Shown: positions 1 through 64,000 of the stretch, in pieces | Layout: the number at the start of each line of letters is the position of its first letter | How positions within the stretch are numbered: the stretch's first letter is position 1 | Source of the DNA: Gimibacter soli | GTDB taxonomy: Bacteria; Pseudomonadota; Alphaproteobacteria; Sphingomonadales; Kordiimonadaceae | Direction: 5' to 3' | Assembly (NCBI RefSeq): GCF_028463845.1 | Contig: NZ_CP116805.1 | Span: forward strand, 744,001-808,000 | Length of the DNA: 64,000 bases | The notes under the pieces: generated by a model | What the model was told of the DNA's origin: nothing | The model's database searches: none | What the model saw: the letters and a program-made list of their open reading frames with translations, nothing else | Program-made: the position numbers and the translations under genes

Positions 1-131
1 CGCTCTTCATCATCGTCGGCTCGGGGGCCGAGACCGTCTTCTGGGGCTTCATGCTCCTGATTGTCGGCATGCCGATCTATGTGCTGGCGCGTGAGGACAG
101 GACGGAAGGTGCAGCGCGGGCTACCGACTAG
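1..131 (+). CDS. C-terminal end of an APC-family amino acid permease (partial)
   Basis: Reading from base 3, the open frame gives a hydrophobic stretch (FWGFMLLIVGMPIYVLA) followed by a short charged tail and a TAG stop. This looks like the last transmembrane helix and cytoplasmic tail of an amino acid-polyamine-organocation permease; the preceding GSGAET motif is common just before the last helix in that family. Only about 42 residues are inside the window, so substrate and length cannot be judged. Its stop overlaps the stop of the convergent DUF1801 gene by two bases. Confidence 0.6.
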   Translation, partial: LFIIVGSGAETVFWGFMLLIVGMPIYVLAREDRTEGAARATD

Positions 132-469
132 CAGCCCTTGCCGTGCGCCGCTGCGGCAGCGATGACGGCGGCAAGGTCGGCTTCATTGAAATCCTTCATG
201 GACCGGAGGCGGATGCAGCTTTTGCCCGCCTTCGGGAAGCGGTCGCGGAACCCGTCGAGCACTTCGGGATTCACATAGATACTGACATGCTGAACCTGCG
301 CCGCCAGATTGAGGGTCCCGGCGATATGCAGCATGCCATAGCTGATACCTTCAGCCGCTGAAGGCGCGGTCTTGAGCACCAGGCTGCGCACCGCCTGGAA
401 GAGCGGACGCTGGTTTTCAGGCACAGCCGCGCAGTAAGCTTCGGGGGAGGAATGGTCGCGGGTCACCAT
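128..469 (-). CDS. DUF1801 domain protein
   Basis: A 113-residue soluble protein resembling DUF1801 (YdhG-like fold). It starts with a short helical part (SPEAYCAAVPENQRPLF), carries a central core with SYGMLHIAG and VSIYVNPEV, and ends with a lysine-containing segment (RLRSMKDFNEADLAAV). No signal peptide or membrane segment is visible. The start at 469 has a good ribosome binding site (AAGGAG, 8 bases upstream). The biochemical role of the family is not settled; some members have been linked to iron handling, and nothing here narrows that down. It is divergent from the glycosyltransferase and converges on the permease. Confidence 0.7.
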   Translation of the reverse strand: MVTRDHSSPEAYCAAVPENQRPLFQAVRSLVLKTAPSAAEGISYGMLHIAGTLNLAAQVQHVSIYVNPEVLDGFRDRFPKAGKSCIRLRSMKDFNEADLAAVIAAAAAHGKGC

Positions 470-588
470 GGCATGTCTCCTTCGCAGACGAGTGTAATGC
501 CGGAAGGCTGACGAAGCCAGTCTCGCCCTTGAGTCCGCACCTGCGAAAAGCTAGTCTCTTCATCACGCTAGCAGCATGGGGGCAGGGA

Positions 589-1716
589 ATGACGGTGACC
601 ACGGAAACCAAGGATGCGATGGCGTCAGTCCGGCCGATCCGGGTCAGCATCGTCTCGCCGACCTATAACGAGCGGGGCAATGTGGGCGAACTGGCCCGGC
701 GGCTGGATGCCGTGCTCGGGGCCACCGGCTGGGAGGTCATCTTTGTCGATGACGACAGCCCGGATGGCACCGCTGCGCTTGTCCATGAAATGGGCCGGGC
801 CGACCCGCGTGTACGCTGCCTGCACCGGGTGGGGCGCCGGGGGCTATCGTCAGCCGTCGTTGAAGGCGCGCTCGCGGCATCCGGCGATCTTGTCGTAGTG
901 ATCGATGCCGACCTGCAGCATGACGAAACCATCATCCCGAAGATGCTGGTGCATTTCGATGATGCGGCGGTCGATCTCGTCGTTGGCAGCCGTCACGTTG
1001 AAGGCGGCGGGCTTGGCGAATGGGGCGCGGCGCGCGTCGGCATCAGCCAGTTTGCCACGGTGCTCGCCAAATTTGTGCTGAAGGCCGATATCAGCGACCC
1101 GATGAGCGGCTTTTTCGCCTTCCGCCGCGACCTGATGGTGGAGGCGCTGCCGAACCTGTCGTCCATCGGTTTCAAGATTCTCCTCGATATGATCACCTCG
1201 GTGAACCGCCGCCTGACGGTGCGCGAGGTCGGCTATGTGTTCCGCAACCGGATCGAAGGCGAAAGCAAGCTTGATAACAAGGTGATCTGGGATTTCCTGA
1301 TGCTCCTCGCCGACAAGTCGGTCGGGCGCTATATCCCGGTCCGGTTCCTGTCGTTCAGCGCGGTTGGCACTGTCGGGCTAGTGGTTCACTTCGCGGTACT
1401 GACGCTGATGTTCAAGCTGATGGGCTTGCCCTTCTTCTGGGGGCAGACGGCGGCAACCTTTGTGGCCATGACCACGAACTTCCTGATGAATAACGAGCTG
1501 ACCTACAGCGACCGCAAGCTGCGCGGGCGGGCCATGCTGAAGGGCTGGGCGAGCTTCGTGGCGGCCTGCTCGATCGGCGCGGTTGCCAATGTGGGGGTCG
1601 CTGAATTTCTGTATGCGGGCGACGCGGAATGGGCGCTCTCGGCGCTGGCCGGCATCGTCGTCGGCACCGTCTGGAACTATGTGGCGACCGCCTGGTTCAC
1701 CTGGGGCCGCAAATAA
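589..1716 (+). CDS. GT2 glycosyltransferase (DPM1-like) with C-terminal GtrA-type membrane domain
   Basis: About 375 residues. The N-terminal part (to about residue 230) is a GT-A fold family 2 glycosyltransferase. It has SPTYNERGN at the start, FVDDDSPDGT for nucleotide-sugar binding, the metal-binding VIDADLQHD motif, and a DPMSGFFAFRRD segment typical of dolichyl/polyprenyl-phosphate mannose synthases. The last 130 residues form four hydrophobic helices of GtrA/DPMS type (FLSFSAVGTVGLVVHF, ending NYVATAWFTWG). It probably loads a sugar onto a polyprenyl phosphate at the inner membrane for a cell-surface glycan. An in-frame TTG (529) and ATG (619, with AAGGA just upstream) are alternative starts; 589 was chosen because it keeps a purine-rich GCAGGGA before ATG, but 619 is nearly as good. 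Confidence 0.85.
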   Translation: MTVTTETKDAMASVRPIRVSIVSPTYNERGNVGELARRLDAVLGATGWEVIFVDDDSPDGTAALVHEMGRADPRVRCLHRVGRRGLSSAVVEGALAASGDLVVVIDADLQHDETIIPKMLVHFDDAAVDLVVGSRHVEGGGLGEWGAARVGISQFATVLAKFVLKADISDPMSGFFAFRRDLMVEALPNLSSIGFKILLDMITSVNRRLTVREVGYVFRNRIEGESKLDNKVIWDFLMLLADKSVGRYIPVRFLSFSAVGTVGLVVHFAVLTLMFKLMGLPFFWGQTAATFVAMTTNFLMNNELTYSDRKLRGRAMLKGWASFVAACSIGAVANVGVAEFLYAGDAEWALSALAGIVVGTVWNYVATAWFTWGRK

Positions 1717-1735
1717 CAGACAGCTGAAAAAGAAA

Positions 1736-1765
1736 ACGGCGACCCGATGGGCCGCCGTTCTTCTA
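1736..1765. terminator. Bidirectional rho-independent terminator
   Basis: A hairpin with arms CGGCGACCC (1737-1745) and GGGCCGCCG (1749-1757), a single mismatch and a GAT loop. An A-rich run lies on the left and a T-rich run on the right. It sits between two convergent genes, the glycosyltransferase (stop 1716) and the PEP-CTERM gene (stop 1784), and can serve both. Confidence 0.75.
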
Positions 1766-1783
1766 TTCTTTATGCTTCACCGT

Positions 1784-2401
1784 TCAGGCGATGGTGCGTG
1801 CCATGTGCGTGCGGCGGCGGGTGGCAACACCCACGAGGCCGAAGCCCATGATCATCATCAGCCAGGTGGCCGGCTCAGGGATGCCGCCAACCGGAACGGT
1901 CGACAGGACATAGAGCGACAGGTGGCTGAGGCCCGGGTTCTTGCCGCCGTTGTTCAGGAGTTGCGGCATGAAGATGTTGCCATCGGCAAACACGCTTTTG
2001 CAGGTGCCGTCGGTGCACCAGTTGTCGCCGGTTTGCGCGCCGAGATCGCCGTAGTCAACGAACAGGAAGGTGTTCGAGCCCTTGATCACGAAGCCGTTCA
2101 CGCCGAACGACGAGGACCAGGTGCCCGATTTGCCGGGCGTGCCGGTGATGGTGAAGGTTTCACCGGTGAAGCCACCGGGGTTTTCTTCATCGGGCACGTC
2201 ATACTTGGCAACCTGATAGTAGCCGGTTTCAGCCAGAAAGGCCGCCCAGTCGGCGTTCGAAGCCGGCTCGTCATTCGGGCCTTCCCAGATGCTGTAGGTC
2301 ACGCCGCCATCGGTGGCGGTGAAGGTGACGGCTGCTTCGGCAGCAAAGGCCGCAGTAGCGGTCAGCGCAGCAGCAGCGAGAATATTCTTCAGATACTTCA
2401 T
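1784..2401 (-). CDS. PEP-CTERM sorting domain protein
   Basis: A 205-residue secreted protein. Residues 1-23 form a signal peptide (MKYLKNILAAAALTATAAFA). The C-terminus has the PEP-CTERM tripartite signal: IPEPATW, a hydrophobic helix (LMMIMGFGLVGVA) and a basic TRRR tail. Such proteins are recognised by an exosortase/EpsH-type enzyme, processed and retained at or released from the surface, often with exopolysaccharide. The body is rich in G, T, N and W and has two cysteines (WCTDGTCKS) that could form a disulfide; it matches no enzyme family I know. The ATG at 2401 has GGAG eight bases upstream, so an upstream in-frame ATG at 2467 was rejected. No exosortase gene is in the window. Confidence 0.88.
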   Translation of the reverse strand: MKYLKNILAAAALTATAAFAAEAAVTFTATDGGVTYSIWEGPNDEPASNADWAAFLAETGYYQVAKYDVPDEENPGGFTGETFTITGTPGKSGTWSSSFGVNGFVIKGSNTFLFVDYGDLGAQTGDNWCTDGTCKSVFADGNIFMPQLLNNGGKNPGLSHLSLYVLSTVPVGGIPEPATWLMMIMGFGLVGVATRRRTHMARTIA

Positions 2402-2560
2402 TTGTACGCTCCAAGTACGATATGTCGTCGGGGAAACGGAACGATTAACTATTTGTTTACCTATCACGTCTGCCTACTCAAGTCAGCGGAAATGCTGCAA
2501 ATATGCCCTCTTGCGAGCAGGTATTAACAAAATTGTCTAAAATTGATCCAATTTGAAACA

Positions 2561-2601
2561 TGTGCACCCAACCGATGGGTGAGTGTGCAAATTCTGCACA
2601 C
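2561..2601. promoter_or_regulatory. Two adjacent inverted repeats upstream of the PEP-CTERM gene
   Basis: The first inverted repeat is CACCCA (2565-2570) / TGGGTG (2576-2581). The second is GTGTGCA (2583-2589) / TGCACAC (2595-2601) with a 5-base spacer. They lie in the 270-base gap between the PEP-CTERM start (2401) and the terminator of the next gene. They could be operators for the PEP-CTERM gene, but they are about 160 bases upstream. The rest of the gap is A+T-rich and holds no convincing gene. Confidence 0.35.
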
Positions 2602-2668
2602 GTTTCAGGCGATTGACGGTGCCACCGATTCCTGACAGTGCGAATCGGGCCCGACACAAACACCATAG

Positions 2669-2696
2669 AAAAAGGGCCACCCGAAACGGGTAGCCC
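2669..2696 (-). terminator. Rho-independent terminator of the secreted protein gene
   Basis: A hairpin at 2674-2696 with arms GGGCCACCCG and CGGGTAGCCC (one mismatch, AAA loop). On the minus strand it is followed by TTTTT (2669-2673 on the plus strand read as AAAAA). It lies 38 bases past the stop at 2735. Confidence 0.85.
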
Positions 2697-2734
2697 CCTG
2701 GTCATGTCTGGTGCAAAAGAGTCCGGATCCGGGA

Positions 2735-3613
2735 TTATTCGCCAAGCTTGCCGGCAAGGGCCTGCTGGGCGGCGATGGTCGCGCGGGTACGGTCGTAAAG
2801 CGCCAAGAGCTTCTGGCCCGAACGACCTGCGGCCTGCAGCTCATCAAGCATGTCGGCAGCTTTCATTTCCTGCATGTCGCTCGTCGAGACTGTCCATTCG
2901 CCTTCTTCGGCTTCTGCAGCCTGCGAGGAAGCTTCCGAACCGGTCGCGATGCCGACTTCCACAGCCATCGGATCGGCTTCCGAGAGGGCAGCGAGGCTGG
3001 CAAGTGTCAGGAACATGCTGCCGGCAGCGGGCTGGGTGTCGTTCAGCTCGGCTGCAGTCGGGGCAGCGGCGGCGGTCTCTTCACCCACGCGGCCGAGATA
3101 GGCCAGGCGGTTGATGGTGGCGAGATTGACGCCTTCGGCGTTCGTCTCAACCAGAAGCGCCTGATCGAAGGTCGAAACGCGCTTCGAAATCGCCGCCATG
3201 GCGGTGTTCAGGAGCGTGCCGGCTTCTTCGTTGCCCTGACGGATCGCAGCCATTTTCTTGGCGCGCTTGTCAGCCGGCATGGAGGCGAGCTTGGCTTCGG
3301 CGGCACTGAAGCAGTTGACGCTTTCCTGCACGGCAGCTTCGACCTTTTCGAAGTTTGCGGCTTCGTTGTCGATGGCGGTGCTGTAGGCGTTCAGGCGGGC
3401 CTTGGCATCGTTTTCGTATTTCGCGTGCATGGCGGTCACGGTTTCGCCGGCGTCCTTGCCATTGCCATTGATGGCAGCAGTGGCAATTTCACGTGCCTTG
3501 GTGAGGCTGGCGTCGCAGCCCATGCCGGCGCTGGCGGGCATGGTCCCTGCAGCGGCAAGCACGGTAGCACCGGCGAGCGCGCGGATCAGGGTTGATTTGG
3601 TCGTCTTGAACAT
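2735..3613 (-). CDS. Secreted alpha-helical protein of unknown function
   Basis: 292 residues with a clear signal peptide (about residues 1-29, cleavage near PASA). The mature part is rich in A, E, K and short of aromatic residues, with long predicted amphipathic helices, and has a cysteine close to the mature N-terminus (MGCDAS) and one more mid-protein (VNCFSA). An acidic, low-complexity stretch (SQAAEAEEGEW) sits near the C-terminus. I do not recognise a family. The start at 3613 has GGGGAG upstream; an in-frame ATG at 3724 would add residues with no signal-like character. The gene has its own terminator and no operon partners, so context gives no function. Confidence 0.7.
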   Translation of the reverse strand: MFKTTKSTLIRALAGATVLAAAGTMPASAGMGCDASLTKAREIATAAINGNGKDAGETVTAMHAKYENDAKARLNAYSTAIDNEAANFEKVEAAVQESVNCFSAAEAKLASMPADKRAKKMAAIRQGNEEAGTLLNTAMAAISKRVSTFDQALLVETNAEGVNLATINRLAYLGRVGEETAAAAPTAAELNDTQPAAGSMFLTLASLAALSEADPMAVEVGIATGSEASSQAAEAEEGEWTVSTSDMQEMKAADMLDELQAAGRSGQKLLALYDRTRATIAAQQALAGKLGE

Positions 3614-3818
3614 CGGTTTACTCCCCAATTTGTTCTTCGCGGTGCTCGCCCCCGCGAGCCACCCCACTCTGCCCGCAGTATAAACAAACTCGGCCATTTG
3701 CAAAAAATAACCGTATGATCGCATGGCGTTTTTCGGGCACGACGGCAGCTTGCACGGCCTGTGCCAGCTTCACCCGGAAGCTGCCCCTTCACCGAAGATC
3801 GATAAAATTTTACGAATA

Positions 3819-3851
3819 AGTCATTGGTAAATAAAGTGTTAACAAATGACT
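3819..3851. repeat. Inverted repeat in an A+T-rich intergenic region
   Basis: AGTCATT (3819-3825) and AATGACT (3845-3851) are perfect 7-base arms around a 19-base A+T-rich centre. The gap 3614-4012 between the secreted protein and the binding protein otherwise shows no gene; bases 3800-3850 are markedly A+T-rich and probably hold the promoter of the secreted protein gene. A transcription-factor operator is possible but not shown. Confidence 0.3.
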
Positions 3852-4012
3852 GTTGCGGCTTGCCCTGTTCATCCTTCGGGGCCTTCAGGACGCCAACCTG
3901 TGCATGCCCGGTAGGATGCCCATCCAGACCTATTTGTCCCGGAATGGGACGTGGACTGGTCTCGGGCCAGTCGGGGACGAGGCAGATCAGGACCCGACTC
4001 GGGCGCCTTTGC

Positions 4013-4780
4013 CTATCGGGGCGTCCGGTAACTGTCGATGATGGCGGTGATCCGGCCATCGCTTTTCATCCGGGCCAGAATAGTGTCGAACCGGTCGCGC
4101 AGGTTTCGGTCAGCGAAGCAGAGCGCATGGGGCGAAGGCGGGAAGTCAGCAGCGATCACATAGGGGCGCTTGTCCAGTTCATCGCCGTAAAGCGTGACCC
4201 AGAGGTGGTCGAGCGCCCAATAGTCGCCAAGATAGGCGACAACGCGCCCGCGGATGATGAGCCGGAGCGCCATATAATATTCGGTGGCGATGATCGGCTG
4301 TTCCTTCTGGAGGTCCAGTCCCTCGAGATGAGGGCCAAGCACGGTCGCCGCCTTCGGGAACATGGCGAAACGCTTTCCGGCAAGGTCTGCCGGTGTCTTG
4401 ACGGCGTCTGCAAATTCACGGGCAACCACCAGTCCGTCATGCCAGTGGTTGAAAGGCTTGCTCGCGGCGCAGGCTGGATTGGGTGCCACGGTGACGGACG
4501 CATTCACAAGCTTGTCGGCCAGCAGGCCATCAAGCCGGGAAAGTGGGACGTGAATGAAGGTTGTCGTTGCACCGAGCTCGTTAAAGGCCGCCCGGATGAT
4601 GTCGATATCCATGCCGCTGCTCGGATTCTCGATCACGTAAGGCGGCACCGAATTCATGATGCCGACAGTGACATGGCCCGGTGTCGTAAGGACTTCCGCA
4701 GCGGCCATCCGCCATGGGGCAAAGATCGCAATTAAAGCGACGAGCCACTGCCGCATGTCTGTCGATTGGCGCTTGGTCAT
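4013..4780 (-). CDS. Orphan periplasmic substrate-binding protein (SBP_bac_3-like)
   Basis: 255 residues with an N-terminal signal segment (WLVALIAIFAPWRMAAAEV). It then follows the layout of family 3 solute-binding proteins: VTVGIMNSVPPYV in the first strand, SGMDIDIIRAAFNELG in the first lobe, DLAGKRFAMFP at the hinge and GRVVAYLGDYWAL in the second lobe. The family binds amino acids or similar small polar molecules for ABC importers or sensor kinases. No permease or ATPase gene is nearby, so it may feed a remote transporter or a sensor. ATG at 4756 (MRQWLVAL) is a plausible alternative start; the one at 4780 has GGAGG but rather far upstream. Confidence 0.72.
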   Translation of the reverse strand: MTKRQSTDMRQWLVALIAIFAPWRMAAAEVLTTPGHVTVGIMNSVPPYVIENPSSGMDIDIIRAAFNELGATTTFIHVPLSRLDGLLADKLVNASVTVAPNPACAASKPFNHWHDGLVVAREFADAVKTPADLAGKRFAMFPKAATVLGPHLEGLDLQKEQPIIATEYYMALRLIIRGRVVAYLGDYWALDHLWVTLYGDELDKRPYVIAADFPPSPHALCFADRNLRDRFDTILARMKSDGRITAIIDSYRTPR

Positions 4781-4857
4781 TCCGGCGGTAATCCTCCGTA
4801 TGGCCGACCCCTTCTCCGTGATCGTACCTGACGCGCCCCGCCTGTCAATGCGGGGCC

Positions 4858-5466
4858 TTAGCGCAGGCGCTCATTCTGCGGCAGTTTCAACCCCCAGATG
4901 ATGCCGGCTGCCCGGATTGCGAAACCGACCGAAACGGCAGCCCAAAGGGCGATGGGCCCGGCAAGGCCGAGGGCGGCAAAAAGGCAATAGGCGGCGGAGC
5001 CCGCAATCGCGGCGGTCGCATAAATTTCCTGCCGGAAAACGAACGGCTTGTCGCCGGCGATCACATCACGGATGAGGCCGCCGACCACGCCCGTGGTGGT
5101 GCCGAGCATGATGGCGATGAGCGGATCACCGGTGACGATCATGGTTTTCTGCGCGCCGACGACGGCAAAGAGCGCAAGCCCGAAGGCATCGGCCCACAGA
5201 AGAAGCGCCCGCCGGCTTTCCACATGCGGGGCGGCGGCCCATGCCACGATGGTAGCGGCGAGTGTCAGCCAGATGGCGCGGGTGTCCTCCACCCAGAAGA
5301 CGGGGACATCAAGGACCAGGTCGCGAACTGTGCCGCCGCCAACGGCGGGGAGAAGTGCGATCACCATCACGCCGACGATATCGAGATTCTGCCGGATCGC
5401 CGAAATGGCCCCGGAAAGGGCGAAGACGAAGATGCCGAAACTGTCCAGAAACATCATGATGGTCAT
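4858..5466 (-). CDS. TRIC/YicG-type (UPF0126) membrane channel protein
   Basis: 202 residues with seven hydrophobic helices. The two homologous halves each carry the family motif of paired glycines: AVGGGTVRDLVLD near residue 40 and GVVGGLIRDVIAG near residue 125. This is the prokaryotic homologue of trimeric intracellular cation channels and passes monovalent cations across the inner membrane. The start at 5466 was chosen for its AGGGAAG ribosome site; upstream in-frame ATG codons would add a non-hydrophobic tail of about 50 residues. It is divergent from the TonB-domain gene. Confidence 0.85.
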   Translation of the reverse strand: MTIMMFLDSFGIFVFALSGAISAIRQNLDIVGVMVIALLPAVGGGTVRDLVLDVPVFWVEDTRAIWLTLAATIVAWAAAPHVESRRALLLWADAFGLALFAVVGAQKTMIVTGDPLIAIMLGTTTGVVGGLIRDVIAGDKPFVFRQEIYATAAIAGSAAYCLFAALGLAGPIALWAAVSVGFAIRAAGIIWGLKLPQNERLR

Positions 5467-5624
5467 AGAAGGCTTCCCTGAATGCGTACCGGGCCGACAT
5501 GCATGCCACAGCTCTGTGGTGGCGACTTTACTTCTTTTTAAACAAACGATGGTTAATGAAGGCCCCAGATGCGCGTCTTTAAAAGAAGGCGCAACCGAAT
5601 TCTGTGACAACACGGAGAAACCTG

Positions 5625-6305
5625 ATGATCAAGAGAAGCCTTCGTCTTGTGGTGGCTGCCGCATTCCTTGCTGCCACGGGCGGCGTGCAGGCCGCGACCG
5701 ATATTGCCGAGTGGCAGGACGCGACCGTGAAGGCGCTGGTCGCCAAGCAGCGCTATCCGCGCACGGCGCTGGATGCGAGCGCGGAGGGCACCGTGAAGGT
5801 CCGCCTCGCGGTGGCGCCCTCGGGCGATGTGATGGGCTACGAGATCGTGGAATCGTCCGGCTATGCCGTCCTTGACGCCTCGGTCCTTGATCTTCTGGCG
5901 CGGGTCAGCCCGCTGCCGGCGCTGCCGGTGCAGGAACAGGGTATCTCGGTTGTCGTGCCGCTGACCTACAAGCTGGACCGTGCGGTGATGGCGGCGGATG
6001 TGGCTGTGGCCGATCCTGCCCAGTCGCTGCAGGAATGGCGCCGCGCGGCGGCGCGTGCCTTTGCCAAGGTGCAGGAATATCCGGTCGAGCTTTACAATCA
6101 GGGTGTTGAAGGCACGGCGCGCATTCAGGTTGCCGTTGACGCGCTGGGCAATATCGTATCGCAGGAACTGATCCAGTCATCAGGCAATGCCATGCTTGAT
6201 GAAGAATCGATGAGCATGCTGCGCCGCGTGGGGCTTTTGCCCGAACTGCCTGAAGGCACCGATTCGCTGCGCTTCACCCTGCCGGTGACCTACAGAATCC
6301 GCTGA
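5625..6305 (+). CDS. Periplasmic protein with two TonB C-terminal domains
   Basis: 226 residues. A signal peptide (residues 1-24, ending GVQA) is followed by two tandem TonB-C-like domains, about 30-120 and 130-225. Each has the signature YP..(A)...G.V.V...V...G.V...E...SSG...LD followed by a P-L-P-LP end. True TonB has one such domain, a Pro-rich spacer and an N-terminal membrane anchor linked to ExbB/ExbD. Here the anchor looks cleavable and there is no Pro-rich spacer, so energy transduction is doubtful; a soluble periplasmic binding or scaffold role is more likely. The start at 5625 has GGAGAAACCTG upstream. The next gene begins 81 bases later. Confidence 0.75.
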   Translation: MIKRSLRLVVAAAFLAATGGVQAATDIAEWQDATVKALVAKQRYPRTALDASAEGTVKVRLAVAPSGDVMGYEIVESSGYAVLDASVLDLLARVSPLPALPVQEQGISVVVPLTYKLDRAVMAADVAVADPAQSLQEWRRAAARAFAKVQEYPVELYNQGVEGTARIQVAVDALGNIVSQELIQSSGNAMLDEESMSMLRRVGLLPELPEGTDSLRFTLPVTYRIR

Positions 6306-6386
6306 TCGCTGCGGCAGTTGTTGGCTTCGGCCCCAAAGTTTGGCAGTCTGGGGTGTGTCGGATTGCTCTAACTTGCGGGGAAGACC

Positions 6387-7289
6387 ATGAAATCCACAAT
6401 GCGGCGTTTCGCCTGCATTCTCTCAGCAGTGGCCTTTCCGGTCTTCCTTTGTGTCCCGTCCGCGCTCGGTGACGACAGCGCAAAACCCCTGTTCGACCGT
6501 GGCAAGCTTTTGGCCACTGGCGGTGTATCGCAGGTAGAAGGTGCGGGCGGCGCCGGCCTCACTACCTGGGCGCTGATCGGCGGTTATGGCAGCGACCATG
6601 GCCTTGGCCTCACGGCGCACGGCACGCTCGTTCCCCTTGATGATTTCACCTTCCGCGCCGCGGGGCTGGCGCTTGGCGTGTTTGACCGGCTGGAGGTGAG
6701 CTACAGCCGTCAGTGGTTCGATACCGGCAGCACGGGGGCGGCCCTCGGGCTTGGGGAAGATTTCACCTTCGGGCAGGATATTTTCGGCGCCAAGCTCCGG
6801 ATCGCGGGCGATGCGGTCTACGATCAGGATCGCTGGTTGCCGCAGATTGCCGTTGGCCTGCAGCACAAGCGCGCCAAGCAGGGGGCCATCCTTGCTGCCG
6901 TTGGTGCCGCCCACGACAAGGGCACGGATTTCTATATCGCCGCCACCAAGGTTTTCCTGAAATACAGCCTTCTCGCCAATGCTACGGTGCGCTTCACCAA
7001 GGCCAATCAGTTTGGCCTTCTGGGGTTTGGCAGCGCCGATGACGGCTACAAGACGACCGTTGAAGGGTCGCTCGCGTGGCTCATCACCGATCACTGGGTG
7101 GCGGGGGTCGACTATCGCACCAAGCCCGATAATCTGGCCTTCGCGAAGGAAGAAGATGCCATGGCCGCCTATGTTGCCTGGTTCCCTTCAAAACATGTGT
7201 CGGTAACGGTGGGCTACGCCGACCTTGGCGAGATCGCCCTGCAGGATGACCAGCAGGGGCTTTATCTTTCGCTCCAGATGGGGTTCTGA
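6387..7289 (+). CDS. DUF3034 family protein (outer-membrane beta-barrel-like)
   Basis: 300 residues with a signal peptide (to about residue 28). The conserved DUF3034 opening is visible (GKLLATGGVSQVEGAGGAGL), followed by alternating hydrophobic/polar segments ending in aromatic residues, and the last residue is Phe (YLSLQMGF). This suggests a transmembrane beta-barrel in the outer membrane. The function of the family is unknown. It is the first gene of a tight unit: only 2 bases separate its stop from the globin start, and the kinase and cupredoxin overlap onward, so it probably works with them at the cell envelope. Confidence 0.8.
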   Translation: MKSTMRRFACILSAVAFPVFLCVPSALGDDSAKPLFDRGKLLATGGVSQVEGAGGAGLTTWALIGGYGSDHGLGLTAHGTLVPLDDFTFRAAGLALGVFDRLEVSYSRQWFDTGSTGAALGLGEDFTFGQDIFGAKLRIAGDAVYDQDRWLPQIAVGLQHKRAKQGAILAAVGAAHDKGTDFYIAATKVFLKYSLLANATVRFTKANQFGLLGFGSADDGYKTTVEGSLAWLITDHWVAGVDYRTKPDNLAFAKEEDAMAAYVAWFPSKHVSVTVGYADLGEIALQDDQQGLYLSLQMGF

Positions 7290-7291
7290 CC

Positions 7292-7705
7292 ATGCGCATG
7301 GCCATCCAAATCGCACTGTCCCTTCTGTTGATCGCCGCCCCAGCGCACGCCGAAACATTGTTTGAACGGCTCGGCGGGATGGACACGATCACCCGGATTT
7401 CCGACCGCACCATCGATATCGCTGCTGCCGATCCGCTGATCGGCCCGCACTGGGAAGAATCGAATCTGGTGCGGGTGAAGGCAAAACTCGCCGAGCAGAT
7501 TTGCGAACTCGCGGGCGGGCCCTGCAAATACACCGGCAACGACATGGTGCAGGTGCACAAGCCCTTCAAATTCACCAATGCCGATTTCAACCGGCTGGTC
7601 GAAAATCTGCAGCAGGCGATGGATGAAAGCGACATCGACCATGCCACACAGAACCGCCTTCTGGCCCTTCTGGCCCCCATGCAGCGCGAGATCGTGACCC
7701 GGTGA
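7292..7705 (+). CDS. Exported group 1 truncated haemoglobin
   Basis: 137 residues. A signal peptide (1-20, ending AHA) precedes a truncated-globin domain: LFERLGG, ADPLIGP, LAEQICELAGGP, YTGNDMVQVHK and FNRLVENLQQAM. His89 in VQVHK aligns with the proximal haem ligand (F8). The usual FY pair of helix B is replaced by Thr40-Ile41, so the distal Tyr B10 is absent, and the usual CD1 FF is His53-Trp54. Most trHbs are cytoplasmic; export points to a periplasmic haem protein, perhaps for NO, O2 or electron transfer. It lies between DUF3034 and the kinase, with which its stop overlaps by one base. Confidence 0.85.
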   Translation: MRMAIQIALSLLLIAAPAHAETLFERLGGMDTITRISDRTIDIAAADPLIGPHWEESNLVRVKAKLAEQICELAGGPCKYTGNDMVQVHKPFKFTNADFNRLVENLQQAMDESDIDHATQNRLLALLAPMQREIVTR

Positions 7706-9651
7706 TGACAGAGCGCGCCGTGAACAGCGAGGCAGCCGAGACCAGATCATCGCCGTGGCGGCGGATGCTGGTGTCCGTTCGTGCCAAGCTGTTCCTCGGT
7801 TTTGCGGCGATGGGGCTTCTGGTGGTCGGGGTCGGCCTTTATGCCTATGTGGCCATCGGCCGGGCCGGCGAGATTGTGGAAGACATCTACAACCGCCCCC
7901 TGATGGCGATCAATTTCACGCGCGCCGCAAGCTTCGACTTTTCGCAGATGCAGGCGCGCTATCTGAAGCTTCGTGAACGGGGCGAGAAAAGCGGCAAGTC
8001 GCTTGATGAGCTGCACGAACTGGTACATGACGACCTCGCGGTCGCGCATGAGCGTGCACTTACTGACCGCTCCCGCCGCATGATCGAACAGCTGCGCCGT
8101 GATATTGATGCGTGGGTCTATACGGTAAAGGGGCTGCTGATCACGCCCGATCCGCGTGCGGTCGCCAACCTTGATGCCACCACCGACGACATTATCGAAC
8201 GCTTCGATATCGTGGTGGAATTGCAGTCGGCCGCGGGGTTTGAGGAGCGCCAGAAGGCCGTCACCGAGATTGCCACCACCGTGCGGGTGAATGTGGCGGT
8301 GACGGGCGTCGCGCTTATGCTGGCGATTGCGGTGACGCTGCTGCTTGCCCGGCTGCTGCTCGGGCCGCTGCTGTCGGCGTCCGAATCTGCGTCACGGATT
8401 GCCAAGGGGGAGCTCGACACGCCGATCCCCGAAGGCGGCGCGGATGAAACAGGGCGGCTGCTACGCGCCCTTCGCGTGATGCAGAAGTCGATCATCGATC
8501 TGGTGTCGCGCGAGAAATACCAGAAACAGAAAGCCGAAGACCGGCTGCTCGATGCGCTTGCCAACAGCCGCGAGGCCATCATCATCGTCGATGCGGACGG
8601 GTTGATCGTGATGGTGAACGACACGGCCTCGGCACTTTTCAGCCGCCTCGGGCCGCTGGTCGGCGAACGCTTCAACCGGCTTTTCTATACGAACGGTGTG
8701 CCGGTGGCCGAAGAGGACCGCGCGGTCGCCGTGGCGTCAGCAAGCAGCGAGCCCGGTGCCGCGGTCGAAATGCAGCTTGAGAACGGCAACTGGTTGCGCC
8801 ACAGCCGCAGCCGCACGCGTGATGGCGGCCTTTTCGCGCTGTGGTCCGATATCACCGAAGTGAAGGCACGCGAAGTGCAGCTCCTTGTCGCCAAGCAGGA
8901 AGCCGAGGCCGCGAACGAGGTGAAATCGCGCTTCCTGTCGAACATGAGCCACGAGCTGAGGACCCCCCTCAATGCCATCATCGGCTTTGCGGATGTGATC
9001 GTCACTGAAACGCACGAGCAGGAGAGGCTTGCGGGCATCACCGGCCATGCGAGGGAAATCCAGTCGGGCGGCGACCATCTCCTGCGCATCATCAATAACG
9101 TGCTCGATCTCACCCGTCATGATCATGGCAAGGTCATTGTCCGCTTGCAGCGAACGGACCTAGGCGCACTGCTGGAACAATGCCGGGGGATGATGATAGC
9201 CGAAGCCGAAGCGCGCGGTATCCGGCTGCGCTATCAGGAGCCGGTCGGCACGGCCTGGAGCAAGATAGACCCTGCCCAGATTCTGCAAAGCCTTCTGAAC
9301 ATCCTGTCGAATGCCATCAAATTCTCGCATGATGGTGCGGCGGTGGATATTTCCATCGATACCCATATCGGCAACGAGCATCATGTCCGCATCAGCGACG
9401 CGGGCATCGGGATCGATCCCAAGGATATCCCGGTGGCACTGACCGCCTTCGGGCAGGTGGAATCAAGCCGGGACCGCCATTATGAGGGCACCGGCCTTGG
9501 CCTCACCCTTGCCAAAGCGCTTATCGAGCAGAATGGCGGGCGGCTTATCCTTGAAAGCGAGCTCGGGGTCGGTACGATGGTGACCGTTGCCTTGTCGGTG
9601 GACGGCGAGGAATCGCAAACCGTGGAATTCGATGATGACGACTTTATCTAG
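7705..9651 (+). CDS. Membrane-bound PAS sensor histidine kinase
   Basis: 648 residues. TM1 (about 26-50) and TM2 (about 195-220) enclose a periplasmic helical domain of about 140 residues, like the four-helix bundles of chemoreceptors. Then come HAMP (220-270), a PAS-like domain (about 280-385), a HisKA domain with the H-box SHELRTPLN (His416) and an HATPase_c domain with N (LNILSNAIKF), G1 (DAGIGI) and G2 (GTGLGL) boxes. No receiver domain is fused. The C-terminus is acidic (EFDDDDFI). It starts in TGATG overlap with the globin stop; a GTG at 7702 is an alternative. The cupredoxin gene starts inside its 3' end. It probably senses a periplasmic redox or gas signal handled by its neighbours; the partner regulator is not adjacent. 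Confidence 0.88.
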   Translation: MTERAVNSEAAETRSSPWRRMLVSVRAKLFLGFAAMGLLVVGVGLYAYVAIGRAGEIVEDIYNRPLMAINFTRAASFDFSQMQARYLKLRERGEKSGKSLDELHELVHDDLAVAHERALTDRSRRMIEQLRRDIDAWVYTVKGLLITPDPRAVANLDATTDDIIERFDIVVELQSAAGFEERQKAVTEIATTVRVNVAVTGVALMLAIAVTLLLARLLLGPLLSASESASRIAKGELDTPIPEGGADETGRLLRALRVMQKSIIDLVSREKYQKQKAEDRLLDALANSREAIIIVDADGLIVMVNDTASALFSRLGPLVGERFNRLFYTNGVPVAEEDRAVAVASASSEPGAAVEMQLENGNWLRHSRSRTRDGGLFALWSDITEVKAREVQLLVAKQEAEAANEVKSRFLSNMSHELRTPLNAIIGFADVIVTETHEQERLAGITGHAREIQSGGDHLLRIINNVLDLTRHDHGKVIVRLQRTDLGALLEQCRGMMIAEAEARGIRLRYQEPVGTAWSKIDPAQILQSLLNILSNAIKFSHDGAAVDISIDTHIGNEHHVRISDAGIGIDPKDIPVALTAFGQVESSRDRHYEGTGLGLTLAKALIEQNGGRLILESELGVGTMVTVALSVDGEESQTVEFDDDDFI

Positions 9652-9961
9652 ATCAGCCCTTCTCCGCCTCGCCGCCCTTCTCACGCTGGGCGCGCCGGCG
9701 TGGGCGGCGGATCATGTGGTCAGCCAGCAGGGCAGGCGTTTTCACCCGAGCGAAATTGCCATCAAGGCTGGCGACACCGTCACCATCTCGAACGATGACG
9801 AGTTCCTCCACCATGTCTATATCAAGGGGGAAGGGATGGAATACGATTCTGGCGGGCAGCCGATCGGCACCTCGCTCACCATCCCTTTTCCTGCAAAGGG
9901 TGTGTTTGAGGTGCGCTGCGACATCCATCCCAAAATGCGGCTGACCGTGACGGTCGAATAA
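9632..9961 (+). CDS. Small periplasmic cupredoxin (methylamine utilisation/plastocyanin-like)
   Basis: 109 residues with a signal peptide (to about residue 26, APAWA). The mature domain has the cupredoxin fold pattern: F-P-S-E-I-A-I-K-A-G-D-T-V, then a His pair (H60/H61 in EFLHHVY), and the C-terminal loop C96-x2-H99-x2-M102, which together form a type 1 copper site. It is likely a periplasmic electron carrier. It overlaps the kinase gene by 20 bases in another frame; ATG 9632 and ATG 9635 are both possible starts. Translational coupling suggests a shared function with the kinase, globin and DUF3034 protein. Confidence 0.85.
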   Translation: MMTTLSRSALLRLAALLTLGAPAWAADHVVSQQGRRFHPSEIAIKAGDTVTISNDDEFLHHVYIKGEGMEYDSGGQPIGTSLTIPFPAKGVFEVRCDIHPKMRLTVTVE

Positions 9962-9973
9962 GCCCTGAGGCGT

Positions 9974-11137
9974 TTAGATATAATGCGCCTGCAGCGGCGG
10001 GAAGCCGTTGAACTCGATCGCTGAATAGCTCGTTGTATAGGCACCGGTCGAGAACCAGTAGAGCCGGTCGCCGATCTGAAGATCGAGCGGCAACGGATAT
10101 TTGAAGTCCTCATACATGATGTCGGCGCTGTCGCAGGTCGGGCCTGCGATGGTGCAGCCTTCAAGCTCGCCGCTGCGGTCGGTATAGATCGGGTATTTGA
10201 TAGCCTCGTCCATCGTCTCGATAAGGCCTGAAAACTTGCCAACGTCTGTGAAGACCCAGCGGTTGAGCGAGGTGTTGCCCTTGCGGCTGATCAGCACGAC
10301 TTCGGAGACGAGGATGCCGGCGTTGGCCACGAGCGAACGGCCGGGCTCGAGGATGATTTCCGGCATTTCGTCGCCGAAGTCTTCCTCAAGGAAACGGGTG
10401 ATTTCTTCGGCATAGGTCGCGGTGTCGTTGGTGCGAACGATATAGTTGCCGGGGAAGCCGCCGCCCATGTTGATCATCTTCAGCGTGATGCCGTCTTCGT
10501 TTTTCAGGCGGTCGTAGATCAGCTTCACCTTGCCAAGGGCAGCGTCCCACGCGCCGATGTCGCGCTGCTGCGAGCCCACATGGAACGAGATGCCATAGGG
10601 CACAAGGCCAAGCTCGCGAGCGAGGATCAAGAGATCCAGCGCCATGTCGTTCTGGCAGCCGAACTTGCGGGAAAGCGGCCAGTCGGCGGTCAGCGTACCT
10701 TCGGTGAGGATGCGCACATAGACCCGGCTGCCGGGCGCTTCCTTGGCGATATTGCGGAGGTCGGCCTCGGAATCGGACGCGAAAAGCCGGACGCCTTTTT
10801 CGTAGAAATAGCGCACGTCGCGCGCCTTCTTGATGGTATTGCCATAGGAAATGCGGTCGGGCGTAACCCCCTCGGCGAGCACCTTGTCGAGCTCGTAGCG
10901 CGAGGCGATATCGAAGTTCGACCCCTTGTCCCTCAGAAGGCTCAGAATCTGCGGGGCCGGGTTCGCCTTCACCGCATAATAGATTTTGGCAAAGGGAAAG
11001 GCGGACGTCAGTTCGTCATAGCCTTTGCCGATGATCGAGGTGTCCACTACCAGGAAGGGTGTTTCGTGTTTGGCGGCTTCGGCCTTGATTCGCGCGAAAC
11101 TATCGTTCGAGTAAAAGTCTGTGGCGTTGATTTTCAT
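9974..11137 (-). CDS. Fold-III PLP decarboxylase, ornithine/lysine decarboxylase type
   Basis: 387 residues, the short form of alanine-racemase-fold decarboxylases. It has the PLP lysine in YYAVKANP (Lys57), HVGSQQ, the phosphate-binding GGGFPGNY, EPGRSLVANAG, and the catalytic GPTCDSAD with its cysteine plus Y-x-W-x-x-GAY near the end. These features match bacterial ornithine or lysine/ornithine decarboxylases, which make putrescine or cadaverine; arginine or diaminopimelate decarboxylases are longer or lack the CDSAD pattern. The substrate cannot be fixed by eye. It is monocistronic and divergent from the response regulator. Confidence 0.85.
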   Translation of the reverse strand: MKINATDFYSNDSFARIKAEAAKHETPFLVVDTSIIGKGYDELTSAFPFAKIYYAVKANPAPQILSLLRDKGSNFDIASRYELDKVLAEGVTPDRISYGNTIKKARDVRYFYEKGVRLFASDSEADLRNIAKEAPGSRVYVRILTEGTLTADWPLSRKFGCQNDMALDLLILARELGLVPYGISFHVGSQQRDIGAWDAALGKVKLIYDRLKNEDGITLKMINMGGGFPGNYIVRTNDTATYAEEITRFLEEDFGDEMPEIILEPGRSLVANAGILVSEVVLISRKGNTSLNRWVFTDVGKFSGLIETMDEAIKYPIYTDRSGELEGCTIAGPTCDSADIMYEDFKYPLPLDLQIGDRLYWFSTGAYTTSYSAIEFNGFPPLQAHYI

Positions 11138-11304
11138 GGCTTTTCCCTTCTGCGTTTCAAGGCGGGACAGGTGAGGGGAACGACGCTAGGGCGAAAGGGG
11201 CAATCGGGTCAAGTGACCAGCCCCCATGTGATGCAGGTTGACTCTTGGTCCGTCGCCGCTTGAAATGGTCATCGGGTTGAGTTGCACTATTGCAGGGAAC
11301 TGAT

Positions 11305-11880
11305 ATGGAGCCAACCGGACGGTCGACAGAAGAGGCAGTGCGCCGCGAAACCCTGAAAGGGGTTGCCGGCAGCCCGAGAATCCTTCTTGTGGAAGACATA
11401 GATTTCATGGCCCGGCTGGTAATGGCGCAACTGCAGGCCGCAGGCTACAAGAGTGTGACAATCGCACATGACGGCGCCGAGGCAATGGAAGCGCTCGTCC
11501 AGAAGCCCTATGACATGCTGATCACTGACTGGATGATGACACCGGTTGGCGGGCGGGAGTTGTGCCATAACCTGCGCCGTGCCGCTGACAGCCCCTGTCC
11601 CGGCATTGCGATCATCGCGGTGTCTGCACATATCGACCACAATGCCATAGATGAAATGCTGAAGGCGGGGGTGGATGAAGTTGTGGCAAAACCCATCGCG
11701 CTTGATGAGCTGCTGAAGCGTGTCCGCACTGTTACCACAGAACCCCGCCAGTTCGTTCGGACCAAAACATATTTCGGACCCGACCGCCGCCGGCGTTACA
11801 AAGCTGACTTCGGTCTAGAGGACCGGCGCAAGACACAGGCCCGCCTCGAAGCCCGTCCGGCCTCGCGCCACGAGCGCTGA
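11305..11880 (+). CDS. Single-domain response regulator with basic C-terminal tail
   Basis: 191 residues. After about 24 poorly conserved residues there is a receiver domain: ILLVED (acidic pocket), D75 in ITDWMMTP as phosphoacceptor, a conserved Ser in AVSAHI and Lys in VVAKPI. After about residue 145 the tail is highly basic (FGPDRRRRYKADFGLEDRRK) and has no known output domain; such FGPDRRR tails recur in alphaproteobacterial CheY-like proteins. The start at 11305 has CAGGGA upstream; a TTG at 11290 is less likely. No kinase is adjacent; the histidine kinase 1.7 kb upstream lacks its own regulator and is a conceivable partner. Confidence 0.8.
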   Translation: MEPTGRSTEEAVRRETLKGVAGSPRILLVEDIDFMARLVMAQLQAAGYKSVTIAHDGAEAMEALVQKPYDMLITDWMMTPVGGRELCHNLRRAADSPCPGIAIIAVSAHIDHNAIDEMLKAGVDEVVAKPIALDELLKRVRTVTTEPRQFVRTKTYFGPDRRRRYKADFGLEDRRKTQARLEARPASRHER

Positions 11881-11951
11881 ACGGCCTTTTCATTCCGGCA
11901 CAAGCACGCCATATAAGGCGCGTCTGTGCGACTTGCCGAAAGGATTGGCCT

Positions 11952-12167
11952 ATGGGCGACCGGGAAAAGATCGAGGAACGCCTCGTCACGCTTGAAACGC
12001 GGCTCGCCTTTCAGGACGAGACGATCGAGACGCTCAATAGCGTGGTGAAGGACCAGTGGGCGGAAATCGACCGGCTGCAGCGCATGCTATCCCGTTTCGA
12101 TGGTCGCCTTGCTGAAATTGAAGACAATATCGAGATCGCCCCGCCGCAGAAGCCGCCGCATTATTGA
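11952..12167 (+). CDS. slyX: SlyX family protein
   Basis: A 71-residue coiled-coil protein with the SlyX pattern: EERLVTLETRLAFQDETIETLN in front, a heptad-rich middle and the conserved proline-rich C-terminus ending PPHY. The role is unknown; it was named from a location next to slyD in E. coli. The last 7 bases overlap the end of the convergent binding-protein gene. Confidence 0.85.
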   Translation: MGDREKIEERLVTLETRLAFQDETIETLNSVVKDQWAEIDRLQRMLSRFDGRLAEIEDNIEIAPPQKPPHY

Positions 12168-12967
12168 GGCGGTACGTTCCCATCGGCCTCTGCCTTCGGC
12201 AGCCCGTCGAGGAGCGTTTTCAGGAGGCCCGGATCGATAGACTTCGGGGCAGCAAGCCAGGGCGAATTGGCGGCGGTGATCGGCATCCTGACGATCAGGA
12301 GATCACCGATAGGCGTGCCGTCTTCATCCCTGTCGGAAAGGTCGCCCGGAATTTCGGACAGGAAATCCACCCGCCCGCGCAGCAGCATCTGCTCGGCAAG
12401 GCCGTGATGCGCTTCTGACACCTCGATGATCCTGTCTTCCGAAAAGCCGAAATCCCGAAGTGCCTGGCATTGGGCCGAGCTTTTGACGCAAGCGGCCTTG
12501 CAGGTGCTTTGCATGATATCGTCACGGGTCATGGATTCCTGCGGCGATCCGCGCCGCGCCACCAGATGGATCGCCTCGCCCCGTTCCATCGAGATCAGCC
12601 AGTGGAACAGGTTTTCGCGCGCCGGGGTGCGCAGCAAGTTGAAAATCAGCGCATTGTCGCGCTGTTGCACCATGCGGTAGGCGCGGCTCCAGGGCACGAA
12701 GACAAAGGCATAGCGGAGCCCGGTTCCATCGAGATAGGCGCTGATGCGGCGGCGATCAGCCTCCGATTGGGTGCGGTCGCTACCCTGGCCTATATCCAGC
12801 GAGGTGAGGTTGCCGAAAACGATCAGGTCCGGCTGTGCGTTCGGCCCGTCGGCCATGGTGGAAGTCAAGGGGGTCGGCTGCCCGGGTGCAGCCCCGGCCA
12901 GCATCAGGAAAGCCGCAACCGCAGCCAGCGTCCGTCCGATCCGTCCTGCTGTGCGCGACGGGATCAT
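12161..12967 (-). CDS. Orphan periplasmic substrate-binding-like protein
   Basis: 268 residues with a signal peptide (ending around GAAPG). The body resembles family 3 solute-binding proteins: a first lobe with a strand-helix start, FVFVPWSRAYRMVQQRDNALIFNLLRTPAR, an ERGEAIHLVARRG segment and a second-lobe GRVDFLSEIPG. Two extra cysteines (STCKAACVKSSAQC) are unusual for the family and could form disulfides. No ABC permease or ATPase is nearby. It overlaps the slyX stop by 7 bases. The ligand is unknown. Confidence 0.65.
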   Translation of the reverse strand: MIPSRTAGRIGRTLAAVAAFLMLAGAAPGQPTPLTSTMADGPNAQPDLIVFGNLTSLDIGQGSDRTQSEADRRRISAYLDGTGLRYAFVFVPWSRAYRMVQQRDNALIFNLLRTPARENLFHWLISMERGEAIHLVARRGSPQESMTRDDIMQSTCKAACVKSSAQCQALRDFGFSEDRIIEVSEAHHGLAEQMLLRGRVDFLSEIPGDLSDRDEDGTPIGDLLIVRMPITAANSPWLAAPKSIDPGLLKTLLDGLPKAEADGNVPPQ

Positions 12968-13068
12968 GGTCCGTTACTTCCCCTTGGTCGGGCCGGCGGT
13001 CGATCGCGAGCCCTGAGGGAAGCTTATACCGCTCCTGAAATAATGCAACCTATTCAGAGGGTTGCAGT

Positions 13069-14502
13069 TTATTTGCCGGCTGGGTCGGAAAAGACCCGGT
13101 ATCCCCATGGCGCCAGTTCGAAGCGTGTATCGGCTGAAAGGGTCGCGGGCGTTGAGACCTCGGGCGCGCGTCCGGAGGCAAGTGTTTCGGCATAGTCGCC
13201 CACAAACATCGGCTCCTTGAAACCAACGGTGACGGGCTTGTCCGTCATGTTGAAAACGGCAAAGAGCTTCGCCTTGCCCTTCTGGCGCACGAAGCTGAAA
13301 ACCTCGCTCGGGCGGTCGTTCACCACGCGCACCATGCGCGCACCCGCGGCACCGTTCCAGAGGGCCTCGTTTTCATCCACCATCTTGAAAAGGCGGGTGT
13401 AGAAACCTTCAAGCGGCAGCTTGGCCGGCCAATCGATGGGGTCGCGCTCGAAAAATTCGAGCCGCTTGTCGAGCCCGGCTTCCTGCCCGTTATAGATCAT
13501 CGGCATGCCTTCGCCGACGATGGCCAGCACCGTGGCAGCCTCGAACCCCTTGCCGAACAGCTCGGCGTCCGTGCCTTCCCACGCGTTCTTGTCGTGGTTC
13601 GAGGTGTAGGTCATGCGGTAACCATCTTCGGGCCAGCCGCTTTCATTGTTGGAATAATAGCCGAACAGCGCCCCGACATCGGCCTTGCCCTGCGCCACGC
13701 CCTTCATGGAATCGAACCATTCCCAGCTGTAGGTGGCGTCGAACGCCTTGGCCATCAGGTCGCGGCTTTGCCATTCGGCCAGCATGAAGACGGGTTTGAC
13801 GGCATCAAGCTCGACCCGCACCTTTTCCCAGAAATCGAGGGGTACATAGCCCGCCACATCGCAGCGGAAGCCATCGAAGCCCACGTCCTGCACCCAGAAT
13901 TTCATGGCGTCCGCCATATAGGCGCGGACCTCGGGCTTCGAATAGTCGAGGTCGATGATGTCCTCCCAGTCCCACCAGGGTGTGGGGCGGAAGTCACCTT
14001 TCCAGTCGCGCTCGTACCAGTCGGGATGATCGGCGGCGAGCGCATTGTCCCACGCCGTATGGTTGGCGACCCAGTCGAGGATGACATGAAGGCCAAGCGC
14101 GTGGGCTTCCGCCAGAAATGCTTTCAGCTCCTCCATCGTGCCGAACTCGGGATTGACCTTGTAATAATCCTTGATCGAATAGGGGCTGCCGAGCGTGCCC
14201 TTGCGGTTCTGGACGCCAATTTCCTGCACCGGCATCAGCCACAGGATATCGACCCCCATCGCCTTCAGGCGCGGCAGCTGTTTGGCCGCTGCCGTGAAGG
14301 TGCCCTCAGGCGTGAACTGGCGGGTGTTGATCTGGTAGATCACCGCCTTTTTCGCCCATTCGGGATGGGTGAGTTTCACATAAGGCTCGGGCTGATGCGC
14401 AGCGAGCGCCGCTTCGTCGGCGGCGCGGGCGGGAAGTGCCCCAAGGAAGGCTGCGGCCAGCATCAGCGGCAGCAGGATCGGCAGGCGGCGTGCGGTCATC
14501 AT
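13069..14502 (-). CDS. Secreted GH13 alpha-amylase family glycosidase
   Basis: 477 residues with a signal peptide (ending PARA, about 27). The (beta/alpha)8 barrel shows the GH13 regions: DWVANH (region I), GFRCDVA with nucleophile Asp215 (II), LAEW with acid/base Glu243 (III) and SNHDKN with Asp304 (IV). A small C-terminal beta domain follows. It probably hydrolyses alpha-glucans in the periplasm or outside the cell. The sequence lacks long N- or C-terminal carbohydrate-binding modules. AAGGGGACAT precedes the start. Monocistronic; whether it prefers starch, maltodextrins or trehalose-like substrates is not clear. Confidence 0.9.
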   Translation of the reverse strand: MMTARRLPILLPLMLAAAFLGALPARAADEAALAAHQPEPYVKLTHPEWAKKAVIYQINTRQFTPEGTFTAAAKQLPRLKAMGVDILWLMPVQEIGVQNRKGTLGSPYSIKDYYKVNPEFGTMEELKAFLAEAHALGLHVILDWVANHTAWDNALAADHPDWYERDWKGDFRPTPWWDWEDIIDLDYSKPEVRAYMADAMKFWVQDVGFDGFRCDVAGYVPLDFWEKVRVELDAVKPVFMLAEWQSRDLMAKAFDATYSWEWFDSMKGVAQGKADVGALFGYYSNNESGWPEDGYRMTYTSNHDKNAWEGTDAELFGKGFEAATVLAIVGEGMPMIYNGQEAGLDKRLEFFERDPIDWPAKLPLEGFYTRLFKMVDENEALWNGAAGARMVRVVNDRPSEVFSFVRQKGKAKLFAVFNMTDKPVTVGFKEPMFVGDYAETLASGRAPEVSTPATLSADTRFELAPWGYRVFSDPAGK

Positions 14503-14615
14503 ATGTCCCCTTGTCCCTCAAACAGGTACCCAGAATGGTTTGGCACGCGGGCCTTCGTCAAGCTGGCGTATGGCAACGGGCACGGCTATGAAGAGGCAAC
14601 AGGGAGGAGATCACC

Positions 14616-15656
14616 ATGACGACCGAACCGATCCGGCTCACCGAATATAGCCACGGAGCCGGCTGCGGCTGTAAAATCTCGCCGAAGGTGCTGGATACGA
14701 TCCTTGCCTCCAGCGTGATTGCGCCGCCGGACGCTTCCCTTCTCGTTGGCAATTCCAGCCGCGATGATGCGGCGGCCTATGATATCGGCGGGGGGCAGGC
14801 GATCCTGTCGACCACCGATTTCTTCATGCCGATTGCGGATGACCCCTATGACTTCGGCCGGATCGCCGCGACAAATGCGATCAGCGATATCTATGCGATG
14901 GGTGGCAGGCCGCTGATGGCCATTGCGATCCTCGGCTGGCCGGTCAATGTGCTGCCTCCCGAAGTTGCCCGCCGGGTGATCGAAGGTGGCCGCGCCGTTT
15001 GCGCCGACGCCGGCATCCCGCTCGCCGGCGGCCATTCGATCGATGCGCCAGAGCCCATCTTCGGCCTGGCTGTCACCGGGCAGGTGGCGATTGAAGACCT
15101 GAAGCGCAATGACACGGCAGCCGAAGGCGATCTCCTTTATCTGACCAAGCCGCTTGGCGTGGGTATCCTGACAACGGCGCAGAAACAGAAAAAGCTGCGC
15201 GCGGAACACGCGACCCTTGCCCGTGACACCATGTGCATTCTCAACAGCATCGGCAGCGAGCTGGCCCGGATCGACGGTGTGAATGCCATGACGGACGTGA
15301 CCGGCTTCGGTCTCCTCGGGCATCTGGCCGAGATGGCGGAAGGCAGCGGGCTGACGGCGGAGATCGACTTTGACGCCGTGCCGGTGCTGGCGCCTGCGAA
15401 AGACTATCTCGCCGAGGGCTGCGTGCCCGGTGGCACGCTCCGCAATTTCGACAGCTATGGCCACAAGGTCGCGACACTGGATAGCGACCAGCGTGCCCTA
15501 CTTGCCGATCCGCAAACAAGCGGCGGGCTGCTGGTTGCGGTGCGGCCGGGTGCGGCGGTGGCGGTGGAAGCCTGCCTTGGTGCGCGCGGGCTCCATGACA
15601 AGCCGATCGGGCGCCTGATGGCACCGGCGTCCGGGCCGGTGATCCGGGTGCGCTGA
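14616..15656 (+). CDS. selD: Selenide, water dikinase
   Basis: 346 residues, the expected length. It makes selenophosphate from selenide and ATP. The N-terminal GAGCGCK motif gives Cys17 and Lys20, the positions of the catalytic pair in E. coli SelD; this is the Cys rather than selenocysteine form. Conserved [24 protein letters not shown] and [18 protein letters not shown] segments are present. AGGGAGGAG precedes the ATG. SelU follows 3 bases after the stop, so the product is used at least for tRNA 2-selenouridine; no selA, selB or selC is in the window. Confidence 0.97.
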
Positions 15657-15659
15657 CCG

Positions 15660-16760
15660 ATGAAAGGCCGCCTCAGCGAGGACTATCGTGCGATCTTCAT
15701 GGGCGACACGCCGATGATCGACCTGCGCTCGCCGGGCGAATTTGCACGGGGGTCTTTCCCGCACACTGTCAACCTGCCGCTGATGACGAACGAGGAACGC
15801 GCCTTCGTCGGCACCACCTACAAACAGGAGGGGCAGGCGGAGGCCATCAAGCGCGGCCATGCGCTTGTCTCAGGTGCGGTGAAAGAAGCCCGCGTGGCGG
15901 CATGGGCGGCGTTCGCCCGCGCGCACCCGAATGGCTTCCTCTTCTGCTGGCGAGGCGGGCTCCGGTCGGAAATCACACAGGGTTGGCTGCGTGATGCGGG
16001 GGTGGATTATCGGCGTGTGGCGGGTGGCTACAAGGCGCTCCGCCGCTACCTGATCGATACGGGCGAGCGCATCTGCCGCGAGGCGGATTTCGTCGTCGTC
16101 GCCGGGCGCACCGGCACCGGCAAGACCCATCTGCTGAATAGCCTCGCCGGCAGCGTTGACCTTGAAGGCCTTGCCCGGCACCGGGGATCAAGCTTCGGCC
16201 GTTGGCCCGGCGACCAGCCAAGCCAGATCGACTTTGAAAACCGGCTGTCCATCGCCCTGTTGCGCACCGAAGCGGCAGGCAGTGCCGTGCTGATCGAGGA
16301 TGAAGGTAACCGCATCGGCCAGCGTGCGCTGCCGCCTGCGCTCATTGCCCGCATCCAGTCGGCGCCGCTCCTGGTCGTGGAGGAACCTTTCGAGGCACGG
16401 GTGGAGACGATCCTTGGCGACTATGTCACCGACATGCTGGCCGAACATGTTGCCTATTACGGCGGGGAAGGGTTCGAGCGGTTCGCAGCCTTCCTGCAGG
16501 ATGCCCTTGCCCGTATCGCCAAACGGCTCGGCGGCCTGCGCTACGGCGAAATTGCTGCGCTGATGGCAGACGCCCTCGCGCACCAACGCGACACCGGCGA
16601 CGCGGCCCTGCACCGCGCGTGGATCGAACGCCTCCTCCGCGACTATTACGATCCCATGTATGACTATCAGCTCAGCCAGAATGCGCGGCCCGTCCTCATG
16701 CGCGGCAGCCGGACGGAGATCGCCGCTTCTTCTTGGCAAGCGGGGACGGGCAAGCGATAA
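15660..16760 (+). CDS. selU: tRNA 2-selenouridine synthase
   Basis: 366 residues (also called mnmH/ybbB). An N-terminal rhodanese domain carries the catalytic Cys96 in FCWRGG, and a C-terminal P-loop domain has AGRTGTGKT (148-156). It geranylates and then selenates 2-thiouridine at the wobble position of tRNA-Lys, -Glu and -Gln, using selenophosphate from SelD. It sits 3 bases behind selD, a common operon. It has the usual length with no missing motif. Confidence 0.95.
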   Translation: MKGRLSEDYRAIFMGDTPMIDLRSPGEFARGSFPHTVNLPLMTNEERAFVGTTYKQEGQAEAIKRGHALVSGAVKEARVAAWAAFARAHPNGFLFCWRGGLRSEITQGWLRDAGVDYRRVAGGYKALRRYLIDTGERICREADFVVVAGRTGTGKTHLLNSLAGSVDLEGLARHRGSSFGRWPGDQPSQIDFENRLSIALLRTEAAGSAVLIEDEGNRIGQRALPPALIARIQSAPLLVVEEPFEARVETILGDYVTDMLAEHVAYYGGEGFERFAAFLQDALARIAKRLGGLRYGEIAALMADALAHQRDTGDAALHRAWIERLLRDYYDPMYDYQLSQNARPVLMRGSRTEIAASSWQAGTGKR

Positions 16761-16796
16761 TCCGCAAAGGATAAGGCCCTTTGGGGAGAGCGGACC

Positions 16797-18341
16797 TTGC
16801 ACAGCATTCACGAGCGGATTCACGACCATATCGAGGCAGGCGCCGCCGCATCGCCCGATCATGTCATCTGGTATCTGGGCGAAGACGGCTGGAGCCATGC
16901 CCGCATCAAACAGGCGGTTGACAGCTTCGCCACGTCGCTTCTTGCACTTGGCTACAAACCGGGTGACCGGGTCGGTCTTCTCGCGCTCAATCAGCCTGAA
17001 TGGCTTGTCGCTTTCATCGCCTGTTGCAAGCTCGGCCTCACCGCAGTTGGCCTCAGTGTGCGCTACAAGCCCGATGAAATTACCTTCATCCTTGGGCAAT
17101 CGGGCGCTCGCGGTGTGGTGACGCTGAAAGCCTTTGGCGAGGTCGACTACGCGGCGCTTTTTGAAGGCCTGAAGGCGCGGGTGCCGTCCCTTCGCGACGT
17201 GATCGTGATCGGCGATGCTGCATCGCTTGCCTTCCACGATCTTGCAGCAAAGGCACCGGACGTTGCAGCAATCGCTGCCGCTGATGCTGGTGTGCACGGC
17301 GCCACGCCCTGCATGATCATCTATACCTCCGGCACCACCGGGCGCCCCAAGGGGGCGACGCTCACCCACCGCAGCATTCTTGCCTCGGCCTACGCCCAGG
17401 TGCAGCATACGGGGCTAAGCCGCGCCGACAGCCTGCCGCTTGTCCTGCCGCTCAATCATGTGGGCGGGCTCGTGTGCGGGGCGATGGCCTCGCTGGTGGC
17501 GGGGGCACAGATGCACCTCATTCCCGGCTTCTCGCCCGCGTTGCTGATCGACCTTCTGTCGCGCACAAAAATCACCGTCCTGGGGGCGGTGCCGACCATG
17601 TATACGCTGCTTCTGGCGCAGCCCGCGTTCGCGACGCTCGATATGGGCGGCCTGCGCCTCGCGCTTGTCGGTGCGGCAGCACCTACCCACGAACTGATCG
17701 GTGCGATGCGTGCGAGCTTCCCGCATGCCGAAATCATGAATGTTTACGGCATGAGCGAAACATCCGGCATCGTCGTGATGAATGATCCGGGCGAAAGCGC
17801 GGACCATATCGCCGCCTCTATCGGGCGCCCGCTTGGCAGCTTTGAAGCGCGGATTGCGGGTGAGGATGGCGCGCTGCTGCCCCCCGGCAAGATCGGTGAA
17901 CTGCAGATGCGCGGGGACGCGGTCATCGCCGCCTATCACGCCCTTCCCGATGCCACGGCCGAGACCTTCATCGACGGCGGCTGGATCCGCACGGGCGATC
18001 TCGCTTACCGCGATGTGGACGGCCGCATCTTCCTGAAGGGCCGGCGCAAGGAGATGTATATCCAGGGCGGTTTCAATGTTTACCCTGTGGAAGTCGAGAA
18101 TGTACTCGCCGACCATCCGGCCGTGATGATCGCCGCCGGGATCGGGGTGCCGGACGCCATATTGGGCGAAGTCGGGAAATATTTTATCATTCCGCGTCCC
18201 GGTGTTGCCCCCACTGCCGACGAGCTGATCGCCCATTGCCGCGACCATCTCGCCGACTACAAGGTGCCGCGCATCATCGAGTTCCACGCCGAGCTGCCGC
18301 TGACCCCCGCGGGCAAGGTGATGAAGGCCGCACTCCAGTAG
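16797..18341 (+). CDS. AMP-dependent acyl-CoA synthetase
   Basis: 514 residues of the ANL superfamily. The P-loop IIYTSGTTGRPKGAT lies at 174-188, followed by YGMSETSG, the hinge region GWIRTGDLAYRDVDG, GRRKEMYIQGGFNVYPVEVE, and the C-terminal catalytic lysine in PAGKVMK. It activates a carboxylic acid to an acyl-CoA. Length and motifs fit medium/long-chain fatty acid or aromatic acid ligases. The start is TTG, supported by GGGGAGAG seven bases upstream; no better ATG exists near the N-terminus. Confidence 0.9.
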   Translation: MHSIHERIHDHIEAGAAASPDHVIWYLGEDGWSHARIKQAVDSFATSLLALGYKPGDRVGLLALNQPEWLVAFIACCKLGLTAVGLSVRYKPDEITFILGQSGARGVVTLKAFGEVDYAALFEGLKARVPSLRDVIVIGDAASLAFHDLAAKAPDVAAIAAADAGVHGATPCMIIYTSGTTGRPKGATLTHRSILASAYAQVQHTGLSRADSLPLVLPLNHVGGLVCGAMASLVAGAQMHLIPGFSPALLIDLLSRTKITVLGAVPTMYTLLLAQPAFATLDMGGLRLALVGAAAPTHELIGAMRASFPHAEIMNVYGMSETSGIVVMNDPGESADHIAASIGRPLGSFEARIAGEDGALLPPGKIGELQMRGDAVIAAYHALPDATAETFIDGGWIRTGDLAYRDVDGRIFLKGRRKEMYIQGGFNVYPVEVENVLADHPAVMIAAGIGVPDAILGEVGKYFIIPRPGVAPTADELIAHCRDHLADYKVPRIIEFHAELPLTPAGKVMKAALQ

Positions 18342-18437
18342 GCGGATTCTGCCGTCTTGACGCCGCCGCCGTCTTGGATCATGGTCCGCCGCGCCGCCAG
18401 AAGGGTAGGCAGGGGACAATCGGAACCGGGGGCTGGG

Positions 18438-19187
18438 ATGACCAGACGGACGATGATGCAGAATGCAGTGAAAGGACTGGCAGTTATTGTTGCCGGCCTC
18501 TGGGCGAGCGTTGCCCGCGCGGATGATGCAGCACCGCTCACCGAGATCACTCTTTATACCGCGCACAATCCGCCGCATTCGATGCGCGACGCGGCAACGG
18601 GCGAGTATCGGGGCATTGGTCACGACATTGTCACCGAATTGCTGCGCCGGGCCGGGGTTTCCTACGATATTGTCCAGATGCCTATCGAGCGTGCGCTTGC
18701 AGCGGTCGACGAAGACCCGGCGGCCTGCTTCTTCATCATGAACCATACGCCCGAGCGGGCCGATCGCTTTGCCTGGGTGAAGCCGATCTCTACCGGTGGC
18801 TGGGGTGTGTTCAAGCTGAAGGGTTCGCCAATCACCGTCACATCAGTCGATGACCTGAAACAGTATCTGATCGTCACCCGCAACCAGGTGGCGGTGACCA
18901 GCTATGTTGACAGTATCGGTATTGAATCCGTGAAGGTGGATACGACCGCCAAGATGCTGGAGCTTCTGTTTGTAGGTCGCGCGCAGCTCCTGATCTATGG
19001 CACGCGCGATACGCCGCGCCTTGTGGCGGCCTCGGGCCATGAGCCGCTGGAGCTTGCCCTGCAATTGACCCACACGGAAATCGGCATGGGCTGCAATCCC
19101 GCCATGTCGACTGATCTCATCGCGCGCCTCAACGAAATCAATGCGGGCCTCGATGACGTCCGCGAGGCGGCTTACGCGCGCTACTGA
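18438..19187 (+). CDS. Orphan periplasmic substrate-binding protein (SBP_bac_3-like)
   Basis: 249 residues. The N-terminus MTRRTMMQ followed by a hydrophobic segment to about residue 30 is a signal peptide with a twin-arginine flavour. The body follows family 3 binding proteins: EITLYTAHNPPHSM, EYRGIGHDIVTELLRRAGV, QMPIERALAAVDEDPAACFFIMNHTPERADRF and a second-lobe VTSYVDSIGIESV. No transporter genes accompany it. The start at 18438 was preferred to 18357 because the longer version has no secretion signal at its front. It lies convergent to the chemoreceptor at 19219. Confidence 0.72.
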   Translation: MTRRTMMQNAVKGLAVIVAGLWASVARADDAAPLTEITLYTAHNPPHSMRDAATGEYRGIGHDIVTELLRRAGVSYDIVQMPIERALAAVDEDPAACFFIMNHTPERADRFAWVKPISTGGWGVFKLKGSPITVTSVDDLKQYLIVTRNQVAVTSYVDSIGIESVKVDTTAKMLELLFVGRAQLLIYGTRDTPRLVAASGHEPLELALQLTHTEIGMGCNPAMSTDLIARLNEINAGLDDVREAAYARY

Positions 19188-19218
19188 CCACCCGACGCGG
19201 ATGAGGCCGGGTGTTCTG

Positions 19219-21675
19219 CTACGCGGCCGAGACGGCCCCTTCATCGATCGCATATTGCAGCGACCGGGTCAGCATCGCGGCTTCCGCAGTATCCAGATAC
19301 GCAAGGCCAAGCTGGCCGTTTTCAACCCAGGCAACGCGGGCGGCGGCGAACTTGCCGTCATAATAAAGATCGACCGCATCGTTCGCCTTGGCTGCGAGGG
19401 GAGCGATCCCTTCTGCGCGGATGCCGGTTGCCGAAGCGTCGAGAATGCTGATGGTGTGCGATTTTCCGTCAGGGTCGGTGATCTGTGCTTCAGGATAAGG
19501 CCGGGCAAGCGGATGGCGTGTGGCACCGCGCCGGTCAGACATGGCGCGGTTGTCCTCGATCACATGCTCGAGGTTGGATTTCAGCGTCGTCATGCCGCCT
19601 TCGATTTCGCGGATGATGGCCTCGATTTCCGCCCCGATGCTGTCCAGCGCGGCTACTTCATCCACCATGTCGCCAATCTTGGTGGAGACATTCTCGACGC
19701 TTTTGCTTGAGGACTGGGTGGCCCGGCTGATTTCCTGCGTGGTGGCCGACTGCTGGGTGATGGCGGATGCCACGCCGCTGCTCGCCTCCGCAATATGGCT
19801 CATACGGCCGACGATCTTCTTGACCTCCGACACAGCCTTTTCCACCTCGCCCAGCATGCTTTGCACCAGACCCTGGATTTCCTCGGACGATTTCGCGGTC
19901 TGGTTGGCGAGGCCTTTCACTTCGCTGGCAACCACCGCAAAGCCCTTGCCGGCGTCCCCGGCGCGGGCGGCCTCGATCGTGGCATTGAGGGCGAGGAGGT
20001 TTGTCTGGTCGGCAATGTCGCCGATGATGGTGACCACATCGGTGATATGTTCGGCTGCCGACGTAAGCCCGCCGAGCGAGCGGCTGACATCTTCGGCTTC
20101 CATGGTCATGGTGCTGACCAGCTCCTGCGAGCGTTGCACCTGCACCGAGATTTCGCGGATCGAGGCATCAAGCTCTTCGGATGCTGCCGCAATGGCCTGC
20201 GCGTCGCCCAGTGCCGTGCCTGATGCGGATTTCACGGTGTCCATCACGTCGGTCATTCTGGTGGTGGCGTCCGACAGGCGTGTGCCTGTGCGGGCGGCGG
20301 TGTTCGATGCCTCGACGATCGAGGCAACCATGGTGCTAAGTTCGTTTTCGACAAGGTTGGCAAGCTTGGAAAGGCTTTCGGCTACTGCGGCCTGCCGTTC
20401 GCTCGCAGCTTTCTGGGCTGCCATCTTGGCTTCAAGCTCGGCCCGTTTTTCGCCTTCCTCGCGGCGCTGTTCTTCCTGCGCGATGCGGATGTCTTCTTCG
20501 CGTTTCTGCTGCCGCATTTCCTCAATGTCCTTGAGGTTGTTGCGGAAGGTGTCGAGGTTCCTTGAAAAGGAGCCGATCTCACTCTTCTGTCTTTGAAAAG
20601 GGATAACCGTATCGAACTCTCCGGCCGAGATTTTGTTGGTGATTCCCATCAGGCTATAGATGGGACGGCGGATGCTTTCGCTGAGAATGAGCGACAGGCC
20701 GATCATGACAAGCATGGTGCCGATATTGAAAGCAGCGGTCCAGAGGAGGGCGGTTGCGGCAGCGGCACTCCGTTCTGCGGCCAATGCAGAAAGCTCACCC
20801 GAGAGGGACTTTTCGAGTTCGTAAAGACGGTCGATCCTGTCTGTTGCTGCCTCAAACCAGTCGGCGCCGGTGACGCCGCCGGTGTCGCCTGACGTGAAGC
20901 TGGCGAGGGCTGTGGCGCGCAGGGTATTCACCTTGCCGGCTTCAGGGCTTGCCAGAACAGCGTCCAGCTGCCGGACCTTTTGTTTATCGGCCATGGCGCG
21001 GAAGAAGCTGAGGAAAGCCTCCTGCTGGGCGATCATGCTGGTAAAGTTGCGGGCGATTTCCGGTGAAAAGCTGCCGGCACCGAAGCCGGAGGCGCCCATG
21101 GCGCGTTCAAGCCCCGCCCGTTCCTTGGCCTCAAGAAGCGCCAGAAGTGCGGCACCACGCACCGTGATCTCGCTGTCTGCGCTATCCTTGATCGTGTCGG
21201 CATAAAGCCTGAGAAGCTTGCCGATGGTGCCGGTATAATAGCCGGCCATCTCGGGAACGCTGAGATTGAGCGCCGATACATCAGCGCGGACGGTGTCGAT
21301 CTTGTCGAGTTCGCTGCGGATTTCCATCACGAGCAACGAATAGTGCTGCGCCACCGGATTGAGACCAAAGCTGTTAATGAGCCTTTCAAGCCGCGTATCG
21401 GTTTCGCGTCGCTGGCTTGTCAGGTTGTCGGCCAGTCTGCCGTTCCCGCGCGAGCCGATATAGCCCGCACTGGTGCCCCGTTCCTTTTGCAATTCATGCA
21501 CAAGGGCGCTGGCGGATTCCGCAAGCTCCACGCCGCTGATCGTGACAGTGGCGCGGGATCGGGTCTCAACGGCTTCAAAAATTCTGGGAACGCTGAACAG
21601 CAGAATGGTCACTGTTGCAAGGCCGACGATCAGCAGCAAACGGGACCGGATCGACAGGTCATCCAAGAAGCGCAT
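19219..21675 (-). CDS. Methyl-accepting chemotaxis protein with NIT sensor domain and C-terminal PilZ domain
   Basis: 818 residues. TM1 is at about 12-30. A periplasmic NIT domain (about 45-300) shows [14 protein letters not shown] and repeated helical segments and is associated with nitrate/nitrite sensing. TM2 is near 310-330, followed by HAMP, a long charged helix ([21 protein letters not shown]... in part) and the MCP signalling domain with the hairpin [29 protein letters not shown] region. The last 105 residues form a PilZ domain: RRGATRHPL (RxxxR) and [11 protein letters not shown] (D/NxSxxG), a c-di-GMP-binding signature. This couples chemotaxis output to c-di-GMP. AAGGAG precedes the start. 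Confidence 0.93.
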
Positions 21676-21883
21676 AATACAACTCCTTATATCCCAAACC
21701 TGTAGGGTGCCCGATTGTGAGCTTGAGTCAAGTTTACCGGCCGAAAGGCGTCAATTCGGGCTAATGACGCGAAAAAATGGCCAATTGAACGGTCATTTTA
21801 CGCGTTATTGGCAAAATCGCGCCGACTGCGGGCGACTCCGGCGATACCCGGATAAGGAGTTTTCGGCTTCGGCAGACGCCGCC

Positions 21884-23977
21884 CTATGATGCCTTGCGGA
21901 TATTATCGAGGAAGGTCGAGATCGTACTGCTCATGCTGCCCGATTGATCGACCAGCCGGTTGGCGGAAGAGAGAACCTGCGTGGCTGCTGATCCGGTCGT
22001 CTGCGCCGCCTCGCTGACCCCCTGGATGTTCGAGGTGACGTCATCGGTGCCGGCGGCGGTCTGCTGCACGGTTGTTGCGATCTCGTTGGTGGCTGCCCCC
22101 TGTTCCTCCACGGCTGCTGCGATCATCGACGAGATTTCATTCATCGAGGCAATCGTGCGGTTGATGCGATCGATCGAGGAGACGGCCTTCTGGGTTTCGG
22201 CCTGGATTTCCGAAACCTGCGTGGTGATTTCCTCGGTGGCCTTCGCAGTGTGCTGGGCCAGCGATTTGACCTCGCTTGCCACCACCGCAAAGCCGCGCCC
22301 GGCATCGCCCGCCCGCGCGGCCTCGATGGTCGCGTTGAGCGCCAGAAGGTTCGTCTGTTCGGCGATATCGTTGATCAGCTGCACCACATTGCTGATGCGG
22401 TCGGCCGTTTCGACAAGGCCCTTGATGCCGGCGTCGGCGCTGCGGCCTTCGTCCACCGCCACCTGCGCCAGTTCGCTGCTGCGGCTGACCTGGCGGCTGA
22501 TTTCATGGATCGAGGCGCTCAGTTCCTCTGCACTTGTCGCCACGGCCTGCACATGGGCAGCTGTCTGCTGCGCGGCGGATGCCACGGTGGTGGCCTGCGT
22601 ACCGGTTTCCTCGGCGGTCGAGGACATCAGCGAGGCAGTCTCCTGCAGCTCCCGCCCGGCCTGACCAAGCGTGGAGAGGAGCGCCATTGCCGCGCTGTCG
22701 AAATCGCGGATCAGGCCATCGATATAGGCCTGCCGTTTGCGCTCGGCCTCCATTTGCGCTTCCTTCTCGCGTTCGCGCTCGGCCCGTGTTTCCTCCTCGG
22801 CGATCTTGCGGAGACGCTCTTCTTCCGCTCGCGCGGCTTCCTGCTCTGCCATGCGGCGGTTATCGAGAAGTTTTTCGCGGAAGATCTCAAGCCCCGCCGC
22901 CATCTTGCCGATCTCGTCCGCCCGGTTGCGGCCGGAGACATGGATATCGAGATTATCGGCGGCCAGCGCATCCACATCCCCCGTGATCGCCACGATGGGC
23001 CGCGCGATGCCGCGCCCGATAAAGACGGCTGCCCAAACACCAAGCCCGATGGCAACCAGCGAGACAATGATGGTGAAGATCAGGCCGAACTGCAGCGCGG
23101 CGTCAGTTTCGGGGCCGAGGGTATCCTGCTCTTTCTTGATATCCAGCTTGAAGGCTTCAAGGTCATCGGCCACCGCCCGCCCGGTTACATCAAGTTTATT
23201 TCTCACAACATCATTGCGTGTGTCCGTCAGCCCCTTCAGCTGCTGAAACGTCTCGGTATAGTCCCGCCGCGAGCTATCCAGTGCCGTGACTGCATCCCGG
23301 TGATGGGAAGCGGCAGGCGCTGCAGGGATATCGGAAAGCCCTTCGCCGGCGGCAGCGGCATGCTGCATGGCCTGCGTGTAATCATGCTCATTGCCCGAAA
23401 GCAGATATTTGTTGGCATGCAGGCGCATCATCATCATCGGATACAGGGCTTCGTTGACGGCGATCATCAGCGCCATGTTATCGGCAACACGGGCGGCTTC
23501 ACCGATCGACAGGAGCCCGGATTGCAGGTCCGGCCCCAGCCGGTCCAGCTTTTCGGACACCAGCACGTGCTTTTCGCGCTCCAGCGAGGTGATCTGTTCG
23601 AAATGTTCCGAATAGGCGCGAATATCGTTTCCTGCCTCTGCAACGAATCCGCTGTGGGCCGAGCCCTCCATCATCGCCATCAGCTCCTGCTGCGCTTCAA
23701 GCGTTTGGGCGGTTCGGTCCTTTACCCGGTTCGCTGCGTCATCTGATGCAGCGATCAGAAAATCCTTGGCGGCGATCCTGGCAAGCAACAGATTTGCCTG
23801 CACGCGCCCGGCTTGAACTGCCTGACGAGCTGTTGCCCGATATTCAGCAAAGGCATAGCGGCCGGTGAATAGCTCGAGGCTCGCGACCAGTGTGACAATG
23901 AAGAAAAGCGCGATAACAGCGCCGAAGCCAGCGGCAATGCGGCGGGAAATGCTCAGTTTATCGAAGCGGGACAACAC
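21884..23977 (-). CDS. Methyl-accepting chemotaxis protein
   Basis: 697 residues. TM1 (about 14-34) and TM2 (about 298-322) flank a 260-residue all-helical periplasmic domain, longer than a single four-helix bundle and similar to helical bimodular (HBM-like) sensors. Then come HAMP, a highly charged helix (about 360-420) and the signalling domain with the conserved hairpin tip ([23 protein letters not shown] region). The start is GTG at 23977 with AGGAGG eight bases upstream. It ends without the C-terminal CheR-docking pentapeptide. The paralogue at 19219 lies 208 bases downstream; the gap holds that gene's promoter and nothing else recognisable. Confidence 0.92.
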
Positions 23978-24467
23978 AGATGGCCTCCTGTCGGTTCAGG
24001 GAGGGGCACCGCAATGGGACGACGCCCGGATCACACCTTCCCCGGCAACAGGCACGGGGGGCGAAACGCACGAACAAGGAAACGTCAAAGACGGCATGAT
24101 ACCGGCAGCAGGGGCAGGTGATCAACAGTAACCGGTTGGGGGGTAATGGTGTTGCGATGCACGGGGGAGGTGGCATGGTAGCATGTTGCGCAGAAGTGGT
24201 CGGTCTATCCCCTGCGTGTCTGAAAACATCTCAGCTGTTCTTTCTAGGGGCACAATGTCTCAGGTTGCAGGCGCCCAGTGTTTGGAAGGTGCTGCTGAAA
24301 ATGCAGGCCGTCGGATAGAATTAATGTGCCACTCTAAGTTTGTTAGTTTGTCGACCGCCTAATAATCTGTGTTGAGTGGCCGTTAATGTGATCTACATTT
24401 TCGATCCATGATTGACACCGTGCGTTGATACTGCATCCTGCTTCAATAACCTTTCAGGGAGCAAGTT
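23978..24467. other. Intergenic junction into the restriction-modification island
   Basis: 490 bases with no convincing gene. The left 150 bases look like host DNA and hold the promoter of the chemoreceptor. From about 24200 the sequence becomes A+T-richer and remains so through the R-M genes. A TTGACA hexamer (24412-24417) lies 50 bases before the nuclease start, without a good -10 at 17 bases. A small inverted repeat AATGT/ACATT (24385-24399) lies just upstream and could be an operator. I found no copy of the tRNA-Phe 3' end here. Confidence 0.5.
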
Positions 24468-25388
24468 ATGGCGTTGAAGATCATAGAGTTTTTTGGCCAC
24501 AAACCTCTGGATCCAGCTGCCAAACAATTTAGTGACAACAAGCTTTGCCCTTATATCGAAAGTGCCTGTTCAAAGCCGAACCATGGTGCCTGCTCGGTCC
24601 GGCAGACAAGCGGTGATCCGGTCATTTGCTGCCCTAACCGTCTCTATGCGGATAGCTACCGTCTGCTCACCGATGTTGGCGTTGAGGCGTTTGGCCAAGG
24701 TATTGAAGTTATTAAGCCGGATGAATGGAAAAACCGACAACAGTTCAGGGAGCTGAATGGAAATGAGGTGGTGGCATTCGGGCACCGCTGGGGGCGTGAG
24801 CTCCCACTGCCTACTCCACCTGGAAGCACACAGGCCGAAAAAGGGAAATTCTATGTCGACTGGGTGCTGGCGAAACTGACCGCTCAGGGCGACTTGGAGC
24901 AGATGACGGCGCTCGAAGTTCAGACTATCGACACGACCGGAAATTATTCCGACCAGTCTAGGGCCTTTTTTCTAGGCCAGCCCTTTCATGATAAGCAAGG
25001 CCGCGAGCTGGGGTACAGTAACAGCGGCTTGAATTGGGAGAACGTAAATAAACGCATCCTGCCACAGCTCATCTATAAGGGGCATGTTCTGCGCCGTGAG
25101 CCAAAGTGTACAAAGGGTCTCTTTTTTGTTTGCCCTCAGCAAGTTCTAGAGCGCATCCGTGTGCGGCTAGGGGATAATCTGCACGACTACCCCTTGGGTG
25201 CAGGAACGATCACGTTCAGGAGCTATTCGCTTGGCGAACCGAATGCGGAGACTGCCAGACGAGATTTTGCCTTTGCATGCCAATTCACCACAACGGTTGA
25301 TCAGGTCGCCTTGGCGTTTACCTCCCCCAGAAACTTGCCTGACATGGGTGTCTACGAAGGCGCCATTGGGGCTTTCCTGAGGCGTTAA
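24468..25388 (+). CDS. NotI-family type II restriction endonuclease
   Basis: 306 residues (NotI itself is 383). The start IIEFFGHKPLD resembles the NotI opening. It is followed by a cluster of cysteines (C27, C34, C42, C54, C55) where NotI-family enzymes bind a structural iron in a four-Cys site. The nuclease core is Asp131 (FYVDWVLAKL), Glu150 and Gln152 (ALEVQTIDTTGNY), matching the D...ExQ catalytic set of NotI. It should cut unmethylated DNA, probably at a G+C-rich palindrome like other family members (NotI, EagI). Codon use is A+T-richer than the neighbours. Its stop is one base from that of the convergent methyltransferase. Identification is from memory of the family. Confidence 0.82.
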   Translation: MALKIIEFFGHKPLDPAAKQFSDNKLCPYIESACSKPNHGACSVRQTSGDPVICCPNRLYADSYRLLTDVGVEAFGQGIEVIKPDEWKNRQQFRELNGNEVVAFGHRWGRELPLPTPPGSTQAEKGKFYVDWVLAKLTAQGDLEQMTALEVQTIDTTGNYSDQSRAFFLGQPFHDKQGRELGYSNSGLNWENVNKRILPQLIYKGHVLRREPKCTKGLFFVCPQQVLERIRVRLGDNLHDYPLGAGTITFRSYSLGEPNAETARRDFAFACQFTTTVDQVALAFTSPRNLPDMGVYEGAIGAFLRR

Positions 25389-25389
25389 A

Positions 25390-26523
25390 TTATTCAGCCG
25401 CAATGCCGGTCGTTTGCGCCCGTTCCATTTCCAAAATCTGCAACGCTACACTCCGGCCAAGCAGCGGTGGCACAGCATTGCCGACTTGAACATATTGCTC
25501 AGTCTGTGAGCCTTGGAAGTCGAAGAAGTCGGGAAAACTTTGAAGGCGGGCAGCTTCGCGGACCGTAATTGCGCGGTCTTGGAAGGGGTGGATATATGCA
25601 CCCCAGTGCACATCGCACTTTGTCAGGATGGTGCAGGATAGACCATCAGGGCGCATACGCCCGTAGCGCTTAGTGTGATCGCTCCGCTTGGCCCGCTTCA
25701 TACCCTCCGGCAACAGTTCCAATGGGATATCGCGCCACGACCCACCGATTGGAATATGCTTCATCCGTGCAACATTAATTGCGCCGAGCTTCGGTGACGA
25801 GTGATTGAACAGTGCTGATGCCTCTTCGCGGAGGCTTGCCTGATAGGCATTTAGGGGCCTACAGGCATATCCAAGGCCGATGCCCTTTTCCCCATTTTCT
25901 AACTCAGGCAAATCGCCAATGGCATCCCAGATGCTGGTGAAGGGGATGCCGCCATTGCCGTATGTTTGGTTTGGGAAGGAAACAGGAATTCCAAGCCTGT
26001 TGGCAATGAAGAAAATGCGGCGGCGCTCCTGTGGAACACCATAGTCCTCCGCTTTCAATATCTTGGAATCAATGTCGTGGTAGCCGAGCCTGCGTAGTTC
26101 GGCTTTGATCGTTTCGACGACACCACCACCAGCGATGCTGGTGATGCCTGTGACGTTCTCCATCACCACCCATTCGGGGGCGGTTCCCTCAACAATCCTG
26201 AGATATTCTTTAAACAGGGACGCCCGCTCGTCATGCATGCCGCGTTGGTGGTTATACACTGAATAGGCTTGGCACGGTGGCCCGCCCAAAAGCACTGAAA
26301 GCTCACCTTTCCTTAGGCCAGCAGCCTTTAGCAGATCATTGGCGGTCACATCCTGAATGGGACGATCGATGAACTCGGCTTCCTTGTGTGTGAGCTTGTA
26401 GGTTTCTCCGGCTGCGGGAAATAAGTCGTTGCCAGCTAGAACATGATAACCCGCTTGGCGAAATCCTTCAGAGAGGCCGCCGGCGCCACAAAATAGATCG
26501 ATAGCGGATTTTTGAAGCGCCAT
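25390..26523 (-). CDS. DNA (cytosine-5-)-methyltransferase
   Basis: 377 residues with all main m5C-MTase motifs: DLFCGAGG (I, residues 9-16), GGPPCQAYS with catalytic Cys84 (IV), MENV with Glu122 (VI), VPQERRRIFF (VIII) and QVGNAVPP (X). The target-recognition region lies between VIII and X (about 190-320). It presumably protects the host against the NotI-family nuclease, with which it converges. Its codon use is likewise A+T-richer than the surrounding genome. An SOS-box-like site lies about 100 bases upstream. No C-protein or Vsr gene is present. Confidence 0.93.
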   Translation of the reverse strand: MALQKSAIDLFCGAGGLSEGFRQAGYHVLAGNDLFPAAGETYKLTHKEAEFIDRPIQDVTANDLLKAAGLRKGELSVLLGGPPCQAYSVYNHQRGMHDERASLFKEYLRIVEGTAPEWVVMENVTGITSIAGGGVVETIKAELRRLGYHDIDSKILKAEDYGVPQERRRIFFIANRLGIPVSFPNQTYGNGGIPFTSIWDAIGDLPELENGEKGIGLGYACRPLNAYQASLREEASALFNHSSPKLGAINVARMKHIPIGGSWRDIPLELLPEGMKRAKRSDHTKRYGRMRPDGLSCTILTKCDVHWGAYIHPFQDRAITVREAARLQSFPDFFDFQGSQTEQYVQVGNAVPPLLGRSVALQILEMERAQTTGIAAE

Positions 26524-26620
26524 ATTCAGCCCCCTGAGTTCAGTTAAGCCAACCTAGCAAATCGGAAGAATCATGAAAAGTTTCCTGATCTTCTTTATCG
26601 TGATAGCCCGCTCGGATCAA

Positions 26621-26635
26621 GAACAAAAATAGAAC
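26621..26635 (-). promoter_or_regulatory. SOS-box-like site (GTTC-N7-GTTC) upstream of the methyltransferase
   Basis: On the minus strand the sequence is GTTCTATTTTTGTTC, an exact match to the alphaproteobacterial LexA-box form GTTC-N7-GTTC with an A+T-rich spacer. It lies 98 bases upstream of the methyltransferase ATG. A TTGATC hexamer starts just downstream of the box. With eight fixed bases, about one or two chance matches are expected in a window this size, so the intergenic position is the main support. Confidence 0.4.
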
Positions 26636-26757
26636 AAAAGACGAAGCCTCCGGGTGGCTATTCTAGTACAATATGATCAACACTTTGCCCTTCACGTCCG
26701 TACCGATTTGTTCTGCGACGGAACTCCGGTTCGATCGGAGTGACCCGCGAAAGGCAT

Positions 26758-26789
26758 AAAAAAAGCCACCCGTAAGGGGTGGCCTTTTT
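26758..26789 (-). terminator. Terminator downstream of tRNA-Phe
   Basis: Hairpin GCCACCC (26765-26771) / GGGTGGC (26777-26783) with an A run on the left and a T run on the right. On the minus strand the T run follows the stem, 3 bases past the CCA end of tRNA-Phe. Confidence 0.85.
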
Positions 26790-26791
26790 GA

Positions 26792-26867
26792 TGGTGCCCG
26801 GGGCCGGAATCGAACCAGCGACACGCGGATTTTCAATCCGCTGCTCTACCAACTGAGCTACCCGGGC
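26792..26867 (-). tRNA. tRNA-Phe (GAA)
   Basis: 76 bases including an encoded CCA. The acceptor arms GCCCGGG/CCCGGGC pair perfectly. The D-arm has AGCTCAGTTGGTAGAGC, the anticodon arm CGGAT-TGAAAAT-CCG with anticodon GAA, and the T-loop GGTTCGATTCC. Its 3' end faces the restriction-modification genes, and yacG lies upstream. Confidence 0.97.
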
Positions 26868-26989
26868 ATCTGGGCATTTTGAGCGGGCGCCAAGGTGCGT
26901 CCGTCAGTCAGCGAAGGGGCTTGTAGCCAATCTTATCCGGCCTGTCCAGCCTTGGATTCAAAAAAATGCCGCGCCCGTGGCCGCTGCTT

Positions 26990-27178
26990 TCAGTGGCGTG
27001 TGGGCTCGCTGTCCTCGCCGTCGTCTTCCATGCCCTGATCGATATCCTGGCTTGCTGGCAGCACATAGTCCTCGTTGAACCATTTGCCGAGGTCGAGGTC
27101 GGCGCAGCGCTTGCTGCAGAAGGGCTTATAGGTATCGACAGTTGCCTTGCCGCATTCGGGGCATTTTCCATCGGCCAT
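26990..27178 (-). CDS. yacG: DNA gyrase inhibitor / zinc-binding protein YacG
   Basis: 62 residues with a single zinc finger formed by Cys6, Cys9, Cys21 and Cys25 (CPECG and FCSKRCADLDLGKW, the YacG signature) and an acidic tail (GMEDDGEDSE). In E. coli YacG binds GyrB and inhibits gyrase. It starts 4 bases after the stop of the RNase G-like gene and is the last gene of the infA-maf-rng-yacG unit; tRNA-Phe follows downstream. Confidence 0.93.
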   Translation of the reverse strand: MADGKCPECGKATVDTYKPFCSKRCADLDLGKWFNEDYVLPASQDIDQGMEDDGEDSEPTRH

Positions 27179-27182
27179 CGGG

Positions 27183-28571
27183 TCACTCCTTCACGATTGC
27201 CACGCCGCCCGGCGTGGCGGTGGTCAGCTTCACCTGCCGCGCGGTCGCTGCACTGAGGGCTTCTGTAAGCGCGGGGCGGGCTTCCAGCCAGCCGGTTACC
27301 GAAGCCTCGGCACGGATCTCGATCAGGCCGGGCGTGTTGCCCATGCCGGTGCGGCGCGCTTCGCGCAGCAGCTTCAGCGCGGCGCCTTGCGCCCGCATCG
27401 CGGGCTTGCGGGCAACACTCAGGCGGTCCCGCAGGCTGAGGCCCGTACGCTTGCGGGCGATTTCCACAAGGCCGAAGGTCGAGATGCCGGTATGCTGCAC
27501 GGGCACGGTATCGGCCTTAAAGGCGTCGTCCATCGCGGCCATCAGCTCGGCGGCGTGGCCCTTGGCGCCCATATCGATGAAATCGACGACGACAAGCCCG
27601 CCGATATCCTGGAAGCGCAGATGGAAGGCGACGGCCTGCGCGGCTTCAAGGTTAACCTGCAGCTTGGCATCCACGGCGCGGCGGCCCTGCAGGGCGGCGC
27701 CCATGTTCACGTCTATCGCGGTCATGGCGGGGGTCGGGTGGATGCCGATCCAGCCGCCTGAGGGCAGCTCGATGCGGTCGGCAAGTGCCTCGTCGATGGC
27801 TTCCTCCACACCCGTGGCTTCAAACGCCGGATGGTCGCCTTCATAGAGGGCGACACGGCGGAACAGGTCGGGCCAGCGGTTGCGGGCAAGGCCCTGGGCT
27901 GCATGCAGCGCATCGATATCGGTGAGGAGGACCGGGGTGTCGCCGTCGTCGACGGCCAGCAAGGCCTGCTCGATAGGGGCGAGGGAGAAGACAAGGCCTT
28001 CGGTTTGGGGTGCGGTCAGCGCTTCGGCGAGCCAGCGGGCTTCGTCGGCAACGGCTTCGGGCGTCACGCTGCCGGCGCGGCTGCGCACCACCAGTGCCAC
28101 CTCATCGGCGATGGGGGCCAGGAGCTCGGTCAGCTCCTTCACCGCCTTGGGGCCAAGGTCTTTCGAGAAATTCAGGCGGCTCGCGCCGGCTTCCGCCACC
28201 ACATAGCGGCCGGTAAGGCGCGGGCGGGGGGTGACGGGCAAGGCCTTGTCATCCAGAAGCGAGGGCTCGGCCACCACCTGCACGCGGAGGCGTTCGCCTT
28301 CTGCCACGCAGTCGCTAATCGATTGCGCGCCGCCGCCGACGATCAGCTTGGCGCGGCGCAGGTTGAGGATGCCCGAACGCTTGCCGTCAAGGTCAAGGAA
28401 GGCGATGTCGCTGGCGGTATCGAGCCTGGTGACGCGTGCGTCGAAAATGGCGTGAAGCGGGGTGAGCGCGGCCTCGGCATGGAAATCGAGCGCGACGGGC
28501 AGGCCGTCTTCGTCGATCACAGCGCTACGCCATTCGCCGATACCGGCTTCGATCAGGGTGCAGGCAGTCAT
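27183..28571 (-). CDS. Ribonuclease E/G family protein
   Basis: 462 residues, a short RNase G-like form. The catalytic magnesium-binding aspartates are Asp287 (TAIDVNMG) and Asp330 (VVVDFIDMG), 43 residues apart as in RNase E (303/346). An S1-like N-terminal part spans about 30-120. The Zn-link CPxCxGxG of long RNase E/G is absent, as is the C-terminal scaffold, so it may act alone in rRNA processing or mRNA decay. It overlaps maf by 4 bases (ATGA) and is translationally coupled. Confidence 0.9.
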   Translation of the reverse strand: MTACTLIEAGIGEWRSAVIDEDGLPVALDFHAEAALTPLHAIFDARVTRLDTASDIAFLDLDGKRSGILNLRRAKLIVGGGAQSISDCVAEGERLRVQVVAEPSLLDDKALPVTPRPRLTGRYVVAEAGASRLNFSKDLGPKAVKELTELLAPIADEVALVVRSRAGSVTPEAVADEARWLAEALTAPQTEGLVFSLAPIEQALLAVDDGDTPVLLTDIDALHAAQGLARNRWPDLFRRVALYEGDHPAFEATGVEEAIDEALADRIELPSGGWIGIHPTPAMTAIDVNMGAALQGRRAVDAKLQVNLEAAQAVAFHLRFQDIGGLVVVDFIDMGAKGHAAELMAAMDDAFKADTVPVQHTGISTFGLVEIARKRTGLSLRDRLSVARKPAMRAQGAALKLLREARRTGMGNTPGLIEIRAEASVTGWLEARPALTEALSAATARQVKLTTATPGGVAIVKE

Positions 28572-29161
28572 TCGGATATTCCGTTGAGTGTGTAGGGCGC
28601 GTGGGCGACAAGCCAGCCGTTCACTTCAAAGAGCGGCAAGCCCACGACAGCAGTGTAGGAGCCCGACAGGAAGCGCACGAAGGTGGAGCCATGCCCCTGC
28701 ACCGCATAGCCGCCGGCCTTGCCGTGCCATTCGCCGCCCGCGATATAGGCGTCGATCTCGGCCGGCGACAGCACCTTGAAGGCAACCGTGGTGGTGACCG
28801 ATTTGGTGCGCTGCTTGCCATCGGCGGTGACGAGCGAAATGCCGGTGATCACGCGGTGGCGGCGGCCCGAAAGCGCCTTCAGGCAGGCGCGCGCAGTGGC
28901 CTCGTCTTCGGCTTTCGGCAGGATGCGGCGGCCAAGCGCCACGACCGTATCGGCGGCGAGCACGATGGTGCCGGGCTCACCAGCGGCGACAGCGGCGGCC
29001 TTTTCGGCGGCCAGTCGCTCGGCATGGGGCAACGGCAGCTCGCCCTTCATCGGCGTTTCGTCGATGTCGGCAGGGGCGACGGCATCAGGCGTCACCCCGA
29101 TCTGGGCGAGAAGGGCCAGACGACGCGGCGAGGCCGACGCAAGGATGAAGCGCGGCGGCAT
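28568..29161 (-). CDS. maf: Maf-like nucleotide pyrophosphatase
   Basis: 197 residues with FILASASPRRLALLAQIG (substrate-binding ASxSPRR), IVLAADTVV (catalytic Asp) and the KAGGYAVQGHGSTFV block. Maf proteins hydrolyse dTTP, UTP or modified nucleotides and were first linked to septum inhibition. Subfamily substrate choice cannot be read with certainty. The gene lies 16 bases after infA, a frequent alphaproteobacterial arrangement. Confidence 0.93.
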   Translation of the reverse strand: MPPRFILASASPRRLALLAQIGVTPDAVAPADIDETPMKGELPLPHAERLAAEKAAAVAAGEPGTIVLAADTVVALGRRILPKAEDEATARACLKALSGRRHRVITGISLVTADGKQRTKSVTTTVAFKVLSPAEIDAYIAGGEWHGKAGGYAVQGHGSTFVRFLSGSYTAVVGLPLFEVNGWLVAHAPYTLNGISE

Positions 29162-29177
29162 AGCCGGATGCGGCCCG

Positions 29178-29396
29178 TTACTTGAAGCGGTAGGTGATGC
29201 GACCTTTGGTGAGGTCGTAGGGGGTCAGCTCGACGAGGACATCGTCGCCAGCCAGAACGCGGATGCGGTTCTTGCGCATCTTGCCGGCGGTGTGACCGAG
29301 AATCTCGTGGTCGTTTTCAAGCTTTACGCGGAACATGGCGTTCGGCAACAGCTCGGTTACCGTACCACGCATCTCGAGGACTTCTTCTTTAGCCAT
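29178..29396 (-). CDS. infA: Translation initiation factor IF-1
   Basis: 72 residues, standard length. A single OB-fold with [20 protein letters not shown] and [20 protein letters not shown], ending in GRITYRFK. It binds the ribosomal A site at initiation. GGAGCAAGA precedes the ATG. It heads the infA-maf-rng-yacG unit; the 184-base gap upstream (29397-29580) must hold its promoter, though no strong -35/-10 pair stands out. Confidence 0.98.
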
Positions 29397-29580
29397 TCTT
29401 GCTCCTGGACAGTGCCAATAACGGCGCTGGGACCAGGCCCACGCCGTTCAAGTTTCATAAACGCGGCACATACATGATCCGATCGCGGCAGAAATGCAAC
29501 ATTTTTGGCGCGTTTCGCCGCAGGCTGCCTGCATCAACGATAGATGAGTGCCGAAAAGTGTGGCCCGGATGTCACGGAAA

Positions 29581-30012
29581 TTAAGTGAAGTGGAAGCGAT
29601 CCGCGATGCGGACTTCGAGATGGTCGCGCACCAGCCGGTAGCTGTCGATCACGCGGTCGCGGTGGCCTTCGGCGTCACCGGGATCGGGCGTTGCCCAATA
29701 TTCGAGCTTCGGGTTATCGGCGCCAAGCGTGCGGGCGAGCTTCATATGACTTTCGGGCGTCAGCGCCACTACTAGGTCGAAATCGGCGGGATCGACTTCA
29801 GACAGCGTCTTCGGGGCATGGTCGGCGATATCGATATCGTCTTCCGCCATCACCGATACGGTGAAGGGGTCGGCGGCACCCGCGATCAGGCCAACCGATT
29901 CGACAAACATGCGCCGCCGGGCCAGCTTCTGCGTGATGGCCTCGGCCATCGGACTCCGGACAGAATTCTGGTTGCAGACGAAAAGGACGCTTTTCGGGTG
30001 CAGGAATGTCAT
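29581..30012 (-). CDS. Low-molecular-weight phosphatase / arsenate reductase-like protein
   Basis: 143 residues. The P-loop CNQNSVRS gives Cys13 and Arg19 (CX5R), the catalytic motif of low-molecular-weight tyrosine phosphatases. A DP-containing loop ([10 protein letters not shown]) offers the general acid. ArsC-type arsenate reductases share this fold but need extra cysteines, which are missing here, so phosphatase is more likely. It overlaps the UPF0262 gene by 4 bases. Confidence 0.85.
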
Positions 30013-30506
30013 AGCGGGCCTCGGCCTTCCTTCAGGTGCAGGACGCAGATCAGCGTGAACAGGCGGCGGGCCGTCTGCATATCGATTTCTATCTTGCCGT
30101 CGAGGCGCTCGCGCAACAGCTCGCTGCCTTCGTTGTGGACACCGCGGCGCCCCATGTCGATCGCCTCGATCTGCGACGGGCTGGCCGAGCGGATGGCTTC
30201 ATAATAGCTGTCACAGATGGCGAAATATTCGCGGATGATGCGGCGGAAGGGCGTCATGGCGAGCCGGAAGCTCATGAGGTCCGACCCGTCGGACGCGCGC
30301 ACATCAAACCCCAGCCGCCCTTCGATGGTGGAAAGATGCAGCTTGTAGGGGCCTTCGTAAGTCTCGTCTGCGGATTTCAGGAGGGAGAAGCTGTTTTCCT
30401 CCAGAAGGTCGAAGATGGCAATCCGGCGCTCATGCTCGACATCGGCGCTCCAACGGGCGACCGTCGAATCGTCTAGCGTGACATCGATGAGCCGGCGATC
30501 TGCCAT
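30009..30506 (-). CDS. UPF0262 family protein
   Basis: 165 residues matching the alphaproteobacterial UPF0262 family: [54 protein letters not shown], and [20 protein letters not shown]. The function is unknown. It starts directly after the hisD stop (TAG-ATG) and overlaps the phosphatase gene by 4 bases, so it is co-transcribed with histidine genes; this order is conserved in the class. Confidence 0.93.
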
Positions 30507-31811
30507 CTAGCCTCCCTGTTTTTCCGGCAGCCGGATGGCAACCGACAGCGCGTGGGCGCCAAGCCCTTCGGCTTCGGCAAGCTTCACGGCAGACGGCCCG
30601 ATGGCCCTGAGGCCTTCGTCATTCATCTGCACGAAGGTGGTGCGCTTCATGAAATCATAGACCGAAAGGCCGGACGAGAAACGCGCGGTGCGCGAGGTCG
30701 GCAGCACATGGTTCGGCCCGGCGATATAGTCGCCGATGGCTTCGGGCGTCAGGCGGCCGATGAAGATGGCGCCGGCGTGGCGCACGCGGGCGGCAAAGGC
30801 CTCGGCCCCTTTGATGGCAAGCTCCAGATGCTCGGCGGCGATCCGGTCTATGAGCGGCAGGGCGGCATCGAAGCTTTCAACCGTGATGATGGCGCCGTTC
30901 GTCTCCCAGCTTTCGCGGGCGATGGCGGCACGCGGCAGGGTGGCGAGATGTGCCTCGACGGCGGCGGCCACGGCATCTGCAAAGGCCGCGTCATCGGTGA
31001 TCAGGATCGACTGGGCGGCGGTATCATGCTCGGCCTGGGACAGGAGATCAGCCGCAATCCAGGCGGGGTCGTTGCGGTTGTCTGCAACGACGAGAATCTC
31101 CGACGGGCCAGCAATCGAATCGATTCCGACCGTGCCGAACACCTGCCGCTTGGCTTCTGCCACGAAGGCGTTACCGGGGCCGACGATCTTGTCCACCGGG
31201 GCAATCGTCGCGGTGCCGAAGGCGAGGGCTGCAACGGCCTGTGCGCCGCCCACGCGGTAAATCTCGGTCACGCCTGCTTCGCGCGCGGCAGCGAGCACGA
31301 GGGGGTTGGTTACGCCCTCGGGCGTCGGCACCACCATCACAACGCGCCCGACGCCTGCAACGGCGGCCGGGATCGCATTCATCAGCACGCTGGATGGATA
31401 GCTGGCGAGGCCCCCCGGCACATAAAGCCCGGCGGCGTCCACGGCGGTCCAGCGCTCGCCCAGATGGATGCCGGCCTCGTCCGTGAAGCTGAACCCGGCG
31501 GGGCGCTGGCGTTCGTGATAGGCGCGGATGCGGCTGGCGGCCACGCGAAGTGCTGCAAGCGTATCGGCGTCCACTGCCTCAACTGCAGCGTCAAGCTCGG
31601 CAGATGTAATCGCAAGGCCATTTGTTTCGACATCGAAACGGTCGAAGCGGCGGGTATAGGCGGCAAGCGCTGCGTCACCGTTCGCCTTCACGTCCGCAAG
31701 GATGGTGGCAACCGTATCGCGCACGTCCGGCGCGCTTTCGCGCTTCAGCGACAGAAGCGTGCGGAAATGCGCCTCGAATTCGCGCTCGTGGATATCAAGC
31801 CGCCGCGCCAC
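30507..31811 (-). CDS. hisD: Histidinol dehydrogenase
   Basis: 434 residues. It oxidises histidinol to histidine in two NAD-dependent steps. Conserved blocks: [61 protein letters not shown], zinc-binding residues in LLSQAEHD, and AEHLEL. GTG at 31811 is chosen as start: it has GGGAGG six bases upstream and overlaps the hisG stop by 17 bases. An ATG at 31910 would add residues that are only a frame-shadow of hisG. Confidence 0.95.
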
Positions 31812-32460
31812 CAACTGCCTCCCTGAAACGTTCGATCCAGTGGCTGAGCGCCGCCGGGCGCGTCTTGAAGGCCGGGCGGTTGACAACAAGCCGCGAGGAC
31901 ACGTCGGCAATCACCGAAACTTCCTTCAGGCCGTTGGCCTTGAGCGTGCCGCCGGTGGAGACAAGGTCCACGATGCGTTTGGAAAGGCCCAGAGAAGGGG
32001 CCAGCTCCATCGCGCCGTTCAGCTTGATGCATTCAGCCTGCACGCCAAGCCCGGCGAAATAGGCGCGGGTAAGGTTCGGATATTTGGTGGCGACCCGGAT
32101 GTGCGAATGGGCGCGCGGGTCATCGTCCGCTTCCTCGACCGGCATGGCGAGCGACAGGCGGCAATGGCCGATCTTCAGATCAAGCGGCGAATAGAGGTCC
32201 GCATAGTTGAATTCGGTCAGCACATCGTTGCCAACGACGCCGAGATGGGCTGCGCCGAACGCCACAAAGGTGGCGGCATCGAAGGCGCGCACGCGGATGA
32301 TCGAAAGCCCCGGCACGTTCGTCGCGAACTCCAGCTGGCGGGATTTCGGGTCGTCAAACGCGGCTTCGGGCTCGATACCGGCCGCGCGGACAAGCGGCAT
32401 CACTTCATCAAGGATGCGGCCCTTGGGGAGGGCGAGGACAAGTTTTTCCGGGGCGGCCAT
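31795..32460 (-). CDS. hisG: ATP phosphoribosyltransferase, short form
   Basis: 221 residues, the HisG-S catalytic subunit lacking the C-terminal regulatory domain. Motifs [16 protein letters not shown]-like LGVVGNDVL and the PRPP loop [14 protein letters not shown] are present. It performs the first step of histidine synthesis. Short HisG needs the HisRS-like HisZ for activity and feedback control; hisZ is not in this window. ATG at 32460 with GGAAGAG upstream was chosen over 32487. It overlaps hisD by 17 bases. Confidence 0.95.
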
Positions 32461-32487
32461 AGGGGCTCTTCCAATCCGTTCAGTCAA

Positions 32488-32931
32488 TCAATCATGGTTC
32501 GGGCGGGCACCGGCTGGCCATGGCTCCGAAAGGTCGCTCATGATCCCGTCGATACAATCGGCCTTCAGGCGCACCGAGGAGCCACCCGCGAAGGTCAGCA
32601 CGATTTCGAAGGCTTCGTCAATCGCTTGCGCGTCGATGGCGAGAAGGGCGCCAACGGCATCGGGGTCGCCAAGGGCGATATTCTTCGTCGTTGCCGCCGT
32701 CACATCATTCAGATGGAGGCCGGTGCGCACGCGCTCCCCCTTCGCGCCTACAAGGCGGGAGAAGAGGCCGGGCGCGGCCTCGTGGCGGTAACGGTTGCCG
32801 ATGAGGGCAAAGCGGCGGGCCGTGGCATCAAAGGCCATGTCAACGGCAGCCACCACGCAGTCTTGCATCAGCGCGGAGGCGACGGACAGGTCCTTCCCGT
32901 CGGTGATCCTGAGTTTCAAAGTTTCGGGCAT
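32488..32931 (-). CDS. DUF2948 family protein
   Basis: 147 residues with the DUF2948 features: LKLRITDGKDLSVASALMQDCVV, RRFALIGNRYRHE, RVRTGLHLNDV and a C-terminal IDGIMSDLSEPWPA. The family is restricted mainly to Alphaproteobacteria and has no assigned role. It lies between murA and hisG, its usual neighbourhood, with 27 bases to the hisG start and 51 to murA. Confidence 0.9.
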   Translation of the reverse strand: MPETLKLRITDGKDLSVASALMQDCVVAAVDMAFDATARRFALIGNRYRHEAAPGLFSRLVGAKGERVRTGLHLNDVTAATTKNIALGDPDAVGALLAIDAQAIDEAFEIVLTFAGGSSVRLKADCIDGIMSDLSEPWPAGARPNHD

Positions 32932-32982
32932 TCGGCCAAAAAATTCCTGAATTAAGCGCGTCGAATGCCGGTGAATGTAGGG

Positions 32983-34266
32983 TCAGCCGGGCACGCGATC
33001 AACATCGGCGCCAACGCCGCGCAATTTTTCTTCGAGCCGCTCGTAGCCGCGGTCGAGGTGATAGAGGCGGTTGACGGTGGTTTCACCGCTTGCCACGAGG
33101 CCCGCAAGCGCCAACCCCATCGAGGCGCGCAGGTCGGTCGCCATCACGGGGGCGGACTTCAGCTTCTGCACGCCGCGCACGGTGGCGCTGGCCCCGGTCA
33201 CGGTGATATCGGCACCCAGACGGCACAGTTCCGGCACATGCATGAAGCGGTTCTCGAAAATCGCTTCGGTGATGATGCTGGCACCGTCCGCGACGGTTGC
33301 GAGCGCCATGAACTGGGCCTGCATGTCGGTCGGGAAGCCGGGGAAAGGCTGGGTGACGATATTGAAGCCCTTGATGCCACCCGCGCCCGCCTTCACGCGC
33401 ACGCCGTCAGCCTTTTCTTCCACAATGCCGCCGGCTTCGCGCAGCTTGTCGAGGATGGCGCCCATGTCGTGGGCAACGGCGCCTTCCAGAAAGACATCGC
33501 CGCCGGTCATGAGCGCGGCGACGGCATAGGAGCCCGCCTCGATCCGGTCGGGCATCACGGTATGGGTGCAGCCATGCAGGCGGTCCACCCCTTCGATGGT
33601 GATGGTTTCATGGCCCGCACCGGTGATCCTAGCACCCATGGCATTCAGGCATTTGGCGAGATCGACGATCTCGGGCTCGCGCGCAGCATTCTCGATGGTC
33701 GTTGTGCCCTTGGCGAGGGTGGCGGCCATCAGGGCGTTTTCGGTGGCACCGACCGAGGCAAACGGGAAGCGGATCAGGCCGCCTGTCAGCCCGCGCGGGG
33801 CGGAGGCGCGCACATAGCCTTCTTCAAGGTCGATCTCGGCACCGAGGGCGGCGAGCGCCTTCAGGTGCAGGTCGATCGGCCGGTTGCCGATGGCGCAGCC
33901 GCCGGGCAGGCTGACGATGGCCTCGCCGGCGCGGGCGACAAGGGGCCCGAGCACGATGATCGAGGCGCGCATCTTGCGGACGAAATCATAGGGCGCGACC
34001 GTATCGTTGATCTCGGCGGCCGAGAAAGTGAGGCTGCGGCCGCGGATGCGCCCGCCCTGGCCGGCAGCGATGGTGATCGCCACGCCCATGTGATTGAGAA
34101 GATCGGCAAGCGTGTTGATATCGGCGAGGCGAGGGAGGTTCTCAAGCGTCACCGGCTCATCGGTGAGGAGCGGCGCGCACATCAGGGGAAGGGCGGCATT
34201 CTTGGCGCCCGACACCGGGATTGTCCCTTCGAGCCGTTTTCCGCCCCTGATGACCAGCTTTTCCAC
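32983..34266 (-). CDS. murA: UDP-N-acetylglucosamine 1-carboxyvinyltransferase
   Basis: 427 residues. It transfers enolpyruvate from PEP to UDP-GlcNAc, the first committed step of peptidoglycan synthesis. The catalytic cysteine is Cys124 in [14 protein letters not shown] (Cys115 in E. coli), so it is the fosfomycin-sensitive Cys type. [10 protein letters not shown] near the N-terminus and [12 protein letters not shown] are conserved. The start is GTG at 34266 with GAGGAGAAG upstream. Confidence 0.97.
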
Positions 34267-34366
34267 GTTTCTTCTCCTCGCGCGATTGATTGGCGACGCG
34301 CACCTTGCCCCGACATAGCGGCAGGACGGGGGCAGCGCAAGGGCGGAAGCGGGGCCGCCAGCCGTG

Positions 34367-35152
34367 TCAGAGGCTGGCGAGCCTTTCTATCGCATATTGC
34401 GGCAAGCGGGGTGGAATATCGGTGCGCTCAACCGGCACGCCGAAATAGTCCCAGCAGACGCTCGGCGACGACCAGTCGTCCCGCGTGAAGGGCATCCCGC
34501 CGACGGAATAGAGGGCATAGCCGTGCGTTTCAAAGAAACCGAAGAAATCGTCGCGGTTGAAGCCGTAAAGATTGCCCGAGCTCTGCCGGCCGCATTCGAA
34601 AGCGAGGAAGGGGCGGGACTTTGTGAGGGTGCGGGTGGCACCGCGCAGGGCATCAAACTCACCGCCTTCAAGATCAAGCTTGATGAAGGCCACCTTGCCG
34701 AAGAAGCGCGGCACCAGATCGTCCATCAGGACTTTCTGGACGGTGATCGTCTCCCGGCCGCCTTCGGCATCGTCAAAGGGCGTTTGGCGCCGCTCGAGCC
34801 CGCTATAGGCCGGGAAGTCGCGGAAGGCGACGAACGAGGCCTCGCCGCGGCTGTGGCTGAGGGCAACCCTGTGTCGTTTGACATTGTGGAGATGGCGCTT
34901 TTTCAGTTCGCGGCCCAATCGATCGTAGAGCCATGGCAAGGGCTCCACCGCATGGACATGGCCCCAGCGTCCGACCAGCTTGGCAATCGGGAAAAGGTGA
35001 CGCCCGATATGGGCGCCGCCATCCACCACCCGGTCCCCCGGTTTCAGAATGTCGGTATAGGCCAGTTCGAGAATGTCTTCGAGGAGCCCGCCATAATTCA
35101 GGTCGCGCGCGTCTGCAGCAGCCTTCAGGCTGAGGAGGGAGGTTTCATCCAT
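34367..35152 (-). CDS. FkbM family methyltransferase
   Basis: About 261 residues, a SAM-dependent class I methyltransferase of the FkbM type. Motif I is [34 protein letters not shown] and [19 protein letters not shown] (the family hallmark) follow. The family O-methylates sugars or polyketides, and its targets are often cell-surface polysaccharides. ATG at 35152 lies just inside the dcd gene end (6-base gap to the stop codon's far side); a start at 35206 would overlap dcd by 50 bases and was not chosen. The substrate is unknown. Confidence 0.85.
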
Positions 35153-35156
35153 GATG

Positions 35157-35711
35157 TCAGAGTTTCGGCAGGGTGACGCCGGTCTGACCCTGGTATTTGC
35201 CGGCACGCATCCTGTAGCTCACCTCGCAGGGCTCGTTGCCCTGCAGGAACAGGAACTGGCAGGCGCCCTCGTTGGCGTAAATCTTGGCAGGGAGCGGCGT
35301 GGTGTTTGAAAATTCGAGCGTCACATGGCCTTCCCAGCCGGGCTCCAGCGGGGTCACATTCACGATGATGCCGCAGCGCGCATAGGTGGATTTGCCAAGG
35401 CAGATCACCAGCACATCTTCAGGCACCCGGAAATATTCAACCGTGCGGGCAAGGGCAAAGCTGTTGGGCGGGATGACGCACACATCGGTGTCGCGGTCCA
35501 CAAAGCTTTTGGGATTGAAATCCTTGGGGTCCACCACCGCCGAATCGACATTGGTGAAAATCTTGAACTCGCGCGATACGCGTGCGTCATAGCCGTAGGA
35601 CGACAGACCATAGGAAATGTTGCCCTCGCGCACCTGGCGATCGGCGAAAGGCTCGATCATGCCTTTCTCGAGCGACATTTGACGGATCCATTTGTCCGAC
35701 ATGATGGCCAT
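35157..35711 (-). CDS. dcd: dCTP deaminase
   Basis: 184 residues. It deaminates dCTP to dUTP for thymidylate synthesis. Conserved: [22 protein letters not shown] and [17 protein letters not shown] with the catalytic glutamate. Standard length for the Proteobacterial enzyme. ATG codons at 35711 and 35702 (MSDKWI) are both possible starts. The FkbM gene begins next to its stop. Confidence 0.95.
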
Positions 35712-35734
35712 CGATATTCCCCCCGTATAGGCGT

Positions 35735-35893
35735 TTACTGGGCGTCGTCCGCGTCGTCGCGGTCGCGCGCCTGTTCCTTGCGGCGCCGGAGATTGGCCCG
35801 AAGTGCTTCGGCGAGCCGGGCTTCACGCTCGGCGGCCTCGCGGGCGACGTGCGAAAGAGGCGCTTTTGCATCGGGCTTGTCTGCAGTGCTCAT
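35735..35893 (-). CDS. Small conserved-type basic/charged helical protein
   Basis: 52 residues, [18 protein letters not shown] at the start, then an arginine/alanine-rich helix ([20 protein letters not shown]) and an acidic end (DRDDADDAQ). The [13 protein letters not shown] pattern occurs in small alphaproteobacterial proteins of unknown role near dcd or murA. Starts with ATG at 35893 and stops 24 bases before dcd. It may be a small nucleic-acid- or protein-binding helix. Coding support comes from pattern and position only. Confidence 0.6.
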
Positions 35894-36056
35894 GGCTCAA
35901 GCTATGCCCAATGCCCGGCGGAATGACAAGCCCCCGGCTGGGGTTTCGCGCCCGCAGCCCAAGATTCTTTTCAAAGCCTATTGACGGGGGTGGCTACAAA
36001 CCTTAGAAGGGCGGCGTTTCGCCTGCCGGGCATCTGCCCCGGCAAGTTATCGGCGG

Positions 36057-36131
36057 GCCGCTGTAGCTCAGTGGTAGAGCGCGTCATTGGTAATGACGAG
36101 GCCGGCAGTTCAATCCTGCCCAGCGGCACCA
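36057..36131 (+). tRNA. tRNA-Thr (GGT)
   Basis: 75 bases including CCA. Acceptor arms GCCGCTG/CAGCGGC pair fully. The D-loop has AGCTCAGTGGTAGAGC, the anticodon arm TCAT-TGGTA-ATGA has anticodon GGT, and the T-arm is GGCAGTTCAATCCTGCC. A strong terminator follows. Confidence 0.97.
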
Positions 36132-36143
36132 TCCGAACAAAAA

Positions 36144-36174
36144 GCCCCGCCTTTCGAGCGGGGCTTTTGTTTTT
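36144..36174 (+). terminator. Terminator downstream of tRNA-Thr
   Basis: Hairpin GCCCCGC (36144-36150) / GCGGGGC (36158-36164) followed by TTTTGTTTTT. An A run on the left side lets it also work for the minus-strand SRPBCC unit that ends at 36201. Confidence 0.88.
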
Positions 36175-36200
36175 CGGGATTTTGGAGCCGTTAGCGAGGC

Positions 36201-36614
36201 TCAGGCCTCGGTGTATTTCTTGAAATTGTTCAGGATCGCCTGCCAGCCGTCGCGCTGCATCTCGACCGGGTTTTGTGCTTCGGCATCGAAGGTGGTGGTG
36301 ACCTTCGTGGCACCGCCTGCTTCCTCGAAGCTGACGACGGCGGCGCGGCCATCAAGCATTGTGTAGGCGATGCGCTGCATCGGCACGACCTCATCATAGA
36401 TGACCTCAAAATCGAAGCCGAAGCTGCCGTCTTTCGCTTCCATGCGGGCGGAATATTTGCCACCGGTCCGGAGGTCGTTTGTGGCGTGCGGGCAGCACCA
36501 GTCATCGGACGCGAAGTTCCATTTGGTGATGTGGGCGGGTTCCGTCCAGCATTCCCAAACCTTCGCCGGGGTGGCATTGACGGTGGCTTCGATGGTGATT
36601 TTTGTCGCTGTCAT
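36201..36614 (-). CDS. SRPBCC / AHSA1-like domain protein
   Basis: 137 residues with the START-like (AHSA1/YndB) pattern: ITIEATVNATPAKVWECWTEPAHITKWNFA at the N-terminus, a TGGKYSARMEAKDGS turn, and a long C-terminal helix (GWQAILNNFKKYTEA). The fold makes a hydrophobic pocket for a lipid-like ligand. It is the third gene of an ArsR - SRPBCC - SRPBCC unit. The ligand is unknown. Confidence 0.85.
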   Translation of the reverse strand: MTATKITIEATVNATPAKVWECWTEPAHITKWNFASDDWCCPHATNDLRTGGKYSARMEAKDGSFGFDFEVIYDEVVPMQRIAYTMLDGRAAVVSFEEAGGATKVTTTFDAEAQNPVEMQRDGWQAILNNFKKYTEA

Positions 36615-36622
36615 GACTCTTG

Positions 36623-37126
36623 TTATCCAAAGGTTGCGAGAAGCTCGTCGAGCCGCTCAAGGGTTGAAGTAAGGCCCTCCTGCATGCCCATCTGCAGCAC
36701 GGTCTCAAGGTCGGCGAGCGAACCATAAACCACAATGGTCGTGACCATGGTGCGGCCGGAGGGGGCGTCGGTGAAGGTTGCGTCCCAGGTGGAACGGGGC
36801 ATGTCCATGTTCGGAGCGCCGGTTTCGTCCGAGAAGCCATCGTAGGCGCTGTAACTGTCGATCGGGCTGATCGACCGGTATTCCTGCAGGCTCCAGTATT
36901 TCTTGCCCTCGGGGTCGATCATCGCGAAGTGCCAGTGGCCGCCTTCGCGAAACTCCATGGACTTTGTTTCGGTGGTGAAGGGCTTCGGTGCGAACCAGCG
37001 GTCCAGAAGCTCGCTTTTCGTGTGGCAATCCCACACCGGCTGGCGGCCGGCATTGAATTCGCGGTGAATGGTGACGGCGTTCTTTTCCTTGTCGACAAGG
37101 AAATCGAACCGGAGATCAGGCTTCAT
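36623..37126 (-). CDS. SRPBCC / AHSA1-like domain protein
   Basis: 167 residues, a second START-like protein: VTIHREFNAGRQPVWDCHTKSELLDRWFAP, an EFREGGHWHFAMIDPEG turn, and the C-terminal helix GMQEGLTSTLERLDELLATF. It begins 11 bases inside the ArsR gene, so translation is coupled. Pairing of ArsR with AHSA1 proteins is common and suggests response to a hydrophobic compound. The start at 37126 avoids a long upstream frame that is only the shadow of arsR. Confidence 0.88.
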   Translation of the reverse strand: MKPDLRFDFLVDKEKNAVTIHREFNAGRQPVWDCHTKSELLDRWFAPKPFTTETKSMEFREGGHWHFAMIDPEGKKYWSLQEYRSISPIDSYSAYDGFSDETGAPNMDMPRSTWDATFTDAPSGRTMVTTIVVYGSLADLETVLQMGMQEGLTSTLERLDELLATFG

Positions 37127-37445
37127 GGCTTTTTTCTTCCTTAAGGGTGGCGAGAAGGCTGTCGAGCTGGCTGTAGCGGGTTTCCCAGAGCTTTCTGAAC
37201 TGTTCGAGCCACATATCGATCTCCTGCATCTTCTCGAGCTTGAGCTGGTAGTGGATTTCGCGCCCCGCCTTTTCCTGATCCAGAAGCCCGCATTCATTGA
37301 GGATCTGGATATGTTTGGAGATGGCCTGGCGCGACACCTCGAAATGGTCGGCAAGTGCGTTCGGCGTCATCGCGTGGCCGGCGATCAGCACAATGATGGC
37401 CCGGCGGGTGGGGTCGGCTATGGCCTGGAAGATGTCACGTTTCAT
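37116..37445 (-). CDS. ArsR/SmtB family transcriptional regulator
   Basis: 109 residues. Winged helix-turn-helix: IFQAIADPTRRAIIVLIAG, then ALADHFEVSRQAISKHIQIL as the recognition part and AGREIHYQL as the wing. No metal-binding cysteine cluster (CVC box) is seen, so it belongs to the non-metal SdpR-like branch that travels with AHSA1/SRPBCC genes. It is first in its operon, and an inverted repeat upstream suggests autorepression. Confidence 0.92.
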   Translation of the reverse strand: MKRDIFQAIADPTRRAIIVLIAGHAMTPNALADHFEVSRQAISKHIQILNECGLLDQEKAGREIHYQLKLEKMQEIDMWLEQFRKLWETRYSQLDSLLATLKEEKSHEA

Positions 37446-37461
37446 CGTCGGAACCTCATTG

Positions 37462-37502
37462 GCAACTGATCGGTTGCATGTTTATACGCAATCAATCAGT
37501 TG
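37462..37502. promoter_or_regulatory. Candidate operator of the ArsR unit
   Basis: CAACTGAT (37463-37470) and ATCAGTTG (37495-37502) form perfect 8-base arms. An inner inverted repeat GCAAC (37462-37466) / GTTGC (37473-37477) overlaps the left arm. The array lies 17-57 bases upstream of the ArsR start, where its promoter should be. Confidence 0.5.
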
Positions 37503-37548
37503 CGCAATAGAAAAATGCATTCACTGACAACCCAGCCGTTGTGGCTTG

Positions 37549-37905
37549 TCAGTCCACGGCTTTCAGGAGTTTGGCGTCGAAATAGGCGAGGAGCTTGTCG
37601 AGGTCATGGCCGCGTTTCAGGATCTGGCCGGCTGTTCCCGTGATGCGCCACATGCCTTGCGCGGCACTCAGCGCCGGTTCCTTGACGATGGTATAAAGCG
37701 GCATTTCGCTGGCGCGCCGGAAAATCGAGAAGATGGCGCGGTCGGGCAGGTGGTCGATCGCATAGTCTTTCCATTCGCCGGCGGCGACCATGCGGCCATA
37801 ATAATTGAGGATTTTGGAAAGCTCTGGGCGCAGCATATAGACCCGGGCGACGGCGCGGCCGTTGCCGGGGTGGGAAAACAGCGGTATCGGGTTACTGTCC
37901 TCCAT
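37549..37905 (-). CDS. DUF2794 family protein
   Basis: 118 residues with the DUF2794 core: ELSKILNYYGRMVAAGEWKDYAIDHLPDRAIFSIFRRASE followed by MPLYTIVKEP and ILKRGHDLDKLLAYF. A small alphaproteobacterial family without known function; soluble, no signal peptide. It stands alone, with the ArsR unit downstream on the same strand and the GIN genes divergent. Confidence 0.9.
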   Translation of the reverse strand: MEDSNPIPLFSHPGNGRAVARVYMLRPELSKILNYYGRMVAAGEWKDYAIDHLPDRAIFSIFRRASEMPLYTIVKEPALSAAQGMWRITGTAGQILKRGHDLDKLLAYFDAKLLKAVD

Positions 37906-38047
37906 ACGCTCCCGTGGGTCCCGAAAGGCCGGCGCTTCCGACCTTTGTGACAGAAAGTTTGCCGCAAACAGCGGGGTTTGGCAAGCTTAGGGGACATCTG
38001 CGGGGCACAGCTCTTTCGGCTTGACCTCGGGGTGCTTGGGCGTAGTA

Positions 38048-38064
38048 TATATCAACCTGATATA
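38048..38064. promoter_or_regulatory. 17-bp palindrome in the promoter of the GIN gene pair
   Basis: TATATCA-ACC-TGATATA is a perfect palindrome. A TTGACC hexamer (about 38023-38028) lies 16 bases before TAGTAT at the palindrome edge, so the palindrome overlaps the probable -10. A repressor operator controlling the two DUF2807 genes is likely. A small hairpin (CCCGC-CCAA-GCGGG) follows before the ATG at 38125. Confidence 0.5.
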
Positions 38065-38124
38065 AAGAAGCCCGCCCAAGCGGGTATGAACGACAGACAC
38101 AAAGACGAGCGAGGAGACTGCGAA

Positions 38125-38790
38125 ATGACTATGCCCAAAGTTGCCGTTGGCCTGATGGCTGCTGTAGGCGTCGGCGCCCTGCTGATTGCCAGCCCGATTG
38201 CGGCAGGCGACACCAAGACCGAAACCCGTGACGTTGACGCCTTCACCGAGATTGAAGTGCGCGGCGCCGTGACGCTGGATGTGACCGGCGGCAAGGACCA
38301 GAAAGTCACGGTTGAAGCCCCGACTGACTATCTTGAAAAGGTCGTCACCGAGGTGAAGAATGGCAAGCTGATCATCGATCTGGAGCGCAAGAAGAGCTGG
38401 TGGGGCGGCAACGACACGGAAGACGTGACCGTGACGATCACTGTGCCGACGCTTGAAGCCCTTGATGTGGGCGGCGCGGTTGATGGCAAGCTGAAGGATA
38501 TCAAGGCCGAGAAATTCTCGATTGATGTGGGCGGTGCCGTCCATGTCTCGATCGATGGTGAATGCGGTGATCTTGATGTGGATGCTGCGGGTGCGGCCGA
38601 CATCGATGCCCGCGACTTCAAATGCAAGAATGCCGATGTTGATATCGCCGGTGCCGGCAATGGCCGCATCTATGCGAGCGAAAGCATCCGCGCCGAAATC
38701 TCGGGCGTTGGCTCGCTCACCATCTATGGCAAGCCTGCCAAGGTGAAGAAAGAGATCAACGGCATCGGCTCCATCAGCGACGCTGACTGA
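38125..38790 (+). CDS. Secreted GIN domain (DUF2807) beta-helix protein
   Basis: 221 residues with a signal peptide (cleavage near IAAGD). The mature part is the GIN/DUF2807 domain: a head (FTEIEVRGAVTLDVTGG, the family start) and a repetitive body with regularly spaced VGGA/AGAA/GAGN/GVGS turns typical of a right-handed beta-helix. Probably anchored or free in the periplasm or on the surface; family function is unknown. GAGGAGA precedes the ATG. The second GIN gene starts 13 bases downstream. Confidence 0.85.
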   Translation: MTMPKVAVGLMAAVGVGALLIASPIAAGDTKTETRDVDAFTEIEVRGAVTLDVTGGKDQKVTVEAPTDYLEKVVTEVKNGKLIIDLERKKSWWGGNDTEDVTVTITVPTLEALDVGGAVDGKLKDIKAEKFSIDVGGAVHVSIDGECGDLDVDAAGAADIDARDFKCKNADVDIAGAGNGRIYASESIRAEISGVGSLTIYGKPAKVKKEINGIGSISDAD

Positions 38791-38803
38791 GGAAGGTATA
38801 TCC

Positions 38804-39499
38804 ATGAGCAGCATTTTCAAAGCCGGCCTTTTGGCCGCGATCATCACCTCGCCCGGCGTTTATGCGGCTGACAAGGCTGTCACCGAAACGCGTGATCTGG
38901 CGAGCTTCACCGAAATCGAGGTCGATGGTTCGTTCGACGTGTTTGTGAAGGTCGGCCCTGCCCAGTCGGTGAAGGTGACGGCCGACGCCGACATCATGGA
39001 CCGCGTGGTGACCGAGGTCAGCGGTGATGAGCTGACGATCAAGATGAAGCGCGGCAGCTACCAAAATATCCGCGAGCTGCGGGTCGATATCACTGTCCCG
39101 TCGCTTACCGAGGCTTCGATGAATGGCTCAGGTGATATCGAAGTGGACGGCGCCAAGGGCGAAAGCTTCGAGCTTGCCGTCAATGGTTCGGGCGATGCCT
39201 CGCTCAAAAATGCCATGGTCGGCAAGGTTGAGCTTTCGGTGAACGGTTCGGGTGATGTTGATGCATCCGGTACTTGTACCGAAGTCGAAGCTGATGTGAA
39301 CGGTTCGGGCGATGTGGACGCGAGCGGCCTTAAATGCGAGGTCGCGGTGGCGGACGGCAGCGGTTCGGGCGATATCCGGGTGCATGCCACGAAGGAAGTT
39401 AAAGCCTCGATGAGCGGTTCGGGCGATATCACCATCACCGGCGCACCGGTCAAGGTGAAAACCAGCGTGAACGGCTCGGGCGACGTTTCGGTCGAATAA
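38804..39499 (+). CDS. Secreted GIN domain (DUF2807) protein with NGSGD repeats
   Basis: 231 residues with a signal peptide (1-21). After the family start FTEIEVDGSFDVFV the body is a strict repeat: seven turns of (N/S)GSGD about every 19-21 residues (as in MNGSGDIEVDG, VNGSGDVDASG), with T, V and E-rich strands between. This is a model right-handed beta-helix, with the Asp residues stacked along one edge and able to bind cations. The preceding gene is its paralogue and shares the operon; a strong terminator follows. Confidence 0.87.
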   Translation: MSSIFKAGLLAAIITSPGVYAADKAVTETRDLASFTEIEVDGSFDVFVKVGPAQSVKVTADADIMDRVVTEVSGDELTIKMKRGSYQNIRELRVDITVPSLTEASMNGSGDIEVDGAKGESFELAVNGSGDASLKNAMVGKVELSVNGSGDVDASGTCTEVEADVNGSGDVDASGLKCEVAVADGSGSGDIRVHATKEVKASMSGSGDITITGAPVKVKTSVNGSGDVSVE

Positions 39500-39522
39500 C
39501 CGGTTCAACAAGCAAGATTTTT

Positions 39523-39564
39523 CCGCCAGCGAGGCTTTGCCGCTTCGCTGGCGGATTTCTTTTC
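39523..39564 (+). terminator. Terminator of the GIN gene pair
   Basis: CCGCCAGCGA (39523-39532) and TCGCTGGCGG (39545-39554) are perfect 10-base arms, followed by ATTTCTTTTC. It lies 23 bases past the stop. Confidence 0.88.
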
Positions 39565-39592
39565 TGCGCCGGTCGCTTTCCGGAAAAGCAAA

Positions 39593-39613
39593 TTGCCACA
39601 TTCTTGCCACATT
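39593..39613. repeat. Direct repeat TTGCCACATT x2
   Basis: TTGCCACATT at 39593-39602 and 39604-39613, an 11-base period equal to one helical turn, about 200 bases upstream of the GST gene. The gap 39500-39810 otherwise holds only the terminator. It may be a regulator site. Confidence 0.3.
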
Positions 39614-39810
39614 TGGGCCCGCAGAGGGCCGCAATGCGGGCCGACCATCTGATTGTTGGCCTCGACTGGCCCAGCCACTGCGAAGAACTGAACCCCTAGC
39701 CCCCTCAATCTTCGCATACCCCCGGCTGGGCCAGTTTTACTTTTCTCGACTTTCCCTTTCAGCGTGCACCGCTTTTCCGCTAGGCTTCGGCAAAGACCGA
39801 CGGGGAAGCC

Positions 39811-40497
39811 ATGGTACGTCAATTATTCGAACTATGCGGGCGCGATCCCGCCCTTCGTTTCAGCCCCTATGTGTGGCGTGTCCGGCTGATCCTCGAACAC
39901 AAGGGGCTGGCCTTCGAAGGCATCCCGTGGCGTTTCCTCGATAAACCGAGCATCGAACCCGCCGGGTCGAAAACCGTCCCGGTGCTGAAAGACGGCGCCC
40001 GCTGGGTCGCCGACAGTTTCGATATCGCCTGCTATCTCGATGCCGCCTACCCCGACCGCACGGTGTTCGGCGGGGAAGAAGGCCGTGCGCCAGCGCGTTT
40101 CTTCAATGAATGGCTCAATCGTACCGTCGTTCTTGGCATCTTCCCGATGATTGTCGCCGATATCGCCTCGGTGCTGGATGACGAGAATGCCGTCTATTTC
40201 CGCCAGACCCGCGAAAAGTACCTAGGCCGCAGCCTTGAAGAGGCGCAGGCCGGGCGCGAGGCAGCGCACGCCCAGTTCCTGAAGGGCCTTGCCCCCGTGC
40301 GGGCCACACTTGAACGCCAGCCCTATCTTGGCGGCAACCGGCCGGGCTTTGCCGATTTCGCCCTGATGGGTACGCTGATGTGGCCGCATGTGGTGAGCGG
40401 CTTTGACGTGCTCGAAGGCGCTGGCCCGATTGTCGACTGGCGCACCCGGATGGATGCCGAGATGGGCGGCGTGATGGACCGGGCAACGCGCGCCTGA
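39811..40497 (+). CDS. Glutathione S-transferase family protein (LigE/beta-etherase-like)
   Basis: 228 residues. The N-terminal thioredoxin-like domain starts with FELCGRDPALRFSPYVWRVRLILEHKGL; the R-F-SP-(Y/F)-VWR pattern is like bacterial beta-etherase LigE and related GSTs. VPVLKDG and DSFDIACYLD follow as the glutathione-binding half. A C-terminal helical domain ends with FADFALMGTLMWPHV. Substrate unknown; lignin ether cleavage should not be assumed from this resemblance. Monocistronic. Confidence 0.82.
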   Translation: MVRQLFELCGRDPALRFSPYVWRVRLILEHKGLAFEGIPWRFLDKPSIEPAGSKTVPVLKDGARWVADSFDIACYLDAAYPDRTVFGGEEGRAPARFFNEWLNRTVVLGIFPMIVADIASVLDDENAVYFRQTREKYLGRSLEEAQAGREAAHAQFLKGLAPVRATLERQPYLGGNRPGFADFALMGTLMWPHVVSGFDVLEGAGPIVDWRTRMDAEMGGVMDRATRA

Positions 40498-40593
40498 ACC
40501 GGAGTGGGGCTTGCAAGCCCACCCTCCTTGGCCTATCTAGCGAACAGAGCGGCAGGCCCCTGCCGACCCACAGCCAATCGGGGGATTTGACGG

Positions 40594-41541
40594 ATGGATG
40601 TGCTTCTCGAAGCGCGAGACCTGAAGAAACACTTCGGGCCGCTTCGCGCCGTGGATGGTATCTCGCTTTCTGTGAAGAAGGGCGAAGTGCTGGGCTTCCT
40701 GGGGCCCAACGGCGCCGGTAAAACCACCACCATGAAAATGCTGACGGGCTTTCTGGCGCCAAGTGCCGGGTCGGCCATCGTGTGCGGTGAAACCGTCACC
40801 GCCGGCAATGCCGCCGCGCGCCGCCGCATCGGCTACTTGCCGGAAGGCGCACCGCTTTACGGCGACATGACGCCGGCTGGCTTCCTTGCCTTCATCGCTG
40901 CTGCCCACGGTATCGAAGGGGCTGCTGCCGAAAAAGCCGTGCGCGACGCTGCCGGTGCCGTGCAGCTGGAAAAGGTGATGGAGCAGCGGATCGAGACCTT
41001 GTCCAAGGGTTTCAAGCGCCGCGTTGGCCTTGCTGCCGCCATCCTGCACGCGCCTGATGTGCTGATCCTGGACGAGCCGACCGATGGCCTTGACCCCAAC
41101 CAGAAGCATGAAGTGCGCCGCCTGATCGGCGCGATGTCGGCCGAGCGCGCCATCATCATCTCGACCCATATCCTTGAAGAGGTCGAGGCACTGTGCAGCC
41201 GCGCGGTGATCATCAATGCCGGACGCATTGTGGCCGATGGCACGCCTTCTGCCCTGAAGGCACGGTCGATCTATGTGGGTGCTGTGACGATGCTGGTGCC
41301 GTCTGCCGACGCCGACGCCGTGGCGGATGCCGCCCGTGCGCTTGAAGGGGTCGCTGGCGTGGAAACCGCGGGCGAGGGCGACCGTACCCGGCTGACGATC
41401 CTCGCCAAGCCCGCAGCGCAAATCGCCGATGCGGTCGGTGACCTTGTGGCCAAACACGGCTGGCACGTCAGCCAGTTCTCGGTCGATGGCGGCCGGCTTG
41501 ACGATGTGTTCCGCAGCGTAACGACGGGGAAGGCAGCATGA
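40594..41541 (+). CDS. ABC transporter ATP-binding protein (GldA-type)
   Basis: 315 residues. Walker A GPNGAGKTT (37-45), Q-loop region GYLPEGAPLYGDMT, signature TLSKGFKRRVGLA, Walker B VLILDEPTDGLDP, and a switch His in IISTHILEE. The extra C-terminal domain after residue 220 is as in GldA and NosF-like exporters. It forms a unit with the ABC-2 permease (ATGA overlap), the GldG-like protein and a DUF4340 protein. This four-gene set is found in bacteria without gliding; the cargo is unknown. Confidence 0.9.
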   Translation: MDVLLEARDLKKHFGPLRAVDGISLSVKKGEVLGFLGPNGAGKTTTMKMLTGFLAPSAGSAIVCGETVTAGNAAARRRIGYLPEGAPLYGDMTPAGFLAFIAAAHGIEGAAAEKAVRDAAGAVQLEKVMEQRIETLSKGFKRRVGLAAAILHAPDVLILDEPTDGLDPNQKHEVRRLIGAMSAERAIIISTHILEEVEALCSRAVIINAGRIVADGTPSALKARSIYVGAVTMLVPSADADAVADAARALEGVAGVETAGEGDRTRLTILAKPAAQIADAVGDLVAKHGWHVSQFSVDGGRLDDVFRSVTTGKAA

Positions 41542-42275
41542 AGGATATGATGACCATCTTCCGGCGCGAATTCGCGAGCTATTTCGCCACGCCGCTTGCC
41601 TATGTGTTCCTTGTGATCTTCCTTGTGATGCAGGGGCTGTTCACCTTCTATGTCGGCCAGTTTTACGAGCGCGAGCAGGCCGACCTTGTCTCCTTCTTCG
41701 CCTATCACCCGTGGCTTTACCTGTTCCTCGTGCCGGCCATCGGCATGCGCCTTTGGGCGGAAGAACGCAAATCCGGCACGCTTGAGCTGCTCCTCACCCT
41801 GCCAGTGAACACCGGCGCGGTGATTGCCGGCAAATATCTCGCGGCCTTTGCCTTCACCGGCCTTGCGCTGGCGATGACGCTGCCGATCTGGATCACCGTC
41901 AACTGGCTTGGCGATCCCGATAACGGCGTGATCGTCACGGGCTATCTTGGCTCCCTCCTCATGGCGGGCGCCTATCTCGCCATCGCGGCCGCCATGTCGG
42001 CGCTCACCAAGAACCAGGTTGTGGCCTTCATTCTGGCCGTATCCGTCTGTTTCCTTTTCATGGTGTCGGGCCTGCCGATGGTGCTGGACACCGCAGGCGG
42101 GCTCCTGCCCGGGCCGCTTGTCGGCATGGTCGCCGATCTGTCGTTCCTTGCGCATTTTGAAAATCTGCAGAAGGGTGTTGTCGGCCTTTCCGACGTTGTC
42201 TATTTCCTCACCGTGATTGCCCTCTGGCTCGGCATCAACCGGGTGATCGTTGAAAGCAAGCGGGAGGCCGGTTGA
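41538..42275 (+). CDS. ABC-2 type permease (GldF-like)
   Basis: 245 residues with six hydrophobic segments. MTIFRREFASYFATPLAYVFLVIFLV at the start is typical of GldF/NosY-like permeases; RLWAEERKSGTLELLLTLPV is the ABC-2 coupling motif. It overlaps the ATPase by 4 bases and the GldG-like gene by 1 base. It makes the membrane channel for the exporter with the ATPase encoded upstream. Confidence 0.9.
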   Translation: MKDMMTIFRREFASYFATPLAYVFLVIFLVMQGLFTFYVGQFYEREQADLVSFFAYHPWLYLFLVPAIGMRLWAEERKSGTLELLLTLPVNTGAVIAGKYLAAFAFTGLALAMTLPIWITVNWLGDPDNGVIVTGYLGSLLMAGAYLAIAAAMSALTKNQVVAFILAVSVCFLFMVSGLPMVLDTAGGLLPGPLVGMVADLSFLAHFENLQKGVVGLSDVVYFLTVIALWLGINRVIVESKREAG

Positions 42276-44134
42276 TGGGTAACCTCATGTCCAGACTGAC
42301 GGCGCGCCCCGGGGCGCTGATTGCGCTGATGGTGCTGCTGTTCCTGTCGGTCACCATCCTTGGCGACCGGTTCCTGCGCGGGGTCAGCCTCGACCTCACC
42401 GAAGACGGGCTTTATACCCTGTCGGATGGCACGATCGAGACAATCGCGGCGCTGGGCGAACCCGTGACCTTCGATCTCTATTTCTCGCGCGCACTCGCCA
42501 CGCCCTATCCGCAGCTCCTGTCGTTCGGCAAGCGGATCGAGGATCTGGTGGCGACGCTCGCCAGCCGGTCGGGCGGCAAGATCATCCTGAATGTGATCGA
42601 ACCCGAGCCTTTCTCGGAAGACGAGGACCGCGCGGTGGAAGCCGGCCTCAAGGGCGTGCCGCTTTCGGATGGTTCGACGCTCTATCTGGGCCTTGCCGCA
42701 CGCAACGCGGTGGACGGCGAAGCCTCGATCCCCTTCTTCAGCCAGGAGCGCGAGCAGTTTCTTGAATATGATCTCGTCAAACTCATCGGGTCGCTTTCGG
42801 ACGCGGGCAAGAAACGGCTGACGCTTCTGACCGCACTGCCCATGCAGTTCGGCCCCGGTGGCCCGCAGGCCATGATGTCGGGTCAGGCACAGCCCTATGT
42901 GCTTTATGAGCAGCTTCGCGAATTTTACGACGTGCAGGAAATTGCCGAGGACTTCACCGAAATCCCGGCTGAAACCGATGTCCTGATGATCGTGCAGCCG
43001 CCGGCCTTGAACGACGACCAGCTTTTCGCCATCGACCAGTTTGTGTTGAAAGGCGGCCGCGCGCTTGTGTTCCTTGATCCGCATTCGGAAGCCATGAACC
43101 CGCGCGCCATGGAACCCTCGCCGTCAGCCCTCGGGGTCCTTCTGAAGGCCTGGGGCGTGGAGATGCCGGAAGGCAAGGTTCTGGGGGACGCTGCCCTCGC
43201 CCAGCGGGTGCAGATGGGCGGTTACGGGCCTGATTCGGTCAAGGATTATGTCTTCTGGCTGAATATCGGCAAATCGAACCTGAACGCGGACGATGTGGTG
43301 ACCGGCACGGTCAACACGCTCAATCTGGCGAGCACAGGTGTGCTTGAGCCGGTGGAAGGTGCCACAACGACCGTGACGCCGCTGATTACCTCAAGCTCGG
43401 CCTCGATGCTGTTCGATGCTTCCCGCGCGGTTGGCATGCCGGACCCGGACGGGCTGATGCGCGATCTGGTGTCGGACGGCAAGAATCACATCATCGGCGC
43501 GCGCCTTTCCGGCCCCGCCAAATCCGCCTTCCCGGACAGGGTGAAGGTGGACGCACCGACGGTGGATGCCGGTGGCGTAGCCGAGGGCAGCATCAATCTG
43601 GTGCTGGTGGCGGACAGCGACCTTTTCGATGACCGTTTCTGGGTACAGGTCCAGAATTTCATGGGCGAACGCATGGCGGTGCCTGTGGCCGGCAACGGCA
43701 GCTTCGTGCTGAACCTTGCCGACCATATCGCGGGCTCCGAAGCGCTGCTTGATCTGCGGGCCCGCGGCATTGCCCGTCGGCCTTTCGTGAAGGTCGAGGA
43801 AATGCGCCGCGAGGCAGATGCGCACTACCGGTCGGAAGAACAGGCGCTGGAAGAAAAGCTGCAATCCGCCGAACAGCGCCTTGCCGAGCTTGAAGGCCAG
43901 GTACCGGAAGGCCAGACTGTCTTCTCGCCCGAGCAGGAAGCCGAAATCGAACGTTTCCGCACCGAGCTTGTGGAAACCCGAAAGGCACTGCGGGAAGTGA
44001 AGCGCGAGCTGCGCGCCGAAATCGAGGGGCTTGGCCACCGCCTTGCCTTCATCAACATTGCGCTCATACCGATCCTTCTGGTACTCGCTGCACTCGGCCG
44101 GGCGTATGTCCGGCGCCGCCGGACCGCCGGTTGA
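42275..44134 (+). CDS. GldG-like ABC-type auxiliary transport protein
   Basis: 619 residues. One N-terminal transmembrane helix (about 12-30), then a large periplasmic region with the Gldg/DUF7088 pattern (SLDLTEDGLYTLSDGT, VTFDLYFSR, YPQLLSFGKRIEDL) and a central Rossmann-like part (TDVLMIVQPPALNDDQLFAIDQFVLKGGRALVFLDP). A coiled coil follows (about 510-585), and a second transmembrane helix lies near the end (IALIPILLVLAALG). It starts with TGATG overlap after the permease. It probably forms the substrate-handling extracytoplasmic subunit. Confidence 0.88.
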   Translation: MGNLMSRLTARPGALIALMVLLFLSVTILGDRFLRGVSLDLTEDGLYTLSDGTIETIAALGEPVTFDLYFSRALATPYPQLLSFGKRIEDLVATLASRSGGKIILNVIEPEPFSEDEDRAVEAGLKGVPLSDGSTLYLGLAARNAVDGEASIPFFSQEREQFLEYDLVKLIGSLSDAGKKRLTLLTALPMQFGPGGPQAMMSGQAQPYVLYEQLREFYDVQEIAEDFTEIPAETDVLMIVQPPALNDDQLFAIDQFVLKGGRALVFLDPHSEAMNPRAMEPSPSALGVLLKAWGVEMPEGKVLGDAALAQRVQMGGYGPDSVKDYVFWLNIGKSNLNADDVVTGTVNTLNLASTGVLEPVEGATTTVTPLITSSSASMLFDASRAVGMPDPDGLMRDLVSDGKNHIIGARLSGPAKSAFPDRVKVDAPTVDAGGVAEGSINLVLVADSDLFDDRFWVQVQNFMGERMAVPVAGNGSFVLNLADHIAGSEALLDLRARGIARRPFVKVEEMRREADAHYRSEEQALEEKLQSAEQRLAELEGQVPEGQTVFSPEQEAEIERFRTELVETRKALREVKRELRAEIEGLGHRLAFINIALIPILLVLAALGRAYVRRRRTAG

Positions 44135-44145
44135 AGGGAAGAGAG

Positions 44146-45201
44146 ATGACCGAACGCACCACCAATATCCTTGGCTGGCTGACCCTTGTGGCCGTGCTGG
44201 CTGCCATCTGGGTCCTGTTCGGGGAAGACCCGACCCGCGAGCATGGCGCCCGCGGCGAGCCGACCTTCCCGGGGCTTGAGACCAGTATCAACGAGGCGGT
44301 GAAAGCCAAGGTCTGGACCAAGGACGGCAAAGGCCATGTCACCCTCATGAAGGGCGACGCAGGCTGGACCCTTGAGGAACGCGGTGGTTACCCGGCGGAC
44401 GAAGCCAAGGTGCTGACCTTCCTGCGCGGCCTTGTTACCTCCACCCGACGCGAACCCAAGACGGGCAGCGAAAGCGGGCTTGTTGAAGTGGGCCTCGGGC
44501 CGGATGCCCCCGCCATCGAGGTGATGGGCGCCAATGACAAGATGCTGGCCGCCTTCAAACAGGGCAAGCGCCGCGCGCATCCAGATGGCAAGTCGCTCAC
44601 CTATGTGATCCGCCCGGATGAGGAACGCTCGTGGCTCGTCACCGATATGGCCGAGGTGTCGGCCGACCCCGCTTTCTGGATCGAACCGCAGGTGTTTGAC
44701 ATCAAGGAAAGCCGGGTGGCGGAAGTGACCCTTTCAGGCGTGACCCTGTCGCGCGGCCTTGATGCCACCGATTTCAGCGTGCTGACGGCGCGTGAGGACG
44801 AAAAGCCGGCAGGCGCGTGGAAACTGCGCGAACCCGCCCATATCCTGACGGCGCTGACGGCCACCGATGTACGGTCGTTTGAAGGGCTGGAAGTGGCACC
44901 CGAGCAGACCGTATCGCTGAAAACCTACGACGGCCTCACCATCATGCTGGAGCTGTATGCGCTCGATGATGCCACCTGGGCGCGGCCTGTTGCCTTCTTC
45001 GATGCCACGGCGCGCGATCAGGGCGAGCCCGGCATCCTGCCCGACGCACCCGAAGACGGTGCCGCCGAGGCGGAGGCCATCAAGGCCAAGGTGAACGGCT
45101 GGCTATACAAGCTTGCCGAGACGGATGCGAAGGTCCTTCTGAAGGATCGTTCGGGCTTTGTGACGCAAACAGAAGTCACCTCGTCCCTCGACCAGTCTTG
45201 A
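44146..45201 (+). CDS. DUF4340 domain protein of the Gld-type operon
   Basis: 351 residues with one N-terminal transmembrane helix (about 9-25) and a periplasmic beta-rich region. DUF4340 repeats are recognisable by alternating strands such as VTLMKGDAGWTLEERGGYPAD and AWKLREPAHILTALTATDVRS. It is regularly the fourth gene after GldA/F/G-like genes. The role is unknown, likely a periplasmic partner of the GldG-like protein. ATG at 44146 follows AAGGGAAGAG; a TTG at 44131 overlaps the previous stop and is less likely. Confidence 0.85.
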   Translation: MTERTTNILGWLTLVAVLAAIWVLFGEDPTREHGARGEPTFPGLETSINEAVKAKVWTKDGKGHVTLMKGDAGWTLEERGGYPADEAKVLTFLRGLVTSTRREPKTGSESGLVEVGLGPDAPAIEVMGANDKMLAAFKQGKRRAHPDGKSLTYVIRPDEERSWLVTDMAEVSADPAFWIEPQVFDIKESRVAEVTLSGVTLSRGLDATDFSVLTAREDEKPAGAWKLREPAHILTALTATDVRSFEGLEVAPEQTVSLKTYDGLTIMLELYALDDATWARPVAFFDATARDQGEPGILPDAPEDGAAEAEAIKAKVNGWLYKLAETDAKVLLKDRSGFVTQTEVTSSLDQS

Positions 45202-45224
45202 ATCCGCGAAAGCGTTCCCTAAAT
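45197..45224 (+). promoter_or_regulatory. Sigma-32 (heat-shock) type promoter of htpG
   Basis: CTTG (45197-45200), a 17-base spacer, then CCTAAAT (45218-45224). This matches the alphaproteobacterial sigma-32 form CTTG-N17-CYTATNT with one mismatch. The -35 overlaps the stop of the DUF4340 gene. A start about 8 bases downstream would give a leader of roughly 60 bases before ATG 45294. Confidence 0.65.
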
Positions 45225-45293
45225 CGGGGGCATGGAGTGGCACGCGCCATTCCGGCCCCTTTCCATTTTTGATGAGTGAAACAGAGGACAACC

Positions 45294-47207
45294 ATGGCTG
45301 ATGATGTGAAGCAGGCAGCAGAGACCGCAGAAACCCGTGGGTTTGAGGCGGAAGTATCGCGCCTTCTGCATATGATGGTTCATTCCGTTTATTCCGACCG
45401 CGAGATTTTCCTGCGCGAGCTGATTTCGAACGCATCGGACGCGTGCGACAAGCTGCGCTACGAAGCGCTGACGAACGCCGCGCTGATTGCCGGTGACCCG
45501 GCCTTCAAAATCTCGGTCGCGGTGGACGAAGCCGCCCGCACGCTGACCGTTTCCGACAACGGCGTCGGTATGAGCCACGATGACCTGATTGCCAACCTTG
45601 GCACCATCGCGCGCTCGGGCACTGCAGGCTTTGCCGAAAAGCTGACGGGTGATGCCAAGAAAGACGTACAGCTGATCGGCCAGTTCGGCGTCGGCTTCTA
45701 TTCCGTCTTCATGGTGGCCGACAAGGTGACGGTGACCTCGAAGCGCGCCGGCGAAGACGTGGCGCATGTGTGGGAAAGCAACGGTGAGGGTACCTATACC
45801 GTGGCACCCGCCGCGAAGGCATCGCGCGGCACCGATATCGTGCTGCATATCAAGGAAGATGCCGACGAATTCCTGAAGAAATTCCGGCTTGAGACCATCA
45901 TCCGCACCTATAGCGACCATATCGGCGTGCCGATCACGCTGGCGGTGAAGGCGAAGGATCAGGCTGAGGACGCCGAAGCCGCTGCCGTCAACGAAGGCTC
46001 CGCCCTCTGGACCCGCCCCAAGGCGGATGTGACGGAAGAGCAGTATAAGGAATTTTACCACCATGTCGCCCGTGCGTGGGACGACCCGGCCCTGACGCTG
46101 CATTACAAGGCCGAAGGCATGCAGGAATATACCGTGCTTCTGTATATTCCGGGCGCCTCGCCGATGGATCTTTTCGATCCCGCCCGCAAGCCCAAGGTGA
46201 AGCTTTATGTGAAGAAGGTCTTCATCACCGATGATACGGGCGAGCTGGTCCCCGGCTGGCTGCGCTTCCTGAAAGGCGTGGTCGATAGCCAGGACCTGCC
46301 GCTCAATGTCAGCCGAGAGATGCTGCAGAACAATCCGCTCGTCACCCGTATGTCGAAAGCCATCGTCAAGCGCGTGCTGGGCGAGCTCGAAAAGCTTGCC
46401 GAAAGCGACAAGGACAAGTTCGAGGCTATCTGGGCGAACTTCGGTGCCGTCCTCAAGGAAGGCATCTATGAAGATCACGAGCGCCGCGAGCAGCTCCTCA
46501 AGCTCGCGCGCTTCAAATCGACGAACGGCGATGGCTGGACGACCCTTGCCGACTATGTGGCCCGCATGAAGGAAGGCCAGAAGGCCATCTATTATGTCAC
46601 CGGCCCTGACGAAGCCGCCGCCCGCCGCCTGCCGCAGCTTGAAGGCTTCAAGGCCAAGGGCGTTGAAGTGCTGGTGCTGGCGGATGCGGTCGATGAATTC
46701 TGGCTGCAGATGGTGACCGAGCATGAAGGCCATGCCTTCCAGTCGATCACCCGTGGCGGCAGCGACCTGAAGGACATCAAAGGCGAAGACAAGGCGGAAG
46801 ACGCCGAAAAGCCCAAGGCCACCGAAGGCGCCATGGCGGCGCTGACCGTGCTGATGAAAGAGGTGCTTGGTGACAATGTGAAGGAGGTCCGCGCCTCCGA
46901 CCGTCTGACCGAAACGCTGGCTTGCCTTGTGGCCGATGAAAGCGCCATGGACATGCATCTTGAGCGCCTGTTGAAGGCACACAAGAAGCTCGATCACCTG
47001 TCGGCGCGTATTCTGGAAGTGAACCCCGGCCACCCGCTGATCGTGGCGCTGGCCACCAAGGCGGGCGAAAAGGGTGCGGCCGACAGCCTGAAGGATGCCG
47101 TGCATCTCGTTTATGATCAGGCCCGCATTCTCGAGGGCGAAGTACCGGAAGACCCGGCAGCTTTCGCCCGCCGCGTGGGTGAGGTGATGGTCAAGGCGCT
47201 GGGTTGA
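45294..47207 (+). CDS. htpG: Chaperone HtpG (Hsp90)
   Basis: 637 residues. N-terminal GHKL ATPase: FEAEVSRLLHMMVHSVYSDREIFLRELISNASDA region, DNGVGMS, GQFGVGFYSVFMVADKV. Middle domain: LPLNVSREMLQ with the catalytic-loop arginine. A C-terminal dimerisation domain follows. It folds and remodels client proteins in the cytosol. ATG at 45294 with AGAGGA upstream is used rather than 45276. The heat-shock promoter upstream fits its role. Confidence 0.97.
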   Translation: MADDVKQAAETAETRGFEAEVSRLLHMMVHSVYSDREIFLRELISNASDACDKLRYEALTNAALIAGDPAFKISVAVDEAARTLTVSDNGVGMSHDDLIANLGTIARSGTAGFAEKLTGDAKKDVQLIGQFGVGFYSVFMVADKVTVTSKRAGEDVAHVWESNGEGTYTVAPAAKASRGTDIVLHIKEDADEFLKKFRLETIIRTYSDHIGVPITLAVKAKDQAEDAEAAAVNEGSALWTRPKADVTEEQYKEFYHHVARAWDDPALTLHYKAEGMQEYTVLLYIPGASPMDLFDPARKPKVKLYVKKVFITDDTGELVPGWLRFLKGVVDSQDLPLNVSREMLQNNPLVTRMSKAIVKRVLGELEKLAESDKDKFEAIWANFGAVLKEGIYEDHERREQLLKLARFKSTNGDGWTTLADYVARMKEGQKAIYYVTGPDEAAARRLPQLEGFKAKGVEVLVLADAVDEFWLQMVTEHEGHAFQSITRGGSDLKDIKGEDKAEDAEKPKATEGAMAALTVLMKEVLGDNVKEVRASDRLTETLACLVADESAMDMHLERLLKAHKKLDHLSARILEVNPGHPLIVALATKAGEKGAADSLKDAVHLVYDQARILEGEVPEDPAAFARRVGEVMVKALG

Positions 47208-47209
47208 GC

Positions 47210-47264
47210 GGCAAAAATTGCCTGTGTGGGCGACGGCATATGTTGCCGCCCTGCAAAAATTGCC
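47210..47264. promoter_or_regulatory. Three GGCA-N4-TTGCC palindromic repeats upstream of flagellin
   Basis: Copies are at 47210-47222 (spacer AAAA), 47235-47247 (spacer TATG) and 47252-47264 (spacer AAAA, first base T). The outer two share a 13-base exact repeat GCAAAAATTGCCT. They lie 100-155 bases before the sigma-54 -24 element, the usual place for enhancer sites of an NtrC-type activator such as FlbD. Confidence 0.55.
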
Positions 47265-47363
47265 TACATCGAAAAGATGAGTCGGAACGGGGTGTTAGCG
47301 CGCCCCGTTTCCTTTTGCGCGGATTCCTGCGGGGAATCTGAAAATGAATCACTTTTCCCGGAT

Positions 47364-47379
47364 CGGCACGCCGTTTGCA
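47364..47379 (+). promoter_or_regulatory. Sigma-54 type promoter of the flagellin gene
   Basis: GGCACG (47365-47370), four bases, TTGCA (47375-47379), matching TGGCACG-N4-TTGCW apart from the first T. The GG and GC pairs are spaced correctly. Transcription would start near 47390, giving a leader of about 70 bases. A GCCGC-CGAAA-GCGGC hairpin (47427-47441) sits in that leader. Confidence 0.75.
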
Positions 47380-47461
47380 TAAAATTTTATCGGAGCAGTA
47401 TGCCCCACCGGCAAGAATGCCAAGGCGCCGCCGAAAGCGGCACGTGTAGTAGCAGAAGCTG

Positions 47462-48619
47462 ATGTTCTCGGTGAACACCAACGCAGGCGCGTTCAAGGCC
47501 CTGCAAAATCTGACGACGACGAGCAGCTCGCTTGAGCGCTCCCAAAGTCGCGTCAACACCGGACTGAAGGTCGCATCCTCCAAGGATAACGCGGCTGTTT
47601 TTGCTATTGCCCAAAGCATGCGTGGCAACGTCGCTGGCCTGCGCGCCGTTCAGGGGTCGCTGGACCGTGCTCTGTCCACGCTTGATGTGGCCATCGCTGG
47701 CGGCGAAGCCATTTCTGACCTTCTTATCGAAATGAAAGAAAAAGCGGTGGCTGCCAAGGACCCGGGCCTTGATGATGACAGCCGAACTTCGCTCAATGAC
47801 GATTTCGCGCAGCTGCGTGACCAGATCGACAGCATTGCCAGGAATGCCAGCTTCAATGGCACCAATCTTCTGTTGGGTGACTCGCTGTCGGCGATCACCG
47901 ACGAAAGCGGATCGACTGCTAATACAATTTCGGGAACCTTCGGCGACCTGAGCCTTTCGGGGCTTGGCCTGAGCGCCGCGTCGATTGCGTCGACGGGTGG
48001 CGGGGGCTCGGCCTATACGACGACCAGTATAGCCTCAAGCATCACGGGTTTTCCCTTCGCAACCTATCTTACAGGCAATACCGACGGTGCCACTCCGTAT
48101 ACGGATATTTTCGATCAGATTTTCATCGATGAGGGCTGGATCAGCAGCGGTACGGTACTTTCGCGGATTGATGGATCAACCAAGCCGAGCGACGTTAGTC
48201 CGGATTTGTTGGCCTGGTTTGCTGGCGACGACACGGGTTGGACTATCACGTCGTCGGTCGGCCTCAGCAAGATCGACCAGACGAATGAATATGTGATTGA
48301 TGGCGGCTCCTATCTTGCGAGCCTGAGCGGCGGCTCGAGTGGCGCAGGGTCGGTTGCAGCCGCCATTGAAACAGCAATCGACACCGTGAATGCCGCGCTT
48401 TCCAAGCTTGGCTCCACGTCCAAGCGGCTTGAAATCCAGAAGGGCTTCACCACCAAGCTTTCGGACGGCTTTGAAGTGGGTATCGGCAATCTGGTGGATG
48501 CTGACCTCGCCAAGGAAAGCGCCCTGCTGCAGGCCTTCCAGACCAAGCAACAGCTGGGCTTGCAGGCGCTTGGCATTGCCAATCAGGCGCCGCAGTCGGT
48601 TCTTGGCCTCTTCCGCTAA
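47462..48619 (+). CDS. Flagellin
   Basis: 385 residues. The N-terminal D0/D1 part (to about residue 140) has the flagellin start SVNTNAGAFKALQNLTTTSSSLERSQSRVNTGLKVAS region and RDQIDSIARNASFNGTNLL. The C-terminal D1/D0 part (from about residue 300) ends with KESALLQAFQTKQQLGLQALGIANQAPQSVLGLFR-like sequence typical of alphaproteobacterial flagellins. About 150 residues in the middle are G/S/T-rich and variable (TGGGGSAYTTTS, SLSGGSSGAGS), the surface-exposed D2 region. No cysteine. It is transcribed alone from a sigma-54-type promoter; chaperone and assembly genes are not in the window. Confidence 0.93.
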   Translation: MFSVNTNAGAFKALQNLTTTSSSLERSQSRVNTGLKVASSKDNAAVFAIAQSMRGNVAGLRAVQGSLDRALSTLDVAIAGGEAISDLLIEMKEKAVAAKDPGLDDDSRTSLNDDFAQLRDQIDSIARNASFNGTNLLLGDSLSAITDESGSTANTISGTFGDLSLSGLGLSAASIASTGGGGSAYTTTSIASSITGFPFATYLTGNTDGATPYTDIFDQIFIDEGWISSGTVLSRIDGSTKPSDVSPDLLAWFAGDDTGWTITSSVGLSKIDQTNEYVIDGGSYLASLSGGSSGAGSVAAAIETAIDTVNAALSKLGSTSKRLEIQKGFTTKLSDGFEVGIGNLVDADLAKESALLQAFQTKQQLGLQALGIANQAPQSVLGLFR

Positions 48620-48622
48620 GCC

Positions 48623-49942
48623 TCAGTCCGGGTAAAGCCCGGCGTGCCTGAGCACGCGACCTGCCAGATACAGCGATCCCGCAATCATCACGAACGGCGT
48701 CTCGCCCGGCTTGGTGGTGGCCGATACCATTGCAAGCGCCGCTGGCACGTCGCGCGCCACGGTGCCGCTGATGCCGATATCGGTTGCGGTGGCGGCGATA
48801 TAGGCGGGGTCGACGGCGGCGGTTTCGCCTTCGATCGGCACGGCTATCACGCGGGAGACAAGCCCGGCGAGCGGCTTCAGGAAGCCTGCCACGTCCTTGG
48901 TGTTGATCATGCCCATCACGAGTGTGACCGGGCGGGTCACAGGCTCTGCGCCCTGCAGCACGGGGCGCAGAATGCCGGCAGCGGCGGGATTGTGGCCGCC
49001 GTCCAGGATGAGCGTGGCGCCCTCGGGCAACAGCTTGTGCAGGTTGCTGCCGGCAAGGTCTTGCAGGCGTGCGGGCCAGCGCACCCAGCCCATGCCGGCG
49101 CGGATCGCGGCTTCGGGCAAGCGCAGGGCCTTCTGTGTGCGGGCAATGGCGACGGCGAGTCCGGCGTTGTTGATCTGGTGCAGGCCCTTCAGGGACGGCA
49201 GCGGCAGGGTCAGCTTGCCCATCTCGTCGCGGTAATGGAAGCTGTCGCCGGTCTCCGCGGGTGCTGCGTGCCAGTCCGCCTTGAAGAATTTGACCGGTGC
49301 TTTCAGGCCCTGCGCCTTCGCCTTGATCACCTGGTTCGCGGCACCAAGCTGCGGGCCGACGAGCACTGGAACGCCAGCCTTGATGATGCCGGCTTTTTCG
49401 CCGGCGATTTCCTCGATCGTTTCACCCAGATATTGCTGGTGATCAAAGCTCACGGGCGTGATGGCGCAGGCGATGGGCTTGTCGATCACGTTGGTGGCAT
49501 CAAGCCGCCCGCCAAGGCCGACCTCGAGGATGCAAAGGTCAGCCGGCACGCGCGAGAAGGCAAGGAAGGCGGCGGCGGTCGTCACCTCGAAGAAGGTGAT
49601 GGGATCGCTGCCGTTCGCGGCTTCGCATTCTTCAAGAAGGGTGGTGAGGGCGTCTTCCTCGATCAGTTTGCCAGCCACGCGGATACGCTCGGCAAAGCGG
49701 ACGAGATGCGGCGAGGTGTAAACATGCACACGATAACCGGCGGCTTCAGCGATGGCGCGGAGCGTGGCGGTTGTCGATCCCTTGCCGTTGGTGCCGGCAA
49801 TGTGCACGACGGGCGGCAGCTTCTTTTCAGGGTTGCCAAGACGGTCCAGAAGGCAGGTCAGCCGGCCGAGCGACAGGTCGATCAGCTTCGGATGCAGATG
49901 CATGAGCCGCGCAAGCACGGCGTCGCTGCCGGTCGTATCCAT
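48623..49942 (-). CDS. folC: Folylpolyglutamate synthase / dihydrofolate synthase
   Basis: 439 residues of the Mur-ligase-like family. P-loop HIAGTNGKGSTTATL, VYTSPHLVRFAERI, the DATN motif in LGGRLDATNVIDKP, and a C-terminal LILDGGHNPAAA. It adds glutamate to dihydropteroate and folates. It is the last gene of the trpF-trpB-trpA-accD-folC series, 44 bases after accD. Convergent with flagellin, leaving only 3 bases between stops. Confidence 0.95.
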   Translation of the reverse strand: MDTTGSDAVLARLMHLHPKLIDLSLGRLTCLLDRLGNPEKKLPPVVHIAGTNGKGSTTATLRAIAEAAGYRVHVYTSPHLVRFAERIRVAGKLIEEDALTTLLEECEAANGSDPITFFEVTTAAAFLAFSRVPADLCILEVGLGGRLDATNVIDKPIACAITPVSFDHQQYLGETIEEIAGEKAGIIKAGVPVLVGPQLGAANQVIKAKAQGLKAPVKFFKADWHAAPAETGDSFHYRDEMGKLTLPLPSLKGLHQINNAGLAVAIARTQKALRLPEAAIRAGMGWVRWPARLQDLAGSNLHKLLPEGATLILDGGHNPAAAGILRPVLQGAEPVTRPVTLVMGMINTKDVAGFLKPLAGLVSRVIAVPIEGETAAVDPAYIAATATDIGISGTVARDVPAALAMVSATTKPGETPFVMIAGSLYLAGRVLRHAGLYPD

Positions 49943-49986
49943 CTGGGCGGGCCCCCGTTCAGGCGGAAGATCGGGCGGGAATGCCC

Positions 49987-50862
49987 CTATTCCGCAGCGG
50001 CGCGGCGACGATACTGGCCGCCCATGACAAGTTTGAGAAGGGTTGCAAGTTCGTCCTTCAGCGCGTGACGGTGCACCACGCGGTCGACCATGCCGTGATC
50101 CTTCAGATACTCGGCGCGCTGGAAGCCTTCAGGCAGCTTTTCGCGGATCGTCTGTTCGATCACGCGGGGGCCCGAGAAGGCGATCATGGCGCCGGGTTCA
50201 GCGATCTGGATATCGCCAAGCATGGCGTAGGAGGCCGAAACGCCGCCGGTGGTCGGGTCGGTCAGGACAACGATGTATGGCAGGCCCGCGTCGCGCAGCA
50301 TCTGCAGCGCCACGGTGGTGCGCGGCATCTGCATCAGCGACAGGATGCCTTCCTGCATGCGGGCGCCGCCCGAGGCCGTGAACATCACGAAGGGCGCGTT
50401 CTGTTTCAGCGCCTGGCGGGCGCCGGCGATGATGCCATCACCCACGGCCATGCCCATCGAGCCGCCCATGAAATAGAAGTTCTGCACGGCGACAACCGCG
50501 TCGGTGCCGCCGATGGTGCCCGAGGCCACCTTGATGGCGTCGTCATCGCCGGTATCGGCGCGGGCGGCCTTCATGCGGTCGGTATATTTTTTGGAATCGC
50601 GGAATTTGAGCGGATCCTGCACCGGGCGGGGCAGGCTCATCAGCTCGAACTGGCCGTCGTCGAACAGGGCATTGAAGCGACCGGCGGGGGGCACGCGGTC
50701 ATGATGATCGCAGTGGCCGCACACATACTGGTTGGCCTCGAAATCTTTCTGGAAGATCATCTGGCCGCAGGCTTTGCACTTGTGCCACAGGTTGTCCGGC
50801 GTCTCGCGGGAGCTCAGCACCCGCTGGAGTTTCGGTTTCACATAGTTGGTAAGCCAGCTCAT
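49987..50862 (-). CDS. accD: Acetyl-CoA carboxylase carboxyltransferase subunit beta
   Basis: 291 residues. An N-terminal zinc ribbon (Cys29, Cys32, Cys48, Cys51) precedes the carboxyltransferase domain with [24 protein letters not shown] and [17 protein letters not shown]. It forms the beta half of the carboxyltransferase that makes malonyl-CoA together with AccA, encoded elsewhere. Placement between trpA and folC is the usual alphaproteobacterial order. Confidence 0.96.
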
Positions 50863-50906
50863 CGACGGTACCCCTCGAATACTTTAACGCGGTATCTTTT
50901 CGGCTC

Positions 50907-51734
50907 TCAGGGCTTGCGGCCCCGGGCCACGCCCGCTTTCAGCCCGGAAACGAATCCGAGCACTTCGCGGACGAGACCATCTTCCGGTTTGCCCGCGGCG
51001 TCAAGTCCTGCCTCGATCCGCGATACGATGGCGGACCCCACAACGGCAGCGTCAGCATGGGCTGCCACCTCGGCCGCCTGTTCGGGCGTGCGGATGCCGA
51101 AGCCCACGGCAACCGGCAGGTCGCTTTGCGCCCGGATACGGGCAACGGCGGCGGCGATATCGGTGGAAGCCGCCGATTTCTGGCCGGTCACACCTGCAAC
51201 CGATACATAATAGACGAAACCGCTGGCGCCATCGAGGATCGTGGCGAGCCGTGCGTCTGTGGAGGTCGGCGTGGCAAGGCGGATGACGCTGAGGCCGGCG
51301 GCGGTTGCGGGCTCGCGCAGTTCGGCATCTTCCTCGGGCGGCAGGTCAACGATGATCAGCCCGTCGGCGCCCGCATTCACCGCGTCCTTCACAAAGGCAT
51401 CGATGCCATAGGCCATGATGGGGTTGAAATAGCCCATCAGCACGATCGGCGTCGTGATGTCGCCCTTGCGGAAATCACGAACGAGATCAAGCGTGCGGAC
51501 CATGCTGGCGCCTGCCTTCAGCGCGCGACCCGCCGCTTTCTCGATGGCCGGGCCATCGGCGGACGGGTCCGAGAAGGGCATGCCGAGCTCGATAATGTCG
51601 GCGCCTGCTTCAGGCAGACCCTTCAGGATATCGAAGGTGGTGGCATGGTCGGGGTCGCCCGCCACGATGAAGGGGATAAGTGCGGCGCGATTTTCGGCCT
51701 TGAGGGCGGCAAAGCGGTCGGTCAAGCGGGTCAT
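50907..51734 (-). CDS. trpA: Tryptophan synthase alpha chain
   Basis: 275 residues. A TIM barrel that cleaves indole-3-glycerol phosphate: LIPFIVAGDPD, IIELGMPFSDPSADGPAIEKA with the catalytic Glu/Asp, PIVLMGYFNPIM, GLIIVDLPPEE and VGFGIRTPEQA for phosphate binding. It starts 10 bases after trpB and works with it as an alpha2beta2 complex. Confidence 0.97.
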   Translation of the reverse strand: MTRLTDRFAALKAENRAALIPFIVAGDPDHATTFDILKGLPEAGADIIELGMPFSDPSADGPAIEKAAGRALKAGASMVRTLDLVRDFRKGDITTPIVLMGYFNPIMAYGIDAFVKDAVNAGADGLIIVDLPPEEDAELREPATAAGLSVIRLATPTSTDARLATILDGASGFVYYVSVAGVTGQKSAASTDIAAAVARIRAQSDLPVAVGFGIRTPEQAAEVAAHADAAVVGSAIVSRIEAGLDAAGKPEDGLVREVLGFVSGLKAGVARGRKP

Positions 51735-51743
51735 CGGCGGTCC

Positions 51744-52961
51744 TCAGGCGATATCGGCGCCAAGCGCCTTGGCGACGGTGAAGATATCCTTGTCGCCGCG
51801 GCCGGAAAGATTGAGCACGATCACATGATCCTTCGGCAGATCGGGCGCGATACGGATGATATGGGCGATGGCGTGGCTCGATTCCAGTGCCGGAATGATG
51901 CCTTCAAGCTCGGCAGTCAGGCGGAAGGCGGCGAGCGCCTCGTCGTCGGTTGCCGACACATAATTCACACGGCCCGCTTCGTGCAGCCACACATGCTCCG
52001 GCCCGATGCCGGGATAATCGAGCCCGGCAGAAATCGAGTGTGCCTCGGCGATCTGGCCGTCCGGCGTTTGCAACAGGTAGGTGCGGTTGCCGTGCAGCAC
52101 GCCCGGTGTGCCGCCGGTGATGGAAGCGGCATGCTGGTCGGTATCAACCCCGTGGCCGGCGGCTTCCACGGCGTCCATGGCAACAGTCGGCTCATCAAGG
52201 AAGGGGTGGAACAGGCCCATGGCGTTCGACCCGCCGCCGACGCAGGCGACCAGCCGGTCCGGCAGGCGGCCTTCGGCTTCCATGATCTGCTCGCGCGTCT
52301 CGATGCCGATGATCGACTGGAAATCGCGGACCATCATCGGATAGGGGTGCGGCCCGGCCACGGTGCCGATGATGTAGAAAGTGTCGTGAACGTTGGTCAC
52401 CCAGTTGCGGAGCGCCTCGTTCATCGCGTCCTTCAGGGTCGCGGAGCCCGAGGTCACGGGCTGCACTTCAGCGCCCAGAAGCTTCATGCGGAAGACGTTC
52501 GGCTTTTGCCGCTCGATATCCACCGCCCCCATGAAGACGGTGCATTCAAGCCCGAAGCGGGCGGCAACGGTGGCGGTGGCCACCCCGTGCTGCCCGGCAC
52601 CCGTTTCGGCGATCACACGGGTCTTGCCCATGCGCTTGGCCAGAAGCACCTGCCCGATGGCATGGTTGATCTTGTGGGCGCCGGTATGGTTCAGCTCTTC
52701 GCGTTTGAAATAGACTTTGGCGCCGCCCAGATGCTCGGTCAGGCGCTCGGCATAATAAAGCGGGCTCGGGCGACCGATATAGACGCGGTTGAGCTCGGCA
52801 AGCTCCGCCAGAAACGCAGGGTCTTCCTTTGCCCTCGCATATTCCTTCTCGAGATCAAGCAGGAGAGGCATCAGGGTTTCGGAGACGTAACGGCCGCCAA
52901 ACTGGCCGAAATGGCCGCGTTCGTCGGGGCCTGTCCTGTAACTGTTCGGGGCGTCCGCCAT
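51744..52961 (-). CDS. trpB: Tryptophan synthase beta chain
   Basis: 405 residues. PLP enzyme that joins indole and serine. The PLP lysine lies in [18 protein letters not shown], the GGGSNAMG phosphate loop and a conserved [14 protein letters not shown] segment are present. It lies between trpF (47 bases upstream) and trpA. No leader peptide or attenuator was seen ahead of the trp genes. Confidence 0.97.
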
Positions 52962-53008
52962 CGTTTCGTCCTTCGGGGAGAGAGGGTCGCGCTGGGTTTA
53001 TGCCATGC

Positions 53009-53656
53009 CTAGATAGGGCTTTTGGCAGCTTTTAGGAAGGCCTCAATCTTCTCTGCCGACTTTTCGCCGGGCGCGGATTCGACGCCGGAGGAAATATCAA
53101 GCGCCGGGGCATTGCTCGCCCGGATGGCCTCGGCCACATTATCAGGCGTCAGGCCGCCCGCGAGGAACCAGGGCAGGGCGATATCCTGGCCTTTCATCAG
53201 CTCCCACGGGAAGCTTACCGCGTTGCCGCCGGGCAGCGCGTCCGGCGTGGCCGGGGGCTTGGCATCGAAGAGCAGCGCATCGGCATGGCCGTACCAGCGC
53301 CGGGCGTCGGCCACATCAGCGACTGTGGCCACCGGCAGGGCTTTGATGACATTGAGGCCGAACCGGGCGCGCACGAGGCTCGCGAATTTGGGGGTCTCGT
53401 CGCCGTGCAGCTGGATCCAGTCAAGATCGAGCGCATCGACGGCGGCACTGAGGAGCGCGAAATCAGGATCGACAAACACACCGACGCGTTCGGGCCCATG
53501 CGGCAGGCGGTCGCGCAGGCGCACGGCGTCTGTCATTGTCAGGTGGCGCGGGGAGCGCTCGAAAAACACAAAACCGAGGTAATCGGCACCTGCCCGGGCG
53601 GCGGTCAGGGCGTCTTCAGGGCGCTTCAGCCCGCAAATCTTCACACGTGGCGGCAT
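53009..53656 (-). CDS. trpF: Phosphoribosylanthranilate isomerase
   Basis: 215 residues. A TIM barrel with KICGLKRPEDA (catalytic Cys), YLGFVFFERSPRHL, IQLHGDE and the phosphate-binding FLAGGLTPDNVAEA and DISSGVESAPGEK. It isomerises N-phosphoribosylanthranilate. First gene of the trpFBA-accD-folC run; trpC, D and E are elsewhere. Confidence 0.96.
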   Translation of the reverse strand: MPPRVKICGLKRPEDALTAARAGADYLGFVFFERSPRHLTMTDAVRLRDRLPHGPERVGVFVDPDFALLSAAVDALDLDWIQLHGDETPKFASLVRARFGLNVIKALPVATVADVADARRWYGHADALLFDAKPPATPDALPGGNAVSFPWELMKGQDIALPWFLAGGLTPDNVAEAIRASNAPALDISSGVESAPGEKSAEKIEAFLKAAKSPI

Positions 53657-53753
53657 AGGTCTCTGTCGGTGTCCAGGCTGTCAATTCTTGTTGGTTGGGG
53701 CAGAGCCTAGTGGCGGCACCGCAACCCGCGCAAGCGAATTGTGACAGTTCCGT

Positions 53754-54188
53754 TCAGCCCGCAGGCACAAGGGCAGCGATCACAAGATAACGCCCAAGTT
53801 TGGCGACAATGAGGAGAGGCAGCACCACATAGAAGCGTTCGCGCATCACCCCGGCCACCAGCACCAGCGGATCGCCGATGAAAGGCACCCAGCTGAGGAG
53901 AAGCGTCCAGCGGCCCCAGCGGGCATAGGTGCGCCGGGCGCGGGCAAGCGCTTCTTCCTTCACGGGGAACCAGCGGCGGTGGCGGAAATGTTCGATCCCG
54001 AGGCCAAGGCCCCATGTGGTGAGGCTGCCGAGCACATTGCCGACGGTGGCGACGGCCACAAGGGCCATGACCGGCGCGGCGCCGCCGGCGATCAGGCCGG
54101 CGAGCAGGGCTTCAGACTGGGCGGGCAGGATGGTCGCAGCCAGAAAGGCGGCCAGGAAGAGGCCGCCAAGGGCTGAAAGCTCGGTCAA
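53754..54188 (-). CDS. YqaA-like (SNARE-associated/DedA-type) membrane protein
   Basis: About 144 residues with four hydrophobic segments. FLAAFLAATILPAQSEALLAGLIAGG, ATVGNVLGSLTTWGLGLGIE and SWVPFIGDPLVLVAGVMRERF are typical of the YqaA/DedA-like family, thought to act in membrane homeostasis or lipid transport. A TTG start at 54188 is proposed because it gives family length and sits 3 bases from the stop of the upstream isomerase gene; longer frames run into non-hydrophobic shadow sequence. Confidence 0.78.
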   Translation of the reverse strand: MTELSALGGLFLAAFLAATILPAQSEALLAGLIAGGAAPVMALVAVATVGNVLGSLTTWGLGLGIEHFRHRRWFPVKEEALARARRTYARWGRWTLLLSWVPFIGDPLVLVAGVMRERFYVVLPLLIVAKLGRYLVIAALVPAG

Positions 54189-54190
54189 GA

Positions 54191-55012
54191 TCAGCCTGCC
54201 AGCAGGTCTTTGAAATCGGCCGGCTGTTTGGTCATGGAGGCGGCGGCCGCCTTCATCAGGTCTTCCCCGATCAGCATGCCGGCATTCCATGTGGCCACAT
54301 ATTCAAGCCCGTCCTCGATTGTATGGTTGCGGGCATGGTTCATCACCGCCTTGGTGCCGACCACCGCAAGCGGGCTTTTGGACGCGATAAGCGCGGCCAT
54401 TTCCTGCGCGGCGGCCATCAGGGCATCGCGGCTTTCATGCAGGTGGGTCACCAGCCCGCGCGACAGGGCCTCGGCTGCTTCTACCCGGCGACCGGTGAGG
54501 GCCAGTTCACGGACAAGGCCATCCGAGAGCACATGGCGGGCGCGTTGCAGGGTGCCGAGGTCGGCGACAATGCCGACATCGACTTCCTTGATGGCGAACC
54601 AGCTGTCGGTCGTCGCGATGCGGATATCGGCCGCGGCGATAAGGTCGATCCCGCCGCCGATGCAGGCGCCGTGGACGGCGGCAATCACCGGCACGCGGCA
54701 GCGTTCCACCACGCTCATGGCGTCCTGCAGCCAGTGGATGCGGCGGCGCAGGCGGTCGCGCGCACGGGCGGGGTCGCCGCTCGTGTCGCCCATCACATTG
54801 GCGGTATCCATGAGGTCAAGCCCTGCGGTGAAATGCTTGCCGTTCGCATTCAGGATCACGGCGCGGATCGAGGGATTGTCGTCAATGGCTGCGAACACCG
54901 CCTGCATCTCGCCGAAATAGGCGGCGTTCATCGCATTCATCTTGTCCGGCCGGTTCATGGTCACGGTGGCGACGGGGCCTTCGATCGTCAGGGTCAGCGT
55001 TTCGTAGGTCAT
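54191..55012 (-). CDS. Crotonase-family protein, delta3,5-delta2,4-dienoyl-CoA isomerase (ECH1)-like
   Basis: 273 residues. The crotonase fold has oxyanion-hole segments GKHFTAGLDL and HGACIGGGIDLIAAAD. Asp123, Glu143 and Asp151 (GIDL, KEVDVG, VADLGT) keep the same 20- and 8-residue spacing as the catalytic Asp176/Glu196/Asp204 of mammalian ECH1. The C-terminal YVATWNAGML stretch also resembles ECH1. It should shift double bonds of odd-position unsaturated fatty acids during beta-oxidation. It lies downstream of fadJ and the B3/4 gene on the same strand. Confidence 0.85.
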   Translation of the reverse strand: MTYETLTLTIEGPVATVTMNRPDKMNAMNAAYFGEMQAVFAAIDDNPSIRAVILNANGKHFTAGLDLMDTANVMGDTSGDPARARDRLRRRIHWLQDAMSVVERCRVPVIAAVHGACIGGGIDLIAAADIRIATTDSWFAIKEVDVGIVADLGTLQRARHVLSDGLVRELALTGRRVEAAEALSRGLVTHLHESRDALMAAAQEMAALIASKSPLAVVGTKAVMNHARNHTIEDGLEYVATWNAGMLIGEDLMKAAAASMTKQPADFKDLLAG

Positions 55013-55017
55013 GGCGG

Positions 55018-55671
55018 TCAGGCTCCTTCAGGCAGGCACCAGGTTTCAATGAGATGCGCGGCCAGCTCGGTCGCGGTGCGGATATCGTCCTTCGGGCTGT
55101 TGAGGCCATAAAGGACGAACAGCATGATGTCGGTATCTCCGTCCACAGCAGTGCGGAGGCTATCCATATAGGGGCTGCCGAAGGGGCCTTTTTCATCGAA
55201 AAAGACCGGCAGGCCATCGATATTCACTTCGCTTTTGCCGACGGTTTCGTAACTCTCGCCGGCGTCGCCGACGCGCAGCATGCAGTCGCCGACGATCCAT
55301 GAAATGTCATAGACCCCGGCGGAAAAGCCGGTCTTCAGCGACACGAGATTGCACACATCCACCACATTGCTGATGGACGGGATTTCAAGCGCTCCGATGG
55401 CGCGGCGGATCAGCCTTTCGGCAGAAGGGCGATAGCGGCTCGGGTCCTTGCCGCAGCCCTTGAAGGCGCGGCGCGTGGCCTGAACTACAGGGTCACTGGA
55501 GGCCGCCTCGCCAAGCATCGACTGGCGGCGCGCGTCTGCCGCTTCAGCGACAGCCGCAACCAAAGGTTCAGGCGAGGGGCGGATGGCCACAGGGGTGACG
55601 AAAGTGCCAAGGCAGACATCGACGCCGTAATCGGCAAATTCCGGATCGATCGAGTAGATGAATTTGCTCAC
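55018..55671 (-). CDS. B3/B4 tRNA-binding domain protein
   Basis: 217 residues with a B3/4 domain as in the phenylalanyl-tRNA synthetase beta chain: FKGCGKDPSRYRPSAERLIRRA, SISNVVDVCNLVSLKTGFSAG and GLPVFFDEKGPFGSPYMDS. Stand-alone B3/4 proteins may edit or bind mischarged tRNA or amino acids; the role is not established. The start is GTG (55671). It ends 5 bases before the isomerase gene. Confidence 0.8.
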   Translation of the reverse strand: MSKFIYSIDPEFADYGVDVCLGTFVTPVAIRPSPEPLVAAVAEAADARRQSMLGEAASSDPVVQATRRAFKGCGKDPSRYRPSAERLIRRAIGALEIPSISNVVDVCNLVSLKTGFSAGVYDISWIVGDCMLRVGDAGESYETVGKSEVNIDGLPVFFDEKGPFGSPYMDSLRTAVDGDTDIMLFVLYGLNSPKDDIRTATELAAHLIETWCLPEGA

Positions 55672-55705
55672 CGGTTCGCTCCGTTCGTGCTGGCCCGGAA
55701 ACAGG

Positions 55706-55730
55706 GCAGGGCCGCAGCATGCGGCCCTGC
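55706..55730 (-). terminator. Hairpin after fadJ-like gene
   Basis: GCAGGGCCGCA (55706-55716) and TGCGGCCCTGC (55720-55730) make a perfect 11-base stem with a 3-base loop. Only a short T run follows on the minus strand. It lies 35 bases past the stop of the fadJ-like gene and probably ends the beta-oxidation operon or attenuates into the B3/4 gene. Confidence 0.65.
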
Positions 55731-55764
55731 AGATGCTTAATCAAGGGTGTTTGCGGACACGCCC

Positions 55765-57975
55765 TCAGGCTGCAAGCTTGCCGCGCGGGTCGCCCTTCTT
55801 GTAGAAGGTCTCGCCCTTGGCAGCCATATCCTTCAGGAGCTTCGGCGGCGTGAAGCGGCTGCCGTAGGCTTGCGCCAGACGCTCGGCCACGGCCACGAAA
55901 TTGGCCACACCCATCGTGTCGATATAGCTGAAGGGACCACCGGTCCAGGGCGCGAAGCCCCAGCCGAAGATGGCGCCGATGTCGCCGGACGACGCATCGA
56001 TCAGCACACCTTCCTCGAAGCAACGGGCAGCTTCCACGGCCTGACGCACAAGAAGGCGGGTCTTCACTTCATCGACACTCGGCTGGTCAGCGGAAACCGG
56101 GAAGTGGTCGGCGAGGCCGGGCCACAGATGCTTCGGCGAACCGTCAGCCGGATATTCGTAGGAACCCTTGCTGTTCTTGCGGCCGAAACGCTCCAGTTCC
56201 ACGACCATCTTCTCGACAAAGGCATCGGCCGGCGACGCAACATAGGCCGAGCCGAGGGCTTCACGGGTTGCCTTGCCGATCTTGTAGGACAGATCGAGCG
56301 CGACTTCGTCGCCAACCGCCAGGGGTCCGACCGGCATGCCGGCCATTTTGCCTGCATTGTCGATCAGTGCCGGGGTCACGCCTTCCTGCACCATGCAATA
56401 GCCTTCCATCACATAGGTCCCGAAGCAGCGGCTGGTGTAGAAGCCGCGGCTGTCGTTAACGACAATCGGGGTTTTCTTGATCTGGGCCACATAATCGAGC
56501 GCGAGGGCGCGGGTTGCATCGTCGGTTTTCTCGCCGAGGATGATTTCCACGAGCGGCATCTTGTCCACTGGCGAGAAGAAGTGAATGCCGATGAACTGGT
56601 GCGGGCGGGTGAAGTTTTTGGCCAGCCCCGAAATCGGCAGCGTCGAGGTGTTCGAGGCGAACACGATATCCTTGCCGATCACGGCTTCGGTTTTCTCGGT
56701 CACGTCTTTCTTGATCGACGGGTCTTCGAACACGGCCTCGATGATCAGGTCGCAGTCGGCGAGGTCATTATAGTCCGACGTCGTCTGGATCTTGGCGAGG
56801 AGGGCTTCGCCCTTCTCTTTCGAGACCTTGCCGCGCGACACACCTTTTTCAACGAGCTTGCGGCTATAGTCCTTGCCCTTCTCGGCAGCGGCTGCGTCGC
56901 GGTCCAGCAGGACCACGTCCATACCGGCCTTGGCGGACACGTAAGCCACGCCCGCACCCATCATGCCGGCACCGAGCATGCCGAGCTTCTTGACGGTTTT
57001 CCGCTCGAAACCAGCCGGGCGAAGCGAGCCTTTCTCGACCGCACCCTTGTTGATGAAGAGCGTGCGGATCATGTTGCCGGCTACCGGGTCTTTGAGAAGC
57101 TTCAGGAAATATTTGCTCTCGATGCGGATCGCGGTGTCGAAATCGACGACGCCGCCTTCATAGAGGCACGACAGGATCGCCTGAATGGCCGGGTAATTGT
57201 GCTGGGTCTGCTTCTGCGCCATGGCGTTGGCACCGATGAAGGTTTGCACTGCAGCCGGGTTCATGGCGCCGGCGCCACCCGGATATTTGAAGCCTTTCTT
57301 GTCCCACGCGGCAAGCGCCGACGGGGTTTTCTTGACCCAATCCTTGGCGGTTTCAACAACCTTGTCGGCGGGCACCACAGCCTGCACGATGCCAAGGCCC
57401 TGTGCGGCAACGGGGTTGAAGGGTGCACCGGTGGTGATGGCTTGTGCCGCCCCCTGAATGCCGATGATGCGCGGCAGGCGCTGTGTGCCGCCACCACCCG
57501 GCAGAAGGCCGACCTGGCTTTCCGGCAGACCCAGCTGCAGTTTCGGATCGTCGGCTACCACACGGTGGTGGCAAGCGAGGACGAGCTCGAAGCCGCCGCC
57601 GAGGGCGAGGCCGTTTACAGCTGCCGCAAAGGGCTTGGTGCCTTCAAGGGCCAGTTGCTTCTTCGGTTTGCCGCCGGTTTCCATCTTGCGGAAGATGCTG
57701 TTCAGGCGGAAAGCGTTTTCGAACTCCTGTTCCAGCGTCATCGGCTTGTCGCCCGACGAGGCCAGCATGTTGAGATCGGCGCCCGCGAGGAAAGCGGGCT
57801 TGCCCGAGGTGATCACGGCACCCTTGATGGCAGCATCGCCAAGCACCTTGTCGACGGCTTCGTCGAGGTCGGCGATCAGGTCGGCGTTGAACACATTCAT
57901 GCTGGCGCCGGGCAGGTCGATGGTGAGGAGGGCGATGCCGTCGCCGTCAACCTCGAAACGGATGGTCTTGCTCAT
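55765..57975 (-). CDS. fadJ: Bifunctional enoyl-CoA hydratase / 3-hydroxyacyl-CoA dehydrogenase (FadJ/FadB-like)
   Basis: 736 residues. N-terminal crotonase domain with [11 protein letters not shown] and [15 protein letters not shown], then [21 protein letters not shown]. The NAD-binding domain follows ([32 protein letters not shown]), and the C-terminal HAD domains have [15 protein letters not shown]. It hydrates enoyl-CoA and oxidises the product. GGGGGAG precedes the start at 57975. The thiolase gene lies 21 bases upstream, so the pair forms the usual fadBA-like complex. Confidence 0.93.
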
Positions 57976-57995
57976 GGTCTTAAACTCCCCCGGTA

Positions 57996-59201
57996 TCAGA
58001 CGCGTTCGATGATGGTGGCGGTGCCCATGCCGGCGCCGATGCAAAGCGTGACAAGTGCGGTCGACTTGTTCGTGCGCTCCAGCTCGTCCAGCACGGTGCC
58101 GAGGATCATGGCGCCGGTGGCACCAAGCGGGTGACCCATGGCAATCGCGCCGCCGTTCACGTTCATGATCGAATGGTCGACATTCAGGGCTTCCATGAAG
58201 CGCAGGACGACCGCCGCGAAGGCCTCGTTCAGTTCGTAAAGGTCGATATCCGATGCCTTCATGCCGGCTTTCTTCAGCGCTTTTTCAGCGGCGAACGAGG
58301 GGCCTGTCAGCATGATCGTGGGCTCGGAGCCGACCGATGCCATGGCGCGGATGCGGGCGCGCGGCTTGAGGCCGGCTTTGGAGCCTGCGTCTTTGGAGCC
58401 GACAAGCACAGCAGCCGAACCATCCACGATGCCCGACGAGTTGCCCGCATGGTGCACGTGATTGATCCGCTCCACTTCCGGATAGCGCTGCAGGGCGACG
58501 TTATCGAAACCGATTTCACCCATCTGCACGAAGGACGGCTTCAGGGCGCCAAGCGACTGCATGGTGGTCTCCGGCCGCATGAATTCGTCATGGCCAAGCA
58601 CGCTCATGCCGATCACGTCCTTCACGGGCACGATCGACTTGGTGAAGCGCTTTTCATCCCACGATTTCTTGGCGCGGACCTGGCTTTCAACGGCGTAGGC
58701 ATCCACATCATCGCGGCTGTAGCCATATTTGGTGGCAATGAGGTCAGCCGAGATGCCCTGCGGCACGAAATAGGATTTGAAGGCCACAGACGGATCAACC
58801 GGCCATGCGCCGCCGTCCGACCCCATGGGTACGCGGCTCATACTTTCCACACCGCCGCCGATGGCGAAATCGGCTTCGCCCGACATGACCTTGGCAGCCG
58901 CGATGTTCACGGCTTCAAGGCCTGAGGCGCAGAAGCGGTTCACCTGGAAGCCTGCGGTCTGTTCCGAATAGCCGGCATTGATGGCCGAAACGCGGGCGAT
59001 ATCGGCGCCCTGTTCGCCCACGGGCGACACGCAGCCGAGGACCACGTCATCAACCAGCGAGGTATCGAGATTGTTGCGGTCCCGCACGGCTTCCAGCATC
59101 TGGGTCGACAGCTGGATCGGGGTGATTTCATGCAGCGCGCCATCGGCCCGCCCCTTGCCGCGCGGGGTGCGCACGGCATCATAGATGAAAGCTTCGGTCA
59201 T
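57996..59201 (-). CDS. Acetyl-CoA acyltransferase (thiolase, FadA-like)
   Basis: 401 residues. The nucleophilic Cys lies in [18 protein letters not shown] and the GHPLGATGA His motif follow, with the second Cys in CIGAGMGTA. It performs the last step of beta-oxidation and is placed directly before fadJ. Conserved [24 protein letters not shown] precedes the ATG. Confidence 0.95.
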
Positions 59202-59233
59202 TGGGTCTCTCCCTCCTCAAGGATTGTATCGGA

Positions 59234-61027
59234 TCAGAACGCTTCGGCGGCGAGCGCCATCAATTCTTCCGACCCGGACTCGATTTCGGCCAGAAGCGCA
59301 CGGGTTTCGGTCATGCGGCGCTTGATGTAATAGCGTGCGGTGACCAGCTTGTTCTCATGGAAGGTGGGGTCGTCCGTACCGTCTTCAAGGGCGGTTTTTG
59401 AGACCCGCGCCATCTTGAGCCACATATAGCCCAGAATGACATGACCAGCGAGGTGCATGTAGGGCGTGGAGGCAGCACCGGCATTGTCCGGGTTCGCCAT
59501 CGCATTCTGCATCAGCCACAGGGTGGCGCGCTGCCAGCTGGCGAGCGCCTTTTCCATCGGCTCGATGATATCATCAAGGCCGCCGGCGGTTTTGTTGGCG
59601 GCGATTTCCTCGCCGATCAGTTTGAACAGCATCTGGATGGCCTTGCCACCTTTGGAGGGCAGCTTGCGGCCCACAAGGTCCAGCGCCTGGATGCCGTTGG
59701 CGCCTTCGTAAATCTGGCTGATGCGGGCATCGCGCACGAACTGTTCCATGCCCCATTCAGCCACATAGCCATGACCGCCGAACACCTGCTGGCAGGCCAC
59801 GGACGATTCAAAGCCGCGGTCGGTGAAGACACCCTTGATGATGGGGGTCAGGAGACCGACCAGATCTTCGGCTTCGTCGCGCTCTTCCTCGGTCGGTGCA
59901 TTATGCGACTGGTCCACCAGAAGGGCGGCCCAAAGCGCGATGCCGCGGGCGGCTTCGGCGAAGGAACGGGCGTTCATCAGGTTGCGGCGCACGTCGGCGT
60001 GCACGATGATCGGGTCGGCCGGCTTGTCCGGGAACTGCGGGCCCTTAAGGCTGCGGCCCTGCAGACGGTCTTTCGCGTAGGCCACGGCATTCTGGTAGGC
60101 GACCTCGGCATGGCCAAGGCCTTCCACACCCACACCAAGGCGGGCGGCGTTCATCATGATGAACATGGAGCGGAGGCCCTTGTTCGGTTCGCCGATCAGG
60201 TAGCCGGTCGCTTCGTCATAGTTCATCACGCAGGTCGAGTTGGCGTGGATGCCCATCTTGTGCTCGAGCGAGCCGCAGATGACGCCGTTGCGTTCGCCAA
60301 GGCTGCCGTCTTCCTTCACAAGGAATTTGGGCACGATGAAGAGCGAGATGCCTTTGGTGCCTTTGGGGGCATCGGGCAGGCGCGCGAGCACCAGGTGGAT
60401 GATATTGTCGCTCATGTCATGTTCGCCGGCCGAGATGAAAATCTTGGTGCCGGTGATCTTGTAGGTGCCGTCGGCCTGCGGGTCGGCCTTGGTGCGCAGC
60501 ATGCCGAGGTCGGTGCCGCAATGCGGCTCGGTCAGGTTCATGGTGCCGGTCCAGAGGCCTTCCACCATCTTCGGCAGATAGGTCTCTTTCTGCTCCTGCG
60601 TGCCGTCGATGCGGATCGCCGCCATGGCGCCGTTGGAGAGGCCGGGATACATGGCGAACGAGTGGTTGGCGCCAACCATCATTTCCTCAAGGCAGATGCC
60701 GAGGACGTGGGGCAAGCCCTGCCCGCCAAACTCGGGGTCGGCGGTGAGGCCGGCCCAGCCGCCTTCCACATATTTGGCGTAAGCTTCCTTGAAGCCTTTC
60801 GGCGTCGTCACGTCGCCATTGTCGGCGCGGATACAGCCTTCCTGATCGCCCGAAAGATTGAGGGGCTGAAGTTCGCGTTCGGCGAACTTGGCGGCTTCCT
60901 CGAGGATGGCCGAAACCAGGTCCGGCGTCGCATCCGCGTAGCCCGGCAGGTTCGAATAGTTGCCGACCTGCAGAACGTCGTTCAGCAGGAACATCATGTC
61001 TTTGACGGGGGCCTTGTAGCTTGGCAT
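59234..61027 (-). CDS. Acyl-CoA dehydrogenase
   Basis: 597 residues, the long type with a C-terminal extension (about 470-597). It has FAD-binding MNLTEPHCGTDLG and TGTKIFISAGEHD; the catalytic-Glu region SQIYEGANGIQALDLVGRKL resembles medium/long-chain FadE5-like enzymes. It introduces the 2,3 double bond of acyl-CoA and passes electrons to ETF. Second gene of the MerR-headed operon, 66 bases after the regulator gene. Confidence 0.93.
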   Translation of the reverse strand: MPSYKAPVKDMMFLLNDVLQVGNYSNLPGYADATPDLVSAILEEAAKFAERELQPLNLSGDQEGCIRADNGDVTTPKGFKEAYAKYVEGGWAGLTADPEFGGQGLPHVLGICLEEMMVGANHSFAMYPGLSNGAMAAIRIDGTQEQKETYLPKMVEGLWTGTMNLTEPHCGTDLGMLRTKADPQADGTYKITGTKIFISAGEHDMSDNIIHLVLARLPDAPKGTKGISLFIVPKFLVKEDGSLGERNGVICGSLEHKMGIHANSTCVMNYDEATGYLIGEPNKGLRSMFIMMNAARLGVGVEGLGHAEVAYQNAVAYAKDRLQGRSLKGPQFPDKPADPIIVHADVRRNLMNARSFAEAARGIALWAALLVDQSHNAPTEEERDEAEDLVGLLTPIIKGVFTDRGFESSVACQQVFGGHGYVAEWGMEQFVRDARISQIYEGANGIQALDLVGRKLPSKGGKAIQMLFKLIGEEIAANKTAGGLDDIIEPMEKALASWQRATLWLMQNAMANPDNAGAASTPYMHLAGHVILGYMWLKMARVSKTALEDGTDDPTFHENKLVTARYYIKRRMTETRALLAEIESGSEELMALAAEAF

Positions 61028-61093
61028 GGCTCTTTCCTCAGGGTCTGGTCAGTCTGTTTCGGTTCTGGAGAGGGTATCGCGGGCGGCTTTCAC

Positions 61094-61534
61094 TCAGCCG
61101 TCCCATGGATTTCGAAGCTGCGGCGGCTCGCCCGTGTCCTTGAGGACCCATCGGCCGCCGGGGGCAGACACCAGATTTTCAAGCGTGTCGCAAAATCCGG
61201 TCAGTTCGGTGATCGTCTCGTCGATATCTGCGCGCTGGGCCTCGAGGGCGGCGATCCGCTCCCGGCATTTGGCAAGGGTCACCTGCCGCTGGGTCTCGCG
61301 CCCGTCCCCCAATTCGTAAAGCTGTAGCATATCGGCAATTTCGGAGAGGGAGAAGCCAACCCGGCGGCCGCGCAGGATCCACGCGATCCGCACACGGTCG
61401 GCAGCTGAATAGGTGCGGTTCTGGCCAACGCGCGCCGGCGCCACGAGGCCTTGTTCCTCGTAGTGCCGCAGCGTGCGGGCGGTGATACCGAACTCCGCAG
61501 CCAGATCCTTGATACTGTAGGCAAGCTCGCCCAT
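61094..61534 (-). CDS. MerR family transcriptional regulator of beta-oxidation/acyl-CoA genes
   Basis: 146 residues. The N-terminal winged helix is AYSIKDLAAEFGITARTLRHYEEQGLVAP, then RVRIAWILRGRRVGFSLSEIADML and a long coiled-coil dimer helix with RERIAALEAQRADIDETITELTGF. It resembles LiuR-type regulators of branched-chain/fatty acid catabolism. A perfect palindrome lies 41 bases upstream. ATG at 61534 is preferred; ATG at 61558 is possible. It is first in the operon with the acyl-CoA dehydrogenase, thiolase and fadJ. Confidence 0.88.
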   Translation of the reverse strand: MGELAYSIKDLAAEFGITARTLRHYEEQGLVAPARVGQNRTYSAADRVRIAWILRGRRVGFSLSEIADMLQLYELGDGRETQRQVTLAKCRERIAALEAQRADIDETITELTGFCDTLENLVSAPGGRWVLKDTGEPPQLRNPWDG

Positions 61535-61574
61535 GGGGCCTTCAATTCCCTTTCCCATCCGGCAGTGACGCTAC

Positions 61575-61590
61575 TTTACGTTAACGTAAA
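61575..61590. promoter_or_regulatory. 16-bp palindromic operator of the MerR-headed operon
   Basis: TTTACGTTAACGTAAA is a perfect palindrome. On the minus strand TTGACG lies directly upstream and TAGCGT lies 17 bases beyond it, so the palindrome fills the promoter spacer, as MerR-family regulators require. It resembles LiuR-type sites. The same spacer region also faces the divergent DUF962 gene (ATG 61719). Confidence 0.7.
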
Positions 61591-61718
61591 CGTCAACACG
61601 CGACGCAGGCGATTGCCTTGGGGCTTGAATAGGCTTATGTTTTTAGACGGGAGAGTTTGATAATCCGCGAGGCGCGGCGATGAAAACCGCGCGACTCGGA
61701 CACCAAGGAGGGGTTTCG

Positions 61719-62084
61719 ATGAGCAGCAACCGGTTCACGTCATTCAAGGAATTTTTCCCTTATTATCTGGCCGAGCATTCGGTGCCGACCTGCAGGGCGC
61801 TGCATTATACGGGCACGCTTCTTGGCACCGGCGTGGCGCTTTATGCGCTTGTCACCATGCAGTGGTGGATGCTGCTTCTGTATCCGCTGATCGGCTATGG
61901 CTTCGCCTGGGTCGGCCACTTTTTCATCGAACATAACAAGCCCGCCACCTTCACCTATCCGGGCTGGAGCTGGATGGGCGACTACAAGATGCTGTGGCTG
62001 TGGATGACCGGCCGCCTGAAACCCGCGCTTGAAGAAGCCGACAAGCTTTACGCGGGCGGCACCGGGGCCGTGAACCGGGTCTGA
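61719..62084 (+). CDS. DUF962 / Mpo1-like membrane protein
   Basis: 121 residues with two to three hydrophobic segments. The family pattern FKEFFPYYLAEHSVPTCRALHYTGTLLG and GHFFIEHNKPATF supplies His/Glu residues that could bind iron, as in yeast Mpo1, a 2-hydroxy fatty acid dioxygenase. AAGGAGGGG precedes the ATG. It is divergent from the MerR regulator, so regulation by it is possible. A dioxygenase role here is inferred from family only. Confidence 0.85.
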   Translation: MSSNRFTSFKEFFPYYLAEHSVPTCRALHYTGTLLGTGVALYALVTMQWWMLLLYPLIGYGFAWVGHFFIEHNKPATFTYPGWSWMGDYKMLWLWMTGRLKPALEEADKLYAGGTGAVNRV

Positions 62085-62180
62085 CGTCGCTTCACCGCGC
62101 GACTGCAGCGGTCTGTCGCCAAACTGTCGTCTCCTTTGCGCCGCCGTGCGAGCGTCCTGCCTGTGGCAAAGGGGGCATTT

Positions 62181-63341
62181 ATGCACGGATCGGTGAAAAC
62201 AAGGGCTTTCAGTGGTGTGCTTGCGGCGTTGGTGTGGTTTGCTGCGCCAGCAGAGGCGGCTTGGGCGGCGGATTCCGAACCGATCGTCAGCGAGGCGGCA
62301 ACTTTCAAACTGGAAACCGTCGCAGAGGGGCTCGAGGTCCCCTGGAGCTTCGCTTTCCTGCCCGATGGCCGCGCCCTGATTGGCGAGCGCGAGGTCGGAC
62401 GGCTCAGTATTCTTGACCTGACGAGTGGCACACGGGAGCCCGTTGAAGGGCTGCCGGACATGCTTCGCGATGGTTCCATCAGTGCCGGGCTTTTTGACAT
62501 TGTGCCGCATCCCGATTTTGCCACCAACCGGCAGATATATCTGGTGCATGCGGTGGGCAGCATCGAGGCAAGCGGCCTTGCCATTACGCGTGCTGAACTG
62601 GAAAACGACAAGCTTGTCCACTTGCAGCAACTATTTGAAACCGGGCCTCGTCTGGCGGGGAAGTGGCACTTCGGCGGGCGGCTGGTGCTGCAGGGTGGCT
62701 ATATGTTCCTGACCACGGGGGACGGTTACGAGTTCAAGGCGCTGTCACAAGACCTGTCGACCCATGCGGGCAAGATCATCCGGCTTCATGATGACGGCAA
62801 GGTGCCAACCGACAATCCTTTCGTGGGCAAGCCCGATGCTCGCCCGGAAATCTGGGCCTACGGGCTGCGCAATCCCCAATCCATGACGCTTCAGCCGGCG
62901 ACGGGCGCCTTGTGGACGGTTGAGCATGGTCCACAGGGTGGTGACGAGGTGAATGTCATCAAGCCCGGCCGCAATTATGGATGGCCCGTTATCACATATG
63001 GCGAGGAATATGGCGGTGGTCCCATCGGTGATGGCATCACCCACAAGGAAGGGATGGAACAACCGCTATATTATTGGCGGCCCTCAATCGCGCCGAGCGG
63101 TGCCACATTCTACACCGGGGCCAGCTTCCCGGGTTGGCAGGGCAGCCTGTTCGTCGGGGCACTGGCGCAGACCCACCTCAACCGCCTTGTCGTCGAAGAT
63201 GGCCGCGTGATCCACGAGGAGCGTTTGCTGGCAGATCAGGGATGGCGCGTACGCTTCGTGGTCGAAGGACCTGACGGATGCCTTTACATCGGCAACGATG
63301 ATGGACTTATCGTTCGCCTGCGCGCTGCGGCGAATGACTGA
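62181..63341 (+). CDS. PQQ-type glucose/sorbosone dehydrogenase
   Basis: 386 residues with a signal peptide (about 1-28). The beta-propeller has family motifs: VPWSFAFLPDGRALIGER, GLFDIVPHPDFATNRQIYL, HFGGRLVLQGGYMFLTTGD, AYGLRNPQSMTL and EHGPQGGDEVNVIKPGRNYGWP. It oxidises aldose-like sugars in the periplasm with PQQ and calcium. ATG at 62181 (after AAAGGGGGC) is the likely start; a TTG at 62136 is weak. Its 3' end overlaps the next, convergent gene by 35 bases. No PQQ synthesis genes are in the window. Confidence 0.88.
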   Translation: MHGSVKTRAFSGVLAALVWFAAPAEAAWAADSEPIVSEAATFKLETVAEGLEVPWSFAFLPDGRALIGEREVGRLSILDLTSGTREPVEGLPDMLRDGSISAGLFDIVPHPDFATNRQIYLVHAVGSIEASGLAITRAELENDKLVHLQQLFETGPRLAGKWHFGGRLVLQGGYMFLTTGDGYEFKALSQDLSTHAGKIIRLHDDGKVPTDNPFVGKPDARPEIWAYGLRNPQSMTLQPATGALWTVEHGPQGGDEVNVIKPGRNYGWPVITYGEEYGGGPIGDGITHKEGMEQPLYYWRPSIAPSGATFYTGASFPGWQGSLFVGALAQTHLNRLVVEDGRVIHEERLLADQGWRVRFVVEGPDGCLYIGNDDGLIVRLRAAAND

Positions 63342-64000
63342 CCGGGTGATTTGCGGTCGCATCGACACCATAGCGCTGGAGCAGCTTTGACCATTCCGGG
63401 CTTTCCGTGAGTGTCCTGAGGCGCGCCTCAAGGTCGGGCCGCGTGGGCGGGATCATGGCTTGCAGCATATAGCTGGAAAGCGGGGTGGTGACTTCCTGCA
63501 CATATTGCAGTTCGGTGGCGATATCCGCCCGGTGCCGACGAGCAAAGCTGATGGTTGAACGCATGATGTAGGTAAATTCCGCCCGGTCGGAAAGTACGCG
63601 TTTCAGCAGGGCATGTGTGCCCTCGCCGTCCTGCCGGGCAACGAGGCCTTCTGTCACCATACGATCCAGCGGTGGTGGCAGGCGGTGCCCGCGGGTAGCC
63701 GCAATTGTCAGCCCCGTGAAACTGGAAGGCCGCGATGGATCGACCATGATCCCCGGCTTCGCCAGAAGAATGTTGGCATCGGGATACAGATCCACCCACC
63801 GGAACCGGGTGTCGGCATCCTCACCCCATCCCCATGCAGGTGTGGCCCAGAGGACGATCCAGCCATCTTCACATGAGACGCCTTCAGCCGGGCAATTTCC
63901 GGATATCCAGCTTTCGAGATTGCGATTCAGCCGTACCCGCGAAAGGACAACAGCTTCGTAGCTCAGGCCGTCGTTTTCTGCGGCCTGAAGCATCGTTGTT
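63307..64000 (-). CDS. Orphan periplasmic substrate-binding-like protein (partial)
   Basis: At least 230 residues; the frame stays open to the window edge, so the N-terminus with signal peptide is missing. The visible part resembles family 3 solute-binding proteins: a segment similar to first-lobe VLLSRVRLNRNLESW, PSSFTGLTIAATRGHRLPPPLDR at the hinge and a second-lobe THALLKRVLSDRAEFTYIMRST. Its stop lies 35 bases inside the convergent dehydrogenase gene. No transporter partner is seen. Confidence 0.65.
   Translation of the reverse strand, partial: TTMLQAAENDGLSYEAVVLSRVRLNRNLESWISGNCPAEGVSCEDGWIVLWATPAWGWGEDADTRFRWVDLYPDANILLAKPGIMVDPSRPSSFTGLTIAATRGHRLPPPLDRMVTEGLVARQDGEGTHALLKRVLSDRAEFTYIMRSTISFARRHRADIATELQYVQEVTTPLSSYMLQAMIPPTRPDLEARLRTLTESPEWSKLLQRYGVDATANHPVSHSPQRAGER

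Follow-up and report, generated by a model that had tools for sequence, protein, structure and literature searches.

LuxP-LuxQ, TorT-TorS, and ChvE-VirA are periplasmic-binding-protein-coupled receptors, in which the gene for a soluble periplasmic protein lies beside that for a transmembrane receptor. H-NOX and NosP are stand-alone heme proteins with a separate histidine kinase (HK) or GGDEF-EAL protein as partner, and H-NOX operons have both of these outputs. The four-gene run described here lies in a 64,000-nucleotide stretch (the window) of Gimibacter soli contig NZ_CP116805.1. Like the first group, it encodes a soluble periplasmic protein beside a transmembrane receptor, with a kinase or, in its relatives, other outputs; however, the partner is a putative type 1 copper protein rather than a substrate-binding protein, and its docking to the receptor is likewise putative. 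It shares with H-NOX and NosP systems a stand-alone heme protein and separate receptor, and with NO-selective H-NOX an apolar heme pocket, but here the heme protein is an exported globin, the receptor is membrane bound, and a copper protein is added. The same module, with a long cupredoxin, occurs in Caballeronia grimmiae (NZ_CP084273), where the run is annotated, without a function, as DUF3034, group 1 truncated hemoglobin, methylamine utilization protein, and EAL domain protein; its output is a GGDEF-EAL-type receptor and not a kinase. No description of a pairing between the sensor and a cupredoxin was found among open-access papers searched by title and start of abstract.

Organization of the locus

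The features of the run are listed in Table 1. As the original prediction held, the four genes are tightly packed on the plus strand. Two bases (7290-7291) separate the DUF3034 and globin genes, globin and kinase overlap by one base (TGA at 7703-7705, kinase ATG at 7705), and kinase and cupredoxin overlap by 20 (ATG at 9632, kinase stop ending at 9651). The kinase might instead start from a GTG at 7702. The predicted export of three products was borne out by Sec-type signal sequences, judged by eye, on DUF3034 (ALG/DD), the globin (AHA/ET), and the cupredoxin (AWA/AD), and the fourth product is a membrane kinase as foreseen, with hydrophobic stretches at residues 21 to 54 and 189 to 226 flanking its periplasmic part. 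A consensus scan covering sigma-70-type sites found no promoter-like site before 6387, and we infer co-transcription of the four genes from their tight spacing and conservation. A TonB-like gene upstream on the same strand (5604-6305) was rejected as a member of the run; outside the window, an adjacent copy was seen just once, in a second genome from the window's genus. TonB-like genes lie farther away at two other DUF3034 loci.

Table 1. Features of the four-gene run, in window coordinates
Feature	Position	Strand	Basis and remarks
DUF3034 protein	6387..7289	+	PF11231, 329 bits; predicted 12-stranded outer-membrane beta-barrel; Phe at end
Exported group 1 truncated hemoglobin	7292..7705	+	PF01152, 54.5 bits; His89 (F8), Cys71/Cys78
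Membrane histidine kinase, 4HB-HAMP-PAS-HisKA-HATPase	7705..9651	+	Pfam, hydrophobic stretches, visible motifs
Sensor region, kinase residues 1-212	7705..8340	+	phmmer similarity to receptors with other outputs
Exported short type 1 cupredoxin (putative)	9632..9961	+	PF00127 (Copper-bind), 24.3 bits, cutoff 21.2; ligands H60, C96, H99, M102

DUF3034 and the exported globin

The AlphaFold model of DUF3034 (pLDDT 71, 12 strands) had outer-membrane barrels as its best fold matches in Foldseek (best E value 8e-8, to FapF; TMt 0.85 to KdgM). The protein has a signal sequence by eye, an even number of strands, and a C-terminal aromatic residue, Phe300, that is invariant in 20 alignment rows, all features of outer-membrane beta-barrels, and the model predicts an outer membrane location. 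Searches for sequence relatives in the PDB gave none (best E value 0.85), and DUF3034 DNA had no match in E. coli genomes.

The constant partner of DUF3034 is the exported globin. In an even sample of the phylum, comprising 398 Proteobacteria genomes of which 39 carry DUF3034, the globin accompanied it in 39 of 39. Of 137 distinct DUF3034 loci, 132 have the pair as well, so the four-gene run is not a chance arrangement; the 80 named DUF3034 loci are the best out of at least 512 and therefore not an even sample.

The globin model (pLDDT 92) has the 2-on-2 fold of the Bac_globin family, with TMt values of 0.96 to 1dlw and 0.88 to Mycobacterium tuberculosis HbN, and its top PDB match by E value was the HbN double mutant 2gl3. 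HbN and other group 1 truncated hemoglobins, the best PDB matches by sequence and fold, share the fold and the heme His. Wild-type HbN has Tyr B10 and Gln E11, associated with O2 chemistry, whereas the window globin has Ile and Leu, and its family carries a signal sequence and a Cys pair and lacks the B10 Tyr or E11 Gln. Tyr B10 and Gln E11 are typical of HbN and not of the whole of group 1. From the alignment and a 138-row residue table, the window protein has His89 at F8, Cys71 and Cys78, and Trp at CD1. Across the family, the proximal F8 His is present in 137 of 138 rows (one gap), and the Cys pair is nearly invariant and likely forms a disulfide. The distal pocket is apolar, with V, L, M, or I at B10 in 122 of 138 rows and L, F, I, or V at E11 in 137; an apolar B10 is not peculiar to this family, since 7 of 18 comparison globins show it without the Cys pair.

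Receptors at DUF3034 loci

The neighborhood survey, run as a check on the predicted grouping, found that these genes do not come together rarely: besides the globin pairing, a cupredoxin lay within 5 kb at 96 of the 137 loci (of the full 137, 21 had less than 4.5 kb on one side). The original prediction of an envelope module stood in that heme and copper proteins accompany a membrane sensor, but the kinase is not a constant part. Its type of sensor occurred at 15 of the 137 loci, two of these with GGDEF-EAL output, and another GGDEF-EAL receptor, commoner than the kinase, at a further 66; dCache_3 sensors were assigned by Pfam in three proteins (L084, L093, and L032) and by similarity to L084 in the rest. 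Among the 39 DUF3034 genomes of the phylum sample, the window genome was the only one with the kinase's sensor at DUF3034. The exact order DUF3034-globin-kinase-cupredoxin was found only in the same genus and in one other locus (L056). Neither receptor type lay within 5 kb at 56 of 137 loci, and neither receptor nor cupredoxin at 39, suggesting that the barrel and globin can act without the other two genes.

The cupredoxin

All four copper ligands (His, Cys, His, and Met) are present in 101 of 102 aligned cupredoxin rows and in 14 of 14 rows of a further alignment, so that the short cupredoxin is a putative type 1 copper-binding protein. The nearest PDB chains were a Cu nitrite reductase, cupredoxin-like at one end, and amicyanin. 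The C-x2-H-x2-M ligand loop is shared with amicyanin- and plastocyanin-type cupredoxins, but the window protein, which is receptor linked, scored 30.5 bits against the amicyanin equivalog (cutoff, 110.2 bits).

Receptor type and cupredoxin form go together. Among 39 short cupredoxins (near-copies included), a 4HB receptor was the neighbor of 26 and a 4HB GGDEF-EAL receptor that of 3, with no receptor beside the other 10; among 81 long ones, on the same basis, the corresponding neighbors were the other GGDEF-EAL receptor for 63, a 4HB receptor for 1, and none for 17. The cupredoxin domain of the long forms was assigned with a profile built in this analysis. A Pfam scan of two of them missed that domain in both and placed a CarboxypepD_reg tail over the cutoff in one. 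A plasmid search with one short cupredoxin gave one weak match, and one with the window sensor domain gave no match.

The sensor region and its pairing with the cupredoxin

The window protein is a sensor histidine kinase with visible H, N, G1, and G2 boxes and no receiver domain. HisKA (59.5 bits), HATPase (79.7 bits), and HAMP (45.1 bits) were matched in Pfam, while PAS_7 (25.6 bits) and 4HB_MCP_1 (22.7 bits) were both under the cutoff of 27. In phmmer searches, the sensor region matched two GGDEF-EAL proteins (L057, E value 5.5e-15; L117, 9.4e-8) and a methyl-accepting chemotaxis protein (MCP; L097, 1.5e-6). Residues R73, D110, R117, and R182 of the sensor are invariant. Receptors paired with a cupredoxin have HK, HK-REC-Hpt hybrid, GGDEF-EAL, MCP, or class III cyclase outputs, those of L253, L254, L257, L259, L261, L266, L267, and L270 being assigned from motifs or similarity to a GGDEF-EAL query rather than Pfam. 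When five output labels were placed on a sensor tree of 32 rows, at least 7 changes of output were needed against a minimum of 4; the tree left out L035, which lies on the same contig as L048, and L102, L061, and L256, which were cut or short. An 807-amino-acid frame in L112 had no Pfam match and was left out of the counts.

The kinase's sensor domain is found elsewhere mostly without DUF3034. Across 289 alphaproteobacterial genomes, 23 of 27 sensor matches of at least 100 bits had a cupredoxin within 5 kb, the arrangement of a soluble periplasmic partner encoded beside its receptor that is seen in binding-protein-coupled systems; 4 of the 27 had none nearby. Part of this pairing is inheritance, because the query alignment came from loci of this module, and removal of the four rows in that alignment left 19 of 23. 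The background of cupredoxins is low (32 matches of at least 80 bits across 31 whole genomes), and a cupredoxin was present at 18 of 20 fetched sensor loci that lack DUF3034. Even in the absence of DUF3034 and globin, it is the cupredoxin that specifically accompanies the sensor domain. In a phylum-wide search with the sensor alignment, 36 of 398 genomes matched, all matches beyond the Alphaproteobacteria being below 60 bits. Direct docking of the cupredoxin to the sensor would be consistent with one natural fusion (L026), which lends it indirect support: a single 709-amino-acid frame comprises the kinase, a third hydrophobic segment (605-630), and a cupredoxin.

Of the 20 loci that lack DUF3034, 6 had a heme-protein gene as a neighbor and the other 14 gave none (20 neighbor genes scanned in all). 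CCP_MauG adjoins the cupredoxin in L265, L270, and L272 and is two genes off in L261, and a catalase-like protein lies beside it in L259. The neighbor in L260 is a degenerate globin, and that in L261 has a photosynthetic reaction-centre cytochrome encoded close by.

Proposed mechanism and alternatives

At the level of sequence, the anatomy of the run, two conserved pairs, the copper and heme ligands, output swapping, and one kinase-cupredoxin fusion are evident. With moderate confidence, we consider the run to be an envelope signaling module of two units, barrel plus globin and cupredoxin plus a receptor that reads it. A small molecule (NO, peroxide, O2, or another heme ligand or oxidant) would enter the periplasm and react at the globin heme, which would shift the cupredoxin to another redox or metal state. 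The 4HB periplasmic domain would bind one cupredoxin state, and HAMP and PAS would carry the signal on to the kinase for phosphorylation of a regulator encoded elsewhere. The redox or ligand partner of the cupredoxin would be an exported heme protein, the globin here and a di-heme peroxidase or catalase-like protein at some loci. Predicted coupling of cupredoxin and receptor is well supported by the genomics; the relay chemistry, the direction and identity of the signal, and globin-cupredoxin contact are what we infer beyond it. More tentatively, these proteins may represent an undescribed class of transmembrane receptor in which the cupredoxin is a redox relay from an exported heme protein to a 4HB or dCache_3 sensor, a front end attached to kinases, phosphorelays, c-di-GMP enzymes, chemoreceptors, and adenylate/guanylate cyclase.

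The near-universal copper ligands would also suit sensing of copper status, with the receptor telling apo- from copper-loaded cupredoxin and the globin and barrel being co-regulated clients in heme or copper handling, outside the signal path. Sensor-cupredoxin pairs without DUF3034, most of the 20 loci also showing no heme protein, point the same way. This seems to us rather doubtful, however, as families for copper transport, chaperoning, or efflux did not appear among the neighbor genes scanned (a minority of neighbors) and exported heme proteins recur beside the cupredoxin instead. A gas sensor in the style of H-NOX and NosP is unlikely; its globin would select NO (or CO) over O2 and contact the receptor, with the cupredoxin only keeping the heme iron reduced. 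The apolar B10 and E11 residues in place of the HbN Tyr and Gln, and outputs matching those of H-NOX operons, agree with it, but without DUF3034 the receptor retains the cupredoxin and not the globin, and the organism's own genome has no nitrite reductase over threshold.

Cupredoxins are electron donors to cytochrome c peroxidases, and the four CCP_MauG loci would fit a respiratory or detoxification electron-transfer cluster in which the cupredoxin donates to a heme peroxidase or similar enzyme and a locally acquired sensor regulates the cluster. We give this little credence, since no enzyme seen accompanies the cupredoxin as constantly as the receptor, which does so with several kinds of output and is once fused to it. 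The narrow distribution of the exact gene order is what chance or lineage-specific clustering without shared function would produce, but such clustering is very improbable given the globin at nearly every DUF3034 locus, the cupredoxin beside most strong sensors, and the tracking of receptor type by cupredoxin form.

If the two-unit module is correct, it would offer an output-independent handle on bacterial sensing of periplasmic redox or heme-ligand chemistry, and output swapping would make the signal testable. It would also suggest roles for DUF3034, for a widespread family of exported globins, and for proteins now annotated as methylamine utilization protein.

Signal and response regulator

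Nothing in the organism's own genome points to one signal, because it has neither a match to H-NOX (HNOB domain), the window heme protein being a globin, nor CCP_MauG, and its matches to Cu nitrite reductase all fall below threshold. The original prediction had pointed to the response regulator at 11305 as a possible partner of the kinase. As a member of the conserved module, that regulator was set aside: an opposite-strand gene lies between, and a close relative was found by DUF3034 in a single further genome, again from the window's genus (being one contig, L035 and L048 count once). Phosphotransfer from the kinase to it is possible. None of five genes checked that adjoin kinases of the window type encodes a regulator; a hybrid kinase outside the DUF3034 loci (L271) is adjoined by one.

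Two units in the four-gene run

The original prediction of four closely packed genes (DUF3034 protein, exported globin, histidine kinase and cupredoxin), with 2 bases between the first pair, then a 1-base and a 20-base overlap, held on the window sequence; it is the kinase and cupredoxin genes that share the 20 bases. Pfam identified DUF3034, Bac_globin and Copper-bind domains and, in the kinase, HAMP, HisKA and HATPase domains, the PAS_7 and 4HB_MCP_1 matches of the kinase being weak and below threshold. Gene order was identical in Pseudokordiimonas caeni, the nearest named genome (DUF3034 identity of 92%, among the best 80 of at least 512 named loci). The DUF3034 model, of modest confidence (pLDDT 71; residues 1 to 62 below 50), shows 12 strands, and its top Foldseek matches were outer-membrane barrels, with FapF first (E 8e-8, TMq 0.43); KdgM gave a TMt of 0.85 at 3.3 Å.

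Features of the window and of related loci (L-numbers)
Source	Coordinates	Strand	Feature
Window	2735-3613	-	Protein without Pfam match; TagQ match weak, sub-threshold
Window	4013-4780	-	Flanking protein, signal-like start
Window	5604-6305	+	Exported; two TonB_C domains and no obvious membrane anchor besides the signal sequence
Window	6387-9961	+	Four-gene run
Window	7705-8340	+	Four-helix periplasmic sensor region (4HB sensor) of the kinase
Window	11305-11880	+	Single-domain response regulator, basic tail with FGPDRRRR, behind an opposite-strand decarboxylase
Window	12161-12967	-	Flanking protein, signal-like start
L026 (G014)	4594-6723	-	Natural kinase-cupredoxin fusion, single 709-aa open frame
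L256	4923-5579	-	218-aa 4HB sensor frame, then a separate HisKA frame (kinase possibly split or frameshifted); cupredoxin adjoins
L264	7840-8631	+	DUF4394 protein, signal-like start, between 4HB-sensor kinase receptor and its cupredoxin
L267	8286-9080	+	As in L264
L269	4086-5585	-	Receptor linked to a cupredoxin; output a class III adenylate/guanylate cyclase

DUF3034 and the exported globin

Among 398 evenly sampled proteobacterial genomes, 39 encoded DUF3034 and 41 a globin scoring at least 122 bits against the exported-globin profile, the next score being 92. Those 41 comprised all 39 genomes with DUF3034 and two others (G640 and G478), whose globins had lipoprotein-like starts, as judged by eye, and no module partner found within about 8 kb. 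The globin adjoined DUF3034 in all 37 fetched regions holding the main DUF3034 copy, which with the window and G342 (L039) makes 39 of 39 genomes. A 38th region (L194, G409:C3) carries a second DUF3034 copy, apparently broken or decayed, the intact pair lying elsewhere in G409; L194 lacks an intact globin frame, and the globin match beside its DUF3034 copy is interrupted by stop codons. Across 137 distinct pooled DUF3034 loci, an uneven sample, the globin was codirectional and within 400 bases in 132, the exceptions being L030, L034, L054, L079, and L194. Where 4.5 kb or more of flank was available on both sides (116 loci), it was present in 111.

Residues were counted in 138 aligned globin rows, near-copies included, with positions mapped on HbN through the alignment. 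The F8 histidine was present in 137 rows, and a cysteine pair was nearly as constant (first Cys in 131, second in 130); B10 was V, L, M, or I in 122, E11 was L, F, I, or V in 137, and CD1 was F or W in 136. Among 18 comparison globins, six had a B10 tyrosine, none of these having both cysteines, and five had both cysteines, all with an apolar B10; a further seven had an apolar B10 without the pair. The cysteine pair thus marks out the exported family more clearly than the pocket. In 132 of 138 family rows, a hydrophobic stretch preceded the domain, versus 8 of 18 comparators. Location and conservation suggest that the cysteines may form a disulphide in the exported globin. The window globin was modeled with a pLDDT of 92, and its best match by E value was 2gl3, the HbN TyrB10Phe/GlnE11Val mutant. 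A different globin type in L239, L240, and L241 also has a cysteine pair, with B10 Leu, E11 Val, and CD1 Arg; no DUF3034 match was found in those genomes.

Receptors and cupredoxins at DUF3034 loci

Within 5 kb of DUF3034, a cupredoxin was found at 96 of the 137 loci, a 4HB sensor at 15, and a GGDEF-EAL protein at 68, two of which are of the 4HB type (L057 and L117), leaving 66; neither receptor was found at 56. The corresponding figures for the 116 loci with longer flanks were 82, 12, 61, and 45. The commoner receptor was dCache_3-HAMP-GGDEF-EAL in the three scanned with Pfam (L084, L093, and L032). The cupredoxin lies downstream in kinase-type loci and Caballeronia, divergently upstream in, e.g., Brevundimonas and Sphingomonas, and codirectionally upstream in much of the phylum sample. 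The Caballeronia run reads, in NCBI names, DUF3034, group 1 truncated hemoglobin, methylamine utilization protein, and EAL domain protein.

Cupredoxin length follows the receptor in a count of 120 frames that includes near-copies. Of 39 short cupredoxins, ending at most 25 residues past the domain, 26 were near a 4HB receptor, 3 near a 4HB GGDEF-EAL receptor, and 10 near none; of 81 longer-tailed ones, 63 were near the other GGDEF-EAL receptor, 1 near a 4HB receptor, and 17 near none.

The sensor-cupredoxin pair beyond DUF3034

A profile built from 13 sensor regions matched 34 of 289 alphaproteobacterial genomes; DUF3034 occurred in 11 of the 289, six of them sensor positive. Of 27 sensor matches of at least 100 bits, 23 lay no more than 5 kb from a cupredoxin (19 of 23 when four profile rows were omitted); for 17, the distance between cupredoxin and sensor domain was at most 1 kb. 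No cupredoxin lay within 5 kb of the strong sensors in G056:C18, G147, G187 (near a contig end), and G087, nor near the five matches of 50 to 80 bits. Conversely, in 31 genomes picked for having a sensor, 26 cupredoxins reached at least 100 bits, and 24 of these were near one. A cupredoxin was present in 18 of the 20 fetched loci without DUF3034, and none was found in L255 and L258.

Outputs assigned by Pfam were histidine kinase (HK; L025, L026, L056, and L088), HK-REC (L255), HK-REC-Hpt (L262, L263, L264, L268, and L271), GGDEF-EAL on a 4HB sensor (L057, L117, and L260), MCP (L097, L265, and L272), and cyclase (L269). On a 32-row sensor tree labeled HK, hybrid HK, GGDEF-EAL, MCP, or cyclase, at least seven output changes were required, three each for MCP (two forced by strongly supported branches) and GGDEF-EAL; six long-branched rows make exact placements unsure. 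Since the cupredoxin is a constant companion of the receptor across these outputs, the receptor itself, not one particular response, is its most likely point of action.

In the L026 fusion, the sensor is followed by HAMP, PAS, HisKA, HATPase, a hydrophobic segment with a signal-like end (residues 605 to 630), and a cupredoxin with its ligands, which would be periplasmic if that segment is a third membrane passage. The kinase of its sister G147 (L258) ends just past a matching RRRGMFGFA, at the expected start of the third membrane segment, and no neighboring cupredoxin was found.

Haem proteins and other neighbors

The module's third member, the exported haem protein, varies from locus to locus. 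In the set of 20 loci lacking DUF3034, a CCP_MauG di-haem peroxidase adjoins the cupredoxin in L265 and L272 (codirectional) and L270 (convergent) and lies two genes away in L261; in L259, a catalase-like protein gene overlaps the start of the cupredoxin gene, and L260 has a shortened globin, probably nonfunctional. No haem neighbor was present among the genes scanned at the remaining 14 loci. The other neighbors among the 20 genes scanned comprised an aspartyl protease, a pair of DUF4394 proteins, a member of the beta-lactamase family, peptidase M48, a Met-zincin, an SBP_bac_3 protein, a regulator, glutamate synthase, a photosynthetic reaction-center cytochrome (L261), and five genes that gave no match. 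Electron transfer between peroxidases and cupredoxins is known, and by analogy the haem protein and the cupredoxin may be redox linked.

Near the window run, one of the two flanking proteins matches SBP_bac_3, and the other has a weak, sub-threshold match to an ectoine-binding protein. For the single-domain response regulator, a close relative near DUF3034 was seen in a single further genome, from the same genus.
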